Assembly (NCBI RefSeq): GCF_001999285.1
Contig: NZ_MLHN01000001.1
Span: 62,001-126,000 of the forward strand
Direction: 5' to 3'
From: Rodentibacter genomosp. 1
GTDB taxonomy: Bacteria > Pseudomonadota > Gammaproteobacteria > Enterobacterales > Pasteurellaceae
DNA length: 64,000 bases
Part shown: positions 1 through 64,000 of the stretch, one piece after another
How positions within the stretch are numbered: position 1 is the stretch's first letter
Layout of the letters: every line of letters begins with the position of its first letter
The notes under the pieces: model-generated
What the model was told of the DNA's origin: nothing
The model's input: only the letters and a program-made list of their open reading frames with translations
Database searches by the model: none
Program-made: the position numbers and the translations under genes

Positions 1-497
1 TCGATCCCGCTGCATTTAATGGTCGATACTACCTTTTTGAAGGGAAACGTTATGCCACGGTAAATGAATTACCACCGTTTAACTTTAATCAACCTTGGGA
101 AGGCTTTCTTGAACTTCAAACCGATATTCCGGCTTGGAATTTAAAGTGGACACATACTCTTAATTATAAAACGGGCTATAAAGCTTATAACCGCTATGAT
201 GTTGCTCAATGTGTGAACTCAAGCCAGCCTCAAGCCTGTGGTGATTATAGTGGGGCGGTTTATGATTACCGTCTGAAAAAATACAGTGGAAAAGCTACAT
301 TAGATTGGCATTTACTTTGGGCATTACCTATCCGTGAACAAAAAATGGAAGTGAGCCTTGATGTATTGAATGTCTTCAACAGTCGGATTGCAACCGCGAG
401 TCCTCGTTCTGAATATTTAGGTGGAACGGAAAGCCAAAGCACAACGAGTTATGAATTAGGCCGTCAATTTTGGCTAGGCATTGCTTACCACTGGTAA
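1..497 (+). CDS. TonB-dependent receptor, C-terminal part (cut by window start)
   Basis: The open frame runs in from the window edge (codons in phase with position 3) and stops at 495-497, so only about the last 164 residues are seen. They look like the end of a TonB-dependent outer-membrane barrel: alternating polar and hydrophobic strands, a segment reading LDVLNVFNSR typical of the last strands of such receptors, and a C-terminal aromatic residue (AYHW) as expected for insertion by the BAM machinery. The plug domain and TonB box lie outside the window. A hairpin terminator follows, and the next gene is a periplasmic M16 protease. That pairing is known from the FusA/FusC and YddB/PqqL systems, where a receptor imports an iron-bearing protein and the protease cuts it. 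The ligand cannot be told from this fragment. Confidence 0.85.
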   Translation, partial: DPAAFNGRYYLFEGKRYATVNELPPFNFNQPWEGFLELQTDIPAWNLKWTHTLNYKTGYKAYNRYDVAQCVNSSQPQACGDYSGAVYDYRLKKYSGKATLDWHLLWALPIREQKMEVSLDVLNVFNSRIATASPRSEYLGGTESQSTTSYELGRQFWLGIAYHW

Positions 498-526
498 CCA
501 ATATATCTATTTATCAAAAAAGAGAA

Positions 527-562
527 CACGTTAGGATGATGATGTCCTAACGTGGTTTTTAT
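527..562 (+). terminator. Rho-independent terminator between receptor and M16 gene
   Basis: A perfect 10-bp stem (CACGTTAGGA at 527-536 with TCCTAACGTG at 545-554, 8-base loop) is followed by a T-rich tail. It ends right where the next coding region begins, so transcription into the protease gene must come from read-through or from a promoter inside this region. Confidence 0.85.
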
Positions 563-571
563 TTGCAGTTT

Positions 572-3316
572 ATGGAGTTGATTTTGCGTAACCTATTTTA
601 TCTTTTCTTATTTTTATTTTCGGCAAACGTTGTTGCCGTTTCCCCTATTCCTGTTCAGGGACAATTAGAAAACGGTTTACGTTACACGATTTTACCTATT
701 CATACCCAGCCACAGCGTGTTGATGTCATTATGCGGGTTTATGCCGGTGCGATTGATGAAACGCCGGCACAAAGTGGCGTTGCTCATATGGTGGAACATA
801 TGGCGTTTCGTGCCACGGAAACTCATTCAAAAGGCGTGATGCCCTACCTTCATCAGCAAGGTTGGTTACGGGGAAAAAATTACAATGCCTTTACCAACCA
901 AGAAAACACGACCTATATTTATATTCCACCGAAAGCATTCAGCCTAACGGAAACATTGGATGTGGTGAAACAAATGCTTTTTAAGGCTCAAATTACGGCG
1001 AGTGATTGGGAAGATGAACGTAAAATTATTTTAGAGGAGTGGCGGACAAGAGACAGCTCAAAACGACGTCTCTTTGAACAACGCCAAAGTTCTTATCGTG
1101 TTGGTTCACGTTATGAAAATCGCCCGGTGATTGGTACGGAAAAGAGTATCAACACGATGCCGGTTACTGAATTACAACGATATTACAAAACGTGGTATGT
1201 ACCCAATAATATGCAGTTACTGCTTGTTGGAGATATTAAAGCAAATGAGGCTGAAAAATTAATCAAAACGTTTTTTGCCGATTTGCCTCGAAAAGTACTT
1301 CCTACTCGGGGTAACGATTATTATGAGCCTGCATTAGATGAACAAATTAAAGTTGATAGGCTTAGTGATCCCCAAAATAGCAATAGTCAAGTGAGCTATT
1401 TATGGCGGTTTGATGACAGTGCAAGCCAAGCTCAAACAGAGATGGGGTTTGAACAACGTCTTATTAATCAATTAGCCGTAAATAGTTTAAATCAGCGTTT
1501 TAGAAACGAAAAAGATCAAATACCGACAACCTTGTCTTCTCTCTCTGCCCGCCAGATCCCAGTAGGAAAAATAACATCAGCTTTAGTTCTTTCGGCTAAT
1601 GTTGAGAAACAATCACATCGTGTTGGGGCAAATTATATTATTGAGCAAGCCGAGCGACTAAAACGTTATCCGATTACACAGGCAGAATTGGATAAACAGA
1701 AAGAAAAAATTTTATTTCAGCTAGAAAACGACAAGGTAACCCAACAAAATTTCACCTTTGAAGATTGGGTGCAAGCTATGATTAATACCCTACTGAATGA
1801 GAAAGCCTACTATAACCAAGTTCAAATTGAACAAATGACTAAAAATGGAATAGAAAAAATCAGTTTGGAGGAGATTAATCAGCGTATTCAAGATTGGCTC
1901 AATGCCTCCGATCAAGTTTTTCAATATATGCCGCCATTAAATGTTGAAATGTCGCCAATTAAACTGACGGAAATTCAACAATGGAGGAAAATCGCTAGAC
2001 AAGCTGATTTTCGTCGCCCTACAGAAAGTGCAAATGAGAAAATGACATTTTCTCCACTAAAACAACAAGGTCGTATTGTGAAAGAGCAACGTTTTCCAAC
2101 ACAAAATACTGTGCGTTGGACGCTTTCTAATGGGGATATTGTCGTTTGGTTAAAATCTCCGATTGCAAAAACAAAAAGCTATTTTGTTGCACAAAATCAG
2201 GCCGGCTCCAATGCCCCGATTATTCAAGATTGGAAAGGTAAATTGGCAATACAACTTATTGGCAATAATGCACCACTCAATTGGACACGTAATCAAATGC
2301 TGGAGTGGAAAGAAAATAATCATATTCCCCTTGTTATTCGGCAAAGTTTTGACAAGCTTAATATTCTCAGTACCGTTGAAAACAATAAATTTGCCGACTT
2401 ACTTCGTTTCTACTATGCACAACAGAAAGAAACGACAATAAAAGAAGAATTTGATAAAACGAAAAGAGAAAAAATCCGCAGTGTTGAGTTACAGTCTCAG
2501 TCTGATGACTTTAAACGTAATTTAGCATGGGAAACCTTTGTTTACGGGCATCCTATCAATCCTCAACCGAGTATTAAACAAATTGAAATGCTCACAGAGT
2601 CAGATCTGATGCAACAATGGCAGGCTCTTTCTTGTGTACCGGTTACCTACTTTATTCTGAATAATATGGAAGAAAGAAAAGTGCGGTCACTTCTGGAACA
2701 GAATTTAGCTGGGATTGAACGGGGAAAAAATATTGAAACCGAGCCCTTAAAAGTGCAGTCGGGGTCTTTAGAAGAAAAATTTGCGATGAATCCGGAGCCA
2801 AAGGATAACGTGTATATCTCGTGGTTTACGCCGGATAACTGGGAAGCGAAAAAAGCCTTGATGATTGAATTTGCCGGTAACATTGCTTCGGAAAAATTAA
2901 GCCAAAAAATGCGGGATGAAACACTCGGTATTTATAGCAAACGCTTTAAAAGCCGCTTACAAGCGGAGACTAACCGAATACAAACAACATTAACTTTTTC
3001 CTCCAATCCTGAGATGACAGATAAACTGATTGAAATGGCAAAACGGGTATTAGCTGATTTACCTACCAGCATCAGGGCAGAAGAATTTGATACGGCAAAA
3101 CGTTATTTTTACCAAACGGAAGAAAGCCAACAGCAATCTCCTGAGGCATGGTTAGAGCGACTCATTTATAGTGAAAACCGTTTTCATACCCCTCAGTATT
3201 TAACGGAAATTAATCAGCTTGTTGAAAGCATTACCCTTGATGAAGTAAAGTCTGTTGCGAAATATCTCTATAATCCTGAAAATCAACGGATATTTATTAC
3301 AACGCATAAAAAATAA
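572..3316 (+). CDS. Periplasmic M16 family zinc protease (PqqL/FusC-like)
   Basis: This encodes a protein of about 914 residues with a signal peptide (hydrophobic run LFYLFLFLF, likely cut after ANVVA). The inverted zinc motif HMVEH is at residues 72-76 counted from the ATG at 572, with further acidic residues in the EEW segment about 75 residues on. Length and layout fit two fused M16 halves, the second inactive, as in PqqL and FusC. Members of this group degrade a protein taken in by a partner TonB receptor, and such a receptor gene lies directly upstream. An in-frame TTG at 563 is also possible. I prefer the ATG at 572 because it starts a normal signal peptide, although neither has a clear ribosome binding site. 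I recall a receptor/protease pair of this kind in H. influenzae (HI1369/HI1368). Confidence 0.88.
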   Translation: MELILRNLFYLFLFLFSANVVAVSPIPVQGQLENGLRYTILPIHTQPQRVDVIMRVYAGAIDETPAQSGVAHMVEHMAFRATETHSKGVMPYLHQQGWLRGKNYNAFTNQENTTYIYIPPKAFSLTETLDVVKQMLFKAQITASDWEDERKIILEEWRTRDSSKRRLFEQRQSSYRVGSRYENRPVIGTEKSINTMPVTELQRYYKTWYVPNNMQLLLVGDIKANEAEKLIKTFFADLPRKVLPTRGNDYYEPALDEQIKVDRLSDPQNSNSQVSYLWRFDDSASQAQTEMGFEQRLINQLAVNSLNQRFRNEKDQIPTTLSSLSARQIPVGKITSALVLSANVEKQSHRVGANYIIEQAERLKRYPITQAELDKQKEKILFQLENDKVTQQNFTFEDWVQAMINTLLNEKAYYNQVQIEQMTKNGIEKISLEEINQRIQDWLNASDQVFQYMPPLNVEMSPIKLTEIQQWRKIARQADFRRPTESANEKMTFSPLKQQGRIVKEQRFPTQNTVRWTLSNGDIVVWLKSPIAKTKSYFVAQNQAGSNAPIIQDWKGKLAIQLIGNNAPLNWTRNQMLEWKENNHIPLVIRQSFDKLNILSTVENNKFADLLRFYYAQQKETTIKEEFDKTKREKIRSVELQSQSDDFKRNLAWETFVYGHPINPQPSIKQIEMLTESDLMQQWQALSCVPVTYFILNNMEERKVRSLLEQNLAGIERGKNIETEPLKVQSGSLEEKFAMNPEPKDNVYISWFTPDNWEAKKALMIEFAGNIASEKLSQKMRDETLGIYSKRFKSRLQAETNRIQTTLTFSSNPEMTDKLIEMAKRVLADLPTSIRAEEFDTAKRYFYQTEESQQQSPEAWLERLIYSENRFHTPQYLTEINQLVESITLDEVKSVAKYLYNPENQRIFITTHKK

Positions 3317-3332
3317 ATTTTCTATGGGAAGT

Positions 3333-3509
3333 TCATAGCAATAAACAAAAAAGTATTTCAATGAAATATAGGGGCGTTATAAAACCAAATCATTTCAAAC
3401 CGTCAAAATTTTAACCTGTTGAAATAACTTGATTTTTATAACGGATACACGCAGTGTATCCCTACAATGTCGTTGAAATTTCTATTTTGTGCATTTGCTA
3501 CATAATACC
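3333..3509 (-). repeat. Palindromic MITE-like intergenic element, copy 1
   Basis: About 177 bp forming a long imperfect inverted repeat. The right end reads GCATTTGCTACATAATA, the complement of the left ends of the copies at 5.1, 45.0 and 48.5 kb (TGTAGCAAATGCA). The left end (CATAGCAATAAACAAAA) is a decayed version of the same terminus. Inside are the shared blocks TTATAAAA, ATTTCAA and a palindromic GGATACACGCAGTGTATCC. A USS hairpin follows at 3517. It encodes nothing. Confidence 0.75.
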
Positions 3510-3516
3510 GAATAAA

Positions 3517-3552
3517 AGAAAAAGTGCGGTGAAAATTGACCGCACTTTTTTC
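3517..3552 (+). terminator. Inverted-USS hairpin terminator
   Basis: Two USS cores face each other (AAAGTGCGGT at 3521-3530 and ACCGCACTTTTTT from 3539), forming a strong stem with a T tail. This is the usual Pasteurellaceae dual use of uptake sequences. It would end transcription of the M16 gene. Confidence 0.85.
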
Positions 3553-3560
3553 TTTCAATT

Positions 3561-3576
3561 TGTGATCTACCTCACA
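3561..3576. promoter_or_regulatory. CRP-binding site upstream of uhpT
   Basis: TGTGATCTACCTCACA is a near-perfect CRP palindrome, about 120 bp before the uhpT start. It suggests catabolite control of hexose-phosphate uptake, as in E. coli. Further down, a CTAGG...CTTAGG block around 3601-3620 could be part of a UhpA site, but I cannot confirm this. Confidence 0.75.
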
Positions 3577-3696
3577 TTTTTATAAGAAAACACTGTAATC
3601 TAGGAAAAATTCTTAGGGTTTCTACGTGATATTTGCAAGGGAAATAATGGATTCCGATCTAATATGCGCAAAATTATTTTATTCGGAGTCTATATT

Positions 3697-5085
3697 ATGC
3701 TTAATTTTTTAAACGAAGTGAGAAAACCGACACTTGACTTACCGGTTGAGGAACGTCGCAAAATGTGGTTTAAACCTTTTATGCAATCTTATTTGGTTGT
3801 ATTTTTTGGTTATATGGCCATGTATTTGGTGCGTAAAAATTTCAATATTGCCCAAAATGATATGATCGATACTTATGGGCTAACCAAAACCCAATTAGGG
3901 ATGATAGGGTTGGGATTCTCCATCACTTACGGTATTGGTAAAACCGTGGTGTCTTATTATGCAGACGGGAAAAATACCAAGCAATTTGTTCCGTTTATGT
4001 TAATTCTTTCTGCCCTCTGTATGTTGGGATTCAGTGCAAGTATGGGCAGCGGTAGCGTTGCAATTTTCCTGATGGTGGCATTCTATGCGTTAAGTGGTTT
4101 CTTCCAAAGTACCGGCGGGTCTTCAAGTTATTCTACCATTACAAAATGGACACCACGTAAAAAACGTGGCACGTTTTTAGGTTTTTGGAATCTTTCCCAT
4201 AATGTGGGTGGTGCAGCCGCAGCGGGGGTGGCATTGTTTGGTGCAAATGTATTTTTTGATGGCCATGTGCTAGGAATGTTTGTGTTCCCTTCAATTGTTG
4301 CATTAATCATCGGTTTTATTGGTTTGCGTTATGGAAGTGATTCTCCTGAAGCTTATGGTTTAGGCAAAGCGGAGGAATTATTTGGGGAGGAAATTTCTGA
4401 AGAAGATAAAGATGCAGAAGAAAATCAACTCACGAAAAAGCAGATTTTTATCCAATATGTTTTGAAAAACAAAGTAATTTGGTTACTTTGCGTTGCAAAT
4501 ATTTTTCTTTACATTGTGCGTATCGGTATTGACCAATGGTCTCCTGTGTATGCTTACCAAGAATTAGGTTTTTCAAAAGATGCCGCTATTTCCGGTTTCG
4601 CTCTCTTTGAAGTCGGTGCGCTTGTTGGGACATTTTTGTGGGGATATTTATCTGATTTAGCGAATGGTCGCCGTACGTTGTTGGCGTGTGTGGCATTAAT
4701 CCTTATTGTGTTCTCTCTTGAGTTCTATCAATTTGCAACAAATGAGACCATGTATTTAGTCACCTTATTTATTCTTGGTTTCTTAGTCTTTGGCCCGCAA
4801 TTATTAATTGGGGTTGCCGCTGTTGGTTTTGTGCCGAAAAAAGCGATTGCGGTCGCAGATGGTGTAAAAGGAACTTTTGCTTATTTAATCGGTGATAGTT
4901 TTGCGAAATTAGGCTTGGGAATGATTGCAGATGGTACACCTATTTTTGGTTTAACCGGTTGGGAAGGCACTTTCGCCGCCTTAGATATTTCTGCGGTAGT
5001 CTGTATGGTGTTATTGGCCTTTGTGGTGATTGCTGAAGAACGTAAAATCCGTTATTTGAAAAAACGAGAAGCAGCAAAATCTTAG
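3697..5085 (+). CDS. uhpT: Hexose-phosphate:phosphate antiporter UhpT
   Basis: This 462-residue major facilitator protein exchanges external glucose-6-phosphate and related sugar phosphates for cytoplasmic phosphate. It matches E. coli UhpT closely throughout: the N-terminal [20 protein letters not shown], the QNDMI and ADGKNTKQF segments, and the conserved loop residues in the second half ([24 protein letters not shown]). Twelve hydrophobic segments are visible. The start is at 3697 because [11 protein letters not shown] aligns with the family start and GGAG lies 8 bases before it; the frame stays open upstream to 3664 without such support. The gene is placed ahead of uhpABC, unlike the E. 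coli order uhpABCT. A CRP-like site lies upstream, and activation by phospho-UhpA is expected from the family. Confidence 0.97.
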
Positions 5086-5116
5086 AAGAAGCGTTTAATC
5101 CCATCATTCATTATGC

Positions 5117-5288
5117 AAAGTGCGGTCAAAATAGAAAGATTTTTGGTATTTGTAGCAAATGCATAAGAATAGAAATTCCAACTAAATATAGGGACAGTGG
5201 TTGGCTGTCCCTACAAGTATCCCAAAAACAGTTTTGTGCGATTGCTACATCATGCCATAAAATCATCAAGAATTGACCGCACTTTTTT
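5117..5288 (+). repeat. MITE-like element, copy 2, with USS arms
   Basis: The core at about 5145-5256 starts TGTAGCAAATGCA and ends TGCGATTGCTACA, giving clear terminal inverted repeats. It carries a central palindrome, TAGGGACAG...CTGTCCCTA. It is the short form (about 112 bp). A USS lies outside each end in opposite orientation (AAAGTGCGGT at 5117 and ACCGCACTTTTTT at 5276), so the whole unit can fold as one long hairpin and may act as the uhpT terminator. Confidence 0.75.
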
Positions 5289-5331
5289 CAGTGCTAAAAT
5301 CCGTCCCGTTCTAAAAAACGAGGAAACCACA

Positions 5332-5940
5332 ATGATAAAAGTTGTACTCATTGATGATCACATCATTGTGCGCTCAGGATTTGCGCAGTTACTTTCACTG
5401 GAAGAAGAGATTGTTGTCGTGGGGGAGTTTGGTTCGGCGAAAGAAACCCGCCAAAAGTTACCTCACACAAAAGCGGATATCTGCATTATTGATATTTCAA
5501 TGCCCGATGAAAGCGGATTGGAACTGCTAAAAAGTATTCCTTCCGGTATTCATTGCATTATGCTCAGTGTAAATGATAGCGAAATTGTGGTTAAAAAAGC
5601 GTTGGAACAAGGTGCAAAAGGCTATTTAAGCAAGCGTTGCAGTCCTGATGAGCTGATACAAGCTGTTCGCACCGTGTATGCCGGTGGCGTTTATTTAATG
5701 CCGGAATTGACGGTGAAATTGGTTTCAAATCGCACCGGCAACCCATTTGATCTGCTAACAAAACGTGAATTGCAAATTTGCGAATTGCTAAGTCAGGGAC
5801 TTGAGGCTAAAGAGATGGGCGAAAAATTAGGCTTGAGTTTTAAAACGATTCATGCCCATCGTGCCAATATTATGAGCAAGTTAGAAGTGAAAAATAACGT
5901 AGAATTGACGAATTTATTTCACCAACATTATAAAGTATGA
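5332..5940 (+). CDS. uhpA: Response regulator UhpA
   Basis: A 202-residue NarL/FixJ-type regulator. The receiver domain has the acidic pocket D8-D9, phosphoacceptor D54 (CIIDIS) and a conserved K in YLSKR. The C-terminal LuxR-type helix-turn-helix reads [15 protein letters not shown]...[16 protein letters not shown]. It should activate uhpT when phosphorylated by UhpB. The start at 5332 has a GAGGAAA ribosome site; the frame is open further upstream, but that part runs through the repeat element. The stop overlaps the uhpB start (ATGA), so the two are translationally coupled. Confidence 0.96.
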
Positions 5941-7448
5941 CGTCATTGCTGACCTTTCTTTACAGTGGTTTCATTTTGTTTTGTGCCTACTTTTCTTTGT
6001 GGGTGATTTCCGATTATTTACTCGAAAATACCTTAATGGCATTACTGTTTTTACCTTTTGCTTTTCGGTTAGGGGTTAATTTACATATGCCAAAAGTATT
6101 TTGGTGGGTAAGTTATGGTGCTGAATTTTCTGTCTTGGGGTTGCTAATCTATGCGTCACAGGATGAGTATTATTTATCGCCCGGCATTTTGGCTCTTATT
6201 AGTGTGCCTATTACGCTGGTGATAAAGGAATATTACCAAGGTAATGAAATCCGTAAGCTCATCGTACAGAGTGGATTAGTACTTGTGATGAGTTTCATGA
6301 ATGGCTTGGTTGGGGCGATACTTTCATTTTCCTTTTTTTATACGTTTCTGGTCAGTTTTACCGGAATGTTATTGATAATGCCCGCCTGCTTTTTAGTCGA
6401 TGAATATCTTTTTAAGCGTGCTTGGATTCCGCTTACCGCACGATTGGTACATAAGCCGATTTCGTTACGAGCCAAACATATTCTAATTTATATCTTATTG
6501 TTTTTATTGAATATACTTATTCAAATTTATACGCCGGAAGAGTTTCATCGGTTTACTTTATTTTTCCTCTCTGTCCCCATTATTTTGCTCGCCTATGCCT
6601 ATGGTTGGCAGGGGGCATTGCTTGGTACATTGTTAAATAGTATTGCGCTCACGGCGACGATGGGGAATTTTTCGAGTGGGGCATTAACGGATTTGTTACT
6701 TTCCCTTTCTGCACAAACGATTACGGGAATTTTTCTCGGTTTGGCGATTCAGCAGCAACGGGATCTGAATCAAAGTTTGTCGACAGAACTGAATCGTAAT
6801 CGCCATCTCACTCGGAAACTTATTAATACGGAAGAGGCGATTCGTCAAGACATCTCCCGTGAATTACACGATGAAATAGGACAAAACATCACGGCAATTC
6901 GTATGCAGGCTTCTATTATGAAACGTTTGGAACCTTCACCTAAAATAACGGAAGTGGTTAGGATGATTGAGCAACTTTCTCTAAACATTTACGATACTAC
7001 AAAGGGACTATTAAACCGTATTCGCCCTAAAATGTTGGATGATGTTTCACTTCAGCAGGCGATTCAGAATTTATTTTTAGAACTCGATCTCAAAACTCAC
7101 GGAATTTCGACCGCACTTTCTTGGGAAAATAAAGATAATGTAAAGCTTGAGCATATCCAAGAAATTACCCTTTATCGTTTATGTCAAGAAGGATTGAATA
7201 ATATTGTTAAACATTCTGCTGCTACTGCGCTGAGTCTCTCCATTATTATTCGTAAAGATATTCAATTAATCATTCAGGATAACGGTAAGGGATTTGCTCC
7301 GACAAAAGTCAAACAAGGTTTTGGCTTGAAAGGGATGCAAGAACGGGTTGATATTTTATGTGGGACATTTCAATTGATTTCCCGTGAACAAAGAATATCG
7401 CCAAAGCAGCACGGCACAACGATTAAAATTACTCTGCCAAGGATTTAA
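5937..7448 (+). CDS. uhpB: Sensor histidine kinase UhpB
   Basis: 503 residues. The N-terminal half is a multi-pass membrane domain (about eight hydrophobic segments, MASE1-like). A HisKA_3 dimerisation region follows with phosphoacceptor H311 ([11 protein letters not shown]), then a HATPase domain with DNGKGF and [11 protein letters not shown]. Together with UhpC it senses external glucose-6-phosphate and phosphorylates UhpA. It overlaps uhpA by 4 bases and ends one base before uhpC. Confidence 0.95.
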
Positions 7449-7449
7449 G

Positions 7450-8721
7450 ATGACAATATTTTCCTCAAAAATTGACCGCACTTATAGCTATTGGCGTATG
7501 CATTTGATGATCGCCATGTATATCGGTTATGCAGGCTTTTATCTCACAAGAAAGAGTTTTAATTTTGCCGTACCGGAAATGATCACCGATCTTGGTATTG
7601 AAAAAAGTGATATTGGGCTGATGGCGACCTTATTTTATATCACATATGGCGGATCAAAATTTTTTTCAGGGATATTTTCCGATAAATCAAATCCTCGTCA
7701 TTTTATGGCAATGGGTCTGATTATGACGGGGATTCTTAATATTGTCTTTGGATTATCAAATTCTGTGTTGTTTTTTACCGCACTTTGGGTGGCTAATGCG
7801 TGGTTTCAAGGCTGGGGCTGGCCTGCCTGTTCTAAGTTATTGACGAGTTGGTATTCTCGTCATGAACGTGGGCATTGGTGGTCGATTTGGAATACCGCGC
7901 ACAATGTGGGAGGCGCATTGATTCCTTTGCTTATTGGTTATGTGACGTTACATTATAGTTGGCGCTATGGTTTTGCCATTGCCGGGGGATTGGCGATTTT
8001 TATTGGTTTTTTCTTGTTATGGCGATTACGTAATACACCGGAGTCCATGGGACTACCCAGTGTCGGACATTGGCGAAATGACGAATTGGAACTCAAGCAA
8101 GAATCTCTAGCTCCCCATTTAAGTTGGCGGGAAATTTTGCGCCGTTATGTTTTTTTGAATAAATATATTTGGTTGTTAGCGTTAAGTTATACCCTCGTTT
8201 ATGTGGTGCGAACAGCGATTAATGATTGGGGCAATATTTATCTTACTGAAAAATACCATTACGACTTGGTTTCAGCCAACAGTGTCTTAGCGTTATTTGA
8301 AGTGGGGGGCTTTTTAGGATCACTTGTAGCCGGTTGGGGATCGGATCGCCTGTTTTCCAGTAATCGTGGGCCGATGGCATTGCTTTTCGCCATTGGTATT
8401 TTCTTTTCCATTACCGCTTTATGGTTGCTACCAAAAGAAAATTATATTTTACAGACCGCACTTTTCTTTGTGGTTGGCTTTTTTATTTTTGGCCCTCAAA
8501 TGTTAATTGGTATGGCAGCGGCAGAATGTTCCCATAAAAAAACACCTGGCACAGCGACCGGGTTTGTGGGATTATTTGCTTATCTTGGAGCAGCGATTGC
8601 CGGCTATCCTTTAGCTCTCATCGTGCAACAATTCCATTGGACTGGATTTTTTATCGTGGTGGTTTGTTGTGCCGCCGGCATTGCGCTTTCCTTATTACCG
8701 TTTTTGAAAGCGCAAGGATAG
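7450..8721 (+). CDS. uhpC: Hexose-phosphate sensor UhpC
   Basis: 423 residues and 12 membrane segments, closely related to UhpT and GlpT (MFS organophosphate family) but acting as the receptor that drives UhpB. Family landmarks are the N-terminal MIAMYIGYAGFYLTRKSFNF, WNTAHNVGGALIP and GPQMLIGMAAAECSHK. The start at 7450 follows the uhpB stop by one base with AAGGATTT as ribosome site; an open extension to 7384 lies inside uhpB. An intragenic USS encodes the residues KIDRT near the N terminus. No clear terminator is seen before the convergent PEBP gene. Confidence 0.94.
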   Translation: MTIFSSKIDRTYSYWRMHLMIAMYIGYAGFYLTRKSFNFAVPEMITDLGIEKSDIGLMATLFYITYGGSKFFSGIFSDKSNPRHFMAMGLIMTGILNIVFGLSNSVLFFTALWVANAWFQGWGWPACSKLLTSWYSRHERGHWWSIWNTAHNVGGALIPLLIGYVTLHYSWRYGFAIAGGLAIFIGFFLLWRLRNTPESMGLPSVGHWRNDELELKQESLAPHLSWREILRRYVFLNKYIWLLALSYTLVYVVRTAINDWGNIYLTEKYHYDLVSANSVLALFEVGGFLGSLVAGWGSDRLFSSNRGPMALLFAIGIFFSITALWLLPKENYILQTALFFVVGFFIFGPQMLIGMAAAECSHKKTPGTATGFVGLFAYLGAAIAGYPLALIVQQFHWTGFFIVVVCCAAGIALSLLPFLKAQG

Positions 8722-8745
8722 CTTTTTTCCTCTGTTTATTTTTCG

Positions 8746-9243
8746 TTAAACATCATAAGTGCCCATTACCATGGCTTGATCTAAAATATGCCCTTGCATA
8801 GCAAAATGGAGATCGTTGAAACGAAATCCCGCTTTGAGATCGAGTTTGGTATCAAGAGCATAGACGATTAATTCATAGCGGTGTAAGCAATTAGGCGGTG
8901 CCATTCCAGCGTAAGCGGAGGCTTCCTCAAGCTCAAATTTGCCTAATACGCTTGCCCAAGAATTGGCGCCTTGCACATAATCCGTTGCGGTTTGACTTTC
9001 GTTTTCTTGTACGCTTGTGCGTTCAAGATTGGCGATTAACCAGTGAATCCAGACAAATCCGCTTGCGGTAATGGCATCTTTATCTTCAAGCACCACAGCA
9101 AAAGATTTTGTGCCTTCCGGCACATCTTTGATTTCAAAGGGAATGGAATAAGTTGGCATACCGTTTGGGCTAAATTGTGTGCCTCGTTTGCCATATTTGT
9201 CTTCGAATACGCCATTTTTGATAGCGGAGCTGGTTACGATCAT
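8746..9243 (-). CDS. YbhB/YbcL family PEBP-like protein
   Basis: A 165-residue protein of the phosphatidylethanolamine-binding protein family (bacterial Raf-kinase-inhibitor-like group). The ligand-pocket residues are seen in the order VVLEDKDA, WIHWLIANL and APPNCLHRYELIVYALD. The bacterial role is not established. It lies 80 bases after treC on the same strand and may be co-transcribed with it. There are two consecutive ATGs; the second (9243) is better spaced from AAGGAG, though 9246 cannot be excluded. Confidence 0.9.
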   Translation of the reverse strand: MIVTSSAIKNGVFEDKYGKRGTQFSPNGMPTYSIPFEIKDVPEGTKSFAVVLEDKDAITASGFVWIHWLIANLERTSVQENESQTATDYVQGANSWASVLGKFELEEASAYAGMAPPNCLHRYELIVYALDTKLDLKAGFRFNDLHFAMQGHILDQAMVMGTYDV

Positions 9244-9322
9244 CATATTCTCCTTATTTTGAGTAATAAGCGGTGGTCTGAAATACTAGCATATCTTGCT
9301 TAGAAAACCACCACTGATGAGG

Positions 9323-10948
9323 TTAATCCAACAAATAGATGCTTTGATAAGGCATTAACAACACTTTATTTTCTTCTAATGACAGATCATTATAGTTATT
9401 CATTAGAATCTCACCTTTCACATTTAACGCAATCTGTTGTGGTTGATCGCTTAAGTTTGCCAACACGGTCAAGGTTTGTCCGTTGGCTTGGCGTTGATAT
9501 GTCCAAACGAACTTATGATTCGGCAGTAAATCGGTGTAATTGCCCTCGGTTAGAATAGATAATTCTTTGCGAAGTTTGATGAGTGCCTGATAAGTGTAGA
9601 ACACCGAGTGTTTATCCGCTAACGCTTTTTCTACATTGATTTCAGTATAGTTGCGTGCCACATCGATCCAAGGTTGGGCTGTGGAGAAACCGGCATTTTC
9701 ACTCTCGTCCCATTGTACCGGCGTGCGGGAATTATCACGGGATTTCTGTGCCAGAATTTTTATAATCAGATCGTCATTGATGCCTTTTTCTTTCAGTTCC
9801 TCATACGCATTTAAGCTTTCCACATCGCGATATTCTTCAATCGTGGTGAAATTTGGGTTCGTCATACCAATTTCTTCACCTTGATAAATATAAGGCGTAC
9901 CTTGCATACCGTGAAGCAGCATCGCTAACATTTTAGCGGAAATTGCACGAAGTTCCCCCTCATCGCCAAAACGTGAAACGATACGAGGCTGATCATGGTT
10001 ACACCAAAATAAGGCATTCCACGCCTTGCCGTGCATGCCTTGTTGCCAGTAGTTAAAAATTGACTTCAGTTCGACAAAATCAGGTTGGGCGTATGTCCAT
10101 TTTTCACCCTTCGGGTAATCCACTTTGAGGTGATGGAAATTGAAGGTCATAGATAATTCTGTACCGTTCAAATTGGCATAGCGTTGGCAATGTTCAAGAC
10201 TGGTGGAAGACATTTCACCCACACTCATCAAGCCGTAAGGCGTGAGAGCATGTTGATTGAGCATTTGCAAATATTCGTGGATCTTATGTCCATCGGTATA
10301 GAAACGGCGACCATCTCCCTCGAAATCATCTTCAAAATGCTCAGGTTTAGAAATCAAATTCACCACATCCAAACGCAATCCATCAATGCCTTTTTCTGCC
10401 CAAAAACGACAAATTTCAAACAATTCTGACCGCACTTTGGGATTTTCCCAATTTAAATCTGCTTGCTCGGGGGCGAATAAGTGCAAATAATATTTTTGTG
10501 CTTTATCCGACCATTTCCATGCCGAACCGCCAAATTTTGATTTCCAGTTAGTCGGGTTTTCACGCCAAATATAGTAGTCGTGGTATTCGCTTTGTGGATT
10601 TTCCCCTTCTTCAAACCAACGGTGGAAAGTAGAACTATGATTAAACACCATATCCATCACAATACGAATATTGCGTTTATGGGCTTCGGCAATCAGTTGC
10701 TCGAAATCCGCCATCGTACCGTAGATCGGATCAATTTCACGGTAATTGGCGATATCGTAACCGTTGTCAATTTGTGGGGAAACGTACATCGGCGTGATCC
10801 AAATGCCATCAATGCCGAGCGTTTGTAAATAGTCTAAACGTTTGATGATACCTTGAATATCACCTGTACCGCTGCCTGTCGTATCTTGAAATGATTTTGG
10901 GTAGATTTGGTAGATAACGCCATTTTTCCACCAGTTTTGGTTATTCAT
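9323..10948 (-). CDS. treC: Trehalose-6-phosphate hydrolase TreC
   Basis: 541 residues, glycoside hydrolase family 13. It splits trehalose-6-phosphate, the product of TreB transport, into glucose and glucose-6-phosphate. The GH13 conserved regions are in order: DMVFNHSS, GLRLDVVN (nucleophile Asp), VGEM (acid/base Glu) and WCNHDQPR (transition-state Asp). The N-terminal WWKNGVIYQIYPKSFQD is typical of the group. The start at 10948 has AAGGACA 6 bases upstream; the open frame to 10993 gives no family match. It is the third gene of treB-bla-treC, 58 bases after the beta-lactamase gene. Confidence 0.95.
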   Translation of the reverse strand: MNNQNWWKNGVIYQIYPKSFQDTTGSGTGDIQGIIKRLDYLQTLGIDGIWITPMYVSPQIDNGYDIANYREIDPIYGTMADFEQLIAEAHKRNIRIVMDMVFNHSSTFHRWFEEGENPQSEYHDYYIWRENPTNWKSKFGGSAWKWSDKAQKYYLHLFAPEQADLNWENPKVRSELFEICRFWAEKGIDGLRLDVVNLISKPEHFEDDFEGDGRRFYTDGHKIHEYLQMLNQHALTPYGLMSVGEMSSTSLEHCQRYANLNGTELSMTFNFHHLKVDYPKGEKWTYAQPDFVELKSIFNYWQQGMHGKAWNALFWCNHDQPRIVSRFGDEGELRAISAKMLAMLLHGMQGTPYIYQGEEIGMTNPNFTTIEEYRDVESLNAYEELKEKGINDDLIIKILAQKSRDNSRTPVQWDESENAGFSTAQPWIDVARNYTEINVEKALADKHSVFYTYQALIKLRKELSILTEGNYTDLLPNHKFVWTYQRQANGQTLTVLANLSDQPQQIALNVKGEILMNNYNDLSLEENKVLLMPYQSIYLLD

Positions 10949-11006
10949 TTTATTGTCCTTTTTATATTTTGTGCCAAAAGTGATTGACATCAATTTATTA
11001 GTCTAA

Positions 11007-11855
11007 TCAAGGCAATTGCTCAAAAATTACTCTGCCAATTTCTGCAATAGCTTGGTTGCGTTGTGCCATTGTTGCTCGGGTGTTTGTGAGATAAATTGAG
11101 AGCAGATAGCCGGTGCCGTCAGGTTTCCAGAAAATGCTAATGATTGATCTTGAGCCATGACTTCCTGCCCCCGTTTTATCGGCAATTTTCCACCCCTCTG
11201 GCAAGGTTGAGCGAAGTAGATCATTGGCTACTTGATCATCTAACATCCATTGGGTGAGCAGCATTTTTGAGGGAGCGGTGAGTAGATCAGTAAAAACAAA
11301 TTGGTGAAGTAATCGAGCCGCTTCAATTGGGGTGGTGAGATCTAATCCTTTTTGGAGATTATCTCTGTTCATCTCAGGTTCACGCCGATCAAGACGGGTT
11401 TTATTTAGCCCGTGCTGTTTGAAATAATCACTGATTGCTTTCACGCCACCAATTTGCTTTACAATGAGGTTGGCTGCCGTGTTATCACTATAACTGACCG
11501 CTGCTGAGCAAAGTTCCGCCAAGTTCATTGTGGTCTTATTTTTGGTTACCGGTGAGTAGCTGACAATGTCCGTTGCCTGAATCGGCAATTTCTGTGTGAA
11601 AGAAAGAGCATTGTCTTCCGCTAAATCTAATGCAATCCCACAAATGAAAGCTTTATGGGTACTATTAAGCGGAAAAGCACGGTTTCCCTGATATTCAAAG
11701 AGTACTTTTCCATCTGATGAAAGCAGGGCTACCCCAATATCCGCTTTTAATTTTTGTTCTTGCTGCGTAATGGTTTGTTTCCAATCTGCCTTTGACATTG
11801 CCGTAAGGGGCAATGCCAAAAGTAAACTGAAGACTAAAATTCCCTTATTCCACAT
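11007..11855 (-). CDS. Class A beta-lactamase inside the trehalose operon
   Basis: 282 residues with a signal peptide (hydrophobic GILVFSLLLALPLTA). All class A active-site elements are present and well spaced: S65-T-H-K68 (catalytic Ser70 and Lys73 in standard numbering), S123-D-N, E159 in EPEMN (Glu166 loop) and K227-T-G, followed by GSRS, which carries an Arg in the region of Arg244. C72 and C116 match the disulfide of TEM enzymes. It should therefore be an active periplasmic serine beta-lactamase; the spectrum cannot be read from the sequence. The start at 11855 has AGGAG 7 bases upstream. It follows the treB stop by 13 bases and precedes treC, so it probably shares the trehalose-inducible transcript. 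I see no mobile element around it. Confidence 0.93.
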   Translation of the reverse strand: MWNKGILVFSLLLALPLTAMSKADWKQTITQQEQKLKADIGVALLSSDGKVLFEYQGNRAFPLNSTHKAFICGIALDLAEDNALSFTQKLPIQATDIVSYSPVTKNKTTMNLAELCSAAVSYSDNTAANLIVKQIGGVKAISDYFKQHGLNKTRLDRREPEMNRDNLQKGLDLTTPIEAARLLHQFVFTDLLTAPSKMLLTQWMLDDQVANDLLRSTLPEGWKIADKTGAGSHGSRSIISIFWKPDGTGYLLSIYLTNTRATMAQRNQAIAEIGRVIFEQLP

Positions 11856-11868
11856 CAGGGTTCTCCTA

Positions 11869-13284
11869 TTATAAGGTTCCTGTTGCGGCTTTACGTTTGT
11901 AAACAATGGTTGTCAACACAAATGGGATCACGATCGCTGCGAGCATTGCAAGACTGAATACGCCCCAATATTGATGTTGAACGGAAAGAATACCTGGCAA
12001 GCCGCCCACACCAATACTACCGGCTAACACGCCGGATAAACCGCAGATTAAGCCTGCTACGGCTGCACCGATCATTGCACATAACATCGGGAAGCGATAT
12101 TTGAGGTTAATCCCATACATGGCGGGTTCGGTTACGCCGAGATAAGCGGAAAGAGCGGCAGGAATTGCCACTTCGCGAGATTGCGCACTTTTATTCACAT
12201 AGATAATTCCGACAACCGCAGATGCCTGAGCGATATTGGACAACGCAATGATTGGCCATACAGGTGTTCCGCCAATACTTTGGATCATCTGCATATCAAT
12301 CGCAAGTGAGGTTTGATGTACGCCCGTAACCACAAGCGGCGCATAGAGAAACCCGAATAATGCTGCACCGATTGGGGCAAAATCTCCCGTCATGGCATAT
12401 TTCACCACAAAGGCTACGCCATTACCGATTTCACGACCGATAGGCCCGATAATGCTATGAGCTAGGAACACGGCAAGGATAATGGAGACAACCGGTACAA
12501 TGATAAGATTTAAGAAATCAGGTACGATTTTTGTCATCAAACGCTCAATGTAAGAGAGCGTTAAACCAGCCATAATTGCCGGAATCACTTGTGCTTGGTA
12601 GCCGACTTTTTCAATACTAAACCAACCAAAATTCCAAGCTTCCGGCAATTGTGAACCAAGAGCATAAGAATTCATCAATTGTGGGGAAACAAGGGTAATC
12701 CCAAGAACAATACCTAAAATAGGCGAAGTACCCATTTTACGGGCAATAGACCAACAAATTCCCACCGGTAAGAAATGGAAAATGGCTTCACCAATCAACC
12801 ATAAGAAACTGTGCATACTGTTCCAGAATGGGCTGATTTGTGTTAGCGTTTTACCGTCGAACATGGCTATATCGCCAATCACATTACGGAAACCAAGAAT
12901 CAAACCGCCGCTAATTAATGCCGGTAGAAGGGGAATAAAAATATCCGCCATGTGCGAAATTAGGCTTTCGTACCATTTTTGATTCTGACGTGCGGCTGCT
13001 TTTACCTGTTCTTTATCCACGCTTGCCAAGCCTGTTTTTTCAAGCAAAATTTTGTAATAGTCGCCGACTTCTTGACCGATCACAACTTGATATTGTCCAC
13101 CGGTTGAGAAATTGGCTTTTACCATTGGTAAGGCTTCAATCGCCTTGGCGTCAACCTTACTTTCATCATTTAACACGAAACGTAAACGGGTAATGCAATG
13201 TGTCACTGTTGCAATATTTTCACGTCCACCAATCGCTACGATCAGCTTATCCACATTTTGCGGATCAATTTTTTGTTTTGCCAT
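11869..13284 (-). CDS. treB: PTS trehalose-specific EIIBC component TreB
   Basis: 471 residues. The N-terminal EIIB domain (about 1-85) has the phosphocysteine in THCITRLRF. The C-terminal EIIC domain has about ten membrane segments, with GVTEPAMYGINLKYRFP as the sugar-site signature. It imports trehalose as trehalose-6-phosphate. No EIIA domain is fused, so it must borrow one, as in E. coli (Crr). It is the first gene of the operon and is preceded by a promoter, a TreR-type operator and a CRP-like site. Confidence 0.96.
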   Translation of the reverse strand: MAKQKIDPQNVDKLIVAIGGRENIATVTHCITRLRFVLNDESKVDAKAIEALPMVKANFSTGGQYQVVIGQEVGDYYKILLEKTGLASVDKEQVKAAARQNQKWYESLISHMADIFIPLLPALISGGLILGFRNVIGDIAMFDGKTLTQISPFWNSMHSFLWLIGEAIFHFLPVGICWSIARKMGTSPILGIVLGITLVSPQLMNSYALGSQLPEAWNFGWFSIEKVGYQAQVIPAIMAGLTLSYIERLMTKIVPDFLNLIIVPVVSIILAVFLAHSIIGPIGREIGNGVAFVVKYAMTGDFAPIGAALFGFLYAPLVVTGVHQTSLAIDMQMIQSIGGTPVWPIIALSNIAQASAVVGIIYVNKSAQSREVAIPAALSAYLGVTEPAMYGINLKYRFPMLCAMIGAAVAGLICGLSGVLAGSIGVGGLPGILSVQHQYWGVFSLAMLAAIVIPFVLTTIVYKRKAATGTL

Positions 13285-13326
13285 AAGAAAAACCTTCTTT
13301 TTCGTATAAAAATTAAACCGTTTCGG

Positions 13327-13354
13327 ATTATACGCTTTAGATAGAGAAAGTAAA
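13327..13354 (-). promoter_or_regulatory. Probable treB promoter
   Basis: On the minus strand TATAAT (13332-13327) lies 16 bases from TTTACT (13354-13349). The start of treB is about 40 bases further on. The TreR-type palindrome abuts the -35 hexamer. Confidence 0.6.
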
Positions 13355-13369
13355 TGGGAACGTTCCCAT
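13354..13369. promoter_or_regulatory. TreR operator
   Basis: ATGGGAACGTTCCCAT is a perfect 16-base palindrome with the central CG step typical of LacI-family operators. It sits at the upstream edge of the treB promoter, and treR is the next gene upstream. Confidence 0.85.
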
Positions 13370-13393
13370 AATGGTAAAAGTTTATATCAGAAA

Positions 13394-13409
13394 TGTGAGG
13401 AAGATCACG
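13394..13409. promoter_or_regulatory. CRP-like site upstream of treB
   Basis: TGTGAGGAAGATCACG fits the CRP consensus (TGTGA-N6-TCACA) with one change, some 40 bases upstream of the TreR operator. Confidence 0.65.
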
Positions 13410-13591
13410 AAATTGAGAAATTATGGACTATTTGTATGAGATGTAAGCAAATCGGCAAGTTATAGACAGGGGAAATAGAATAGATCAGGCTTAAGTGCGG
13501 TCATTTTTTATTCCTTTTATGCAAAATTATGTAAGGTAAGCATAATTATGTTTTGACTTCATAATTTTACCTAATTTTTTAGGGAGAGCAA

Positions 13592-14536
13592 TTAAGATAA
13601 CTGAAACGAAACTAATTGCTGTTGTACGTCTCTATTTCCACGAATTTGTGCCAGTAGTAAGTCTACTGCTTGGTTTCCGGCTTGTTCATAGCCAAAATCT
13701 AGGCTTATCAAATTTGGTACGAAATGTTCTAAAAGGGGATTTTGTCCAATGTAAGCAAGCGGGCACATTAATTTCTGCTCTTGTAAATACTTTACCGCAC
13801 CAACAGCAAGGCTGGTGGTGGCACATAATAAGGCATCAATCGGGAGACTGAGTCGAGCACAGTGCTGATAGCCCGCTTCAATATTAAGTTCAGTGAGGGA
13901 AAAATTAGGGGGGAGTTTATACCGGTGGCAGAAATCCAAATAGCTTTGCGTTCGTAATCGTCCTGTTGTTTCATCTTGATCATGTATGCCGAGATAGCCA
14001 ATATGGTGATAGCCTTGGCTATGGAGTTTATGCATAAGCGCATGAATTGCACCTTGATCATCATAATAAACGCAAGAAATCTCCTTAAAATAGCGTGCAA
14101 TCACAACCATATTGCCCTGCCATTGTTGTAGTATATCTTTGGAAAGAGGGGAAAACCCAAAGACAATGACACTATCTACCTGGCGTTGTTTGAATAAATT
14201 GAGATGGTGGGCAACTTGTTTTTCATTGAACTGGCTTTCAACAATGATCGGCGTAATTTTTTGGCGATAAAGTGCGGTCAAAATCGCGCGTAATGTTTGA
14301 GATTCACCGCTTGAATTGAGCTTTGAAACGATAATGCCCACTACGGGATCTTGTGCACCACGCATCGCTCGGGCAGAACGATTTGGTTTGAACCCAATGG
14401 AATCAATGACAGTTTGGACTTTTTTCCGTGTTGTCTCATTGACCTTAGGATCGTGGTTTAATACACGGGAAACCGTGGATTTCCCTACTTGGCATAGTTT
14501 TGCGATATCCTTAATCGTATAATGTTTTTCCGTCAT
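13592..14536 (-). CDS. treR: Trehalose operon repressor TreR
   Basis: 314 residues, LacI/GalR family. The N-terminal helix-turn-helix and hinge read TIKDIAKLCQVGKSTVSRVLNH and NRSARAMRG. The rest is a periplasmic-binding-protein-like sensor domain that in E. coli TreR binds trehalose-6-phosphate; SARAMRG, ESQF, DDQGAI and TTGRLR are shared with that protein. It lies between rsmC (3 bases upstream) and treB (307 bases downstream), all on the minus strand. The 13285-13591 gap holds the treB control sites, one USS and a weak imperfect hairpin around 13532-13573 that may end the rsmC-treR transcript. Confidence 0.95.
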   Translation of the reverse strand: MTEKHYTIKDIAKLCQVGKSTVSRVLNHDPKVNETTRKKVQTVIDSIGFKPNRSARAMRGAQDPVVGIIVSKLNSSGESQTLRAILTALYRQKITPIIVESQFNEKQVAHHLNLFKQRQVDSVIVFGFSPLSKDILQQWQGNMVVIARYFKEISCVYYDDQGAIHALMHKLHSQGYHHIGYLGIHDQDETTGRLRTQSYLDFCHRYKLPPNFSLTELNIEAGYQHCARLSLPIDALLCATTSLAVGAVKYLQEQKLMCPLAYIGQNPLLEHFVPNLISLDFGYEQAGNQAVDLLLAQIRGNRDVQQQLVSFQLS

Positions 14537-14539
14537 GGA

Positions 14540-15532
14540 TTAATTTTTTACAGAATAAACTTTAAATTTAGAGGTTTGTGCCAATATCTCAAATTTTCCA
14601 AAATATTGTTGTAATAAATCGGGATAGGGGAGGAATGCATTGGCAACAATACGGAGTTCACCCCCTTGATTTAAGTACCATTTGGCTTGGCTAATCAGTG
14701 TCTCTACCGCCTGATAAGCCGTATCAATCCCATCGTGGAATGGTGGATTGGAAATAATTAAGTCAAATTTTCCTTCAATATTAGAGAACACATCGCTGGC
14801 AAAAACCTCGCCTTCTAATTGGTTTTCTGAAAGGGTTTTGCGGGCAGATTCCAATGCCATTGCATTAATATCGGTCATTATGACGGTTGATTGAGGATTT
14901 GTTTTTTTGATGAGTGAACCAATTATGCCGGCCCCACAACCGAGATCAAGTACCTTCCCTTTAATCGGGTGATTGAGTGTCGAAAGTAAAAGTGCCGTCC
15001 CCACATCTAATTCATTTGCACTGAACACGCCGGGCAAACTATGGATTGTTAAGCCTTGTAGTTGAGGATGTTGATAGGTTTTCCAAAAAGCATTGAGGGA
15101 AAAGAGCGGTCGTTTTTTCAGAGAAAAATGATATAAACCGCAGCGGCGTGCAGAATCAATTTTGGCAATGTCTCCAAAAGGGGAGAACATTTTTTCTGCC
15201 GAACGTACACCACAACGATTTTCGCCAATAATGAGTATTTCTTGTTCCTCAGCGGCATTTGCAAAGATCTGCATCAGTTGGAATTGCACTTCGTGCTTGT
15301 TTTTTGTCCAATAATAAACAATAAGATCGGCTTTGCCTTGAAATTCAATGGAAAAATTGACCGCACTTTGGGTGCGGGCGTAATCAAAATAGCCACTCCA
15401 AACCTGAATGGATTGGCAATACGGTGCTAATTTTTGTGGAAATTGATCCTTAATGCCGCCAGCGAGGATAATGGACTTACCGTGGAAAAGGGGAAGATGG
15501 CGTTCTAAAACTTCGCTTTCAAGAGAAATCAC
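14540..15532 (-). CDS. rsmC: 16S rRNA m2G1207 methyltransferase RsmC
   Basis: 330 residues with the two-domain RsmC layout. The N-terminal half is a degenerate methyltransferase (YYWTKNKHEVQFQLM, GENRCGVRSAEKMF, SARRCGLY). The C-terminal catalytic domain has the SAM loop VLDLGCGAGIIG and the N6/N2-methylase motif SNPPFH. I chose a GTG start at 15532 because ISLESEVLERH matches the family N terminus and AGGA lies 9 bases before it; the frame is open to 15610 without similarity. It probably forms an operon with treR. Confidence 0.94.
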   Translation of the reverse strand: MISLESEVLERHLPLFHGKSIILAGGIKDQFPQKLAPYCQSIQVWSGYFDYARTQSAVNFSIEFQGKADLIVYYWTKNKHEVQFQLMQIFANAAEEQEILIIGENRCGVRSAEKMFSPFGDIAKIDSARRCGLYHFSLKKRPLFSLNAFWKTYQHPQLQGLTIHSLPGVFSANELDVGTALLLSTLNHPIKGKVLDLGCGAGIIGSLIKKTNPQSTVIMTDINAMALESARKTLSENQLEGEVFASDVFSNIEGKFDLIISNPPFHDGIDTAYQAVETLISQAKWYLNQGGELRIVANAFLPYPDLLQQYFGKFEILAQTSKFKVYSVKN

Positions 15533-15644
15533 GCTTTGAATCCTATGAATTATTGGTTTAAAATCACGTGCTATTCTAACAAAGATAGCACTGATAAAAA
15601 ATGATTTCATGGCATTATGCCATTTTACTGTTAAGGAATGTTTT

Positions 15645-16223
15645 ATGAAAAAAATCGTATTAGCAACAACTATGGCGATGTTGTTGTCAGGGTGTCAATT
15701 AATTGAGCAATTACAAGGTAAGCCTCAAACACCTTCTAAAATAGAAGAGACACCGGAACAAATTGAACAATACAAAAAATTAGATGCTCAATTTGAGCGT
15801 GTGAAAAAAGCAGGCATTGAAATTGAATTTAATGGCGAAAAATATGTGAAACAAACACAAGCTATAAAGAGTGAAGAACCGCGTTTTGTGAGTCTTGCGG
15901 CAAGTGTGGATCGTAAAAACAGAAAATCAATTCTCAGTGAGACTTATTATTTAAAAGATTTGGCTCATGAACCTAACCTAATTTCAAAATATTTAGAAGC
16001 TAATAAAAAAATATGTGATTTGCAAACCTTAAGCGATGATACATCTTCTTACTATGTATGTAATGGTAAGGATTTCCAACGTTTTATTGCGGTGATCCAT
16101 AAAGAGAAAAATATTTTGTCATTCCGTAGCCTAAAAGCCTATCAACAAAAACCAACAGAGGTGGAAGAAAAAGCCATTGTAAAAGGCTTAATGAGCTATC
16201 CGTTTGATTCTATTTCCCGCTAA
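15645..16223 (+). CDS. Lipoprotein of unknown function
   Basis: 192 residues. The N terminus is a lipoprotein signal with lipobox LLSGC (Cys17). The mature part is charged and mostly helical at first (EETPEQIEQYKKLDAQFERVKKAG), with two further cysteines in ICDLQ and YYVCNG. I do not recognise the family. AAGGAATG precedes the start at 15645. It is followed after 9 bases by holD and may share its transcript. Confidence 0.8.
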   Translation: MKKIVLATTMAMLLSGCQLIEQLQGKPQTPSKIEETPEQIEQYKKLDAQFERVKKAGIEIEFNGEKYVKQTQAIKSEEPRFVSLAASVDRKNRKSILSETYYLKDLAHEPNLISKYLEANKKICDLQTLSDDTSSYYVCNGKDFQRFIAVIHKEKNILSFRSLKAYQQKPTEVEEKAIVKGLMSYPFDSISR

Positions 16224-16232
16224 TCATTTAAT

Positions 16233-16637
16233 ATGGACAGACGCAATCTTCTTTTGAAAGAAATGGGGATTACCCAATGGCAATTACACCGCCCTGAAGT
16301 TTTGCAAGGAGAGGTAGGGATTGCTGTGGCGGAGCATATTCGGTTTATTATTGTATCTGATGAAAATTTGAGTCAGTCGCCTTTATTTACGGATGTGTTG
16401 TTAAGCCTAACATTGAAAAAAGAGGATTGCCTTTGTTTGAATTACGATCAAATTCAACATCTTGAGTTAAACCATTCCGTACGTTATTGGCTACTTGCTG
16501 AAAATACGGAGAAAATTGACCGCACTTTACCCCATTGTTTGCATGCTGAACGTATTTATCGCTCACCGTGTTATCGGGATTTCCAATCTTCCCCCGCTGC
16601 TAAACGTGAACTTTGGAAGCAAATTCAACAAATTTAA
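16233..16637 (+). CDS. holD: DNA polymerase III psi subunit HolD
   Basis: 134 residues, the size of HolD, which bridges the clamp loader (through chi) to the rest of the holoenzyme. The N-terminal MDRRNLLLKEMGITQWQLHRP is the family signature. The next gene is rimI, as in E. coli and H. influenzae. A USS in the last third codes for the residues KIDRT. Confidence 0.92.
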   Translation: MDRRNLLLKEMGITQWQLHRPEVLQGEVGIAVAEHIRFIIVSDENLSQSPLFTDVLLSLTLKKEDCLCLNYDQIQHLELNHSVRYWLLAENTEKIDRTLPHCLHAERIYRSPCYRDFQSSPAAKRELWKQIQQI

Positions 16638-16641
16638 TGCT

Positions 16642-17082
16642 ATGCCTAAAATATTTACTATTGAAGAATGCGATTTTGAACGTTTGTACGAGATTGAACA
16701 ACAAGCACATTTAGTGCCTTGGTCTTTCGGAACGCTAAAAAATAATCAAGGCGAGCGGTATTTGAATCTGAAATTGGTTAAAGATGATCGAATTATCGGG
16801 TTCGCAATTTGCCAAAAAGTATTAGATGAAGCAACCTTGTTTAATATTGCCATTGAACCTGTTATGCAAGGAAAAGGATTTGGCTCATTCCTTTTGAAGG
16901 AACTCATAGAACAGCTTAAAGAAAAGGGAATCCAAACTCTATGGCTTGAAGTGAGGGAATCAAATCCGGCTCGTTGGCTCTATGAAAAGCAGGGATTTAA
17001 TGAGGTGGATATCCGTAAAAATTACTATCCATTGCCTGATGGGAAAAGAGAGAATGCGGTTGTTATGGCGTGTTATTTATAA
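16642..17082 (+). CDS. rimI: Ribosomal protein S18 alanine N-acetyltransferase RimI
   Basis: 146 residues, GNAT fold, with the acetyl-CoA loop VMQGKGFGSFLL and the conserved LEVRESNPARWLYEKQGF...RKNYYP of RimI. It acetylates the N-terminal alanine of S18. The start at 16642 lies 4 bases after the holD stop; an upstream extension overlaps holD and is not supported. Confidence 0.94.
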   Translation: MPKIFTIEECDFERLYEIEQQAHLVPWSFGTLKNNQGERYLNLKLVKDDRIIGFAICQKVLDEATLFNIAIEPVMQGKGFGSFLLKELIEQLKEKGIQTLWLEVRESNPARWLYEKQGFNEVDIRKNYYPLPDGKRENAVVMACYL

Positions 17083-17087
17083 AAGAG

Positions 17088-17119
17088 CGGTCGTTATTGA
17101 GGAAATAACGACCGTTTTC
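17088..17119. terminator. Bidirectional terminator between rimI and fdhE
   Basis: An 11-bp stem (CGGTCGTTATT at 17088-17098 and AATAACGACCG at 17104-17114) has A-rich and T-rich flanks, between two convergent genes. Confidence 0.85.
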
Positions 17120-17121
17120 TA

Positions 17122-18033
17122 TTACATTTCTTGTGAAGGAAAAAGAAATGGATTGAGCCCGCTTCGAGAAAAGCCTTTTTCTTCCATTTCGACATCTAAG
17201 AAAATAGAGGCTAAATCATCGGCGACCGCTTCAACATTTGGATTTTTTTCTTGAAACATCATTTTTAGATAGGTTTCGCAACTGCCACAGGTCTCTGCCC
17301 GAATGAGTGCTAATTCCTCATTGAGTGACCACATTTCTAATTTATCGTGGCCATTACAATTGGTGCATTGTGCCCGTACCAGATTCCATTCACTTTCACA
17401 TAGTGAGCAATGTAAATAGCGTAAACCTTGTGAGGTGCCGATGTGGATCATACTTGCCACGGGTGCTGAGCCACACACAGGACAATAATGGATATTCTCC
17501 GTATTTTCTAGACGGCTTGCGTGTGGAATTTGTTGAGAGAGTTGTAGCCAGTATAGGGAAAGCGCCGACCAAAGGAATACGGCTTTGTCACTGCTTACAA
17601 GATTGAATTCTTCCGCCAATAATTGGCTTGCCATTCCTTCTAACTCTGTGCTGGAGGCTTTCTCTAAAGACTCAATGGTTGCCGCCATTTGTTCATTGGC
17701 TTTGGGTTTGATGTTGTGCAGGATTTCTGCAAGGTATTCACGCCAAATGCCGTCACGTTTAAATATTTTGGCATTAAGTGGTTCTATACCGCTTGTATTT
17801 TCAATCTCTTGCTGAGGAAGCGGATTTTTCTCAAGGGTTGCTAGTTGGCTTTCTACGACATCGGCAGCAAATAAAAGATAATCTGCCAATGGATGATCTT
17901 GGGCTAAATCACGTAAGCGTTTGGCTCGGCGTTGATAAAGATTTTTCGGATTGGCAAACAGTACGGCGGGTGTTTCGTAGGCATTTTTTTTCTGTTCTTT
18001 GATTTCAGCTTCGGAAAGAATTTTGATACTCAT
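17122..18033 (-). CDS. fdhE: Formate dehydrogenase accessory protein FdhE
   Basis: 303 residues. The C-terminal half holds the CxxC pairs of FdhE ([32 protein letters not shown]), which bind iron. It is a cytoplasmic factor needed for formate dehydrogenase activity. It lies at the end of the fdx operon, separated from fdxI by a USS hairpin, so it is either expressed by read-through or has its own promoter. Confidence 0.95.
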
Positions 18034-18052
18034 AATATTCTCTGTCTATAAG

Positions 18053-18086
18053 TAAAAAGTGCGGTTAAAAATGACCGCACTTTTTG
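18053..18086 (-). terminator. Inverted-USS hairpin between fdxI and fdhE
   Basis: AAAAAGTGCGGT (18054-18065) pairs with ACCGCACTTTTT (18074-18085). The stem has T runs on both strands. Confidence 0.8.
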
Positions 18087-18102
18087 AGTGAGTGAACTGG
18101 AC

Positions 18103-18813
18103 TTAGTCTGAGATACGTTTAAATAAAGCTTTGGTTTTTTCACCTTTGGCTTCACGTTCTCCGTCTTTTTCTAATTCAGGTAGAATTTCTTCACGATACC
18201 ATTTTGGATGGTGTTTTTTCGCCCAACGAACGGTGACCCAGCCTTCTATGATCCCGCGAATTGAACCTTTCACCCAGAATGCCATATACATATGCACCAT
18301 AATACCGGTGAAGAGCATAAATGCACTTGCAGAATGGAGAAGAATTGCAAATCTTAGAACTGGAATTGAAAAGTGGTGTGAAAAATATTGACGCCACATC
18401 ACAATACCGGTTGCTAATAAGGTGAACATAGCAAGAATCAATGTCCAAAATAGCATTTTCTGACCAAGATTGTATTTTCCGTTGTATGCCACTTCGTGTT
18501 CATTACCTTTTAGGACTTCAACGACACCTTTTAACCAACGAATATCATTTTTTTCAGGAATGTTATGATGCCAATATAAAGAACATAAGAAGATAAAGGC
18601 AACGAACATTAAAAGCCCTGTGAACGGATGAACTGCTCGTGCAAGTTGTGGCGTACCTAAAATATCCGTTAGCCAGGCAAAATCAGGGAAGAAAAATGCA
18701 ACCCCGGTAAACATGGTTAGGAAAAAGGTGATCACCAAGAACCAGTGACTTAAACGTGCAGGAATTCGATGACGAAAGATACGGGTATCGTTCGTAATTT
18801 CAAATTTACTCAT
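18103..18813 (-). CDS. fdxI: Formate dehydrogenase cytochrome b556 (gamma) subunit
   Basis: 236 residues with four membrane segments and the haem-ligand histidines expected of FdnI/FdoI ([36 protein letters not shown]). It passes electrons from the beta subunit to quinone. The start at 18813 has GGAGG 8 bases upstream and overlaps the end of fdxH by 8 bases; an in-frame extension to 18891 lies inside fdxH and is rejected. Confidence 0.95.
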
Positions 18814-19729
18814 CTTTTTTTCCTCCATGTTTATCTTCATTCTCAAATTTTTCATGGTGATCTTCGACATCCGTCTCAACATTTGGGCCAACAGTTAAGT
18901 AATGACCTAGCTCAGCTAAGGCTAAGCCTCCCATTGCGACAGCCGCAACCGGTTTTAACACATCTTTCCATAAAGTGATACTGAGGTCGATTTGCGGATC
19001 TTTCGGGAGACCATTGTAAAGTTCAGGTCTGTCTGCGTGATGTAGCACATACATCACGTGCGTGCCACCGACTCCCGGTGGATCATAAAGTCCGGCATTT
19101 TCATAACCACGTGATTTAAGATCGGCAACGCGTTGTTCCGCATAGATCTTCATTTCTTCTTTTGAGCCGAAACGAATCGCCCCCGTTGGACAGGTTTTGA
19201 CACAAGCCGGCTCTTGTCCGACAGAAACGCGATCGACACAAAGGGTACATTTATACACACGATTGTCGTCCGGATTCATTCGAGGAATGTTAAATGGACA
19301 GCCTGCGATACAGTAACCGCAACCGATACATTTGTCTGATTGGAAATCCACAATACCGTTTTTGTATTGAATGATTGCTCCCGGTGAAGGACAGGCTTTT
19401 AAGCAGCCCGGTTCTGAGCAGTGCATACAACCGTCTTTACGAATTAACCATTCTAAACGATCGTTTTCTTCCACTTCATTAAAGCGCATGACTGTCCATG
19501 CTTTGGCGTTAAGATCAACGGGGTTGTCATAAACGCCTACGCATTGTGCATTGACATCGGATCGGATGTCATTCCACTCAGAGCAGCCCACCTGACAGGC
19601 TTTACAGCCGATACAGGTGGAAACATCAATCAGCTTTGCCACTTCAACTTTGTGATCTCGCGCCTGCGGTGCCGGGGTGAGCTCTGAGGTTGCGGAGATC
19701 TTGATAATATCTTGAGATTGTACACTCAT
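18806..19729 (-). CDS. fdxH: Formate dehydrogenase iron-sulfur (beta) subunit
   Basis: 307 residues with four 4Fe-4S cysteine clusters in the FdnH pattern ([42 protein letters not shown]...CVKTC). A C-terminal membrane helix ([15 protein letters not shown]) anchors it on the periplasmic face. It lies 3 bases after fdxG. Confidence 0.96.
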
Positions 19730-19732
19730 TGT

Positions 19733-22700
19733 TTATGCCTCCGCTTTCTCAATATTTACCAAGAATGTTTTGTATTCCGGTGTTTGTGTATTAGCTTCAC
19801 CCCAAGATGGTGTGAGAACATTAGTGGAGAATCCACGATTACCTTTTCCATTTAAGGCTTTCATATTCCAGTGAATCGGAATACCCACATGGTGAACGGT
19901 TTTACCGTCAATTTCTAGTTCTTTCAAACGTTTGGTAACAACGGCAACGGCTTTGATATAACCTCGTTTTGAGGTGATTTTCACCATATCGCCTTTTTGG
20001 ATACCTTTTTCTGCGGCTAATTTTTCCCCGATTTCCACAAATTGTTGCGGTTGGGCAATAATATTAAGTGCAGATTGTGCGGTCCAACTGTGGAAATGCT
20101 CGGTTAAACGATAAGTGGTTGCCACAAATGGGAACTCTTTATTTGAGCCGATAAATTCACGGTCTTCCTTGTAAATACGTACGGTAGGATCTGTTACCAC
20201 ATTTGGATGGAGTGGATTAGTGTCAATCGGGCTTTCAACCGGTTCATAATGCTCCGGCATCGGGCCGTTATTGATTTTATCTACGGCAAATAAGCGACCT
20301 ACACCTTCGGCGGACATAATAAACGGCCCTGCCTCAGAACCCGGTGGTTGAGAACCATAGTCGGCAACATCAAACCAGTTCCAGTTTTTACCGTTCCATT
20401 TGATTAGCTGACGATGTTTATCCCATGGTTTACCATTAATATCTAAGGACGCACGGCTATAAAGGACACGGCGGTTTGCCGGCCAAGCAAAGCCCCAACC
20501 TACAGTACAGCCTAGACCGGACGGATCTGAATTATCACGATTAGCGGTTTGGTTACCTTTTTCTGTCCATTGACCTACGTATAGCCAGTTACCTGATGTG
20601 GTTGTACCGTCATCACGTAAGTGAGCAAAACCATTGAGTAATTGCCCTTTTTTATACATCAGGTTGCCGTTTTGGTCATAAAGATCTTCAAGAGCATAAC
20701 CATTTAATTCTTTTGCTAATTCTTCCGCACTTGGTGAGTGTGGTTGCGCATAATTCCATGTCATAGCCTCAAAAGATTCAATACCACGACCGCCTTCTTT
20801 TTTGTAGAGCTCGTGCATTTCTTCACGAATCATTGAAAGAATATCTACATCAGGTAAAGCTTCACCCGGTTGATCACAGCCTTTCCAGTGCCATTGTGCC
20901 CAGCGACCGGAGTTGGAAATTGAACCGTCTTCTTCTGCGAAACAAGTCGTTGGTAAACGGAATACTTCGGTTTGGATATCCGCAGGATTGACATTGTTTG
21001 ATTCGCCAAAGTTTTTCCAAAATTCAGAACTTTCAGTTTGAAGTGGATCAAGCACGATTAAGAATTTTAACTTGCTCATACCCGCAAGGGTTTTATTCTT
21101 ATTCGGTAACGAGTTCAATACGTTAAAGCCTTGTAAAATCCAACCGTGTAACTGACCATCGTTCATTAATTTCACATGAGTAATTGGATCGTATAAACGA
21201 TCGGTTTTCGGTAAGAAATCAAAACCCCAACCGTTTTCTTTGGTCGCATTATCACCATAGAAGGTTTTCATCATACTCACAAAGAATTTTGACGTATTGC
21301 GATAATAGTTGATTTGACCCGGAACGATGTCTTTTGGCGTAATCGCATTGATATATTGCTCGTAAGAGGAGTCTTTATCGTTTGGCAAACGCATATAACC
21401 GGGTAGGGAAGTCGGTAACAATCCCATATCTGTTGTACCCTGTACGTTTGAGTGTCCACGTAATGCGTTAATACCGCCACCTGGCATTCCCATATTACCT
21501 AATAGCAATTGGATCATCGCCATTGAGCGAATGTTTTGCGTACCGATAGTATGTTCTGTAAAACCTAATGCATATAAATGCGTCATCGTCTTGTTTGGTG
21601 CGGAGGTTTTACCGATTTCCTCACAGATTTGTAAGAATAGTTTTTGTTTGACGCCTGTTACGCGTTCGACCATTTCAGGGGTGTAACGGGAAACATGTTC
21701 TTTTAATACATTAATTACACAACGTGGATGTTGTAATGTCATATCACGTTTAGCCTGACCGTTCTCATCAAATTGATAATTCCAAGTTGATTTGTCATAG
21801 CTACGTTTTTCTGTATCGTAGCCTGAGAACAATCCGTCTTCAAATTTAAAACCTTCGTTGACTAAGAAAGAGGCGTTAGTGTAGTGTTTAACATATTCGT
21901 GTTGAATCTTATCATTTTCCAATAGGTAACGAATCACGCCCATTAAGAACGCAATATCAGAACCTGAACGGATTGGAGCATGAAGATCAGCGACAGAGGC
22001 TGTGCGGTTAAAGCGTGGATCGATAACGATGATTTTCGCACCGTTTTTCTTCGCCTCAATTGCCCAACGGAAGCCAACAGGGTGAGCTTCGGCAGGGTTA
22101 CCGCCTTGAACGATAATTAAATTGGCATTTTTGATGTCAACCCAGTTATTTGTCATGGCACCGCGACCAAATGATGGAGCAAGACTTGCTACCGTTGGTC
22201 CGTGTCAAGTATTCGCTTGGTTACATACCGGCACCATCCCGAGCATTCGAATCCATTTTTGCGTGAGTAACGCAGCTTCATTGCTCATGGCTGAGGCAGT
22301 CATAATCCCTGTGGTTGCCCAACGGTTTACGGTTTTTCCGCTTGCATCGGTTTCGATAAAATTGGCATCGCGATCATCTTTCATTAATCGGGCAATGCGT
22401 TTGATTGCATCTTGCCAAGAGATTCTTTCCCATTTGTCGGAACCCGGTGCTCGGTATTGAGGATATAAGGAACGGCTTTCGCTGTTGACATAATCAAGCG
22501 CACCAGCGCCTTTCGGACAGAGTGCACCACGACTGATTGGATGGTCAGGATCGCCTTCAAGGTGAAATAATTTTGAACGGGTATTGGTACCGGTGTAGCT
22601 ACTTAATCCTGTATGAGGTTTACCGGTACTATAAAGCAACATACCGCAACTGACGGCACAATATGTACAAGTGTTACGGGATTCATAAGCGCGCAATAAT

Positions 22701-22816
22701 TTATATTCACGCGGTGCTGCTAACACATTTGCCGGCGCAAAGCCTAACATCGCAGCAGAAGTTCCCGCCATACCACCTGCACAGATCTTAAAGAACTTTC
22801 TTCTTGAGACCTGCAT
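19733..22816 (-). CDS. fdxG: Formate dehydrogenase major subunit, selenoprotein (in-frame UGA)
   Basis: About 1027 residues when the UGA at 22207-22205 is read as selenocysteine. It starts with a twin-arginine signal (SRRKFFK, then a hydrophobic stretch) and the 4Fe-4S motif CTYCAVSCG...CPKG. It then holds the molybdopterin domains (IIVIDPRFNRTA, MGMPGGGINALRGHSNVQG) and a C-terminal dinucleotide-binding domain. The UGA lies in NQANT-U-HGPTVAS, the exact place of Sec in E. coli FdnG. A SECIS-like hairpin follows it. The enzyme oxidises formate in the periplasm for anaerobic respiration. Ribosome site AGGAG precedes 22816. Automatic annotation may split it into two genes. Confidence 0.95.
22160..22204 (-). 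promoter_or_regulatory. bSECIS element for selenocysteine insertion in fdxG
   Basis: Directly after the UGA, GACCAA pairs with TTGGTC about 35 bases on, and an inner stem AGCAAG/TTGCT carries the apical loop. Position and two-part stem match the bacterial SECIS that recruits SelB. Confidence 0.75.
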
Positions 22817-23018
22817 AATCACTCCTTTCAACAATAGTTTGTTGAGATATTAATTAGATAGTAAAGAAATTCATCTAGAAAATTGAGTTGATTTCGTTAG
22901 AATAACCTTAATCAACAGACTAAATTGCGTATAGAAAAACACCAATTTAAGGTGAGAGTAGGATACCGATTTTTTTACGATAAATCCATAATCAAAATAC
23001 ATTATATCCCTGAAAGGA

Positions 23019-23034
23019 TGTGATTTAGATCACG
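23019..23034. promoter_or_regulatory. CRP-like site in the fdxG-fdhD divergent region
   Basis: TGTGATTTAGATCACG is a strong CRP-type palindrome 54 bases upstream of fdhD and about 200 from fdxG. An FNR site would also be expected from the family, but I see no clear one. The rest of the 271-base gap is AT-rich with nothing else I can name. Confidence 0.65.
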
Positions 23035-23087
23035 AAGTTAGCAAAAAAATAACATTATTGTTACATAACTGAATAGGTAGGCTATCA

Positions 23088-23900
23088 ATGAATAGTAGCA
23101 TTGAGCAATCCATCAAGTTTTTAAAAAAAACAAAAATATCAGGCAAATCGACCGCACTTTTAGAAACAAAAAATGATTTTCTTGCCGTTGAAATTCCGGT
23201 TTCGCTTGTCTATAACGGCATTTCTCATGCAGTGATGATGTGTTCTCCACAAGATTTGGAGGATTTTGCCTTAGGGTTTTCTTTAACAGAGGGGATTATT
23301 GATAGTCCTTTAGATATTTATGGAATTGATGTAATAGAAGTATGCAACGGCATTGAAGTGCAAATAGAGCTTTCCAGTCGTCAATTTATGGCACTTAAAG
23401 AACATCGACGAAATCTTACCGGACGTACAGGATGCGGCATTTGCGGGGCGGAGCAACTCAATCAGGTTTACAAAAATTTTCCTAAATTAGACCGCACTTT
23501 TCAGTTTGATGTTAGTTTGCTAGATAATTGCCTTGCTACATTGCAGGAAAATCAACAATTAGGTAAACAGACTGGCGCAACACATGCCTGTGCATTTTTT
23601 GATTTGCAAGGTAACTTACTTGCCATTCGAGAAGATGTGGGGCGCCACGTTGCCTTAGATAAACTGATTGGCTGGTATGTTAGTGTGGGTAAGCCATCAG
23701 GAATGATACTCACCTCAAGTCGGGCAAGCTACGAAATGGTGCAAAAAGTGATTGCTTGTGGGGTGGAAATATTAGTGGCGATTTCTGCGGCAACGGATTT
23801 GGCGGTTAATATGGCAAAAAAACATCATCTGACTTTGGTTGGATTTGCCAGAACAGGTAAGGGAAATATCTATAATGGGGAAGAGCGCTTGATTTTCTGA
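23088..23900 (+). CDS. fdhD: Formate dehydrogenase sulfurtransferase FdhD
   Basis: 270 residues. FdhD moves sulfur from IscS to the molybdenum cofactor of formate dehydrogenase; the CGIC pair (C116, C119) is the transfer motif. Other family marks are [25 protein letters not shown] and TSRASYEMV. It is divergent from the fdx operon it serves. Two USS cores lie inside the gene. Confidence 0.96.
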
Positions 23901-23925
23901 GAGAGAATTTTTACGGGATTTTATA

Positions 23926-23956
23926 AAAAGGCAAGAAACCATCTTGCCCTTTTGGA
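23926..23956. terminator. Bidirectional terminator between fdhD and the binding-protein gene
   Basis: GGCAAGA (23931-23937) pairs with TCTTGCC (23943-23949), with A-rich and T-rich flanks, between convergent genes. Confidence 0.8.
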
Positions 23957-23966
23957 AGTCGAATCT

Positions 23967-25007
23967 TTATTCTCCCTTCACTTCTTTTACCCAACGCTCA
24001 ATCAAACGTTTTGCTTCCTGATCAGAACCAAATCGAATGAAATCAATATCAATGAGTTTGAGTTTTGTTGGATTCGGCAGATTAGGATGGGCTTTAGCAT
24101 AAATATTAGTTGGAAGCTGATAAGCCTCTGCTTCACGCCATGGAATTTCTTGAGCTTCTGCGGAAAGTACAAAATCCATAAAAAGTTTGGCATTTTCTAA
24201 GTTTCGCCCATTTTTAATAATACTTGCCGCCCCCAAGGTGTAGCCAACGCCTTCGCAAGGAAGAATACCGGCAACCGGTGCACCTTTGTCTTTTTCCCGA
24301 ACATAAGCATGCATAAATCCAATATTGGCAGTTGTTGCACCGGTAGAAAGGTTGCTGGTCGCCATACCGCTTTTAGTGTATTGGTTGATGTTTTTGTTTA
24401 ATGCCTTCAAATAATCAAACGCCTTATCTTCGCCCATCAGCTCGACAAGAGTGGCAATAATGCTATATCCTGTGCCGGATACGCGTGGATCAGGATATTG
24501 AACCAAATCCTTAAATTCCGGTTTTAATAAATCAGCGTAACACTGCGGTGTGGCGATATTTTTTTCGGCAAGGGATTTCTCATTAATCCCAATGCCAAGA
24601 TCCATTAAATAAATAATGGAAGTGGTATCACCGCGTTGTTCCACCAAGTTTTTAAATTGAGGCAAAATATTTTTTTGCTCAGGTGAACGGTAGGTTTCAA
24701 GCAAACCTGCATCTCGGGCTTGCAAGTGGGGTTCAAATGTTCCGCCATACCAAACATCCGCTTGAGGATTGTCTTTCTCCGCTTTGAGTTTGCCTAGTAC
24801 TGTACCGGTACTATTGCGGACAAATTGTGTATTTACATCATATTTTTTACTGAAAGCTTGGGTCACCTTTTCACAGGTTGTGTTTTGTACCGTACAATAA
24901 ACAACCAACTTTCCTTGTGCCTTAGCTGTGTTTGGCAGACCAATATTTAATAATGTACAAAGTGCGGTTAATTTAAAGGCATTTTTTAAATGAGTATAGG
25001 GAATCAT
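23967..25007 (-). CDS. AfuA-like periplasmic binding protein, probably for a thiamine compound
   Basis: 346 residues with a signal peptide (FKLTALCTLLNIGLPNTAKA). The mature protein resembles AfuA and other iron/thiamine-type binding proteins (KLVVYCTVQNTTCEKV, QADVWYGGTFEPHLQA, GTGYSIIATLVELMG, CEGVGYTLGAASII) and is a paralogue of the afuA gene at 44 kb in this window. A TPP riboswitch lies in its leader, so the likely ligand is thiamine or a phosphate ester of it rather than ferric iron. No permease or ATPase gene is adjacent: the downstream gene is the convergent fdhD. The start at 25007 has AAGGA 5 bases upstream; the ATG at 25013 overlaps that site. Confidence 0.88.
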   Translation of the reverse strand: MIPYTHLKNAFKLTALCTLLNIGLPNTAKAQGKLVVYCTVQNTTCEKVTQAFSKKYDVNTQFVRNSTGTVLGKLKAEKDNPQADVWYGGTFEPHLQARDAGLLETYRSPEQKNILPQFKNLVEQRGDTTSIIYLMDLGIGINEKSLAEKNIATPQCYADLLKPEFKDLVQYPDPRVSGTGYSIIATLVELMGEDKAFDYLKALNKNINQYTKSGMATSNLSTGATTANIGFMHAYVREKDKGAPVAGILPCEGVGYTLGAASIIKNGRNLENAKLFMDFVLSAEAQEIPWREAEAYQLPTNIYAKAHPNLPNPTKLKLIDIDFIRFGSDQEAKRLIERWVKEVKGE

Positions 25008-25064
25008 ATGCATCCTTACTTAATGAATAAAGAAAAAGTAAGTCAGCCCTTGAGGAAGAGAAGA

Positions 25065-25136
25065 TTAGTTTCCTACGTCAGTGCTAACTGCTTCAGGTTC
25101 ACGGGTGTTTCTCAGCGATTCTCGCACCCTGACTAA
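25065..25136 (-). ncRNA. TPP riboswitch (THI element)
   Basis: On the minus strand the conserved parts appear in order: closing stem TTAGTC, GGGTGC, CTGAGA, ACCC, GAACCTGA, then GACGTAGGAA and CTAA. These are the diagnostic thiamine pyrophosphate pocket bases. The 60-base region up to the start codon would be the expression platform; control of translation near the AAGGA site seems likely. The remaining 25137-25467 is AT-rich and marks the edge of the foreign island; I see nothing definite in it. Confidence 0.9.
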
Positions 25137-25467
25137 CCAAGCCAAGACTATAATTTGTAATCTTATTTTTGTAAAGTCGGATCTGTTTATTGTTGTCGTT
25201 GTGGTATTTAAAATGTACCTACGTAGAAGTGTTATTTGCCATGAAAAATAATGCTTGAAATATAGGGTAGCGGTATTTTTAACACATTAATTATACAAGG
25301 TTTACAATGTATTGAAAGTGATAGGTCTGAAAAGACCGTTCTGTTAAAACGGAGTAGTAAATTTATTGTAAATAAAAAATTGATCTACCTCTCATAAATA
25401 ACTTTTGCCAATACACATTTCGTTTTTCTTTTTGTAAGATTTAGATGTTTAGTCAAGGTTATTTTTT

Positions 25468-26411
25468 ATGAAAAAAGAGAAAATTTATTACGCTCACTCT
25501 AGCGAAAGTCTTTCAGAATCTCAGTGGCAAATTTTACAGAATCACTTGTCTCAAGTCGCCGAAATGTCAGCTAATTTTGCTTGTTTTTTTGGCTCACAAG
25601 AGATAGCAAGGAATACGGCTAAATTGCACGACTTAGGCAAATATACAGAAGCATTTGATAGGCGACTGCGAGGTGGTCCTTCCGTTGACCATGCTACCGC
25701 AGGTGCGAAGATTGCGGTTGAGCGTTGGGGGGGGGGCAGGTAAGCTGATGGCTTTCTGCATTGCCGGTCATCATGCCGGCTTGGCAAACGGTAATGGAGA
25801 GGGGGATAACCGTCGTACCTTAGCGCAACGCCTTGCTCTTGCTTTCGGCAAAGATATTCCCGAGCTTGACCCTGTTTGGCAGCAGGAAATCGTGTTGCCT
25901 GAAAAACTGCCCGCACCGCCCTTGAAGCCTGACGCCCATCATAAATGGTTTTCTTATGCCTTCTTTATCCGTATGCTGTATTTTTGCCTGGTGGATGCTG
26001 ATTTTCTTGATACCGAAGCCTTTTATGCTTGCGTTGAAGGCAAATCCATACAGCGCGGCGGCTATCCCGATTTAAACGCTCTGCAACAACGTTTCAACAC
26101 CTTTATCGAATCTTTCAGACAGATAGCCAAGCAGGCTCCGGCAAACGAAGCCGAGCGACATCGCGCTGCGCTTAATCGCCTACGCAGTAACATTCTCGAC
26201 CATGCCGTTGCGCAAACTCCAGCATTACACCGTGCAAATCCCCGAAAGCGCACTAGATGCCTTGTTGAAAGCTAGACGCATTGAAACTATCAAGGAATAC
26301 ACCTTCGGAAAACAGTTTTACTGCCTGATTGGGTTGGATTTGTATGATGATGTGGCGGGGGTTAGTTGGGAGGATACTAATTTTTTAAGAGAGGAGAATT
26401 TGATTTTCTAG
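25468..26411 (+). pseudogene. cas3: cas3 remnant, type I-C (frameshifted, helicase deleted)
   Basis: Two ends of a type I-C Cas3 remain. The first frame (25468-25743) gives the start of the HD nuclease domain, including AKLHDLGKYTEAF. At a run of ten G (25727-25736) the frame is lost; it continues one frame over with KLMAFCIAGHHAGLANG and on to LNRLRSNILDHA, where the HD domain ends. Near 26200 this joins directly to the Cas3 C terminus (KLQHYTVQIPESALDALL...YDDVAGVSWED...ENLIF), in yet another frame. The whole helicase part, over 1 kb, is missing. The gene is dead for interference. Its GC content looks higher than that of the neighbouring genes. Confidence 0.85.
25727..25736. repeat. Poly-G tract (10 G) in the cas3 remnant
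   Basis: Nine G would keep the HD domain in frame (ERWGGAGKLMAF); ten shift it. Such tracts change length easily by slippage. Confidence 0.9.
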
Positions 26412-26482
26412 TTTAAGAAAGTTTTCAATCCATTATTAAAAATATTTTTTTAAACTTATAAATTTATTAAGAAGGTAAAACT

Positions 26483-28318
26483 ATGGAACGTTCACATCTT
26501 GTACGTATGCGTGTTAGAAATATTGGCTGTATCGGTAATGAGGGTTTGACAGTTGAATTAGATGATATTGTGTGCTTAGTCGGAGCAAATAATGCTGGTA
26601 AAACAACAGTATTAAGAGCATATGAATTAGCAGTTCAGCAAGAAAAGTTAGATATAAAAGATTTTAATTGTAATGCAAATGGAAATCCTGCTACGGTCGA
26701 ATTATGGGTTCATATTCCTAAAAGTGCAGGCAACATTGATGAAAAATGGAAAGAGGCAACAGAAGATGGATTATTGCTAGTCCGTTCTAAGTGGGAATGG
26801 CCTTTAGAAGGAGGAAAACCTACTAGACGCACTTGGGATCCAGAGAAGAGAGAATATGCGGATGACGGTAAAGCTGCTGGATTAGATACTGTGTTTAATA
26901 GCCGTTTGCCCAAACCATTTAGAATAGGTTCTTTAGATAATCCTGAAGAAGAGCATAAAAAATTATTAAATCTTGTACTTGAACCAATAATTAATAAATA
27001 TAAAGAAATTATAGAAAATGAAGAATCTGAATTAAGCAATAAAATTAAGGAACTGAAGAGCTTGGCAAATGATCCAATATCAGAACTTCGTAGTGACATT
27101 GAAAAAATCCAGCAACAGATTAATTCATCCTATTGCAAAGTATTTAGTGCATCAGGAATTCATCTTAACATTGGGATTGGAGATATTGGTTTTGATCCTG
27201 CAAAATCTTTGCTATCAGGTTCAAGAATTGATATTTCTGAAACAGGCAACGTTGCTCGCTGGGATCAGCAAGGAACAGGCTCACAGCGAGCACTATTTTG
27301 GTCTATTCTTCAGGTAAGATCTGAGTTAAGTAGAGTTTCTGATATACAAAAGGAATTACAAAAATTAGAAAGCAAAAAATCACAAACTTCGAAAGATAAA
27401 GAAAAAATTCAAAATCTTAAGAGCCAATTATCTCAATCTCAAAATGGTTCAAGCGATTTCTTTTTGCCTGGGTACATGTTGTTGATTGATGAGCCTGAGA
27501 CGGCATTACATCCCTCAGCAATTCGTGCAGCTAAAGAACATTTATATAACTTAGCGTCTGAAGCAGGTTGGCAAGTCATGTTGAGTACTCATCATCCTGC
27601 TTTTGTTGATCCTATAAAAGATCATACAACCATTGTTCGCTTACATCGATTAGATAAGCATTTAGAACCCAATATATATAAATCAGAAACAATAAATTTT
27701 AGTGATGATGAATTAGATAATCTGAAAGCATTAATGGTTTTTGATTCTAATGTTTCTGAAATTTTTTTTGGAGATAAAGTTGTTATTGTCGAAGGGGATA
27801 CTGAGTTTGCTGCTTTTCATGAAGTTATGAATAGTAATCCTGCGGATTATCCTGTTAGCCAACGTCCTCTTATTATTAGAGCTAGAGGAAAAGCGACAAT
27901 TACTATTTTAGTAAAAATCTTATCTCATTTTAAAATTAATTTTTCTGTATTGCACGATATAGACTCTCCTAAAATTTCGTCTGGTGATAGGGCTAATTCG
28001 GCATACTCTATAAATAGAGCAATTTCAGAGGCCGTAACTGAGGCACGTAAAGCTGGATTAACAGTTACTTATCGTTGTTCATGTCCTAATTTTGAAATTC
28101 ATCATAACATGGACTTGCCATCTAAAGATAAGCCATTTAGAAGTTGGAAAGCTGTTCAAGAGAAGGAAAAAGTGCGTTCAAGTGTAGAATCTATACTGAA
28201 AGAATTAATCAGCGTATGCAATGATATTCCAAGTAATGATGGTACTAACTATGAAGAAACTTTAAAAAATTGGATTGAGTTTCATCATAAACAGGACGAG
28301 CCTTGTTACAAATTTTAA
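26483..28318 (+). CDS. OLD-family ATPase with TOPRIM nuclease domain
   Basis: 611 residues. The N-terminal ABC-type ATPase has Walker A GANNAGKT (34-41), signature-like QGTGSQRALFW, Walker B LLIDEPE (D336, E337) and an H-loop STHHPAF. A helical insertion with coiled-coil character lies around 175-215 and 280-315. The TOPRIM part has the catalytic Glu in VVIVEGDTEF (E437) and the acidic pair HDID (D492, D494). OLD-type proteins are DNA nucleases used in phage defence, alone (P2 Old) or with partners (Gabija). No partner helicase is adjacent, so this looks like a single-gene type. The gene is AT-rich, unlike the cas fragments on both sides, and sits between cas3 and cas5 remnants. It has no visible damage. 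Confidence 0.85.
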   Translation: MERSHLVRMRVRNIGCIGNEGLTVELDDIVCLVGANNAGKTTVLRAYELAVQQEKLDIKDFNCNANGNPATVELWVHIPKSAGNIDEKWKEATEDGLLLVRSKWEWPLEGGKPTRRTWDPEKREYADDGKAAGLDTVFNSRLPKPFRIGSLDNPEEEHKKLLNLVLEPIINKYKEIIENEESELSNKIKELKSLANDPISELRSDIEKIQQQINSSYCKVFSASGIHLNIGIGDIGFDPAKSLLSGSRIDISETGNVARWDQQGTGSQRALFWSILQVRSELSRVSDIQKELQKLESKKSQTSKDKEKIQNLKSQLSQSQNGSSDFFLPGYMLLIDEPETALHPSAIRAAKEHLYNLASEAGWQVMLSTHHPAFVDPIKDHTTIVRLHRLDKHLEPNIYKSETINFSDDELDNLKALMVFDSNVSEIFFGDKVVIVEGDTEFAAFHEVMNSNPADYPVSQRPLIIRARGKATITILVKILSHFKINFSVLHDIDSPKISSGDRANSAYSINRAISEAVTEARKAGLTVTYRCSCPNFEIHHNMDLPSKDKPFRSWKAVQEKEKVRSSVESILKELISVCNDIPSNDGTNYEETLKNWIEFHHKQDEPCYKF

Positions 28319-28398
28319 AAGTATAAATATGGATTATATATGATCTGCCCCTTCTCCCCGGAAGGGGATGTGTTAACAAAATCATAGGAGAACAAAAA

Positions 28399-29190
28399 AT
28401 GAATCGGGTACGCCTACACATCTGGGGGGGGGATTACGCCTGTTTTACCCGTCCGGAAATGAAGGTGGAGCGGGTGTCTTACGATATCATCATGCCATCG
28501 GCAGCGAGAGGGATTCTGTTAGCAGTGCACTGGAAACCTGCGATACTCTGGGTGATTGATCGCATTTATGTATTGAAACCGATCCGTTTTGAATCGGTGC
28601 GGCGTAATGAATTGGGCAGCAAGATTTCTGAAAGCAAGGTGAGCGGGGAGATGAGGCGCAAGAGTGTGGTTGATTTATATACGATGATTGATGACGATCT
28701 CCAGCAGCGTGCGGCAACAGTGCTGAAAGACGTGGACTATGTGATTGAAGCCCATGCGGTGCTGACGGCCAAAGCGGGCGAGGACGATACGAGCACTAAG
28801 CATATCGAGATGTTTAAGCGGAGGGCGTCGAGTTTCCAGAGCATTTTGCCTGGGTGGTCGATAACGGAGCTTTCCCCGAATCATGCTTGTCTGAAAGCGA
28901 AGCCAACCGCGATTTTGGCTGGATGTTGCACGATATTGATTTCGACCACGGCAATCTGCCGAAATTTTTCCGTGCCGAAGGAGATGACGAGACAGCGTAT
29001 CGCAAAGGGCGCGCTGTGGTATATACAAACCTGCCACCGCGTACCTGTGCTGTTTTCAGACGAACTACGCGCACAAACACTGACTGTTACCGTCCAAGTG
29101 CGCGAACTTTTGGCAGGCGGGAAAACCCCGTCACCAGTGTATGGCAAACGCTGCAAAGCCTGCTCTCTGGTGGAAGTTTGCCAGCCGTAG
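28399..29190 (+). pseudogene. cas5-cas4 deletion chimera, type I-C
   Basis: One open frame of 263 codons is made of broken parts. Residues 1-about 140 are the start of Cas5c (YACFTRPEMKVERVSYDI, HWKPAILWVIDRI, FESVRRNELG, HIEMFKRRA). After RRA a stretch is missing and the true Cas5 frame continues in another phase (EFPEHFAWVV, then DFGWMLHDIDFDHGNLPKFFRAE, the usual Cas5c end). Close to 28990 the sequence becomes the C terminus of Cas4 in the first frame (VLFSDELRAQT, ending KRCKACSLVEVCQP with the three C-terminal iron-sulfur cysteines). So cas8c, cas7 and most of cas4 were deleted. A nine-G run at 28424-28432 adds one glycine after IWG. AGGAG precedes the start. Confidence 0.82.
28424..28432. 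repeat. Poly-G tract (9 G) in the cas5 remnant
   Basis: The family reads IWGDYACF; here three extra G give IWGGDYACF and keep the frame. It is the second G run in this cas locus. Confidence 0.9.
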
Positions 29191-29261
29191 TTGTTGGAAC
29201 GGGATCGGTCGGTTGGGTATGTGGAGGGGTTGTTTTGGGAATATCAAATTAAATTAATCAA

Positions 29262-29974
29262 GGGGCTGACGTAGATTAGCTAGTATGTTAATCTACAAAA
29301 ATGAAGATAACTCATTGTAAATTAAAGAAATCTATACAGAAAAAGCGCCTTGAGTTTTTTGTATTAGAAGTAACGGCTCGTTCAGCAGCAGATTTACTCG
29401 GTATTCAGCCTAATTCAGCAATCCTGTTTTACCGCAAAATCCGTGAGGTCATCAGCTATCATTTAGCCCTTGAAGTGGATGAAGTATTTGACAAACAAAT
29501 AGAGTTGGATGAAAGCTATTTTGGTGGACATCGTAAAGGAAAACGAGGTCGTGGAGCGGCAGGAAAAGTGGCTGTTTTTGGGATATTGAAACGGCAAGGT
29601 AAAGTGTTTACTGTGGTCGTCAATGATACGAAGACAACAACGCTGATGCCTGTTATAGCAAGGAAAATCAAGCCTGATAGCCGGGTTTATACCGATACTT
29701 ATCGTAGTTATGATGCCCTTGATGTAAGCGAATTTTACCACGAACGGATTAACCATTCAGAGTTGTTTGCGGTGAAACAAAACCATATTAATGGAATTGA
29801 AAATTTTTGGAGTCAAGCTAAGCGGATACTTCGAAAATATAATGGAATAGAGCGAAAAAGTTTTCCTTTATTCTTGAACGAATGCGAATTTCGGTTTAAC
29901 TTTGGTACACCAAAAGAGCAGTTAAAAACATTGCGAAAATGGTGTGAAATTTAGGGCTAATCTACGTCAGCCCC
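29262..29974 (+). mobile_element. IS1016-type insertion sequence (IS1595 family)
   Basis: 713 bp bounded by perfect 19-base inverted repeats, GGGGCTGACGTAGATTAGC at 29262-29280 and its complement at 29956-29974. It holds one transposase gene. IS1595-family elements duplicate 8 bases. Here TAAATTAAT occurs on both sides, but with CAA between it and the left end, so the duplication is not clean. It lies between the cas4 remnant and the DUF262 gene. IS1016 is known from Haemophilus and Neisseria. Confidence 0.93.
29301..29954 (+). CDS. IS1016-type transposase
   Basis: 217 residues, full length. The ISXO2-like DDE/N domain is recognisable by IELDESYFGGHRKGKRGRG, VYTDTYRSYDAL and HINGIENFWSQAKR, and the family C terminus FRFNFGTPKEQLKTLRKW is present. 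No frameshift is seen, so it may be active. Confidence 0.94.
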   Translation: MKITHCKLKKSIQKKRLEFFVLEVTARSAADLLGIQPNSAILFYRKIREVISYHLALEVDEVFDKQIELDESYFGGHRKGKRGRGAAGKVAVFGILKRQGKVFTVVVNDTKTTTLMPVIARKIKPDSRVYTDTYRSYDALDVSEFYHERINHSELFAVKQNHINGIENFWSQAKRILRKYNGIERKSFPLFLNECEFRFNFGTPKEQLKTLRKWCEI

Positions 29975-30014
29975 TAAATTAATTTTCATAATCACATGTT
30001 ATTGGAGAATTTTA

Positions 30015-31859
30015 ATGAGCAATCTTGAAAATAAAATTGAGGCTCGCCATCGGAACTTGTTTGATGTATTGAGTGAACAAAAATATACGGTAGATTATTT
30101 TCAACGGGAATATAGCTGGGAAAGGAAACATATTGAGGCGTTAATAACAGATTTAACATCTTCTTTTCTTAATGAGTATATGCCAGGGGATAAGCGTGAA
30201 GAAGGAGAAAAATACAATAATTACTATCTAGGACCATTTGTGGTAAGTGTCAAAGATGGTAAGCGTAGCATCATTGATGGTCAGCAACGCCTTACTTCTC
30301 TTACTTTATTTTTAATTTATCTTCATAATTTGCAAAAAGAATTGGGTGAGACAGAAAAAATTGAATCAATGATTTTTTCGGAATTAAGAGGAAATAAGTC
30401 TTTCAATATTACAGTGGAAAGTCGAATTCCTTGTCTAGAAGCTTTATTTAATAACGGTAGATACATTAGTAATGATAAAGATGATATGTCTGTTATTAAT
30501 ATGACCGAACGTTATCAAGATATAGAAGAAATATTTCCCGACGAGTTAAAAAATGAGTCTTTTCCATTTTTTATTGATTGGTTAAAGTATAACGTCATTA
30601 TGGTAGAAATTATTGCTTATTCCGATGAAAATGCTTATAACATTTTTGAGACTATGAATGACAGAGGGTTAAATCTCACGCCTTCTGAAATGCTTAAAGG
30701 ATTTATTTTATCTCGGTTTGATAATCTGAATAAGCGTGAGCAAGCTAATGAGGCGTGGAAAAAAGCAGTGCTTGATTTAAAAGTTTATGACAAAGATGAA
30801 GATCAACGTTTTTTCCAATCTTGGTTACGGGCTAAATATGCCGATAGTATTCGTACCGGTAAGGCAGGCTCTCAGAATGAAGACTTTGAGAAAATTGGCA
30901 CCCGTTTTCACAGTTGGGTAAGAGACAATTTATCTAAAATTGGTTTGGATCCTGAAAATAGTAAAACTTTTGAGAATTTTGCTCAAAAAGAATTTCAGTT
31001 TTACTTGGATGCATATATTCTGATCCTTAAAGCAGAGAAAGAGCTGAATTTAAAACTTGAATATGTCTACTACATCAATCATTGGGGAATTGCGCCAACA
31101 TTAAGCTTTCCTTTGATGTTGGCCTCGTTAAATATAAATGATAGTAATGAAATTGTTTGTGAAAAAATAAACATTGTTGCTCGCTATATTGAAACGTTTG
31201 TCGTTAGACGTTCTATAAATTTCCGAAAATTCTCAGCAAATTCTATACGTTATACTATGTATAACTTAGTGAAAGAAATTCGGGGGAAGGATGTTCATGA
31301 ATTAAAACAAATACTTTCCAAGAAACTTTCTGAAATGCAAGAATCTTTTGATGGCATGAATGAATTTCGTCTTCATGGGCAAAATTATCGATTTGTGAAA
31401 TTTTTATTGTCTCGCATGACTGCTTGGATAGAAAAGAAAGCTGGAATGGATACTAATTTTATAACTTATTATCAACCAACTGCAGGAAAGCCTTTTGAGG
31501 TTGAACATATTTGGGCAAATAAATTTTCACGTTATCAGGACGAGTTTCAGCAAGAGCATGAATTTAATAGTTATCGCAATAGAATAGGCGATTTAGTGTT
31601 ATTGCCGCGTGGAACGAATCAGTCATATGGTGATTTAACCTATGAGAAAAAGCATATTCATTACATTAAAGAAAATTTATTGGTCAAATCTCTCTGTCCT
31701 TTAGCATATGAAAATAATCCAAATTTTACTTGCCTAAAAAATGAACTGAAATTGCCATTTCAAGCTCACATAGAGTTTAAAAAAATAGATGTTGATAAAA
31801 GGCAGAGGCTTTATCAGGCTATTTGTGAGCAAATCTGGAATAATGAATTGAAAAATTAG
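30015..31859 (+). CDS. DUF262/DUF1524 protein, GmrSD-like nuclease
   Basis: 614 residues. The N-terminal DUF262 domain has the ParB-like signature YFQREYSWE and IIDGQQRLTSL (D88-R92), plus FETMNDRGLNLTPSEMLKG. The C-terminal DUF1524 part has an HNH-type nuclease motif: FEVEHIWANKF (H498) followed by NRIGDLVLLPRGTNQSYG. This layout is that of GmrSD and related proteins, which cut modified phage DNA and need a nucleotide. The specificity cannot be read here. TTGGAGAA precedes the ATG. The gene is AT-rich, intact and lies just after the insertion sequence, between cas4 and cas1 remnants. Confidence 0.85.
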   Translation: MSNLENKIEARHRNLFDVLSEQKYTVDYFQREYSWERKHIEALITDLTSSFLNEYMPGDKREEGEKYNNYYLGPFVVSVKDGKRSIIDGQQRLTSLTLFLIYLHNLQKELGETEKIESMIFSELRGNKSFNITVESRIPCLEALFNNGRYISNDKDDMSVINMTERYQDIEEIFPDELKNESFPFFIDWLKYNVIMVEIIAYSDENAYNIFETMNDRGLNLTPSEMLKGFILSRFDNLNKREQANEAWKKAVLDLKVYDKDEDQRFFQSWLRAKYADSIRTGKAGSQNEDFEKIGTRFHSWVRDNLSKIGLDPENSKTFENFAQKEFQFYLDAYILILKAEKELNLKLEYVYYINHWGIAPTLSFPLMLASLNINDSNEIVCEKINIVARYIETFVVRRSINFRKFSANSIRYTMYNLVKEIRGKDVHELKQILSKKLSEMQESFDGMNEFRLHGQNYRFVKFLLSRMTAWIEKKAGMDTNFITYYQPTAGKPFEVEHIWANKFSRYQDEFQQEHEFNSYRNRIGDLVLLPRGTNQSYGDLTYEKKHIHYIKENLLVKSLCPLAYENNPNFTCLKNELKLPFQAHIEFKKIDVDKRQRLYQAICEQIWNNELKN

Positions 31860-31923
31860 CAAGCGTAGGGTGTGTGTCCTTGTGTACGCACGCGTTGATA
31901 GGTTATCTGTTTTTTTGTTCTAC

Positions 31924-32087
31924 GCCGTCTGAAAGCCTGATTTTTTTCAGACGGACTTAAAATCCTCCAATGGGTAATATGTGTGTGGCTTGTGCTACAC
32001 GCATGAAGTAGGTAGGGCATTTATAGCCCGTGGTCAAGTAAAAGTCGAGCATAAATGTCCGACCTACTAAAATCGTTTTCAGACGGT
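31924..32087. repeat. Neisseria-type DNA uptake sequences and inverted repeats
   Basis: The gap between the DUF262 gene and cas1 (31860-32146) holds GCCGTCTGAA at 31924-31933, a perfect 10-base neisserial uptake core. TTCAGACGGA at 31946-31955 and TTCAGACGGT at 32078-32087 are 9/10 matches; the first two form a hairpin. An imperfect inverted repeat at 32008-32024 and 32051-32067 (GTAGGTAGGGCATTTAT against ATAAATGTCCGACCTAC) resembles intergenic sequence I associate with Neisseria. A USS with one mismatch (AAAGTGCGATC) follows at 32115. Confidence 0.75.
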
Positions 32088-32146
32088 CTAAACAACAATC
32101 GGTTCCAAAATAAAAGTGCGATCAAAATCAAGGGAGTTTTTCAACC

Positions 32147-33171
32147 ATGCGAAAACTGCAAAATACGCTCTACATCACTACGCAGGGCAGTTGCATAAGG
32201 AGTGGGAAACGTTGGTGGTGGAACAGGAATACAAAAAGGTGGCTCAGTTGCCGGTACATTCCATCGGGCATATTTTCTGTTTCGGCAATGTGCTAGTGTC
32301 ACCATTTTTGATGGGGTTTTGCGGAGAAAAGAAAATAATGTGAATCTGGCGTTTTTCACCGAAAACGGACGTTTTTTAGGACGGTTGCAGGGCGACAGAG
32401 TGGTAATGTTACTGCGATGGACACAATATCGTCTGTCGGAACAAAATCCGGTGCCGATTGCTCGGAATATTATTGCGGAGAAGATTCAGTCGGGTAAGCA
32501 GGTGTTACAGCGGCGACTACGTAATCACGGTGAACTTGAGGTGATTCAAGTGGCTGTGTCTGCGATGAATTTCGCTTTACGGTAATTGAAGAGGGCGTAA
32601 AGCTTGGAGTTAATTTGCGGAATTGAGGGCGATGCTGTGGCACGTTATTTTGGTGTGTTCAGGCCATTTGCTACGTGAAAACAGTTGTTTTGTTTTCGAC
32701 GGACGCAACTGACGGTCACCACATGACGAGGTGAATACCCTACTGTCATTTGTGTACAGTATTTTGGGCAAGGATATCAGTGGCGCGTTGCAAGGCTTGG
32801 GTTTAGAGCCGCAGGTGGGTTTTCTACATGCCGATGGTCCGGGGCGAGACAGTTTGGCGCAAGATATCTTGGAGGAGTTTCGAGTGTGGTGGGCGGACAG
32901 ATTGGTGCTATCGTTAATTAACCGAGGTCAAATTAAGCCTAAGGATTTTGTGACCGAGGAGGGTGGAGTGGTGAATATCAAACCGGAGGCACGAAAGCTA
33001 GTGTTCCAAACTTTGCAGGTGAAAAAACAGGAAAAGATTGTGCATCCATTTTTACAGGAAGAGGTGGTCATCGGTCTGTTACCGCATATTCAAGCCATGT
33101 TGCTAGAGAGGCATTTACGCGGCGATTTGACGGAATATCCCCCCGTTTTTGATGCGATAATTCATCAATAA
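32147..33171 (+). pseudogene. cas1: cas1 remnant, type I-C (multiple frameshifts)
   Basis: Pieces of one Cas1 are spread over several frames. MRKLQNTLYITTQG starts at 32147 after AGGGAG. The next frame gives LHKEWETLVVEQEYKKVAQLPVHSIGHIFCFGNVLVSPFLMGFCGEK. A third gives VNLAFFTENGRFLGRLQG...MLLRWTQYRL, with a stop at 32585. The C-terminal part is NTLLSFVYSILGKDISGALQGLGLEPQVGFLHADGPGRDSLAQD...HLRGDLTEYPPVF to 33171. Most integrase residues can still be recognised (GFLHADGPGR), but no single frame encodes them, so it cannot make a working Cas1. Confidence 0.88.
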
Positions 33172-33213
33172 AATGAAGGAGAAAATTTTGATGTTTTTGG
33201 GAGTGAATCATTT

Positions 33214-33507
33214 ATGATGATGTTAATTACCTATGATATCTCTTTTGAGGCAGATGATGGTGAAGGAAGGTTGAGTAGAATAGCTAAACATTGTTTGGAT
33301 TATGGCGTTCGCGCGCAATATTCAGTGTTTGAATGTGATGTAACGCCTGATCAATGGGTGGTTCTAAAAGAGAAACTTCTTAATACTTATGCCCCTAAAT
33401 GTGATAGTCTACGGTTTTACCATTTGGGTAGTAAATGGCGTAATAAAGTAGAACATCACGGAGCAAAACAATCTATAGACATATTTAATGATACGCTGAT
33501 TTTATAA
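33214..33507 (+). CDS. cas2: CRISPR-associated protein Cas2
   Basis: 97 residues, full length, with the Cas2 ferredoxin-like fold and the conserved Asp in MLITYDIS (D8), RISKHC-like RIAKHC, VQYSVFEC-like AQYSVFEC and a final region FYHLGSKW. It is the only intact gene of the original type I-C set. It lies 42 bases after the cas1 remnant and before the CRISPR leader. Three consecutive ATGs are possible starts. Without Cas1 it has no known role in acquisition. Confidence 0.9.
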   Translation: MMMLITYDISFEADDGEGRLSRIAKHCLDYGVRAQYSVFECDVTPDQWVVLKEKLLNTYAPKCDSLRFYHLGSKWRNKVEHHGAKQSIDIFNDTLIL

Positions 33508-33697
33508 TTCGCTAACCTGTAGTTGTCAAGAAAAAACTGAGTGGTTAGCGATAATAAAAGTTCTTTAAAAATTAGTGGCTTATAAAATTGAAGTATGGCA
33601 AGAAGAGCAGTGGTATACTTCACATCACTTCCAAGGTAAAAGCTTAGCGAATTAAGGGCCGTAAAACCTTATAGCGAAAGGCTTCAAAACCTAGGAT

Positions 33698-33794
33698 CCA
33701 GCCGCCTTCAGGCGGCTGTGTATTGAAACATTTTTGTAGTATTCATCTACTCTCAAATCTAAAGCCTCCGTCTTGGAACAGTTGAGTATTAAAT
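33698..33794 (+). CRISPR. Residual type I-C CRISPR array: one repeat, one spacer, a degenerate end repeat
   Basis: The repeat at about 33698-33729 has the perfect palindrome CAGCCGCC/GGCGGCTG around TTCA and the tail GTGTATTGAAAC, characteristic of type I-C repeats. A 33-base stretch (33730-33762) has spacer length. It is followed by a decayed copy (AGCCTCCG... ending GAGTATTAAAT) at about 33763-33794, as expected for a terminal repeat. The 190 bases between cas2 and the repeat would be the leader. The array stops about 80 bases before uvrD. Confidence 0.72.
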
Positions 33795-33872
33795 GATTAC
33801 TATAACTAACGCTAGATTCACTTACAAATAATGTCTATAATAACTGTAAATTTAAACAGATGAAATAATGTT

Positions 33873-36053
33873 ATGGATATTTCTGAATTACTTGATGGTT
33901 TGAATGATAAACAGCGTGAGGCGGTGACCGCACCACTTGGCAATTATTTAGTATTGGCAGGGGCGGGCAGCGGTAAAACCCGTGTATTGACCCATCGTAT
34001 TGCGTGGTTGGTGGCGGTGGAGAATATTTCCGAAGGTAGCATTATGGCAGTGACTTTTACCAATAAAGCCGCCGCGGAAATGCGTCACCGTATTCAAACT
34101 ACATTGAGCCAATATTCCAACTCAAATTTATTTGGTATGTGGATTGGTACATTTCATAGTATTGCTCATCGCTTATTACGTGCTCATCATTTAGATGTCG
34201 GATTGCCGCAGGATTTCCAAATTTTGGATTCGGAAGATCAACTTCGTTTAGTGAAACGTTTGTTGAAATTACATAATTTTGATGAAAAAGCCTTTCCGCC
34301 AAAACAGGCTTGTTGGTATATCAATAACAAAAAAGATGAAGGCTTACGACCGCAAGAGATTGAGGATTTTAATGATCGGCAAGAGCGTGAATGGATTAAA
34401 ATTTATCAGATTTATCAAGATACTTGTGATCGTACCGGTCTGGTTGATTTTGCAGAATTGTTAATTCGTGCTTATGAATTATTTGCTAAAAAACCGCTGA
34501 TTTTGCAGCGTTATCAACAACGTTTTCAACATATTTTGGTGGATGAATTTCAAGATACCAACAAAATTCAATACCAATGGCTAAAAATTTTTGCAGGACA
34601 AACCGGCAAAGTCATGATAGTGGGTGATGACGACCAGTCTATCTATGGTTGGCGTGGTGCTCAGGTTGAAAATATCCAAAGATTCCTTAAGGATTTCAAG
34701 GGGGAAACTATACGCCTTGAGCAAAATTATCGTTCTACTGCCAATATCCTAAATAGTGCGAATGAATTAATCGCTAATAATGCGGATCGTCTCGGTAAGA
34801 ATTTATGGACAGAGGGGGAAAAGGGCGAGCCGGTTGGTATTTACGCTGCCTTTAATGAACTTGATGAAGCTAAATTTGTGTCATCTCAAATTCAAGATTG
34901 GGTTGAAAATGGAGGGAAGTTGGATGATTGTGCGGTGCTTTATCGTAGCAACAGCCAATCCCGTGTGATTGAAGAAGCCCTAATCCGTTGTCAAATTCCT
35001 TACCGTATTTATGGGGGGATGCGATTCTTTGAACGCCAAGAAATTAAAGATGCGTTGGCTTATTTACGCTTAATTAATAACCGTCAAGATGATGCGGCTT
35101 TTGAGCGTGTGATCAATACGCCACCTCGTGGCATTGGTGATCGCACCTTAGATATTTTGAGAAATCTAACTCGTGAGCGACAAATTACCTTATGGCAAGC
35201 GATACAGGTTGCGATACAAGAAAATATGCTCACAGGTCGTGCTAGCACAGCTTTGTTACGTTTCCAAGAGCTGATTAATTCCTTGTCATTGGATACAGCA
35301 GAAATGCCACTTTTTGCCCAAACGGATTTTGTAATTAAACATTCCGGTTTGTATGATATGTATAAGCAGGAAAAAGGTGAAAAGGGTGAAGTGCGGATAG
35401 AGAACTTAGAAGAGTTGGTTAGCGCTACTCGTGAGTTTGTGAAACCGGATGATGCTGATGAGATGACGGAACTTACCGCCTTTTTAACCCATGCGTCCCT
35501 TGAAGCAGGAGAAGAGCAAGCCTCTCCTCATCAATCTTGTGTAGAAATGATGACATTACATTCGGCCAAAGGGTTAGAATTTCCACGGGTATTTATGGTG
35601 GGCGTTGAGGAAGGACTATTTCCGAGTTTTCGCTCTTTTGAAGAACCGGGACGACTAGAGGAAGAACGCCGTTTGGCCTATGTGGGGATTACGAGAGCAA
35701 AGCAAAAACTCACGATTTCTTATGCGGAAAGCCGCCGTTTATACGCAAAAGAAGAGCGACATTTGCCTTCCCGTTTTATTGCTGAGTTACCACAAGAATG
35801 TATCCAAGAAATCCGACTGCGGGGAACGGTGACACGTGCAATGAATTTAGCCAAAGTCGGATCGCTGGCACAGTCGATAGAAAGTGAAAACGGTTGGAAA
35901 ATGGGACAAAAAGTCAAACATGCAAAATTTGGTTTGGGAACGGTGATCAATGTTGAGGGGTGTGACAATAATACAAGGTTACAAATTGCGTTCCAAGCAC
36001 AAGGTATTAAGTGGTTAATCGCACATTTGGCAAAATTGGAGAAAGTTCGGTAG
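33873..36053 (+). CDS. uvrD: DNA helicase II UvrD
   Basis: 726 residues, superfamily 1A helicase of nucleotide excision and mismatch repair. The motifs are in order: GAGSGKTRVL (I), FTNKAAAEM (Ia), VDEFQDTN (II), GDDDQSIYGWRGA (III), EQNYRST (IV), TLHSAKGLEFPRVF (V) and EERRLAYVGITRAK (VI). The C terminus ends with the UvrD Tudor-like part (GQKVKHAKFGLGTV). It is a housekeeping gene by its close match to E. coli UvrD and its place before dpp, not a partner of the nearby OLD gene. Confidence 0.97.
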   Translation: MDISELLDGLNDKQREAVTAPLGNYLVLAGAGSGKTRVLTHRIAWLVAVENISEGSIMAVTFTNKAAAEMRHRIQTTLSQYSNSNLFGMWIGTFHSIAHRLLRAHHLDVGLPQDFQILDSEDQLRLVKRLLKLHNFDEKAFPPKQACWYINNKKDEGLRPQEIEDFNDRQEREWIKIYQIYQDTCDRTGLVDFAELLIRAYELFAKKPLILQRYQQRFQHILVDEFQDTNKIQYQWLKIFAGQTGKVMIVGDDDQSIYGWRGAQVENIQRFLKDFKGETIRLEQNYRSTANILNSANELIANNADRLGKNLWTEGEKGEPVGIYAAFNELDEAKFVSSQIQDWVENGGKLDDCAVLYRSNSQSRVIEEALIRCQIPYRIYGGMRFFERQEIKDALAYLRLINNRQDDAAFERVINTPPRGIGDRTLDILRNLTRERQITLWQAIQVAIQENMLTGRASTALLRFQELINSLSLDTAEMPLFAQTDFVIKHSGLYDMYKQEKGEKGEVRIENLEELVSATREFVKPDDADEMTELTAFLTHASLEAGEEQASPHQSCVEMMTLHSAKGLEFPRVFMVGVEEGLFPSFRSFEEPGRLEEERRLAYVGITRAKQKLTISYAESRRLYAKEERHLPSRFIAELPQECIQEIRLRGTVTRAMNLAKVGSLAQSIESENGWKMGQKVKHAKFGLGTVINVEGCDNNTRLQIAFQAQGIKWLIAHLAKLEKVR

Positions 36054-36207
36054 ATTTTATTCCTATATTAAAGGGTGTTTTGATTCAGCAATGAAAATTG
36101 GTATATTCTGGAAAAGAATGATTAATAGCAATTGGTGATTTGGAAAAATTAGAAAAAGTGCGGTAGAATCCAAAGGCATTTTATTTTGAGTCTAAAGGCT
36201 TTATTCT

Positions 36208-36240
36208 AAAAGTGCGGTGAAAATGACCGCACTTTTCCTT
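36208..36240. terminator. Inverted-USS terminator after uvrD
   Basis: AAAAGTGCGGT and ACCGCACTTTT (36226-36236) face each other across a short loop. A further USS lies at about 36153. Confidence 0.85.
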
Positions 36241-36259
36241 TTTGTTACAGAGTGATTGA

Positions 36260-37261
36260 ATGTTTAAATTTATCTTCAAACGAATTTTAATGGTGATTCC
36301 AACTTTTATCGCTATTACTTTTGTGACCTTTGCACTCGTGCATTTTATTCCTGGTGATCCGGTAGAGATTATGATGGGTGAACGGGGTTTAACACCTGAG
36401 GTTCATCAGCAAATGATGCACCAATTAGGCTTGGATCTCCCTTTATATCAGCAATATTTCAACTATATCGGTAATGTGCTTCAAGGTGATTTTGGTGCAT
36501 CATTTCGAACCCAACAGCCTGTTCTTACCGAGTTTTTTACCCTTTTCCCCGCGACGGCTGAATTGGCTTTTTTTGCGCTATTTTGGTCGCTACTCGGTGG
36601 TGTGATTCTGGGTACTATTGCCGCGGTAAAAAAAGATAGCTGGCTCTCTCATACTGTGACTACCGTGTCATTAACCGGCTATTCAATGCCGATTTTTTGG
36701 TGGGGCTTAATCCTTATTTTATATGTGTCCCCTTCCTTGGGTTTACCACAAGGGGGGCGTTTAGAGAACGATTTTTGGATAGACACACCAACAGGTTTTA
36801 TGCTGATTGATACTTGGCTTTCCGGTGTACCGGGTGCTTTTAAAAATGCAGTGAAATCCTTGATTTTGCCTGCTATTGTATTAGGCACAATACCGCTCGC
36901 CATTATTACACGAATGACCCGTTCTGCTATGTTGGAAGTGCTAGGCGAAGATTATATTCGTACGGCGAAAGCGAAGGGGCTAAGTTATACTCGTATTGTG
37001 ATGGTACATGCTTTGCGTAATGCATTGATTCCGGTCGTGACCGTGGTGGGATTAATTGTTGGTCAACTGCTTTCCGGTGCGGTATTAACGGAAACTATTT
37101 TCTCATGGCCGGGTATTGGGAAATGGATCATTGATGCGATTCATGCACGTGATTATCCGGTGCTACAAGGCTCTGTTTTAATTATTGCCACGATTATTAT
37201 TGTGGTGAATTTAACCATTGATTTACTTTATGGCGTGGTGAACCCGCGTATTCGTCATTAA
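36260..37261 (+). CDS. dppB: Dipeptide ABC transporter permease DppB
   Basis: 333 residues with six membrane segments. The EAA-loop signature EDYIRTAKAKGLSYTRIV contacts the ATPases, and the N-terminal GDPVEIMMGERG segment is typical of DppB. First gene of dppBCDF; no dppA is present here, as I recall for H. influenzae, where the binding protein is encoded elsewhere. Confidence 0.95.
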   Translation: MFKFIFKRILMVIPTFIAITFVTFALVHFIPGDPVEIMMGERGLTPEVHQQMMHQLGLDLPLYQQYFNYIGNVLQGDFGASFRTQQPVLTEFFTLFPATAELAFFALFWSLLGGVILGTIAAVKKDSWLSHTVTTVSLTGYSMPIFWWGLILILYVSPSLGLPQGGRLENDFWIDTPTGFMLIDTWLSGVPGAFKNAVKSLILPAIVLGTIPLAIITRMTRSAMLEVLGEDYIRTAKAKGLSYTRIVMVHALRNALIPVVTVVGLIVGQLLSGAVLTETIFSWPGIGKWIIDAIHARDYPVLQGSVLIIATIIIVVNLTIDLLYGVVNPRIRH

Positions 37262-37275
37262 TTGTAGGAGAAAGA

Positions 37276-38163
37276 ATGACAGACAGGATTTCAATGTTAG
37301 CGCCTAGAACACCTCTACAAGAATTTTGGTTCTATTTTAGACAAAATCGAGGGGCGCTTATCGGGTTAATTTTTATTTTAATTGTGGCGTTAATCAGTCT
37401 ATTTGCTCCCTACATTGCGCCTTTTGATCCCGCTGAGCAAAATCGCACGGCCTTATTATTACCGCCTGCTTGGTATGAGGGAGGGAATGCGGCTTATTTA
37501 CTGGGCACTGATGATATCGGCCGTGATATTCTCTCCCGCATTATTTATGGGACGAGAATTTCAGTTTTTGCCGGATTCATCATCGTACTCCTTTCTTGTT
37601 TATTAGGCACAAGTTTAGGCTTGGTGGCCGGTTACTATGGAGGGGCATTGGATACAGTTATTGTGCGCTTAATTGATATTATGCTCGCTATTCCAAATTT
37701 ACTACTGACGATTGTTGTGGTTTCAATTCTTGAACCTTCTCTAGTGAATGCTACCTTGGCCATTGCGGTGGTTTCCATTCCAAGTTATGTCCGGTTAACC
37801 CGTGCGGCAGTGATGAATGAAAAAAATCGTGATTATGTGACCTCATCTAAAGTGGCAGGAGCTGGCATTTTACGTCTGATGTTTATTGTGATTTTGCCTA
37901 ATTGTTTAGCTCCCCTTATTGTGCAAATGACGATGGGAATTTCTAATGCCATTTTAGAACTTGCTACCCTTGGTTTCCTTGGTATTGGTGCGAAGCCTCC
38001 AACACCTGAACTCGGTACTATGCTTTCAGAAGCCCGTAGTTTTATGCAGGCGGCGAATTGGCTTGTGACGATTCCGGGTTTAGTGATTTTATCCTTGGTA
38101 TTGGCATTTAATTTAATGGGTGACGGTTTACGTGATGCCCTCGATCCAAAACTCAAACAATAG
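37276..38163 (+). CDS. dppC: Dipeptide ABC transporter permease DppC
   Basis: 295 residues, with the DppC/OppC N-terminal segment ([18 protein letters not shown]), the marker [20 protein letters not shown] and the EAA loop [22 protein letters not shown] precedes the start, 14 bases after dppB. Part of the same operon. Confidence 0.95.
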
Positions 38164-38171
38164 GGGTGAGA

Positions 38172-39173
38172 ATGGCATTATTAGAAGTCAAAGAACTTTC
38201 AGTTCATTTCGGTGAGAAAAACACTGCCTTTAAAGCGGTAGATCGGGTGAGTTACCAAGTGGAACAAGGCGAAGTGTTAGGCATTGTTGGTGAATCAGGT
38301 TCTGGTAAATCCGTCAGTTCTCTCGCCATTATGGGGTTAATTGATTATCCAGGGAAAGTCTCGGCAGAGTCTTTAATATTTGAGGATAAAGATTTATTAA
38401 CACTGAGTGCTAAAGATAAACGCTCTCTCATTGGTGCGGATGTAGCGATGATTTTCCAAGATCCGATGACCAGCCTGAATCCTGCCTATACCGTGGGGTT
38501 TCAAATTATGGAAGCGCTAAAAGTCCACGAAGGTGGTTCAAAACAATCACGTCGTGAACGCACTTTGGAATTATTACGTTTGGTTGGTATTCCCGATCCG
38601 GAATCCCGTATTGATGTTTATCCTCATCAACTTTCGGGCGGAATGAGCCAACGGGTGATGATTGCCATGGCAATTGCCTGTAAACCAAAGCTATTGATTG
38701 CCGATGAGCCAACTACGGCATTAGATGTGACGATTCAAGCGCAAATTGTGGATTTATTACTCGATTTACAGAAAAAAGAATGTATGTCGTTAATCTTAAT
38801 TACCCACGATCTTGCACTTGTTGCCGAAGCGGCACATCGAATTGTGGTGATGTATGCCGGTCAGGTGGTCGAAGAAGGGCGGGCTGAGGATATTTTCCGC
38901 GAACCTAAACATCCTTATACGCAAGCATTATTGCGATCTTTACCTGAATTTGCAGAAGGCAAATCTCGCTTGCAGTCGTTACCGGGTGTTGTTCCAGGAC
39001 GTTATGACCGGTCAAGCGGATGTTTATTGAATCCTCGTTGCCCTTATGCAACGGAATACTGCCGACAAGTTGAACCGGAATTACATCACATTGGTGATCG
39101 TAAAGTGAAATGCCATACACCACTGAATACTAATGGTGAACCGATTAAATGGCGTAAAGGAGATAATCAATGA
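38172..39173 (+). CDS. dppD: Dipeptide ABC transporter ATPase DppD
   Basis: 333 residues with Walker [10 protein letters not shown]-loop [11 protein letters not shown], signature LSGGMSQRV and Walker B LLIADEPT. The C-terminal oligopeptide-transporter domain has the iron-sulfur-type cysteines of this group ([15 protein letters not shown]...CHTPL). I start at the ATG at 38172 (AGGGG upstream) rather than the in-frame GTG at 38166. It overlaps dppF by 4 bases. Confidence 0.95.
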
Positions 39174-40156
39174 CAAATCATATCAAAGAGAATGCCCCTT
39201 TACTGAATGCGATAGGGTTAAAGAAATATTATCCGGTTAAAAAAGGCTTCTTTGCCAAACCTCAGCTGGTGAAGGCTTTAGATGGCGTTTCTTTCCAACT
39301 AGAGCGAGGGAAAACCCTGGCAGTGGTAGGGGAATCTGGTTGTGGTAAATCCACGTTGGGGCGTTTGCTTGCGATGATTGAGCAGCCCACAGAGGGGGAA
39401 TTGTATTACAACGGACAGAATTTTTTAGAGAATAATTCGGAAACCAAAGCCTTACGCCGTAAGAAAATTCAAATTGTTTTTCAAAATCCTTATGCCTCGT
39501 TGAACCCGCGTAAGAAAATCGGTTCAATTTTGGAAGAACCGTTAGTCATCAATACCAAACTTTCTGCTCAAGAGCGTAAAGCAAAAGTACTTTCTATTAT
39601 GGAAAAAGTGGGATTACGTCCGGAATTTTACGATCGTTATCCTCATATGTTTTCCGGTGGGCAACGCCAACGCATTGCTATCGCGCGCGGTTTAATGTTA
39701 GAACCTGACATTGTAGTAGCAGATGAACCGGTATCTGCGTTAGATGTTTCCGTGCGGGCACAAGTGCTCAATTTGATGATGGATTTACAGGAGGAATTGG
39801 GGCTTTCTTATGTGTTCATTTCCCACGATCTTTCCGTGGTGGAACATATTGCTGATGAAGTGATGGTGATGTATCTCGGGCATTGTGTGGAAAAAGGCAC
39901 AACGACACAGATTTTTTCTAATCCACAACATCCTTATACCCAGGCTTTGCTTTCGGCTACGCCACGTCTCTCCCCTCATTTACGCCGTGAACGTATTAAA
40001 TTAAGTGGAGAATTGCCAAGCCCGATTAACCCACCAAAAGGCTGTGCTTTTAACCCCCGTTGTTGGAAAGCCACTGAAAAATGCCGTGAAGAAAAACCAA
40101 TATTATCTTCTTATTCGGATGGCAAGCTGATTGCTTGTTTTCACGTTGATGAATAA
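39170..40156 (+). CDS. dppF: Dipeptide ABC transporter ATPase DppF
   Basis: 328 residues with Walker [10 protein letters not shown], signature [15 protein letters not shown], Walker [12 protein letters not shown] and the C-terminal [14 protein letters not shown] block. It pairs with DppD as the second ATPase. Last gene of the operon, ended by a USS hairpin. Confidence 0.95.
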
Positions 40157-40173
40157 AAACAACAAGGGAAACG

Positions 40174-40206
40174 ACCGCACTTTGATTAAAGTGCGGTTAT
40201 TTTTTT
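40174..40206. terminator. Inverted-USS terminator between dppF and sotB
   Basis: ACCGCACTTT-GATT-AAAGTGCGGT is a perfect 10-bp stem with a 4-base loop and T run, serving convergent genes; it touches the 3' end of sotB. Confidence 0.88.
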
Positions 40207-41383
40207 AAATATTTTTCTGCGGATAGCGAAATTGGAAAACAAGAAAAATTGTTAACCCGATAATCCCCAATATTGCACCACTCAATCCGATGTATTCCAA
40301 TCCCACATAATTCATGATTTGACTGCCTAATAGCGCACCGGCACCGATTCCCGCATTAAATATACCTGAATAAATGGCGGTGGCGACATCAGTGGCATCG
40401 GGAGCAAGTTTCAGCACCTGCATTTGTAGTGCCAAACCGATACAGGAAATACCGATTCCCCAAATAAAAGCAAGGGAAAATATTGTAGCTATATAGTGGG
40501 TTGAACCGAGCAAAAGTGTGAGTGAGACAATGAATAATCCCATTGCGCTGAGAACAAATTTTTTGGGGTTGAAGCGGTATAACCGATTAAACAGTAAGCT
40601 GGCACTAATGCCTGACAAGCCAAATACAAGGAGGATTATCGTGGTAAGATTTGGTGCTAGTTGTCCAATTTGAATCATAAAAGGTTCAATATAGGTATAG
40701 GCGGTAAAATGTGCCGAAATAATGAGTGCTGTTGTGAGATAAAGTCCGATTAACAATGGGCGTTTGGCGAGAACGGGTAAGCTGGCAAGTGAGCCGGCAT
40801 TCTTACTTGGGAGACGAGGTAAAAGCTGAATAATTAAGAACATCGCCAATAGTGCTAGGAGGGCTATAATGCCGAAAGTGACCCGCCAGCCGACAAGCTG
40901 ACCAATTAAACGTCCGAGAGGTAGGCCTAAAATTGTGGCAAGGGACGAACCAATTGCTAACATACCGAGCGCTTGCGTTTTTTTATTTTTGGGGGCGATT
41001 CTCATCACGAGAGAGGCAGTAATGGACCAAAAAATAGAATGAGCCAATGCAATACACATACGGGCAATCAGCAATACCCAAAAGTTCCATGCAATCACAG
41101 AGAGGATATGCCCGATAATAAAAATCACAAAAAGTTTAATGAGTAAACTTTTCCGTTCCATTTTTCCTGTCGCCAACATTGCCGGTAAAGACATCACCAG
41201 TACAGTCCATGCATAGACTGTCATCATTAGCCCGGTTTCAGCGGTTTGCATATCAAAGCTTTGAGCAATATCTGTCAGTAATGCAACTGGCACAAATTCT
41301 GTTGTGTTGAAAATAAATGCGGCACAAGCCATGATGATGACTCGCCAAGTTTGGATTTTTTCAGCTTGCTGGTAAAAGGACAT
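40205..41383 (-). CDS. sotB: Sugar efflux MFS transporter SotB-like
   Basis: 392 residues, 12 membrane segments, DHA1-type drug/sugar exporter. The N terminus (WRVIIMACAAFIFNTTEFVPVALL) and GLMMTVYAWTVL are typical of the SotB/YdeA group that exports arabinose and related sugars. The substrate here is inferred only. The start overlaps the stop of the preceding gene by one base (TAATG), so it is the last gene of a udk-dcd-asmA-sotB transcript. Confidence 0.85.
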   Translation of the reverse strand: MSFYQQAEKIQTWRVIIMACAAFIFNTTEFVPVALLTDIAQSFDMQTAETGLMMTVYAWTVLVMSLPAMLATGKMERKSLLIKLFVIFIIGHILSVIAWNFWVLLIARMCIALAHSIFWSITASLVMRIAPKNKKTQALGMLAIGSSLATILGLPLGRLIGQLVGWRVTFGIIALLALLAMFLIIQLLPRLPSKNAGSLASLPVLAKRPLLIGLYLTTALIISAHFTAYTYIEPFMIQIGQLAPNLTTIILLVFGLSGISASLLFNRLYRFNPKKFVLSAMGLFIVSLTLLLGSTHYIATIFSLAFIWGIGISCIGLALQMQVLKLAPDATDVATAIYSGIFNAGIGAGALLGSQIMNYVGLEYIGLSGAILGIIGLTIFLVFQFRYPQKNI

Positions 41384-42573
41384 TATTTTAATTTCTCTTT
41401 AATGAGATGTTTTAATTGTTTCCGAAAATCTTTATTTATTTCCAGTTTATACTGGGGAGAATAGCAACTATCAAAAAAGCGAATAGTCAGTTTAAGGTTT
41501 TGGTATTTTTCATTCGTTGCAGAAAGGTTGAGATTAATATCGCATTGCATGGTATGCAAATCAATCGTCCCATTACCCTCGCCTAAAAGTGCGGCTGTTT
41601 TTAGGCTGATTTTATTGACAGTTAATAAATTATTTTCGAGGTTCAATGATGAGATAAAGGTTTGGTAGGCAGTATTCATACTTTTCCCTTGTAAAAGTTC
41701 ATCATTGTAATTAATTGGAAAATACTGTGTGGCGAGGTCAAGTAAATTTAGCCCCAAAAGCTCGCCATCCCGTGCATTAAAATCAAATTTTCCTTGTGTT
41801 AATTCTGAATTGAAAAAGGTAAGTTGGACATTAAAATCAGTCGTACCCGTCATGGTATTAGGAAAGCTCAATAAGGTGAGTAAGCGTTCCATTGGGAAAT
41901 TTTTACCGGAAAATTTGACCGCACTTTTTTGTGCAAGGCTGTTGAATTTTAGTATCGCTAAACAATCGGTAGTACAGTAGGGCTTGATATAGGCAGCCAG
42001 TATTTTTTGTGGTTTAGAAAAATCACTGTGTACCTCGATATAGTCCAATGGCTGCCCATTTAAAGAGACACCATCAAATTGGAGTAAAGATTCGTTGCCT
42101 TGATTTAGGGCAATCTTTCCTTTAGTAAAAGCAAGATTAAAGGTGGTATTTCTACCGTAAATCGGTTTTTCAAGTTCAATTGAGATTCGATTTTCCCCAT
42201 TAAAAGAAATACTTTTTGCCAATAATTTTTTCAGTGAAAAATCTGAAAAATACATGGTTATTTTGGCAGAATTGAGGCTTTTTTCCCCTACTTTTGCTTG
42301 CGTTATAGCGAGCTGTTCAAGTTTTGGATCGCCGAGAATTAAGGGTAAAAATGCCAATCTTCCCTCAATTTGTTTGAGGGAAATCTCATGATAGTTGAGT
42401 TGCTCAATAGAAAAATAAGGTTGAGGAAAGAGATTAAACTCAAGGGATTTTACTTGAATATTGTGTTGGGCTAATTGTTCGGTGAGTTGTGTTTTAGCTT
42501 GTTGAAGTTGGATGTAAAAAAAAGCAAAGATCGCAACAAGCACGATCAACAGGCTTATTGCGATCTTTTTCAT
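41383..42573 (-). CDS. AsmA-like envelope protein (short form)
   Basis: 396 residues with one N-terminal membrane helix (AISLLIVLVAIFAFFYI) and a long beta-rich periplasmic part ending in an AsmA-C-like segment (FDFNARDGELLGLNLLDLA). Its place next to dcd and udk matches E. coli asmA, although it is about 220 residues shorter than the E. coli protein. AsmA-family proteins are thought to help lipid transport to the outer membrane. The start abuts the dcd stop without a gap. Confidence 0.75.
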   Translation of the reverse strand: MKKIAISLLIVLVAIFAFFYIQLQQAKTQLTEQLAQHNIQVKSLEFNLFPQPYFSIEQLNYHEISLKQIEGRLAFLPLILGDPKLEQLAITQAKVGEKSLNSAKITMYFSDFSLKKLLAKSISFNGENRISIELEKPIYGRNTTFNLAFTKGKIALNQGNESLLQFDGVSLNGQPLDYIEVHSDFSKPQKILAAYIKPYCTTDCLAILKFNSLAQKSAVKFSGKNFPMERLLTLLSFPNTMTGTTDFNVQLTFFNSELTQGKFDFNARDGELLGLNLLDLATQYFPINYNDELLQGKSMNTAYQTFISSLNLENNLLTVNKISLKTAALLGEGNGTIDLHTMQCDINLNLSATNEKYQNLKLTIRFFDSCYSPQYKLEINKDFRKQLKHLIKEKLK

Positions 42574-43158
42574 TTATTTATCCTCATCAATGCGACTTGC
42601 CACGGCATTTTGTTGATTTCGATATTTCGCATCTTTACGGCGATTATAAGGGCGTGCAGCCTCCCCGCTTAACACTTCAAAACTGAGTGCACCGATCACC
42701 ATATTCGGGCGTAAGGCTAAAGGCAATTTACCGGAATTGTAAAACTCCAGCACGATTTTTCCTTCCCAACCCGGATCAATACGGTGAGCGGTGACGTGTA
42801 CCATTAATCCCAAACGAGCAAGGGAAGACCGCCCATCTAGCCAGCCAATGATATTCGCCGGTAATTTGACGGATTCTAAAGTGGTTGCCAAAGCCAATAC
42901 GCCGGGGTGTAGAAAAAAAGCTTCATCATCAGGAATGATAATTTCATCACTCATGACCGATTCTAATTGTGCCGAGACTTCTTCTTTCGGCCCGCTTAAA
43001 TCAATATAAGGCGCAGAATGTTCACGAAATACCCGAAAAGAATTACCCAGACGTACATCAATGGTTGCACCGTTAATTTTGTCATTAGCGGGACGAGGGG
43101 TTAAAGAAATAATGCCATCATCAAGATAGCGTTCAATATCGGTATCACAAAGACGCAT
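42574..43158 (-). CDS. dcd: dCTP deaminase
   Basis: 194 residues. It converts dCTP to dUTP. The trimeric dUTPase-like fold shows [15 protein letters not shown], the loop [28 protein letters not shown] with the catalytic Glu in VLEFYN, and a C terminus [16 protein letters not shown] that closes the site. It lies 8 bases after udk. Confidence 0.97.
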
Positions 43159-43166
43159 AATTTCTC

Positions 43167-43808
43167 CTATTTTTGGTTTAATAAATGAAGAATTTGAGCT
43201 TTTAACATATTGATCGCAATGCGGTTTTTACCACCACGAGGAATGACAATATCAGCGTATTGTTTAGACGGTTCAATAAACTGTAAGAACATTGGACGCA
43301 CGGTTGAGCGATATTGGTCGATCACAGATTGAAGTGAGCGTCCACGTTCTTCCATATCACGTTGCAAGCGGCGGATAAAACAAATATCCAACGGGGTATC
43401 CACAAAAACGGAAATATCCGCTAATTGGCGTACTCGTTCATCAGTGAGTAATAAAATACCTTCTAAAATAACGATGCGTTTAGGGGTGAAGTGCGTGGTT
43501 TCAGCGGTTCGAGTATGCTCTACATAGCTATAGACGGGAATATCCACCGCTTTATTGGCTTTTAAATCTTTTAAATGTTGAATGAGTAAATCACGATCCA
43601 TCGAGTTAGGGTGGTCATAATTGGTTTTTACGCGCTCGCTCATTTCTAAATGGCTTTGGTCTTTATAGTAACTATCTTCTGCAATAATACCGATTTGCTG
43701 ACAACCTAATTCGTTACAGAGTTCTTTGTGAACAGTAGAGGCAATAGAACTTTTTCCTGAGGCAGAGGCGCCGGTGATAGCAATGATGATACAAGATGAA
43801 TCTGGCAT
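43167..43808 (-). CDS. udk: Uridine kinase
   Basis: 213 residues, P-loop nucleoside kinase phosphorylating uridine and cytidine. It has Walker [13 protein letters not shown], the substrate segment [11 protein letters not shown] and the lid region [15 protein letters not shown]. First gene of the minus-strand operon, with a USS in its upstream region near 43855. Confidence 0.97.
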
Positions 43809-43899
43809 AAATATAACCTAGAGGCTGATAAAATTGCCTGAATTATAAAGAAAAGTGCGGTCAATTTCACCTGTATTTTATGCCATCAATTCACAAAAT

Positions 43900-43915
43900 T
43901 GTGAGGAGAGTCACG
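43900..43915. promoter_or_regulatory. CRP-like site between udk and afuA
   Basis: TGTGAGGAGAGTCACG fits TGTGA-N6-TCACA with one mismatch and lies about 60 bases before afuA. It overlaps another palindrome, TCACAAAATTGTGA (43891-43904). Confidence 0.55.
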
Positions 43916-43973
43916 GTATTCTTCTTCGTTTTCACGTAGTATTTTGGCGTTTTTCTTCAGATAGGAGTTGATT

Positions 43974-45014
43974 ATGACATTCAATAAAATTTCTCTTTCT
44001 ATTTCAACCGCACTTTTAGCGGGCGGTTTAATGATATCTTCAGCTGTAAATGCAAAAGGTCGATTAGTGGTGTATTGTAGTGCTACGAATATTTTGTGTG
44101 AAACCACCACAAAGGCTTTTGGTGAAAAATATGATGTTAAAACGTCGTTTATCCGCAATGGTTCGGGCAGTACCTTTGCAAAAGTCGAGGCGGAAAAAAA
44201 TAATCCGCAAGCGGATGTGTGGTTTGGCGGTACCTTTGATCCGCAAGCGCAAGCGGCAGAATTAGGGTTGATTGAGCCCTATAAGTCTAAGTATATTGAT
44301 GAAATTGTTGAATCGTTCCGTGATCCAGCAAAAACGAAAGGTCACTATGTCTCCGCCATTTATATGGGGATTTTAGGTTTTGGGGTGAATACCGAGCGTC
44401 TTGCTAAACTAGGTATTAAAGAAGTCCCGAAATGTTGGAAAGATTTAACGGATCCAAATTTAAAAGGTGAAATTCAAATCGCCGATCCGCAAAGTTCCGG
44501 TACGGCTTATACTGCCATCGCGACCTTTGTACAACTTTGGGGAGAAGATAAAGCCTTTGATTTCTTTAAACAATTACATCCAAACGTATCACAATACACC
44601 AAATCCGGCATTGCACCATCACGCAATGCGGCACGGGCTGAAACCGCAATTGGCATTGGTTTTTTACACGATTATGCACTAGAAAAACAGCAAGGCGCAC
44701 CATTAGAATTAATCGTACCTTGTGAAGGAACGGGTTATGAATTAGGCGGAGTGAGTATCCTTAAAGGTGCTCGAAATCTTGATAATGCCAAATTATTTAT
44801 AGATTGGGCACTTTCGAAAGAAGGACAGGAGCTGGCTTGGAAGAAAGGGGAATCTTTACAGATTTTAACCAATACCACAGCTGAGCAATCTCCGGTAGCA
44901 TTTGATCCGACCAAACTCAATTTAATCAATTACGACTTTGAAAAATATGGTGCGACAGAAGAACGTAAACGTCTTATTGAAAAATGGGTTCAAGAGATTA
45001 AATTAGCGAAATAA
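43974..45014 (+). CDS. afuA: Hexose-phosphate/ferric-type binding protein AfuA
   Basis: 346 residues with a signal peptide (ISTALLAGGLMISSAVNA). AfuA proteins were first named as ferric-binding, but work on Actinobacillus showed AfuA to bind glucose-6-phosphate and related sugar phosphates. The mature start KGRLVVYCSATNILCE and the segments ADVWFGGTFDPQAQAA and GSGSTFAK are characteristic. AGGAG lies 6 bases before 43974. The permease and ATPase follow after a repeat element. A paralogue with a TPP riboswitch lies at 24 kb. Confidence 0.92.
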   Translation: MTFNKISLSISTALLAGGLMISSAVNAKGRLVVYCSATNILCETTTKAFGEKYDVKTSFIRNGSGSTFAKVEAEKNNPQADVWFGGTFDPQAQAAELGLIEPYKSKYIDEIVESFRDPAKTKGHYVSAIYMGILGFGVNTERLAKLGIKEVPKCWKDLTDPNLKGEIQIADPQSSGTAYTAIATFVQLWGEDKAFDFFKQLHPNVSQYTKSGIAPSRNAARAETAIGIGFLHDYALEKQQGAPLELIVPCEGTGYELGGVSILKGARNLDNAKLFIDWALSKEGQELAWKKGESLQILTNTTAEQSPVAFDPTKLNLINYDFEKYGATEERKRLIEKWVQEIKLAK

Positions 45015-45022
45015 TATTCTGA

Positions 45023-45244
45023 AAGTGCGGTTGAAAATTACGGTATGATGTAGCAAATGCACAAAAATAGATATTTCAACGACATGTAGGGACACACTGC
45101 GTGTGTCCACTATAAAATCAAATCATTTCAATATGTTAAAATTCGGACACACGCAGTGTGTCCCTACAAGCTAGCTAACCAGAAAACAGATTTGTGTAAC
45201 TGCTGCAGAATACTGGAAAATTATCAATTTTTGACCGCACTTTG
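45023..45244 (+). repeat. MITE-like element, copy 3, with USS arms, inside the afu operon
   Basis: The element at about 45043-45216 begins GTATGATGTAGCAAATGCAC and ends CTGCTGCAGAATAC. It contains two palindromes, GGACACACTGCGTGTGTCC and GGACACACGCAGTGTGTCC, around an AT-rich centre. Outside it are a USS at 45023 and an inverted one at 45235-45244. It fills most of the 318-base gap between afuA and afuB. Confidence 0.8.
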
Positions 45245-45332
45245 ATCTTGTTTTATAAATATGAGATGAATTTGTGGCGTGAGTCTCTCGTATATACTAC
45301 AGAAAACGCCAAATAGCCTTGCGGAGGTATTA

Positions 45333-47384
45333 ATGAGAAAGCAGGCGCTTTTTGAAAGCAATTGGTTTTGGATTGCTATTGCCCTAATGGGGTTCGTTTG
45401 TTTGCCTTCTACGGCACTTTATTATGGCATCGCTGAATCAACTCCAGAGGAACTGCTGGAGGCGATGGGATGGATGGCTCCTAATCTTAGTTGGTTTTGG
45501 TTCGGTACATTATTGCTGATTCCTGTTATCTCGCATTTTTTCAGGCAGAAGGCTCGCCAACAAGGATTATTTGAATTTCTGCTGATTTGTACAATTGTTA
45601 CATTTATCTTTATCTCAGCAACACTTGCTAAAATGAGTTTAGGTTATTCAATTTTTATTTTGCTGGTGTCATTGATTGCTATGGCAACGAATGCTCTGGC
45701 AAAAATGAAAATAATGCAAGGTGATAAATTTATCATCGCTTCACTTATCAGTATTGTATTGATGATTTTCTTTTTTATCGTCTATCCTACCTTGGCAATT
45801 TTTATTTCTATGTTTTATGACGGTTCGGAATTTGTTCCAACCCAATTCTTAACAATCCTTGAACAGCCCTATATTATTCGCATCATTTTCAATTCATTGA
45901 GTGTGGCGGCAACGATTGGTATTTTGGCAACGCTATTTGGTTTAATTTTTGCCCTTTATACGACACGTATCGCCAAACGTACCGCTTTTATCGGTAAAAT
46001 TTTCTCCATTTTACCGATTGTTACCCCGCCGTTTGTGGTGGGATTAGGAGTAACGTTAATGCTTGGACGTTCAGGTTATGTAACGCAATTTTTAGTGGAG
46101 TATCTCGGCTTTAATAACAACTGGTTATACGGTTTTACAGGGATTGTCATTGCTCATACACTGGCATTGACACCCATGTCTTTTATGATTTTGGAGGGGG
46201 CGCTTAAATCTGTTCACCCTTCCATTGAAGAAGCCTCATACACTTTGCGTGCGAACCGTTATCAAACCTTTTTCAATATCATTTTCCCATTATTGAAACC
46301 GGCACTGGGTAACTCATTCCTTGTGGTTGCCATTCAGTCTTTAGCGGATTTTAGTACGCCATTGGTGCTTGGCGGTAGTTTTGATGTCATTTCCTCACAA
46401 ATTTACTTCTTTATTGCAGGCTCACAACTTGATTATGCTTCAGCCAGTACACTGGGGAGTTTATTACTTATTTTCTCGCTATCCATTTTCGTGATCCAGT
46501 ATGTATGGATAGGTAATCGCTCCTATGTGACAGTTTCCGGTAAATCTTATCGTGGTGATGTGCAAGATCTGCCGAATCTTATGAAATACGCTATTATGCT
46601 GATTTTAGGTTTTTGGGTGTTATTCAATGTGGTTCTCTACGGCAGCATTTTCTACGGCAGTTTTACCGCTAATTGGGGCGTAGATTACACATTAACTTTC
46701 AAACATTATCTTGCGCTATTTGGTCAAGGTTTTAGCGATGGGGCTTGGCCGTCTCTTATTCAAACCGTATTGTTTTCCGCCGCGGCAGCTCCAATTACGG
46801 CGCTCTTTGGGTTATTGATTGCCTACATTACTGTACGCCGTGATTTTAAAGGGAAGAAGACGTTAGAATTTCTCACCTTACTTTGTTTTGCCGTACCGGG
46901 TACGGTTGCGGGGGTGTCCTATATCCTTGCTTTTAATAGCGCACCGATTTATATCACAGGAACGGGATTAATCATTATTCTTTCTATGGTAATGCGTAAT
47001 ATGCCGGTAGGAATGCGAGCTGCGATTGCAGGATTGGGACAATTAGATAAATCCCTCGATGAAGCCTCTCTCTCACTTAAAGGCAGCTCATTTAAAACCC
47101 TTGTATTTATTGTGCTGCCATTGCTTAAGCCGGCATTATTATCTGCATTAGTCACCAGTTTTGTCCGCTCTATGACAACAGTGAGTGCTATCGTCTTTCT
47201 TGTCACTGCCGATACCCGTGTTGCGACATCTTATATTTTAAATAGAGTAGAGGACGGTGAATATGGTGTGGCGATTGCCTACGGTTCGATTCTCATTGTC
47301 GTCATGATGGCGATTATTCTATTTTTTGACTGGCTCGTGGGGGATACCCGCATTAGTCGATCCAAAGCGAAAAAAATGAATTAA
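45333..47384 (+). CDS. afuB: ABC transporter permease AfuB (fused double permease)
   Basis: 683 residues made of two permease halves. Each has an EAA loop (EEASYTLRANRYQTFFNIIFP and DEASLSLKGSSFKTLVFIVLP), as in FbpB-type permeases, with about 14-16 membrane segments in all. It forms the channel for AfuA-delivered substrate. The start at 45333 has GGAGG upstream; the in-frame GTG at 45279 has no such site. Confidence 0.93.
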   Translation: MRKQALFESNWFWIAIALMGFVCLPSTALYYGIAESTPEELLEAMGWMAPNLSWFWFGTLLLIPVISHFFRQKARQQGLFEFLLICTIVTFIFISATLAKMSLGYSIFILLVSLIAMATNALAKMKIMQGDKFIIASLISIVLMIFFFIVYPTLAIFISMFYDGSEFVPTQFLTILEQPYIIRIIFNSLSVAATIGILATLFGLIFALYTTRIAKRTAFIGKIFSILPIVTPPFVVGLGVTLMLGRSGYVTQFLVEYLGFNNNWLYGFTGIVIAHTLALTPMSFMILEGALKSVHPSIEEASYTLRANRYQTFFNIIFPLLKPALGNSFLVVAIQSLADFSTPLVLGGSFDVISSQIYFFIAGSQLDYASASTLGSLLLIFSLSIFVIQYVWIGNRSYVTVSGKSYRGDVQDLPNLMKYAIMLILGFWVLFNVVLYGSIFYGSFTANWGVDYTLTFKHYLALFGQGFSDGAWPSLIQTVLFSAAAAPITALFGLLIAYITVRRDFKGKKTLEFLTLLCFAVPGTVAGVSYILAFNSAPIYITGTGLIIILSMVMRNMPVGMRAAIAGLGQLDKSLDEASLSLKGSSFKTLVFIVLPLLKPALLSALVTSFVRSMTTVSAIVFLVTADTRVATSYILNRVEDGEYGVAIAYGSILIVVMMAIILFFDWLVGDTRISRSKAKKMN

Positions 47385-47444
47385 GCACCGTCTGAACATC
47401 TATAAAAGTGCGGTATAAAAATAAATAGTTTTTAAAAGGTAGTA

Positions 47445-48494
47445 ATGATGAACAACGATTTTTTAGTATTGAAAAATATCACCAAAGCATTTGGTAAGGC
47501 TGTCGTAATTGATAATTTAGATTTAACCATTAAACGTGGCACAATGGTGACCTTGCTTGGGCCGTCCGGTTGTGGCAAAACGACAGTATTAAGATTGGTG
47601 GCAGGGTTGGAAAATCCCACAAGTGGTCAAATTTTTATTGACAGTGAAGATGTAACGAAATCCTCCATTCAAAATCGTGATATTTGTATTGTGTTCCAAT
47701 CTTATGCTTTATTTCCGCATATGAGTATTGGCGATAACGTGGGTTACGGCTTAAAAATGCAAGGTGTGAGCAAACAAGAACGCACTCAGCGGGTCAAGGA
47801 AGCCCTCGAATTGGTGGATTTAGCCGGTTTTGAAGATCGCTATGTGGATCAAATTTCCGGCGGGCAACAACAGCGTGTGGCGTTAGCCCGTGCTTTAGTC
47901 CTGAAACCAAAAGTCTTGCTATTTGACGAGCCGTTAAGTAACTTAGATGCGAACCTTCGCCGTTCTATGCGTGAAAAAATTCGTGAATTACAACAACGAT
48001 TGGGTATCACGTCCTTATATGTTACTCATGATCAAACCGAAGCCTTTGCCGTATCTGATGAAGTTATTGTGATGCATAAAGGTAAAATTATGCAAAAAGC
48101 ACCGGCAAAAGAGCTTTATCTTCGTCCGAATTCCTTGTTTTTGGCGAATTTTATGGGCGAGTCCAGTATTTTTGAGGGAAAATTACAAAATGATACGGTG
48201 GATATTAATGGTTATCAAATCACCCTTTTTAATACGGCACAATTTGGTTTGGCTGATGGAGAATGTTTGGTGGGGATTCGTCCCGAAGCGGTTTATCTAA
48301 GCAATGAAGGATCAGATAATCAACGTTGTGAGATTAAAAGTGCGGTCTATATGGGCAACCATTGGGAAGTGGTCGCGATTTGGGCAGGAAAAGAATTACT
48401 GGTGAATTGTAAACCGGAAGATTTTGAGGCTGATCTTAAACAAGCTTATATCAATCTCGCAGAACAGGGGATCTTCCTATTGAAAAAAGAGTAG
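47445..48494 (+). CDS. afuC: ABC transporter ATPase AfuC
   Basis: 349 residues with Walker [10 protein letters not shown], signature [15 protein letters not shown], Walker [12 protein letters not shown], a switch His in YVTHDQTEA, and a C-terminal TOBE-like domain ([10 protein letters not shown]). It powers AfuAB. AAAAGG precedes the start. Confidence 0.94.
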
Positions 48495-48504
48495 GGTGAT
48501 ATAT

Positions 48505-48667
48505 CAAAAAAGTGCGGTTAAAAAACAATATGAATTTTCGATATTATGTCGCAAATGCACAAAAATAGAAATGTTAACGACAGGTAGGGACACACTGCGT
48601 GTGTCCGTTATAAAATTAAATTATTTCAATACGTTAAAATTCGGATAAACGCAGTATGTTTCCTCTT
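48505..48667 (+). repeat. MITE-like element, copy 4 (right end truncated)
   Basis: A USS at 48510-48518 is followed by TATTATGTCGCAAATGCAC and the first palindrome GGACACACTGCGTGTGTCC. The second palindrome is decayed (GGATAAACGCAGTATGTTTCC) and the right terminus and right USS are absent. The element breaks off where the glycosyltransferase gene ends. Confidence 0.72.
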
Positions 48668-49804
48668 TTACTGTTCAAATAAACGCTTAATTTCTTTTTC
48701 ATATAAATAAATATTGACAGGATTGGTTGGCAACAATGAATCTAGATATTCTTTGGCTCGTTTAACATATTCTTCGTGATGCTGATCGTGGTTGTCAATG
48801 ACATCTAATAACACTTTTGCACCTTCAAACGCATCAAATTGATCATAATAATAACCAACACCTTTAGGTAAAAGTTTAGAATTATGAATAAAAGGATAAC
48901 CGCCATAAAGTGCATCATTATAAGCATAGTTAAGCCCATTTTCCCATTGATGGCTTAGCACCACATCAACATAACGGGTTAGAAAATCGGGCATTTGATA
49001 GCGGCTTTCAACTGTCATCACATTATCCTTAACAATACGGGTACGCCCAATAAAATTAAAAAATGTCGGATTATCTTTTTTATCGTAGGTATTGCAAGCA
49101 TAAAAATGTTTAATTTTTTCCGGTGAAGTACGGTATGCCTGCTCACAAATGAGAATAGGCGTAAAACTTGTTTTAACCACATTAATATTCGCCTCAAAAC
49201 AGGCTATCCGCTTTGATATATTCTGATTTGGACGATAACCAAAAGATAATTGGTGCTGATTTTTGAGCCTTTCTATTACCTTATCGCAAAATATTGGTGA
49301 CCAAATAGCAGGAACAACGTAAGCCGGACTAGAGTACATGATGGAAAAATAAGATCGGCACGTATTTTCATGTTGTGGAATTAGCCAAACACTATCAAAA
49401 GTTGTACCGTTAAACGTTCGACCAGCGGGCTTATCAAATAAGAAATATTCCATGTCCATAATAAAATCATTACCTATTTTATAGGTTACAACTTTTCCAC
49501 CATGTTTATGTATACGATCACGTTGGTGTGGCTCAATAGTCAGTGTTCCCTCTATAAGCACATCTAATTCATCAATGACATCTTCAATATAGGCAAATTT
49601 AAGATTTAAGTCATCTAACATAAAACCGGCGGGAGGCTCTGTTCGTTTTTCCGGTCCCCAAGAAACTAACACAACATCTTCAATAATTGTGGAGTGCTGA
49701 AATAAATGAAACAAATGGATAATATTTTGATTGGCACCATTTGCCCAAATATCAGTGACTTTGCTTTCTAAATTAAAAGTTATACCAATTTTATATTTAC
49801 GCAT
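48668..49804 (-). CDS. Probable glycosyltransferase, DUF2827-like
   Basis: 378 residues, soluble, no signal peptide. The layout suggests a GT-B fold: an N-terminal half with IGITFNLESKV...NGANQNIIHL and a C-terminal half with VVLSHQWENGLNYAYNDALYGGYPFIHNSKLLPKGVGYYYDQFDA, a segment I associate with DUF2827. DUF2827 proteins are predicted glycosyltransferases of unknown target. It lies 93 bases downstream of a Ser/Ala-rich trimeric autotransporter on the same strand, which makes that adhesin the obvious candidate acceptor. A hairpin between them would reduce read-through. Confidence 0.65.
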   Translation of the reverse strand: MRKYKIGITFNLESKVTDIWANGANQNIIHLFHLFQHSTIIEDVVLVSWGPEKRTEPPAGFMLDDLNLKFAYIEDVIDELDVLIEGTLTIEPHQRDRIHKHGGKVVTYKIGNDFIMDMEYFLFDKPAGRTFNGTTFDSVWLIPQHENTCRSYFSIMYSSPAYVVPAIWSPIFCDKVIERLKNQHQLSFGYRPNQNISKRIACFEANINVVKTSFTPILICEQAYRTSPEKIKHFYACNTYDKKDNPTFFNFIGRTRIVKDNVMTVESRYQMPDFLTRYVDVVLSHQWENGLNYAYNDALYGGYPFIHNSKLLPKGVGYYYDQFDAFEGAKVLLDVIDNHDQHHEEYVKRAKEYLDSLLPTNPVNIYLYEKEIKRLFEQ

Positions 49805-49856
49805 ACGAAGTTAATCAGATAAAAAAAGAGCTTTATTTTTTCTTAAGTCCATAAAA

Positions 49857-49887
49857 AATCACTCAGACAGCAAGTGCCTGAGTGATT
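49857..49887 (-). terminator. Terminator after the adhesin gene
   Basis: On the minus strand AATCACTCAG pairs with CTGAGTGATT around an 11-base loop, followed by a T run. Confidence 0.8.
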
Positions 49888-49897
49888 TAAGACTAGC

Positions 49898-52822
49898 TTA
49901 TTTCCATTGGTAGCCTATGCCGGCACCTACATTAAAGTCGCCTTGTGTTGTCGCAGCACCACTCATTTTAAAGATAACTTTGTTGTTATCACTTAATTTA
50001 GAGTAACCGACCGCTACTGCACTTTGACCATTGTAGTTACCCACTCCAATACCCACAACATTTGCACCTGCTTGAGTGACTTGTGGAATATTAGCAATGG
50101 CTGTTGCTCCTGCGATACCGCCACGTAATTTTTTATCTGTTTTTCTTAGATCTTTACGAACGGATTCAACATCCCCCTTCACTTGGTTAAGTTGATTCAT
50201 ATTGACCGCATCTGTACCTTTTACACCCGGTGCAACATTCGTGATTCGGCGCTCTTTGCCTTCACTGCCCACCGAAACCGTATTTGGTTCATTTGCTACA
50301 GAATCCGCTCCTAGTGCCACAGAATTTTCTGCAGTCGCTTGAGCATTCTGACCAAGTGCGGTTGATTTATTTGCCGTTGCTTTTGAATTTTGACCGGTTG
50401 CAGTCGCATTTGATCCTGTTGCTTTCGCTTTATTACCTACTGCTGTCGTATTTTCTGCGGTAGCTTCAGCACCATAACCTAAAGCTGTTGAGTTTTTGCC
50501 TGTAGCCTTAGCACTTGCATCATTATCAGAATTATCAGCACCGAAAGAAGTTTTACCATCTGCACTGATCAAACCAGAATCTTCAATTTTCTGCAATGAA
50601 GAGCTTGCACTGCTTGCAGCAGCATTTGCTTCAGTAGCAGAGCTACTTGCTGCATTCGCAGAAGATGCTGCATTATTTGCAGAACTATCGGCAGCAGTTG
50701 CAGATGAAGCTGCGTTGCTTGCGGAACTATCGGCAGAGGTTGCAGATGAATCTGCGCTGCTTGCAGAACTATCGGCAGCGGTTGCAGATGAAGCCGCGTT
50801 ACTTGCGGAGCTATCAGCAGCGGTTGCCGATGAAGCAGCATTATTTGCGGAACTATCGGCAGCAGTTGCAGATGATGCTGCGTTACTTGCGGAACTATCA
50901 GCAGAGGTTGCAGATGCTGCTGCGTTACTTGCGGAACTATCAGCAGCAGTAGCGGATGAAGCCGCGTTGCTTGCAGAGCTTTCAGCGGCAGACGCTGAGT
51001 TTGATGCTACCGTGGCAGAAGAGTCAGCCTTGCTTGCAGAGCTTTCAGCAGCAGACGCCGAGTTTGATGCTGCGGTTGCAGAAGAGTCAGCCTTGCTTGC
51101 AGAGCTTTCAGCAGCAGACGCCGAGTTTGATGCTGCGGTTGCAGAAGAGTCTGCTTTGCTTGCAGAGCTTTCAGCCGCAGAAGCAGAATTTGATGCTGCA
51201 GTGGCAGAAGAATCCGCTTTGCTTGCGGAGCTTTCAGCTGCAGACGCTGAGTTTGATGCTGCAGTGGCAGAAGAGTCTGCTTTGCTTGCGGAGCTTTCTG
51301 CGGCAGACGCTGAATTTGATGCTGCGGTTGCAGAAGAATCTGCTTTGCTTGCCGAGCTTTCAGCAGCAGACGCTGAGTTTGATGCCGCAGTGGCAGAAGA
51401 GTCAGCTTTGCTTGCAGAGCTTTCAGCGGCAGAGGCTGAATTTGATGCTGCGGTTGCAGAAGAATCTGCTTTGCTTGCAGAGCTTTCAGCGGCAGACGCT
51501 GAGTTTGATGCGGCAGTGGCAGAAGAATCTGCTTTAGTTGCAGAGCTTGCAGCAGCTGAGGCGGCACTGGTCGCTGCTGATGCGGCAGTTTCAATTTTAG
51601 CTAGATTATCACTAACAGTTTGAGCCGCTGTACTTGCAGCAGAAACTGCAGCTTTTGCAGTAGAAGACAAGCCATAAATAATTTTTCCGGATCCATCCGT
51701 TGTCACGCTAAGATCAGTAGTTGCACCAAAAGTTAAAGAATCATCATTTGATAATGTCCATTGATCCGCATTACCGGAATTATTGCTTAGCTCTGCAGAA
51801 GAGTTTTCTACACTAAAAGTAAATGTTCGACCGGAATCTGCCTTGTTATTTACTGCAGTTGAGACCGCACTTACTGTACTCTGAGCCTTATCTGCTGTTG
51901 ACTGAGCAGCTGTCGCTGCTGTTGAAGCGTTATTAGCGGTTGTTTGTGCTGCCACTGCTGCCGTTGAAGCGGCATTAGCAGTTGTTTGTGCAGCCGATGC
52001 AGCCGTTGAAGCGGCATTAGCAGTTGTTTGTGCAGCCGATGCAGCCGTTGAAGCGTTATTAGCGGTTGTTTGTGCAGCCACTGCTGCTGTTGAAGCAGTA
52101 TTAGCCGTAGATTGGGCTGTACTTACGGCGGTATTGGTAGCATAGAGCTGTTTACCGGTTACTGCATCAGCTGAAGAGGCGTTTAATAATGCATCTCCCA
52201 CGTTTACAATTTTTCTTTTTAAATCGTTATTACCAACAGATATTTGGTCATTTGCACTTGTTACTGAGTTACGACCTAAGGCAACTGAGCCTTCATGATT
52301 AACGGTGGCACTAATACCTATTGCAATACCTGCCTCTTTTCCTTGAAGAACTTTAGCATCTTGACCAATGGCAATACCGTGATTAGTGTTAACCGTTGCA
52401 CGCTGACCAATGGCCACTGTGCCACCACTTGTTGCAACAGCCTTTGAACCAATCGCTATCACTGTTTCCCCACTGGCATTAGCTTCATTACCAATCGCAA
52501 TAGAAGCACCTGCTCCAGCTTGACCATCATCCTTTACACCAGCACTAGCGTTACCAATCGCAATATGGTTATTTGGTGAAGTAGGTACTGTTGCTCCGTT
52601 AGCGCTCATTGTATCCCCATTAGTTGAACCAATTTGAACCGCAGCCAGTGCATTAGCACTGGCTAACATTAGTACTAATGTCGCTGAAACAGAAATTTTA
52701 TTCTTGGTTGAGGACTGTTGATTTGTTGATGATTTGGTTTTTCCTGTTGCACGGCTCAACTCGGATACCACGACCCAAGTTTGAGAAACATGATTGAAAA
52801 TAACCTTAAAAATTTTATTCAT
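49898..52822 (-). CDS. Trimeric autotransporter adhesin (YadA-like)
   Basis: 974 residues. The N terminus is an extended signal peptide (MNKIFKVIFNHVSQTWVVVSELSRATGK...) ending at about ANALA. A YadA-type head of left-handed beta-roll repeats follows (AIAIGSKAVATSGGTVAIGQ and similar), then a neck (DLKRKIVNVGDALLNASSADAVTGKQLY). The long stalk is rich in Ala and Ser, including nine 21-residue repeats. A second short head (STALGYGAEATAENTTAVG) and neck (RRITNVAPGVKGTDAVNMNQL) precede the C-terminal four-strand anchor (VAVGYSKLS...GAGIGYQWK). It should sit on the surface as a homotrimer and bind host matrix or cells. AGGAGAG precedes the start. Two USS cores lie inside. Confidence 0.93.
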   Translation of the reverse strand: MNKIFKVIFNHVSQTWVVVSELSRATGKTKSSTNQQSSTKNKISVSATLVLMLASANALAAVQIGSTNGDTMSANGATVPTSPNNHIAIGNASAGVKDDGQAGAGASIAIGNEANASGETVIAIGSKAVATSGGTVAIGQRATVNTNHGIAIGQDAKVLQGKEAGIAIGISATVNHEGSVALGRNSVTSANDQISVGNNDLKRKIVNVGDALLNASSADAVTGKQLYATNTAVSTAQSTANTASTAAVAAQTTANNASTAASAAQTTANAASTAASAAQTTANAASTAAVAAQTTANNASTAATAAQSTADKAQSTVSAVSTAVNNKADSGRTFTFSVENSSAELSNNSGNADQWTLSNDDSLTFGATTDLSVTTDGSGKIIYGLSSTAKAAVSAASTAAQTVSDNLAKIETAASAATSAASAAASSATKADSSATAASNSASAAESSASKADSSATAASNSASAAESSASKADSSATAASNSASAAESSASKADSSATAASNSASAAESSASKADSSATAASNSASAAESSASKADSSATAASNSASAAESSASKADSSATAASNSASAAESSASKADSSATAASNSASAAESSASKADSSATVASNSASAAESSASNAASSATAADSSASNAAASATSADSSASNAASSATAADSSANNAASSATAADSSASNAASSATAADSSASSADSSATSADSSASNAASSATAADSSANNAASSANAASSSATEANAAASSASSSLQKIEDSGLISADGKTSFGADNSDNDASAKATGKNSTALGYGAEATAENTTAVGNKAKATGSNATATGQNSKATANKSTALGQNAQATAENSVALGADSVANEPNTVSVGSEGKERRITNVAPGVKGTDAVNMNQLNQVKGDVESVRKDLRKTDKKLRGGIAGATAIANIPQVTQAGANVVGIGVGNYNGQSAVAVGYSKLSDNNKVIFKMSGAATTQGDFNVGAGIGYQWK
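50971..51537 (-). repeat. Nine 63-bp tandem repeats in the adhesin stalk
   Basis: The 63-base period is exact (for example TTGCAGAGCT at 50971, 51034, ... 51475, 51538). Each unit encodes 21 residues of the type ASKADSSATAASNSASAAESS. Copies differ mainly at third codon positions. The flanks hold looser repeats of the kind ASNAASSATAADSS. Confidence 0.9.
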
Positions 52823-53130
52823 AAAACTCTCCTAGTATTTAGAGTGGAAGAATGGGTTTACAAGTAACTTAACATATAAATATAGTATTTATCCCAGTGT
52901 AAGTACCTAATACCAAGTTAATGTAAAGTTGGGATCGGATTCTATCTGTTTGGAATTATTTTTACAATGGGAAAAAACGGAGAGAAGATGAGTAAAAATT
53001 GCAAGAAAGTGTTTATATACTACCTGCGGATAAAGTTAATAAAAATGAGCAATTTTTTTTGATAAACATGATCTATTTAAATGGTAAATTGACCGCACTT
53101 TTCTTCTTTTCCCTTTCTCTGTTCTCTCTG

Positions 53131-53136
53131 TATAAT
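53131..53136 (+). promoter_or_regulatory. Possible -10 box for the 53.2 kb gene
   Basis: TATAAT, preceded by TG one base closer than an extended -10 would have it, lies about 35 bases before the start codon. No clear -35. The rest of 52823-53169 is the adhesin upstream region, with one USS near 53090 and nothing else I can name. Confidence 0.4.
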
Positions 53137-53169
53137 GGCGCGCTTTTATAAAAAATAGAGGAGGATTCT

Positions 53170-55134
53170 TTGAAACTAACGATAAAACCGGAAATTCTGC
53201 CACAATTTATTCGTCAGAAAGTGGCTGAAAATGATGCTTTTGGCTTGATCGAAGGTTGGTGCCAACTTTTACGGGAAAGCCGAGTATATCAGATTGTCCC
53301 TCATATCCGTTTAATCAGACGTATTTTAAAACAAGATAAAGAACTTGCCGGTTTGGTGGCGGCATTATTATGTAATTGGGTATGTAGTTTGCGTTTGTAC
53401 CCACTTTTTATCAGTAGTGGTATTTTGTCACGTGAAGGATTTGGGCGTGAAATGAAAAGTCGTCTTTATGAACGTTTTAATCCTTCTTTTAAAGATGTAA
53501 ATGATTTGCGTGATATTTTTTATTTATTATTTAATGATAAAAATGATGTGCATTGGATTGATGCGATTCCATTAAGGGAATGGCGGGCAATTGTTGGGGT
53601 GCTAGCACGTCAATTGGCTGAAAAAGATCGTAACCGTTTACAAACTCATTTTCAAAATGAGGGGCTGTTTGCTATAGAAATGCTTTCAATTTGGATTGCG
53701 GCTGAAGATATGGAGCCGGAATTAATGCGTATGGAACCCTCATTACTGAATGCAGATTCTCCTTTTGTTGCATTGAATCGTGAAGTGGGAGATTGGCTAT
53801 TCGCGCGCCGTCAGGGAAATATTTTTGATGATAGCCATTTCCAAGTGATGTTTGAACAATGTAAAGGGTTAATCGAACGACTACAAAAACGTGGTGCACA
53901 GGTTGGTTCTTCACTTAATGTGGCTTATTTATTAGAACGGCTTTCTCAGACTCTTGAACGGTTAGAAAAATTGATGGCAATTTTTGCTTCCAATCGTTAT
54001 TTACCGCGTCGTATTTTATTATTGACAGGTTGTTTTGCTCGAGCGGCAGCGGATCAACACAGTATTTCTCGTTTGTGGAAACAAAGTTCAAAGCTGATTG
54101 CACGCAGTATCACGCAAAATTCTAGTGATCATGGCGAGCATTACATCACACGAGATAAAAAAGAGTATGTTTCGATGTTTTATTCTGCCGCCGGTGGAGG
54201 CGTACTAATTGCATTAATGGCGCTTTTCAAAATCTATTTGGGAAGTGTGATTGATGATAAAGTCTGGAAGGGGATTGCTGAAGGGCTAAATTATGGTCTG
54301 GGTTTTACATTAATTTTTATGTTGCATTTCACCGTTGCAACAAAACAACCTGCAATGACCGCTGCCCGCTTTGCCGAAGCCGTGGAGCGTAACCCACAAG
54401 GTAAAGCCTTGAATATGAAGTTGGCTCAACTGCTAGTGGATGTATTCCGCTCGCAAAGTATTGCGGTTGTCGGTAATGTGGTCGTTGCGATGAGTTTGGC
54501 GGCATTGATTGCATTTATATATCAGCACCAAACGGGGCAAGTTTTACTGAATCAAGAGCAAATTGATTATCAGCTACATAGCATTGACCCTTTTGCCGGT
54601 ACGTTGTGGTTTGCGGCTATTGCCGGTGTATGGTTATTTTGCTCAGGAATCATTTCAGGCTATTTTGATAATCGTAGTCATTATTTGAATACACGGATGC
54701 GTTTACGTCAGCACCCTAGTTTGAGAAAAGTGCTCCCTTTCAAATATCAAGAAAAATTGGCAGATTATCTGTACGAAAACTATGGCTCTATTATGGGAAA
54801 CCTTTGTTTTGGTCTATTACTTGGCTTAACGGGGGTTGTGGGCTATTTGAGTGGGTTACCCCTTGATATCCGCCATGTTGCCTTTTCCTCGGCCAATGTC
54901 GGTTATATCGCTGTAAGTGGACATTTTGATTTTGTGTTTTTATTACAATGTATTGCCTTTGTTCTATTGGTTGGATTAGTTAATTTGATTGTGAGTTTTT
55001 CCTTAACCCTTTGGCTTGCATTGCGTTCACTCAATACTGAAATTGACAGTTGGTGGGCAATTTGGCGAGAAGTTGGGCGTATTGTCAAACAACGCCCATT
55101 GAGCCTATTCTTTCCTCTTCAGCTTGAAAAATAA
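53170..55134 (+). CDS. SpecificRecomb (Gcr-like) family membrane protein
   Basis: 654 residues. It resembles the family annotated as site-specific recombinase Gcr (PF10136), known from Neisseria and Haemophilus. The protein has a helical N-terminal half and a C-terminal half with several membrane segments (VLIALMALFKIYLG, ALIAFIYQH, LWFAAIAGVWLFCSGIISGYFDNRSHY, FGLLLGLTGVVGYLSG, IAFVLLVGLVNLIVSF), which does not fit a soluble recombinase. Its function is unproven. The start is TTG at 53170, supported by AGGAGG 5 bases before; no nearby ATG matches. Confidence 0.75.
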   Translation: MKLTIKPEILPQFIRQKVAENDAFGLIEGWCQLLRESRVYQIVPHIRLIRRILKQDKELAGLVAALLCNWVCSLRLYPLFISSGILSREGFGREMKSRLYERFNPSFKDVNDLRDIFYLLFNDKNDVHWIDAIPLREWRAIVGVLARQLAEKDRNRLQTHFQNEGLFAIEMLSIWIAAEDMEPELMRMEPSLLNADSPFVALNREVGDWLFARRQGNIFDDSHFQVMFEQCKGLIERLQKRGAQVGSSLNVAYLLERLSQTLERLEKLMAIFASNRYLPRRILLLTGCFARAAADQHSISRLWKQSSKLIARSITQNSSDHGEHYITRDKKEYVSMFYSAAGGGVLIALMALFKIYLGSVIDDKVWKGIAEGLNYGLGFTLIFMLHFTVATKQPAMTAARFAEAVERNPQGKALNMKLAQLLVDVFRSQSIAVVGNVVVAMSLAALIAFIYQHQTGQVLLNQEQIDYQLHSIDPFAGTLWFAAIAGVWLFCSGIISGYFDNRSHYLNTRMRLRQHPSLRKVLPFKYQEKLADYLYENYGSIMGNLCFGLLLGLTGVVGYLSGLPLDIRHVAFSSANVGYIAVSGHFDFVFLLQCIAFVLLVGLVNLIVSFSLTLWLALRSLNTEIDSWWAIWREVGRIVKQRPLSLFFPLQLEK

Positions 55135-55184
55135 GGAAATTCATAACTTGTCCTATATTTTAAATTTGAAAGCCTTAATGGGAA

Positions 55185-55568
55185 TTAAGGCTTATTATTT
55201 ATAACCGAATCTAAAAAGTTAATGAGATTGCGTTTCTGAGAATGAGATAGATGTTTCCAATGATAATCTAGTCTGGATTTTAGTGAATCTGTCCGCAGAG
55301 GCGTGTAATGTGTTTCATTAGAAAAGGTTAAATTTTCTGCTTTACTATCTGCGAAGAACCAATCAATCGGCGTATTTAAAATAACGGCAATATTTACAAG
55401 GTGTGAGACATTAATTTTAGTTGCTCCTCTCTCATAGCGTGAAAATTGCTGCTGCGATACGCCTATTTGTTCCGCCAACACTTCAGCCGTTAAGCCTATT
55501 TCTTTACGTCTTTGTTGAATTCGTTTACCAATTGCACTATCTACTTCAGCCGCTATAAATTTTGACAT
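55185..55568 (-). CDS. XRE-family transcriptional regulator
   Basis: 127 residues. The N-terminal Cro/CI helix-turn-helix is clear (IGKRIQQRRKEIGLTAEVLAEQIGVSQQQFSRYERGATKI). The C-terminal half has no recognised ligand domain. It is divergent from the lipoprotein-Slam genes and could control them. The 142-base shared gap holds GTTGTA...TACAA (55645-55665), which may be an operator; this is a guess. Confidence 0.85.
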   Translation of the reverse strand: MSKFIAAEVDSAIGKRIQQRRKEIGLTAEVLAEQIGVSQQQFSRYERGATKINVSHLVNIAVILNTPIDWFFADSKAENLTFSNETHYTPLRTDSLKSRLDYHWKHLSHSQKRNLINFLDSVINNKP

Positions 55569-55710
55569 TATTTCACTCCCATACTGTTTTACGCATTGAG
55601 TGATATTTTTTGTGATTTATACGCTTGAATTTATATCTTTTAAGTTGTATATTTTTATTTGTACAATTTGAATGATTATTTTGTAAATTAATTTACCTAG
55701 GGGAATCAAT

Positions 55711-56085
55711 ATGAATGAGAGAGTAAAAGTATTAGGTGTATTTGCAACAGTTATGTTACTAGCAGGTTGTGTTGTTCCACATCAACCGGAGCCACGTTGG
55801 TATAAGTTGGGTGTAACAGATGAAGAAGCTCAGAGTAAATATGCTTCTTGCGTGTATAACGTAGGAATGAACAAGGTTGATCCGACAAAAGATCGAACTT
55901 TAGTTGAGGCCTGCATGAAAGCAGATGGTTTTCGTTGGGGAATTCCCCCTCATTTACGCCCGAGTGCAAAAATGAATCAGCGGGAAGAAACCTCAATTGA
56001 AGACAGAGCTGGTGTAGAAAAGGTTAAGGCCTCTTCTAAAACAGTAGCTAAAACGAAACGAAGTAAAAGTGCGACAAAGTCGTGA
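55711..56085 (+). CDS. Small lipoprotein of unknown function
   Basis: 124 residues with lipobox LLAGC. The mature part has two further cysteines (YASCVYNVG and VEACMKADGFRW) about 26 residues apart that may pair, and a basic, Lys-rich tail. I do not recognise a named family. It comes directly before the Slam-type surface lipoprotein on the same strand and may belong to the same transport unit. Confidence 0.75.
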   Translation: MNERVKVLGVFATVMLLAGCVVPHQPEPRWYKLGVTDEEAQSKYASCVYNVGMNKVDPTKDRTLVEACMKADGFRWGIPPHLRPSAKMNQREETSIEDRAGVEKVKASSKTVAKTKRSKSATKS

Positions 56086-56123
56086 GTATTAATATCCTTT
56101 CCATAACCTATGAGGAAATCATT

Positions 56124-56741
56124 ATGCTAAAACAAATTAAGTTACTCTCAATTCTTACCTTATCTGCAGTTGCTGTTGCTTGCTCAGGTGGCGGTGGTGG
56201 TGCGGGCACTGCCAAAACGCCTGATGGAACAAAGACAGATCTTACAAATAGTCCAAAGGGTTTAGTGGGAGCGGAAACCATGGACGGCAAACTTATTGGT
56301 TATAACCAAAACCACTCATTTTATGGTGTTTGGGTGAATGATGGTAAAACCCGTCAAGAAATTCGTTATCAAGGTACACCAACACCTGAAAGCAGATTGC
56401 CTAGAGGTTCGGCAACCTACACCGGGCATGCTGTTCGTGCACGTGGAGACCTGATTGCAGATACTGTTGATGGTGTTCAAGCAGATGGTAAAACAACATT
56501 GAATGTTAATTTTGATACGAAGAAAGTCTCGGGTCTAATAGAAATGCCATGGGCGCGGGATATTACTTTACATGAAACAGATTTAAAGGGTAGCCAATTT
56601 TCTGGTAAAGCAAGTGTGATTCTTAATAGTGGTGGACATTATAAAGGCGGATTATTTGGGCCAAATGCAGAGGAAGCCGCTGGGCTAGTTGAGTTTTCCA
56701 ATAACCCGGCATTAAACACATCTTTTGGTGGTTATCGCTAA
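56124..56741 (+). CDS. Surface lipoprotein, probable Slam substrate
   Basis: 205 residues. Lipoprotein signal ending AVAC, followed by a flexible glycine run (SGGGGGAG), as in TbpB, fHbp and other surface lipoproteins. The C-terminal half looks like a small beta-barrel of TbpB/hemophilin type (FSGKASVIL, YKGGLFGPNAEEAAGLVEF, TSFGGYR). The slam gene follows. The ligand is unknown; haem or a metal-binding host protein would fit the family. The start at 56124 has GAGGAAA upstream; an in-frame GTG at 56082 overlaps the previous gene. Confidence 0.82.
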   Translation: MLKQIKLLSILTLSAVAVACSGGGGGAGTAKTPDGTKTDLTNSPKGLVGAETMDGKLIGYNQNHSFYGVWVNDGKTRQEIRYQGTPTPESRLPRGSATYTGHAVRARGDLIADTVDGVQADGKTTLNVNFDTKKVSGLIEMPWARDITLHETDLKGSQFSGKASVILNSGGHYKGGLFGPNAEEAAGLVEFSNNPALNTSFGGYR

Positions 56742-56761
56742 TTATTTTTTCTTTATGATTG

Positions 56762-56789
56762 AATAGGCGGAAATAGTCCGCCTATTTTT
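56762..56789 (+). terminator. Hairpin between the surface lipoprotein and slam genes
   Basis: AATAGGCGGA (56762-56771) pairs with TCCGCCTATT (56777-56786), followed by a T run. It may act as a partial terminator, making more substrate than exporter. Confidence 0.8.
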
Positions 56790-56803
56790 ATGATGAGTAA
56801 ATA

Positions 56804-58147
56804 ATGAAGAAATTTTCTTTTGCCTTGCTTTTTTTATTTATTTCTCGTTTTTCAGCAGCACAGTCTTTTTATTTTGAAAAAGGAATGAATTTCAAGCAAG
56901 TGGAACAAGTGCTTTCAGAAAATTTATATCAATTAAATGCACAAGATTTAAATATTTTGTTAGAGAATTATAGAAATTTTTCTGAACATAATGCACGTTT
57001 GGCTGGAGTTGCGGCCGGACGAGTCGCTTTCTTACAAAAAGATTACTCACAAGCCATTACACTTTATAGAAAAGTATTAGCTGAAAATCCGACTCTCACA
57101 CCGGTTCGATTGGAATTAGCGATCACGCTTTTTTATCAAAAACAGAATGAGGCTGCGAAAGAACAATTTGAAAAAATAAAATCCGACCCAGAATTGCCGG
57201 AGGATAGCAGAAGGTTAGTTGAGCACTATCTTGAAAATCTCGCAAAACAGGCAGGGTGGGAGATTGATTTTTCGATTCACTATGTTAAAGAAAAAAATGT
57301 CAATAATGTATCTGATGCTGAAAATATCCGTTTATCCAACCAAGCCACATTAAGTAAATCAGGGGGAATGCTCCCTCAAAAAGCACAAGGTTTTTCTTAT
57401 TATTTAAATGTGAACAGAGATTTTAATTTAGTCGGATCTCACTATTTTTCTCTGACCAATCTCTTTGTAGGAAAAAGCTATTGGGATAATCACAAATATG
57501 ATGATATTTTTAACCGCTCTTCTCTCGGGTATGCTTATAAAGTCGCCAATAATACCTTTCGGATTAAACCTTTCTATGAAAAACGCTGGTATGGCAATAA
57601 ATCCTATCGTTGGAATAATGGGATTTCACTGGAAAATGCTTACTGGTTCAGCCCAAATTGGCGGCTTTCTTTATCATTTGAATTTGCTAAACAGCATTAT
57701 TTTGATGGGCTGATGTTAAATGGACATAGTCGGCTGTTTTCTTCCACTTTAGCTTGGTTCGTTAATCCAAAACTTCACTTTTATTTTGGGGCGGATGTGG
57801 TGTCCGAAAGAACGAAAGTTCGGCAATATAGTTCAGACAGTCACGTATTTCGGGCTGGCTGGGGGCAAGAATGGCAAGGGGGGATTTCTTCACAAATTGG
57901 CTTATCCTTTATTAAAAGAGCATATAAAGATACGGCAAAACTGGGAAATTTGGACTTTTTTTCTTTTGGAAAGGTGAGAAAAGACCATATTTATTCTTTG
58001 TATATGTTACTTTGGAAGCGGGATTGGCATTTATGGGGTATCACGCCGAAGCTACAATTTATATGGAAAAAGCAAAATAGTAATATCCCCCAAATGTATT
58101 CTTACAAGCAAAGTAATATTAACCTTGTTTTTGAGAAACGTTTTTGA
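56804..58147 (+). CDS. Surface lipoprotein assembly modifier (Slam)
   Basis: 447 residues with a signal peptide. The N-terminal periplasmic domain contains TPR-like helices (VAAGRVAFLQKDYSQAITLYRKVLAENPTLTPVRLELAITLFYQKQ). The C-terminal DUF560 part is a 14-strand-type outer-membrane barrel ending in a Phe (NLVFEKRF). Slam proteins move lipoproteins such as TbpB to the outer face; the gene just upstream is the natural client. Confidence 0.9.
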   Translation: MKKFSFALLFLFISRFSAAQSFYFEKGMNFKQVEQVLSENLYQLNAQDLNILLENYRNFSEHNARLAGVAAGRVAFLQKDYSQAITLYRKVLAENPTLTPVRLELAITLFYQKQNEAAKEQFEKIKSDPELPEDSRRLVEHYLENLAKQAGWEIDFSIHYVKEKNVNNVSDAENIRLSNQATLSKSGGMLPQKAQGFSYYLNVNRDFNLVGSHYFSLTNLFVGKSYWDNHKYDDIFNRSSLGYAYKVANNTFRIKPFYEKRWYGNKSYRWNNGISLENAYWFSPNWRLSLSFEFAKQHYFDGLMLNGHSRLFSSTLAWFVNPKLHFYFGADVVSERTKVRQYSSDSHVFRAGWGQEWQGGISSQIGLSFIKRAYKDTAKLGNLDFFSFGKVRKDHIYSLYMLLWKRDWHLWGITPKLQFIWKKQNSNIPQMYSYKQSNINLVFEKRF

Positions 58148-58250
58148 CGGATAATTTTTGTGAAATATCCATTCATTCTTGCCCTTTAACTTTCCTGTTT
58201 TTTCGGTATGATAGTATTTATTCATTTTTAGCATTTTATGAATAGTACTC

Positions 58251-59177
58251 ATGAAGCCAACATTTCTTGAACTCCGACATCTTAAAACGCTGCTTGCTTT
58301 GAAAGAAACGGGCAGTGTTTCATCGGCGGCAAAACGGGTTTACCTCACTCAATCTGCACTTTCACATCAAATAAAACTTATCGAAGATCAATTTGGTTTG
58401 CCCCTATTTGAACGCAAAAGTCATCCGCTACGTTTTACTGCTGCTGGCGAACGTTTGATTCGCCTTGCCAACGACGTGATGCCTAAGGTGATTGATGCGG
58501 AGCGTGATTTAACCCGAGTTAAACATGGTGAGGCTGGGCAATTGCGTATTGCGGTGGAATGTCATACTTGTTTTGATTGGCTTATGCCTGCGATGGATGA
58601 ATTTCGTCAGAATTGGGGCTTGGTTGAGTTAGATATTGTCTCGGGCTTTCACACCGATCCTGTCGGTTTATTACTTTCTCATCGGGCTGATTGGGCGATT
58701 GTGTCTGAGATTGAAGCAAATAATGAGGTGGTTTTTAAACCGCTCTTTTCTTATGAAATGGTCGGCATTTGCTCGAAAGATCACCCCTTGGCTGAGAAAG
58801 AAATTTGGCAAGCTGAAGATTTTGCCGATGAAACTTGGGTTACTTATCCTGTGCCGGACGATATGTTGGATCTTTTACGTAAGGTATTGAAACCAAAAGG
58901 AATTAATCCCACACGCCGAACCACAGAGCTTACCATCGCGATGATCCAGCTCGTGGCGAGTCGCCGTGGTATTGCGACAGTGCCTTATTGGGCCGCATTG
59001 CCATATCTTGAAAAAGGCTATGTAGTTGCTCGAAAAGTGACGCAAGAAGGATTGCATAGCAACCTATATGCGGCCATTCGAAAAGAAGATGAAAGTCTCG
59101 CTTATATGGAAGATTTCTATCAAACCGTTAAATCTCAAAGTTTTTCCACTTTACCCGGGTTATCAGTTTTAGAATAA
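58251..59177 (+). CDS. metR: LysR-type regulator MetR
   Basis: 308 residues. The N-terminal winged helix reads LRHLKTLLALKETGSVSSAAKRVYLTQSALSHQIKLIEDQFG. The effector domain shares AVECHTCFDWLMPAMDEF and YPVPDDMLD with E. coli MetR, which responds to homocysteine and controls methionine synthesis. The azlCD export genes follow after 9 bases and are probably co-transcribed. Confidence 0.92.
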   Translation: MKPTFLELRHLKTLLALKETGSVSSAAKRVYLTQSALSHQIKLIEDQFGLPLFERKSHPLRFTAAGERLIRLANDVMPKVIDAERDLTRVKHGEAGQLRIAVECHTCFDWLMPAMDEFRQNWGLVELDIVSGFHTDPVGLLLSHRADWAIVSEIEANNEVVFKPLFSYEMVGICSKDHPLAEKEIWQAEDFADETWVTYPVPDDMLDLLRKVLKPKGINPTRRTTELTIAMIQLVASRRGIATVPYWAALPYLEKGYVVARKVTQEGLHSNLYAAIRKEDESLAYMEDFYQTVKSQSFSTLPGLSVLE

Positions 59178-59186
59178 GAATTATCA

Positions 59187-59909
59187 ATGGAATTTTTTCA
59201 ATCACATCCTATTCGCACAGCTGCGAAAGCTGCACTGCCTTATAGTGCCCCGATGATTGCAGGATTTTTATTTCTTGGCGTGGCATATGGCATTTATATG
59301 AAAGCGCTTGGCTTTGGTGTTTGGTATCCCACATTAATGGCATTATTGATTTACGCCGGTTCGGTGGAGTTTATTGCGGCGGCTGCACTAATCGCCCCTT
59401 TTTCTCCACTCAGTGTTTTGCTGATTACACTCATGGTGAGTGGACGTCAAATTTTCTATGGCATTTCAATGTTGGAAAAATATGGCGTGCATCTTGGCAA
59501 AAAGCGTTGGTATTTAATCAGTAGCTTGGTTGATGAATCTTTCTCTCTGAATTATATGGCAAATATTCCACCGCACTTAGACAAAGGATGGTATATGTTC
59601 TTTGTGAGTTTATATCTGCATATTTATTGGGTATTGGGAGCCGCAATAGGTAATTTATTCGGAGAGATTGTCCCTATTGATTTAAAGGGCGTTGAGTTTG
59701 CCATGACCGCACTTTTCCTAGTGATTTTTGCGGAAAATTGGATGAAAGAAAAATCCCATGAAAGTTCTTTACTTGGTTTGGGTATTGCCTTGATTTCTCT
59801 GCTCATTGTAGGAAAACAGCATTTTTTAATTCCAACCTTAATCGGAATTTGGTCAATTTTGACGCTGCGTCGCCCCAAAATGGAAAGTAAATTGGAGGCG
59901 TTAAAATGA
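59187..59909 (+). CDS. azlC: AzlC family branched-chain amino acid exporter subunit
   Basis: 240 residues, about seven membrane segments, with the family segments LPYSAPMIAGFLFLGVAYGIYM, YAGSVEFIAAAAL and SGRQIFYGISM...DESFSL. With AzlD it forms a BrnFE-like exporter for branched-chain amino acids and, in some species, methionine. It overlaps azlD by 4 bases. Confidence 0.93.
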   Translation: MEFFQSHPIRTAAKAALPYSAPMIAGFLFLGVAYGIYMKALGFGVWYPTLMALLIYAGSVEFIAAAALIAPFSPLSVLLITLMVSGRQIFYGISMLEKYGVHLGKKRWYLISSLVDESFSLNYMANIPPHLDKGWYMFFVSLYLHIYWVLGAAIGNLFGEIVPIDLKGVEFAMTALFLVIFAENWMKEKSHESSLLGLGIALISLLIVGKQHFLIPTLIGIWSILTLRRPKMESKLEALK

Positions 59910-60235
59910 CATTAACGGAGCAGGTTATTACGATTAGTGTTTGCGTACTTGCCGTGCAATTTACCCGCCTTTTGCCTTTCTGGATTTTTCCGGCAAATCG
60001 CCCAATTCCAGAATATATCCGCTATCTTGGAAAGGTACTACCGGCAGCGATGTTTGGCATGTTAGTTGTCTATTGTTATAAAAATATTGATGTGTTAAAT
60101 GGATACCATGGTATACCTGATTTTCTGGCAGGTGCATTGGTGTTAGGGCTACATTTTTGGAAAAAGAATATGTTTCTATCTATTGCAGTAGGCACGATAT
60201 TTTATATGTTATTGGTTCAGACTATCTTTATATAA
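59906..60235 (+). CDS. azlD: AzlD family exporter small subunit
   Basis: 109 residues with four membrane segments and FTRLLPFWIF and GKVLPAAMFGML, typical of AzlD. Translationally coupled to azlC (ATGA overlap). Confidence 0.93.
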   Translation: MTLTEQVITISVCVLAVQFTRLLPFWIFPANRPIPEYIRYLGKVLPAAMFGMLVVYCYKNIDVLNGYHGIPDFLAGALVLGLHFWKKNMFLSIAVGTIFYMLLVQTIFI

Positions 60236-60359
60236 TTTTTTGAGGGAATAATAAACATTCCTTGTGGGGCAATCGGTTGCCTTTGTTTCGCCTCTTTTCC
60301 CTTTAATCTAAATCTTTTATTATTCCACACATTTATTTTAATGAAAGAGCGGAGCATTA

Positions 60360-60581
60360 ATGGAATTGAACACAATAGAATTGCTGGGCTATATGGCAAC
60401 GTTTTTTGTGGCAATATCGTTTTTATTTAAATCGATCGTCCATTTGCGTATAGTCAACAGTATTGGTGATGTACTTTTTGTGATTTACGGCATTATTATT
60501 GATGCCTATCCTGTGGCGGTATTGAATACTTTCCTTGTTTGCGTAAATCTTTATCAACTTTACCGTTTGAAGAAAGAATAG
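60360..60581 (+). CDS. Small YgjV-like inner membrane protein
   Basis: 73 residues with two to three membrane segments (LLGYMATFFVAISFLFKS, VLFVIYGIIIDAYPVAVLNTFLVCVNLYQLYRL). This resembles a small conserved family related to YgjV; function unknown. GGAGC precedes the ATG. The 124-base gap before it shows nothing definite. Confidence 0.75.
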   Translation: MELNTIELLGYMATFFVAISFLFKSIVHLRIVNSIGDVLFVIYGIIIDAYPVAVLNTFLVCVNLYQLYRLKKE

Positions 60582-60641
60582 CCCGTTTAAATGGCTTGAA
60601 CTAACTAGTTTATGGGATGGCTGAAATAGATAAGCTTGATT

Positions 60642-60688
60642 AAAAGTGCGGTCGAAAAACGATCCGTTTTTTAACCGCACTTTGTTTT
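60642..60688. terminator. Inverted-USS terminator before ffh
   Basis: AAAAGTGCGGT (60642-60652) faces ACCGCACTTTG (60674-60684) across a 21-base loop; it serves the convergent ffh gene and the small gene upstream. Confidence 0.75.
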
Positions 60689-60703
60689 GGGGAGTTTATT
60701 TGT

Positions 60704-62092
60704 CTAACGTCTAAACATTCCCCCTAAACCACCAAGACCGCCCAAGCCTCCGCCCATTAGACCTTGCATTCCCCGCATCATTTTCGACATTCCTCCTTTA
60801 CGCATTTTTTTCATCATACGTTGCATTTCATCAAATTGTTTGAGTAATTTGTTCACATCTTGCACTTGTGTGCCGGAACCTAATGCTATGCGACGGCGGC
60901 GGGAACCCTTGATGATGTCGGGATTGGCACGCTCTTTTAAAGTCATAGAGTTAATGATCGCTTCCATTTTTATGAACATTTTATCGTCCACTTGGTTTTT
61001 GATGTGATCAGGTAAATTTTTCGCTCCGGGGAGTTTTTCCAACATGGACATCATTCCACCCATTTTCTTCATTTCGATCAACTGTTCACGGAAATCATCA
61101 AGGGTGAAGGTATCACCTTTCTTGAATTTTTGTGCCATTTTTTCCGCTTTTTCACGATCTACCGAGCGTTCAAGATCTTCAATAAGGGAAAGCACATCGC
61201 CCATGCCTAAAATACGCGAGGCAACACGATCAGGGTGGAACGGCTCAAGGGCATCGGTTTTCTCCCCAACACCGAGGAATTTAATCGGTTTGCCTGTAAT
61301 TTGACGGATTGACAATGCTGCCCCGCCACGAGCATCGCCATCCACTTTAGTGAGAATCACCCCTGTGAGTGGTAGTGCTTCGTTAAAAGCTTTGGCGGTG
61401 TTTGCAGCATCTTGCCCTGTCATCGCATCAACGGTAAAGAGGGTTTCGATTGGATTTAACGCATTGTGGATTTGTTTGATCTCATCCATCATTTCGCCAT
61501 CTACATGTAAGCGACCGGCAGTATCTACAATGAGAACATCGTAGAATTTCAGTTTGGCTTCTGCGAGGGCTGCTTTGGCAATTTCTACCGGATTTTGTTT
61601 GACATCAGAAGGGAAAAAATCCACCCCCACGGATTGTGCCAAGGTTTCCAATTGTTTGATTGCCGCAGGGCGGTACACATCGGCAGAGACAACCAATACT
61701 TTCTTTTTATGGCGTTCACGCAAGAATTTTGCCAATTTTCCCACGCTGGTGGTTTTCCCTGCGCCTTGTAAACCCGCCATTAAAATGGCTGCCGGTGGCT
61801 GGGTGGCGAGATTTAAGCTTTCATTCGCTTCACCCATGGCTTTTTCAAGCTCACGTTGTACGATTTTTAAGAATTCTTGCCCCGGAGTTAAACTTTTATT
61901 GACTTCTTCGCCTAATGCACTTTCTTTTACTTTGGCGATAAATTCACGCACCACCGGCAATGCGACATCCGCTTCCAATAATGCCATACGCACTTCACGT
62001 AGGGTTTCTTTAATATTATCTTCTGTTAAACGGCCTTTACCCGTGATATTACGTAGGGTTTTGGAAAGGCGATCAGATAAATTCTCAAACAT
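60704..62092 (-). CDS. ffh: Signal recognition particle protein Ffh
   Basis: 462 residues. The N domain is followed by the GTPase domain with GLQGAGKTTSVGKLA (G1), DTAGRLHVDGEMM (G3) and TKVDGDARGGAALS (G4). The methionine-rich M domain (GMMSMLEKLPGAKNLP, EMQRMMKKMRKGGMSKMMRG) binds 4.5S RNA and signal peptides. The C terminus is a glycine-rich tail. Housekeeping gene for co-translational targeting. Confidence 0.97.
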   Translation of the reverse strand: MFENLSDRLSKTLRNITGKGRLTEDNIKETLREVRMALLEADVALPVVREFIAKVKESALGEEVNKSLTPGQEFLKIVQRELEKAMGEANESLNLATQPPAAILMAGLQGAGKTTSVGKLAKFLRERHKKKVLVVSADVYRPAAIKQLETLAQSVGVDFFPSDVKQNPVEIAKAALAEAKLKFYDVLIVDTAGRLHVDGEMMDEIKQIHNALNPIETLFTVDAMTGQDAANTAKAFNEALPLTGVILTKVDGDARGGAALSIRQITGKPIKFLGVGEKTDALEPFHPDRVASRILGMGDVLSLIEDLERSVDREKAEKMAQKFKKGDTFTLDDFREQLIEMKKMGGMMSMLEKLPGAKNLPDHIKNQVDDKMFIKMEAIINSMTLKERANPDIIKGSRRRRIALGSGTQVQDVNKLLKQFDEMQRMMKKMRKGGMSKMMRGMQGLMGGGLGGLGGLGGMFRR

Positions 62093-62229
62093 ATTAATCC
62101 TGTTTTTTAGCCAAAATTGCCGTGATTATACCGAAATTTAGGGGATTTTCATCATTTCAAATAAATTTATGGCGAATTGCCGGGGAGATCGTTAAAATGT
62201 AAAACATTCTCAATAAACTTGTTCAAATT

Positions 62230-63015
62230 ATGTGGTTTGCCGTATTTTCGATTTTGTTTTATCTGATAACTGTGTTGATGATCGCACCATTACTTACTTC
62301 AACTGATAATGTTCAATATCGCCCTAAAAAAACACTGTTGTTTTTGACCGCACTTTTGGCGATTATTTTTCATGTAGCAAGTTTATATCCTTCTTTACAA
62401 AATTTAGCGGAAGATCATATTTTCACATTGATGCAAATTGGTTCACTGATGAGTGTGAGCATTGCAGCGCTTGCCACCTTGGCAATATTGCGTGTCAATT
62501 CTATTTGGTTTTTATTGCCCATTGTGTTTGCTTTTTCTGTTTTAAACTTGATTTTAGCTACTTTTATGCCAAGCCATATCATTCAGCTATTAAATCAAGA
62601 TTCAGCGATGTTATTTCACATTGGCTTATCCATTTTCACCTATGCCGTATGTTTTATTGCGACACTTTATGCGATTCAAATTGGATGGATTGATTATCGT
62701 TTAAAAGCCAAAAAAATGCTGTTTTCACCGATTATGCCTTCACTCCTCACTGTTGAACGCCATTTCTTCAAATTATTTGCATTAGGGGAAGGTTTTCTCA
62801 CATTGACGTTAATTTCCGGTGTGTATCATTCGCTCAGTGCGCTGACGACAGAAAACATCCATAAAGCAGGATTTTCATTTTTAGCTTGGCTGATATTTGG
62901 TATTGCCTTATTTGGGCATTGGCGATTAGGATGGCGAGGAAAAAGGATGATTATTTACGCCATTTCAGGTATCATTTTTCTCACGATTGCTTATTTTGGC
63001 AGTCGGTTAATTTAA
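62230..63015 (+). CDS. ypjD: YpjD/CcsA-like inner membrane protein
   Basis: 261 residues, about eight membrane segments, of the cytochrome c assembly (CcsA/CcmC-like) family. Conserved histidines lie in IFHVASLY, LFHIGLSIFTYA and FGHWRLGWRGKR. The position between ffh and corB is the same as in E. coli ypjD. Its role is uncertain; a link to magnesium export by CorB is an inference from neighbourhood. An internal USS codes for the residues LTALL. Confidence 0.88.
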   Translation: MWFAVFSILFYLITVLMIAPLLTSTDNVQYRPKKTLLFLTALLAIIFHVASLYPSLQNLAEDHIFTLMQIGSLMSVSIAALATLAILRVNSIWFLLPIVFAFSVLNLILATFMPSHIIQLLNQDSAMLFHIGLSIFTYAVCFIATLYAIQIGWIDYRLKAKKMLFSPIMPSLLTVERHFFKLFALGEGFLTLTLISGVYHSLSALTTENIHKAGFSFLAWLIFGIALFGHWRLGWRGKRMIIYAISGIIFLTIAYFGSRLI

Positions 63016-63163
63016 AAATAGGGCGAATAGAGATTCGCCTTTATTATTGTGAACCGTAGCTGTGTGAAAATAACGTGTGGCACATAAAATATTTGTAATC
63101 CCACAAATTTTGTAAACCCACACAATTTACGGATGATGATTAACAAACAAAAAGGATCAACTC

Positions 63164-64000
63164 TTGGATAGTATTCCCCTTAGTACTTTATTTATCACTC
63201 TCATTATCTGTTTAGTTTTATCGGCGTATTTTTCCGGCTCTGAAACCGGCTTGCTTTCGCTGAACAAATATCGCTTACGTTTTCTTGCCGAACAAAATAA
63301 TAAAGGGGCGAAAAAAGCGGAGAAATTGCTTGAGAAACCTGACACCTTATTAAGCTTTATTCTTATTTTTAATAATCTTGTCAATATCAGTGCTTCCGCA
63401 ATTGCGACAATGATCGGTATGCGTTTGTATGGCGATGCTGGTGTGGCGATCGCAACAGGGTTATTAACCTTTGTTATGCTGGTTTTCTCTGAAATTTTCC
63501 CGAAAACCGTTGCGGCAATGTACCCTGAGAAAGTCGGGTTATTTTCAAGCCATATTTTATCTTTTCTGCTAAAAGTCTTTTATCCACTCGTTTGGTTAAT
63601 GAATATTTTTACTAAATCCTTAATGAGATTAATAGGGCTAAAACCGGATATGCAAAAACAGGTGATTAGCCATGAAGAATTAAGAAGTATTGTGACTGAA
63701 GCCGGAGAAGCTACGCCTGATGAGCAACATCCTCAAATGTTACTTTCCATTCTTGACATGGGCACTGTCACCGTAGATGACATTATGGTGCCTCGCAATG
63801 AAATTGGCGGTATTGATATTGATGATGAATGGAAAGCAATAATGCGTCAGCTGAATCATGCGGCGCATAATCGTGTGGTGCTGTACAAAGGAAGTTTAGA
63901 CGAGAATGTATTGGGTATTTTACGTGTACGTGAAGCTTTCCGTTTATTACTTGAGAAAAATGAATTTACTAAAGAAACCTTAATTCGAGCTACGGACGAA
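63164..64000 (+). CDS. corB: CorB (HlyC/CorC family), cut by window end
   Basis: The first 279 residues are in the window. The CNNM/DUF21 membrane domain has ISAYFSGSETGLLSLNKYRLRF-like ordering (LSAYFSGSETGLLSLNKYR), NNLVNISASAIATMIGMRLYGD and VFSEIFPKTVAAMYPEK. Then the first CBS domain begins (DIMVPRNEIGGIDIDDEW). These proteins export magnesium. The start is TTG at 63164 with AAGGA 8 bases upstream; the only nearby ATG frame closes at once. Confidence 0.92.
   Translation, partial: MDSIPLSTLFITLIICLVLSAYFSGSETGLLSLNKYRLRFLAEQNNKGAKKAEKLLEKPDTLLSFILIFNNLVNISASAIATMIGMRLYGDAGVAIATGLLTFVMLVFSEIFPKTVAAMYPEKVGLFSSHILSFLLKVFYPLVWLMNIFTKSLMRLIGLKPDMQKQVISHEELRSIVTEAGEATPDEQHPQMLLSILDMGTVTVDDIMVPRNEIGGIDIDDEWKAIMRQLNHAAHNRVVLYKGSLDENVLGILRVREAFRLLLEKNEFTKETLIRATDE

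Follow-up and report, generated by a model that had tools for sequence, protein, structure and literature searches.

The window analysed here, a 64,000-nucleotide stretch of the Rodentibacter genomosp. 1 genome, contains an eroded type I-C CRISPR-Cas locus with two intact genes set among the cas remnants: an OLD-family gene at the cas3–cas5 junction and a DUF262/DUF1524 gene at cas4–cas1. The locus is probably the carcass of a type I-C operon of the cargo-carrying kind that is common in Pasteurellaceae, with these two genes as its cargo. Complete operons of the family are often filled at the same junctions, and two of them hold an OLD of the same family at cas3–cas5.

A type I-C operon in ruins

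The remnants lie in the canonical type I-C order (Table 1), as the first-pass annotation had claimed, with HMM matches to the Cas3 HD domain, Cas5c, the Cas4 C-terminus, pieces of Cas1c and Cas2. The cas3 remnant retains the start of the HD domain, where a G tract breaks the frame and a stop follows at 25743, and the last cas3 codons (26202–26411); a 1.32-kb internal deletion has its joint at about 26207–26215. Residues 4–145 of the cas5c remnant match the Cas5c HMM (2.7e-44), and the nucleotide match to the congeneric locus L059 ends at 28978. Residues 194–263 of the ORF at 28399–29190 match Cas4c (1.8e-18).

Table 1. Features of the eroded locus, in window coordinates
Feature	Position	Strand	Remarks
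cas3 remnant	25468–26411	+	Cas3 HMM matches; compared with L045/L050 and L059
OLD-family ATPase/TOPRIM gene, intact, 611 aa	26483–28318	+	probable cargo of the cas3–cas5 junction
Hairpin	28348–28377	+	resembles the relatives' second degenerate CRISPR repeat upstream of cas5
cas5c remnant	28399–28978	+	first ~145 codons in frame, frame lost thereafter
cas4 3′ remnant	28979–29252	+	fused to cas5 through a 3.1-kb deletion (joint placed against L059)
IS1595-family insertion sequence	29262–29974	+	transposase 29301–29954; 18-bp inverted ends
DUF262/DUF1524 (GmrSD-like) gene, intact, 614 aa	30015–31859	+	probable cargo of the cas4–cas1 junction
cas1c remnant, several pieces	32147–33171	+	Cas1 HMM matches with internal stops
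cas2, intact, 97 aa	33214–33507	+	CRISPR_Cas2 6.3e-23; Cas2c 1.6e-36
I-C CRISPR repeat, sole one left	33699–33729	+	

Comparison with the congeneric genome G126 (L059), in which all seven cas genes are full length, confirms the erosion. Relative to L059, the window has lost 1.32 kb from the interior of cas3 and 3.1 kb spanning cas5 to cas4, the larger deletion having removed the beginning of cas4 together with cas8c and cas7. L059 is treated as the same site on the strength of a shared left chromosomal flank; its contig ends past the array, which leaves the right flank out of view. Neither Cas8c (TIGR01863) nor Cas7 (PF05107) is matched anywhere in the window's genome at E ≤ 0.001, in agreement with the earlier statement that both genes are gone, and Cas1 matches in that genome are confined to this locus, in three pieces. 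The one CRISPR repeat reported earlier was recovered as a single copy in the genome with up to three mismatches allowed, and has no spacer. The gene order and matches to the Cas5c, Cas1c and Cas2c models are kept and Cas8c and Cas7 are undetected; the locus is a remnant and not a working member of type I-C.

An IS1595-family element, which the first-pass annotation did not include, separates the cas4 remnant from the DUF262 gene. Its inverted ends occupy 29262–29279 and 29957–29974, and its transposase matches NF033547 (4.6e-46) and DDE_Tnp_IS1595 (3.1e-32). ORFs and HMM matches bear out that the cas machinery is broken while both inserted genes are whole, and domain matches confirm the identity of each. 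The two genes had also been said to differ in base composition. Their GC contents (OLD, 34.3%; DUF262, 32.5%) are indeed below those of the cas3, cas5–cas4 and cas1 remnants (47–52%), but cas2 is low as well (35.7%), and base composition by itself therefore says little about where the genes came from.

Two junctions of complete operons often carry inserts

We compared 57 Pasteurellaceae I-C loci, 41 of which have all seven cas genes at full length, counting as an insert or gap any junction of at least 500 bp. Among the 41 complete loci, 37 with a detected CRISPR array, inserts occur at cas3–cas5 in 16, at cas4–cas1 in 29, at either junction in 33 and at both in 12. Gaps across the family are found at 24 of 53 cas3–cas5 and 40 of 55 cas4–cas1 junctions, against 4 of 211 for the other four junctions together; these counts, including the 24 at cas3–cas5, contain loci with fragmentary cas3 or cas5 (L054, L075). 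Outside Pasteurellaceae, most loci are closed at both junctions; 12 of 50 are open at cas7–cas4, where two of the gaps hold a relocated cas3 (L142, L145).

The contents of the two slots largely belong to defence families, among them Kiwa, SIR2-HerA, DSR2, CBASS, DarTG, TIR, reverse-transcriptase, GmrSD and OLD genes, and include the multi-gene systems KwaA-KwaB, SIR2-HerA, SMODS-SLATT and DarT-Macro. With the window counted, 96 of 102 insert ORFs of at least 100 aa lie on the cas strand. Haemophilus I-C loci are described as an identical cas3-cas5-cas8c-cas7-cas4-cas1-cas2 cluster (PMC13016550), and our literature search found no description of the Pasteurellaceae I-C slots.

That both junctions merely tolerate insertions, with low-GC genes landing there in the absence of selection for defence, strikes us as improbable. 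Such a reading would suit the closed junctions and open cas7–cas4 seen outside the family, as well as the 21 of 50 cargo ORFs that match no Pfam family, but it sits poorly with contents so strongly defence-like, whole multi-gene systems among them, and with the shared orientation of the insert ORFs.

The OLD gene and its relatives

The OLD protein holds an ABC-type ATPase (AAA_15, 2.9e-16) and an OLD-type TOPRIM (OLD-like_TOPRIM, 4.7e-12; PADLOC Old, 5e-75) within one chain, as in class 1 OLD nucleases, of which P2 Old is one. The solved structure closest to it by sequence, the class 1 nuclease 6p74, matches at 2e-16. A dedicated helicase partner, which would point to Gabija, is absent. GajA of Gabija works with its partner GajB, whereas the helicase adjoining the window's OLD is housekeeping UvrD (TIGR01075, 1316 bits against a cut-off of 1144), and Gabija was rejected on that ground. 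By family, OLD would be a nuclease gated by ATP, with phage or aberrant DNA as its substrate.

OLD matches occur in 8 of 140 family genomes, the window's own included and one a partial match at 26% identity, and a scan of the genome contigs with OLD gave five loci only. Relatives occupy the cas3–cas5 junction in L050, L051, L052 and L053, the last two being complete I-C loci. In G092 and G096, which belong to another genus of the same family, a 74%-identical OLD stands at cas3–cas5 in operons with seven full-length cas genes and CRISPR arrays (25 and 3 copies detected, respectively). The G096 gene is whole; that of G092 has an internal stop and that of G117 is split in two pieces, so OLD is not always retained.

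The OLD gene is near-identical across a species boundary. In 150-bp steps, the window and Rodentibacter caecimuris share 98.7–100% identity across 26507–28306, compared with 83–84% in the chromosomal flanks. The R. caecimuris copy (L050) is whole, lacks a working cas operon (cas8, cas7 and cas4 are missing) and adjoins a cas deletion different from the window's. Haemophilus sp. HMSC068C11 (L046) likewise has a whole OLD, beside which only the tips of cas3 and two CRISPR repeats are seen. A 56%-identical OLD in Gallibacterium (L047) lies in a restriction-like island outside any cas operon; OLD is thus not tied to CRISPR.

The DUF262/DUF1524 gene

The second gene encodes both DUF262 and DUF1524 in a single chain (GmrSD_N, 1.5e-32; GmrSD_C, 7.6e-8), like GmrSD-type modification-dependent nucleases and PADLOC HEC-06 (1.5e-37), and would on these family grounds be a nucleotide-gated endonuclease against modified DNA. 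The only solved chain that matches it is 9jfl (1.8e-9 over 60 residues). Matches at E ≤ 1e-10 occur in 13 of 140 family genomes; the relatives in the 12 other genomes are only 25–38% identical and mostly partial, so the case for its arrival before decay rests on slot analogy. The complete locus L093 carries another GmrSD_N protein at cas4–cas1. With IS1595 adjoining, a late arrival of the DUF262 gene is possible.

Among the 140 genomes, only the window's own has both OLD and the DUF262 gene. We therefore rejected the two as an acting pair, and their distribution gives no sign of joint action.

Probable cargo that outlived its operon

The first-pass annotation had read the locus as the replacement of an adaptive system by innate ones at the same site, with type I-C decaying first and innate genes then selected into the vacated space. 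Broken cas genes beside whole cargo fit that order of events, as does an OLD block that looks recently exchanged (98.4% identity against 83–84% in the flanks). Replacement is nonetheless unsupported because the complete operons G092 and G096 carry same-family OLD at cas3–cas5; the same slots are filled in 33 of 41 complete operons, and the R. caecimuris copy adjoins a different deletion. We consider it unlikely overall, and for OLD we rejected replacement after decay, the slots being already filled in complete operons. As grounds for abandoning its reading, the earlier annotation had named the recurrence, undecayed and across many distant genomes, of both genes next to these cas fragments. That exact pattern was not found, but OLD itself does recur, in complete operons.

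Since two complete operons have OLD relatives at cas3–cas5, the window's genes look like I-C cargo outliving the cas genes, and we infer that the cargo was loaded before the cas genes decayed. In the mechanism we propose, the cas3–cas5 and cas4–cas1 slots would carry whole innate defence genes or systems in the cas direction, exchanged between strains, probably through recombination in the flanking cas genes; OLD would be the cargo of the former and the DUF262/DUF1524 gene that of the latter. Interference and adaptation would have been lost to deletions, broken frames and a single IS1595 insertion, with the cargo left whole and now free-standing, each protein presumably acting alone. An antiphage function is likely for both on family grounds.

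The Pasteurellaceae loci suggest that this family uses its I-C cas operons to carry exchangeable innate defence genes, many of them unnamed, and include cases in which the CRISPR part died and the cargo survives. The unnamed slot genes are defence candidates, and released cargo offers a test bed for whether a defence gene under CRISPR repression harms or benefits its cell after the repressor is lost.

Guides beside cas5 in related loci

Several relatives have a degenerate repeat upstream of cas5 and, behind it, a guide whose TTC-flanked target lies immediately beyond cas3 and ahead of the cargo. Guide and TTC site were found in 7 of 12 loci having such a repeat (L077, L079, L090, L093, L096, L101 and L063, the last with only remnant cargo remaining). 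Across cas5–cas4 of these seven loci, all 1117 TTC sites score lower, but six of the seven scores are also reached in the upstream regions of one or more other loci, these regions being related. L057 and L059 have 14/14 guide matches adjoining TTA. Across 37 intervals, with positions 6 and 12 ignored, 13 loci match with at most one mismatch, against 2–4 in the five other phases. Allowing two mismatches raises this to 16 loci, against 0–2 with shuffled guides; phase 6 does not stand out at that cut-off, since the six phases yield 7, 8, 15, 11, 8 and 16 loci. For cas4–cas1 cargo, only L065 stands out among 50 intervals, and L096 and L106 are no better than shuffles.

These guides raise the possibility, doubtful on balance, that a I-C Cascade and a mini-CRISPR beside cas5 once silenced the window's OLD, that anti-CRISPR proteins would have released it, and that loss of Cascade has left OLD permanently on with the guide since decayed. 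Such an arrangement resembles the CRISPR-Suppressed Immune Systems (CRISIS) that Shu et al. (bioRxiv 2024.12.27.630466) have already put forward, as a review outlines them (PMC12409349). The resemblance lies in defence genes embedded between cas genes, here OLD and DUF262, and, in relatives with other cargo, in a Cascade-type guide matching DNA upstream of that cargo. One guided cargo, in L090, is itself OLD-like with PD-T4-4_B, and the window retains the hairpin that resembles a second repeat.

Against silencing of this OLD, the window's genome lacks detectable Cas7 and Cas8c, and no guide for OLD was found in the window by repeat profile, unbiased 17-mer scan, handle-based scan or TTN-flank scan. 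The best guide scores in the window and the OLD loci L050–L053 are 9–11/15, within the swapped-locus null, or 9–12/14 with any TTN flank, in a scan run without a null; no guide repeat was found in front of the hairpin. A handle-based hit in the window (11/14, target within OLD) was put down to chance: 10 of 100 null draws score as high.

A broader reading, which we hold tentatively and at somewhat less than even odds, casts the Pasteurellaceae I-C operon as a chassis with two defence docks. The cas3–cas5 dock would often be Cascade-guided through a mini-CRISPR and the cas4–cas1 dock mostly unguided; cargo would swap by recombination in the cas genes on either side, and would be released as free-standing immunity when deletions inactivate cas. 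If so, the window would be a natural instance of released cargo, tolerated and kept by the cell.

The relatives' guides also recall CreTA and CrePA, in which, as the cited accounts present them, a degenerate-repeat guide with partial complementarity beside a PAM represses a gene within the cas locus (PMC9458426, PMC12737573, PMC8501985, PMC10097628; for Citrobacter CreTA, PMC12055562). The target in those accounts is a small toxin (an RNA or short ORF) or a KilA-N protein toxin, whereas in the relatives it is a whole defence system; the window differs further in that no guide was found. CreR, as cited in two further sources, mediates cas autoregulation (Liu et al. 2023, in PMC12948488 and PMC13131331). 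In cargo loci the guide-matched site lies upstream of the cargo, but in L091, L100 and L103, all without a long cas3–cas5 insert, the guides point upstream of cas5, as CreR would.

Two junctions of the type I-C operon carry cargo across the Pasteurellaceae

Among 140 Pasteurellaceae genomes, the Cas1c model matched 86 at E ≤ 0.001, 50 of them above the model cut-off. Fifty-nine regions were fetched, comprising the loci of all 50 above-cut-off genomes, second loci in three, and six chosen because they had either a Cas1c remnant or a match to OLD; junctions were counted in 57, excluding L055 and L056, which lack cas1. Gaps of at least 500 bp occur at the cas3–cas5 junction in 24/53 loci and at cas4–cas1 in 40/55, compared with 0/51, 1/52, 1/53, and 2/55 at the remaining four junctions. 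The non-cas genes inserted at these two slots (hereafter cargo) are also frequent in complete operons. In 41 loci all seven cas genes are full length, scored as an uninterrupted frame exceeding a set length; an array was detected in 37 of these loci, and 33 carry an insert in at least one of the two slots. Cargo presence is not explained by cas decay, and the proposal in the first-pass annotation that a decayed adaptive system was replaced by innate genes at the same site is unsupported by these complete operons.

Outside the family, two samples (398 and 369 genomes) gave 55 matched genomes, of which 51 were fetched and four dropped for too little upstream contig sequence. Here the cas3–cas5 junction is open in 1/41 loci and cas4–cas1 in 7/51, while cas7–cas4 is open in 12/50, two of these being a relocated cas3. 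The slot-cargo pattern is family-wide in the Pasteurellaceae, and we did not find a description of it in the literature searched. The window represents a case of orphaned cargo within this pattern: its OLD and DUF262 genes fill the cargo positions of an I-C operon that they have outlived.

Decay of the operon and probable exchange of the OLD slot

The gene order reported in the first-pass annotation, with whole OLD and DUF262/DUF1524 genes between cas remnants, was borne out. The 2.35-Mb genome (50 contigs) contains no detectable Cas8c or Cas7, its only Cas1 is represented by the cas1c pieces of this locus, and the I-C repeat occurs in a single copy.

Features of the eroded I-C locus in the window
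Feature	Position	Description
I-C remnant locus	25468-33729	cas3, cas5c, cas4, and cas1c remnants, whole cas2, and one I-C repeat; I-C order kept
OLD gene	between cas3 and cas5 remnants	whole
IS1595 element	between cas4 remnant and DUF262 gene	missed in the first-pass annotation
DUF262/DUF1524 gene	between cas4 and cas1 remnants	whole
Hairpin resembling a second repeat	28348-28377	sole mini-CRISPR-like feature left in the window

The congeneric genome G126 (locus L059) retains all seven cas genes at full length, with SIR2-HerA as its cas3–cas5 cargo. It has the left chromosomal flank in common with the window; its contig stops beyond the array, so the shared site is defined by the left flank only. 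Compared with L059, the window shows two deletions: one of 3.1 kb runs from cas5 into cas4, and one of 1.32 kb falls within cas3 and has a short shared sequence at its joint. The cas3 reading frame is also broken at a G tract. In Rodentibacter caecimuris (L045/L050), which belongs to the genus of the window and led us to label the window Rodentibacter sp., both chromosomal flanks match those of the window and the deletion differs, spanning cas5 to cas1.

OLD is matched in 8/140 family genomes, including the window's own. The R. caecimuris protein is 100% identical, and relatives 66-100% identical occupy the cas3–cas5 slot in G118, G117, G092, and G096; the G092 and G117 copies are broken. Identity between the window and R. 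caecimuris is 98.7-100% inside OLD, ~91-98% in the abutting cas3/cas5 ends, 88-97% in cas1-cas2, 77-95% at the start of cas3, and 83-84% in long flanking matches. The higher identity of OLD and its adjoining cas ends relative to the flanks suggests that the slot was exchanged recently.

Other OLD genes lie in different settings. G014 encodes an OLD-family protein at cas4–cas1 (26% identical, partial match), and Gallibacterium genome G054 carries a 56%-identical OLD inside a restriction-like island, with helicase-like genes on one side and an N6/N4 methylase plus ResIII gene on the other (Gallibacterium genomosp. 1, L047 7098-18357). In Haemophilus sp. HMSC068C11 (G081) OLD is whole, and the CRISPR-Cas traces seen beside it are limited to cas3 tips and two repeats (L046 9760-11960); this arrangement would fit a deletion in which the array recombined with an ectopic repeat adjacent to OLD. 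Relatives of the DUF262 protein in 12 other family genomes are only distant (25-38% identical), and the cas4–cas1 slot of L093 holds a different GmrSD_N protein.

Contents of the slots

We scanned 50 cargo ORFs, approximately one per cargo cluster, with Pfam, and 30 with PADLOC at a threshold of 1e-5. Pfam families were matched in 29/50, including one transposase-like ORF on the opposite strand, and PADLOC models in 14/30. The slots contain SIR2-HerA, DSR2, Kiwa (KwaA and KwaB), DarT with a Macro protein, TIR proteins, SMODS with SLATT, AbiP2 reverse transcriptase, PD-T4-4, PD-T4-7, Ditto-like, Fic, NYN, HNH, RhuM, GmrSD, and OLD proteins. Slot ORFs of at least 100 aa run in the same direction as the cas genes in 96/102 cases.

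The gene at L052:5600-7318 and one in the cas4–cas1 slot of L058 are related cargo (572 and 573 aa). The L052 member, which matches neither Pfam nor PADLOC, is a candidate unnamed defence gene; the L106 (340 aa) and L066 (288 aa) cargo and ORFs 2 and 3 of the three-gene set in L079, likewise without a match to either, are further candidates.

Guides beside the cargo

Twelve loci carry a degenerate repeat upstream of cas5, with ~28-80 nt between its end and the cas5 match, and a crRNA-like guide follows the repeat. Type I Cascade leaves guide positions 6 and 12 unpaired. With these ignored, seven of the 12 guides match, at 12-13/15 positions, a site that lies immediately past cas3 and is flanked by TTC; none of the 1117 TTC sites within cas5-cas4 of these seven loci scores as high. 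The other five loci have no comparable TTC-flanked match. When every start was scanned in 23 loci, the best match began exactly after the repeat in L063, L077, L079, L090, L093, L096, and L101; however, for six of these seven, the upstream region of one or more other loci reaches an equal score, and only the L096 score exceeds them all.

Ignoring positions 6 and 12 gives at most one mismatch in 13/37 intervals, versus 2-4 for the five other phases. At two or fewer mismatches the phases yield 7, 8, 15, 11, 8, and 16 loci; the 6/12 phase therefore stands out at the stricter cut-off only. At this same looser cut-off, a TTC flank gives 16 loci, whereas each of 12 other triplets gives 0-2; with shuffled guides (20 rounds) the number is likewise 0-2. 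TTC is reported as the I-C PAM (PMC12231136, PMC8406640). L057 and L059 match 14/14 with a TTA flank, and in L097 the matched site lies downstream of the cargo, near cas5. These counts include related loci, which are not independent: L077 and L101 have cargo in common, as do L079 and L093. The mini-CRISPR is reversed in L091, L100, and L103, which lack a long cas3–cas5 insert, and the target site precedes cas5, as expected of the cas autoregulator guide CreR. No guide for OLD was found in the window or in OLD loci L050-L053, and OLD is therefore not classed as CRISPR-suppressed.

One cas4–cas1 slot, that of L065, has a convincing guide-target pair (14/14, TTC flank). Outside the Pasteurellaceae, CreR-like cas3-cas5 pairs occur in L109, L111, L140, L146, L147, and L157, with gaps of ~270-340 bp and no long cargo; five have two or fewer mismatches and L157 three.

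Uptake motifs and an array irregularity

AAGTGCGGT, the Haemophilus-type uptake sequence, occurs 40 times in the window and is absent from 24969-36155, the 11 kb around the cas locus. The sole copy in the window of GCCGTCTGAA, the Neisseria-type sequence, lies within this 11 kb, at 31924. Together these suggest that the I-C locus is of foreign origin, perhaps from Neisseriaceae. In the R. caecimuris array (L045 13255-14009), ~755 bp separate two repeats, and an ORF in this stretch resembles, as judged by eye, a secretion or conjugation membrane protein; the stretch is either an oversized spacer or an insertion.
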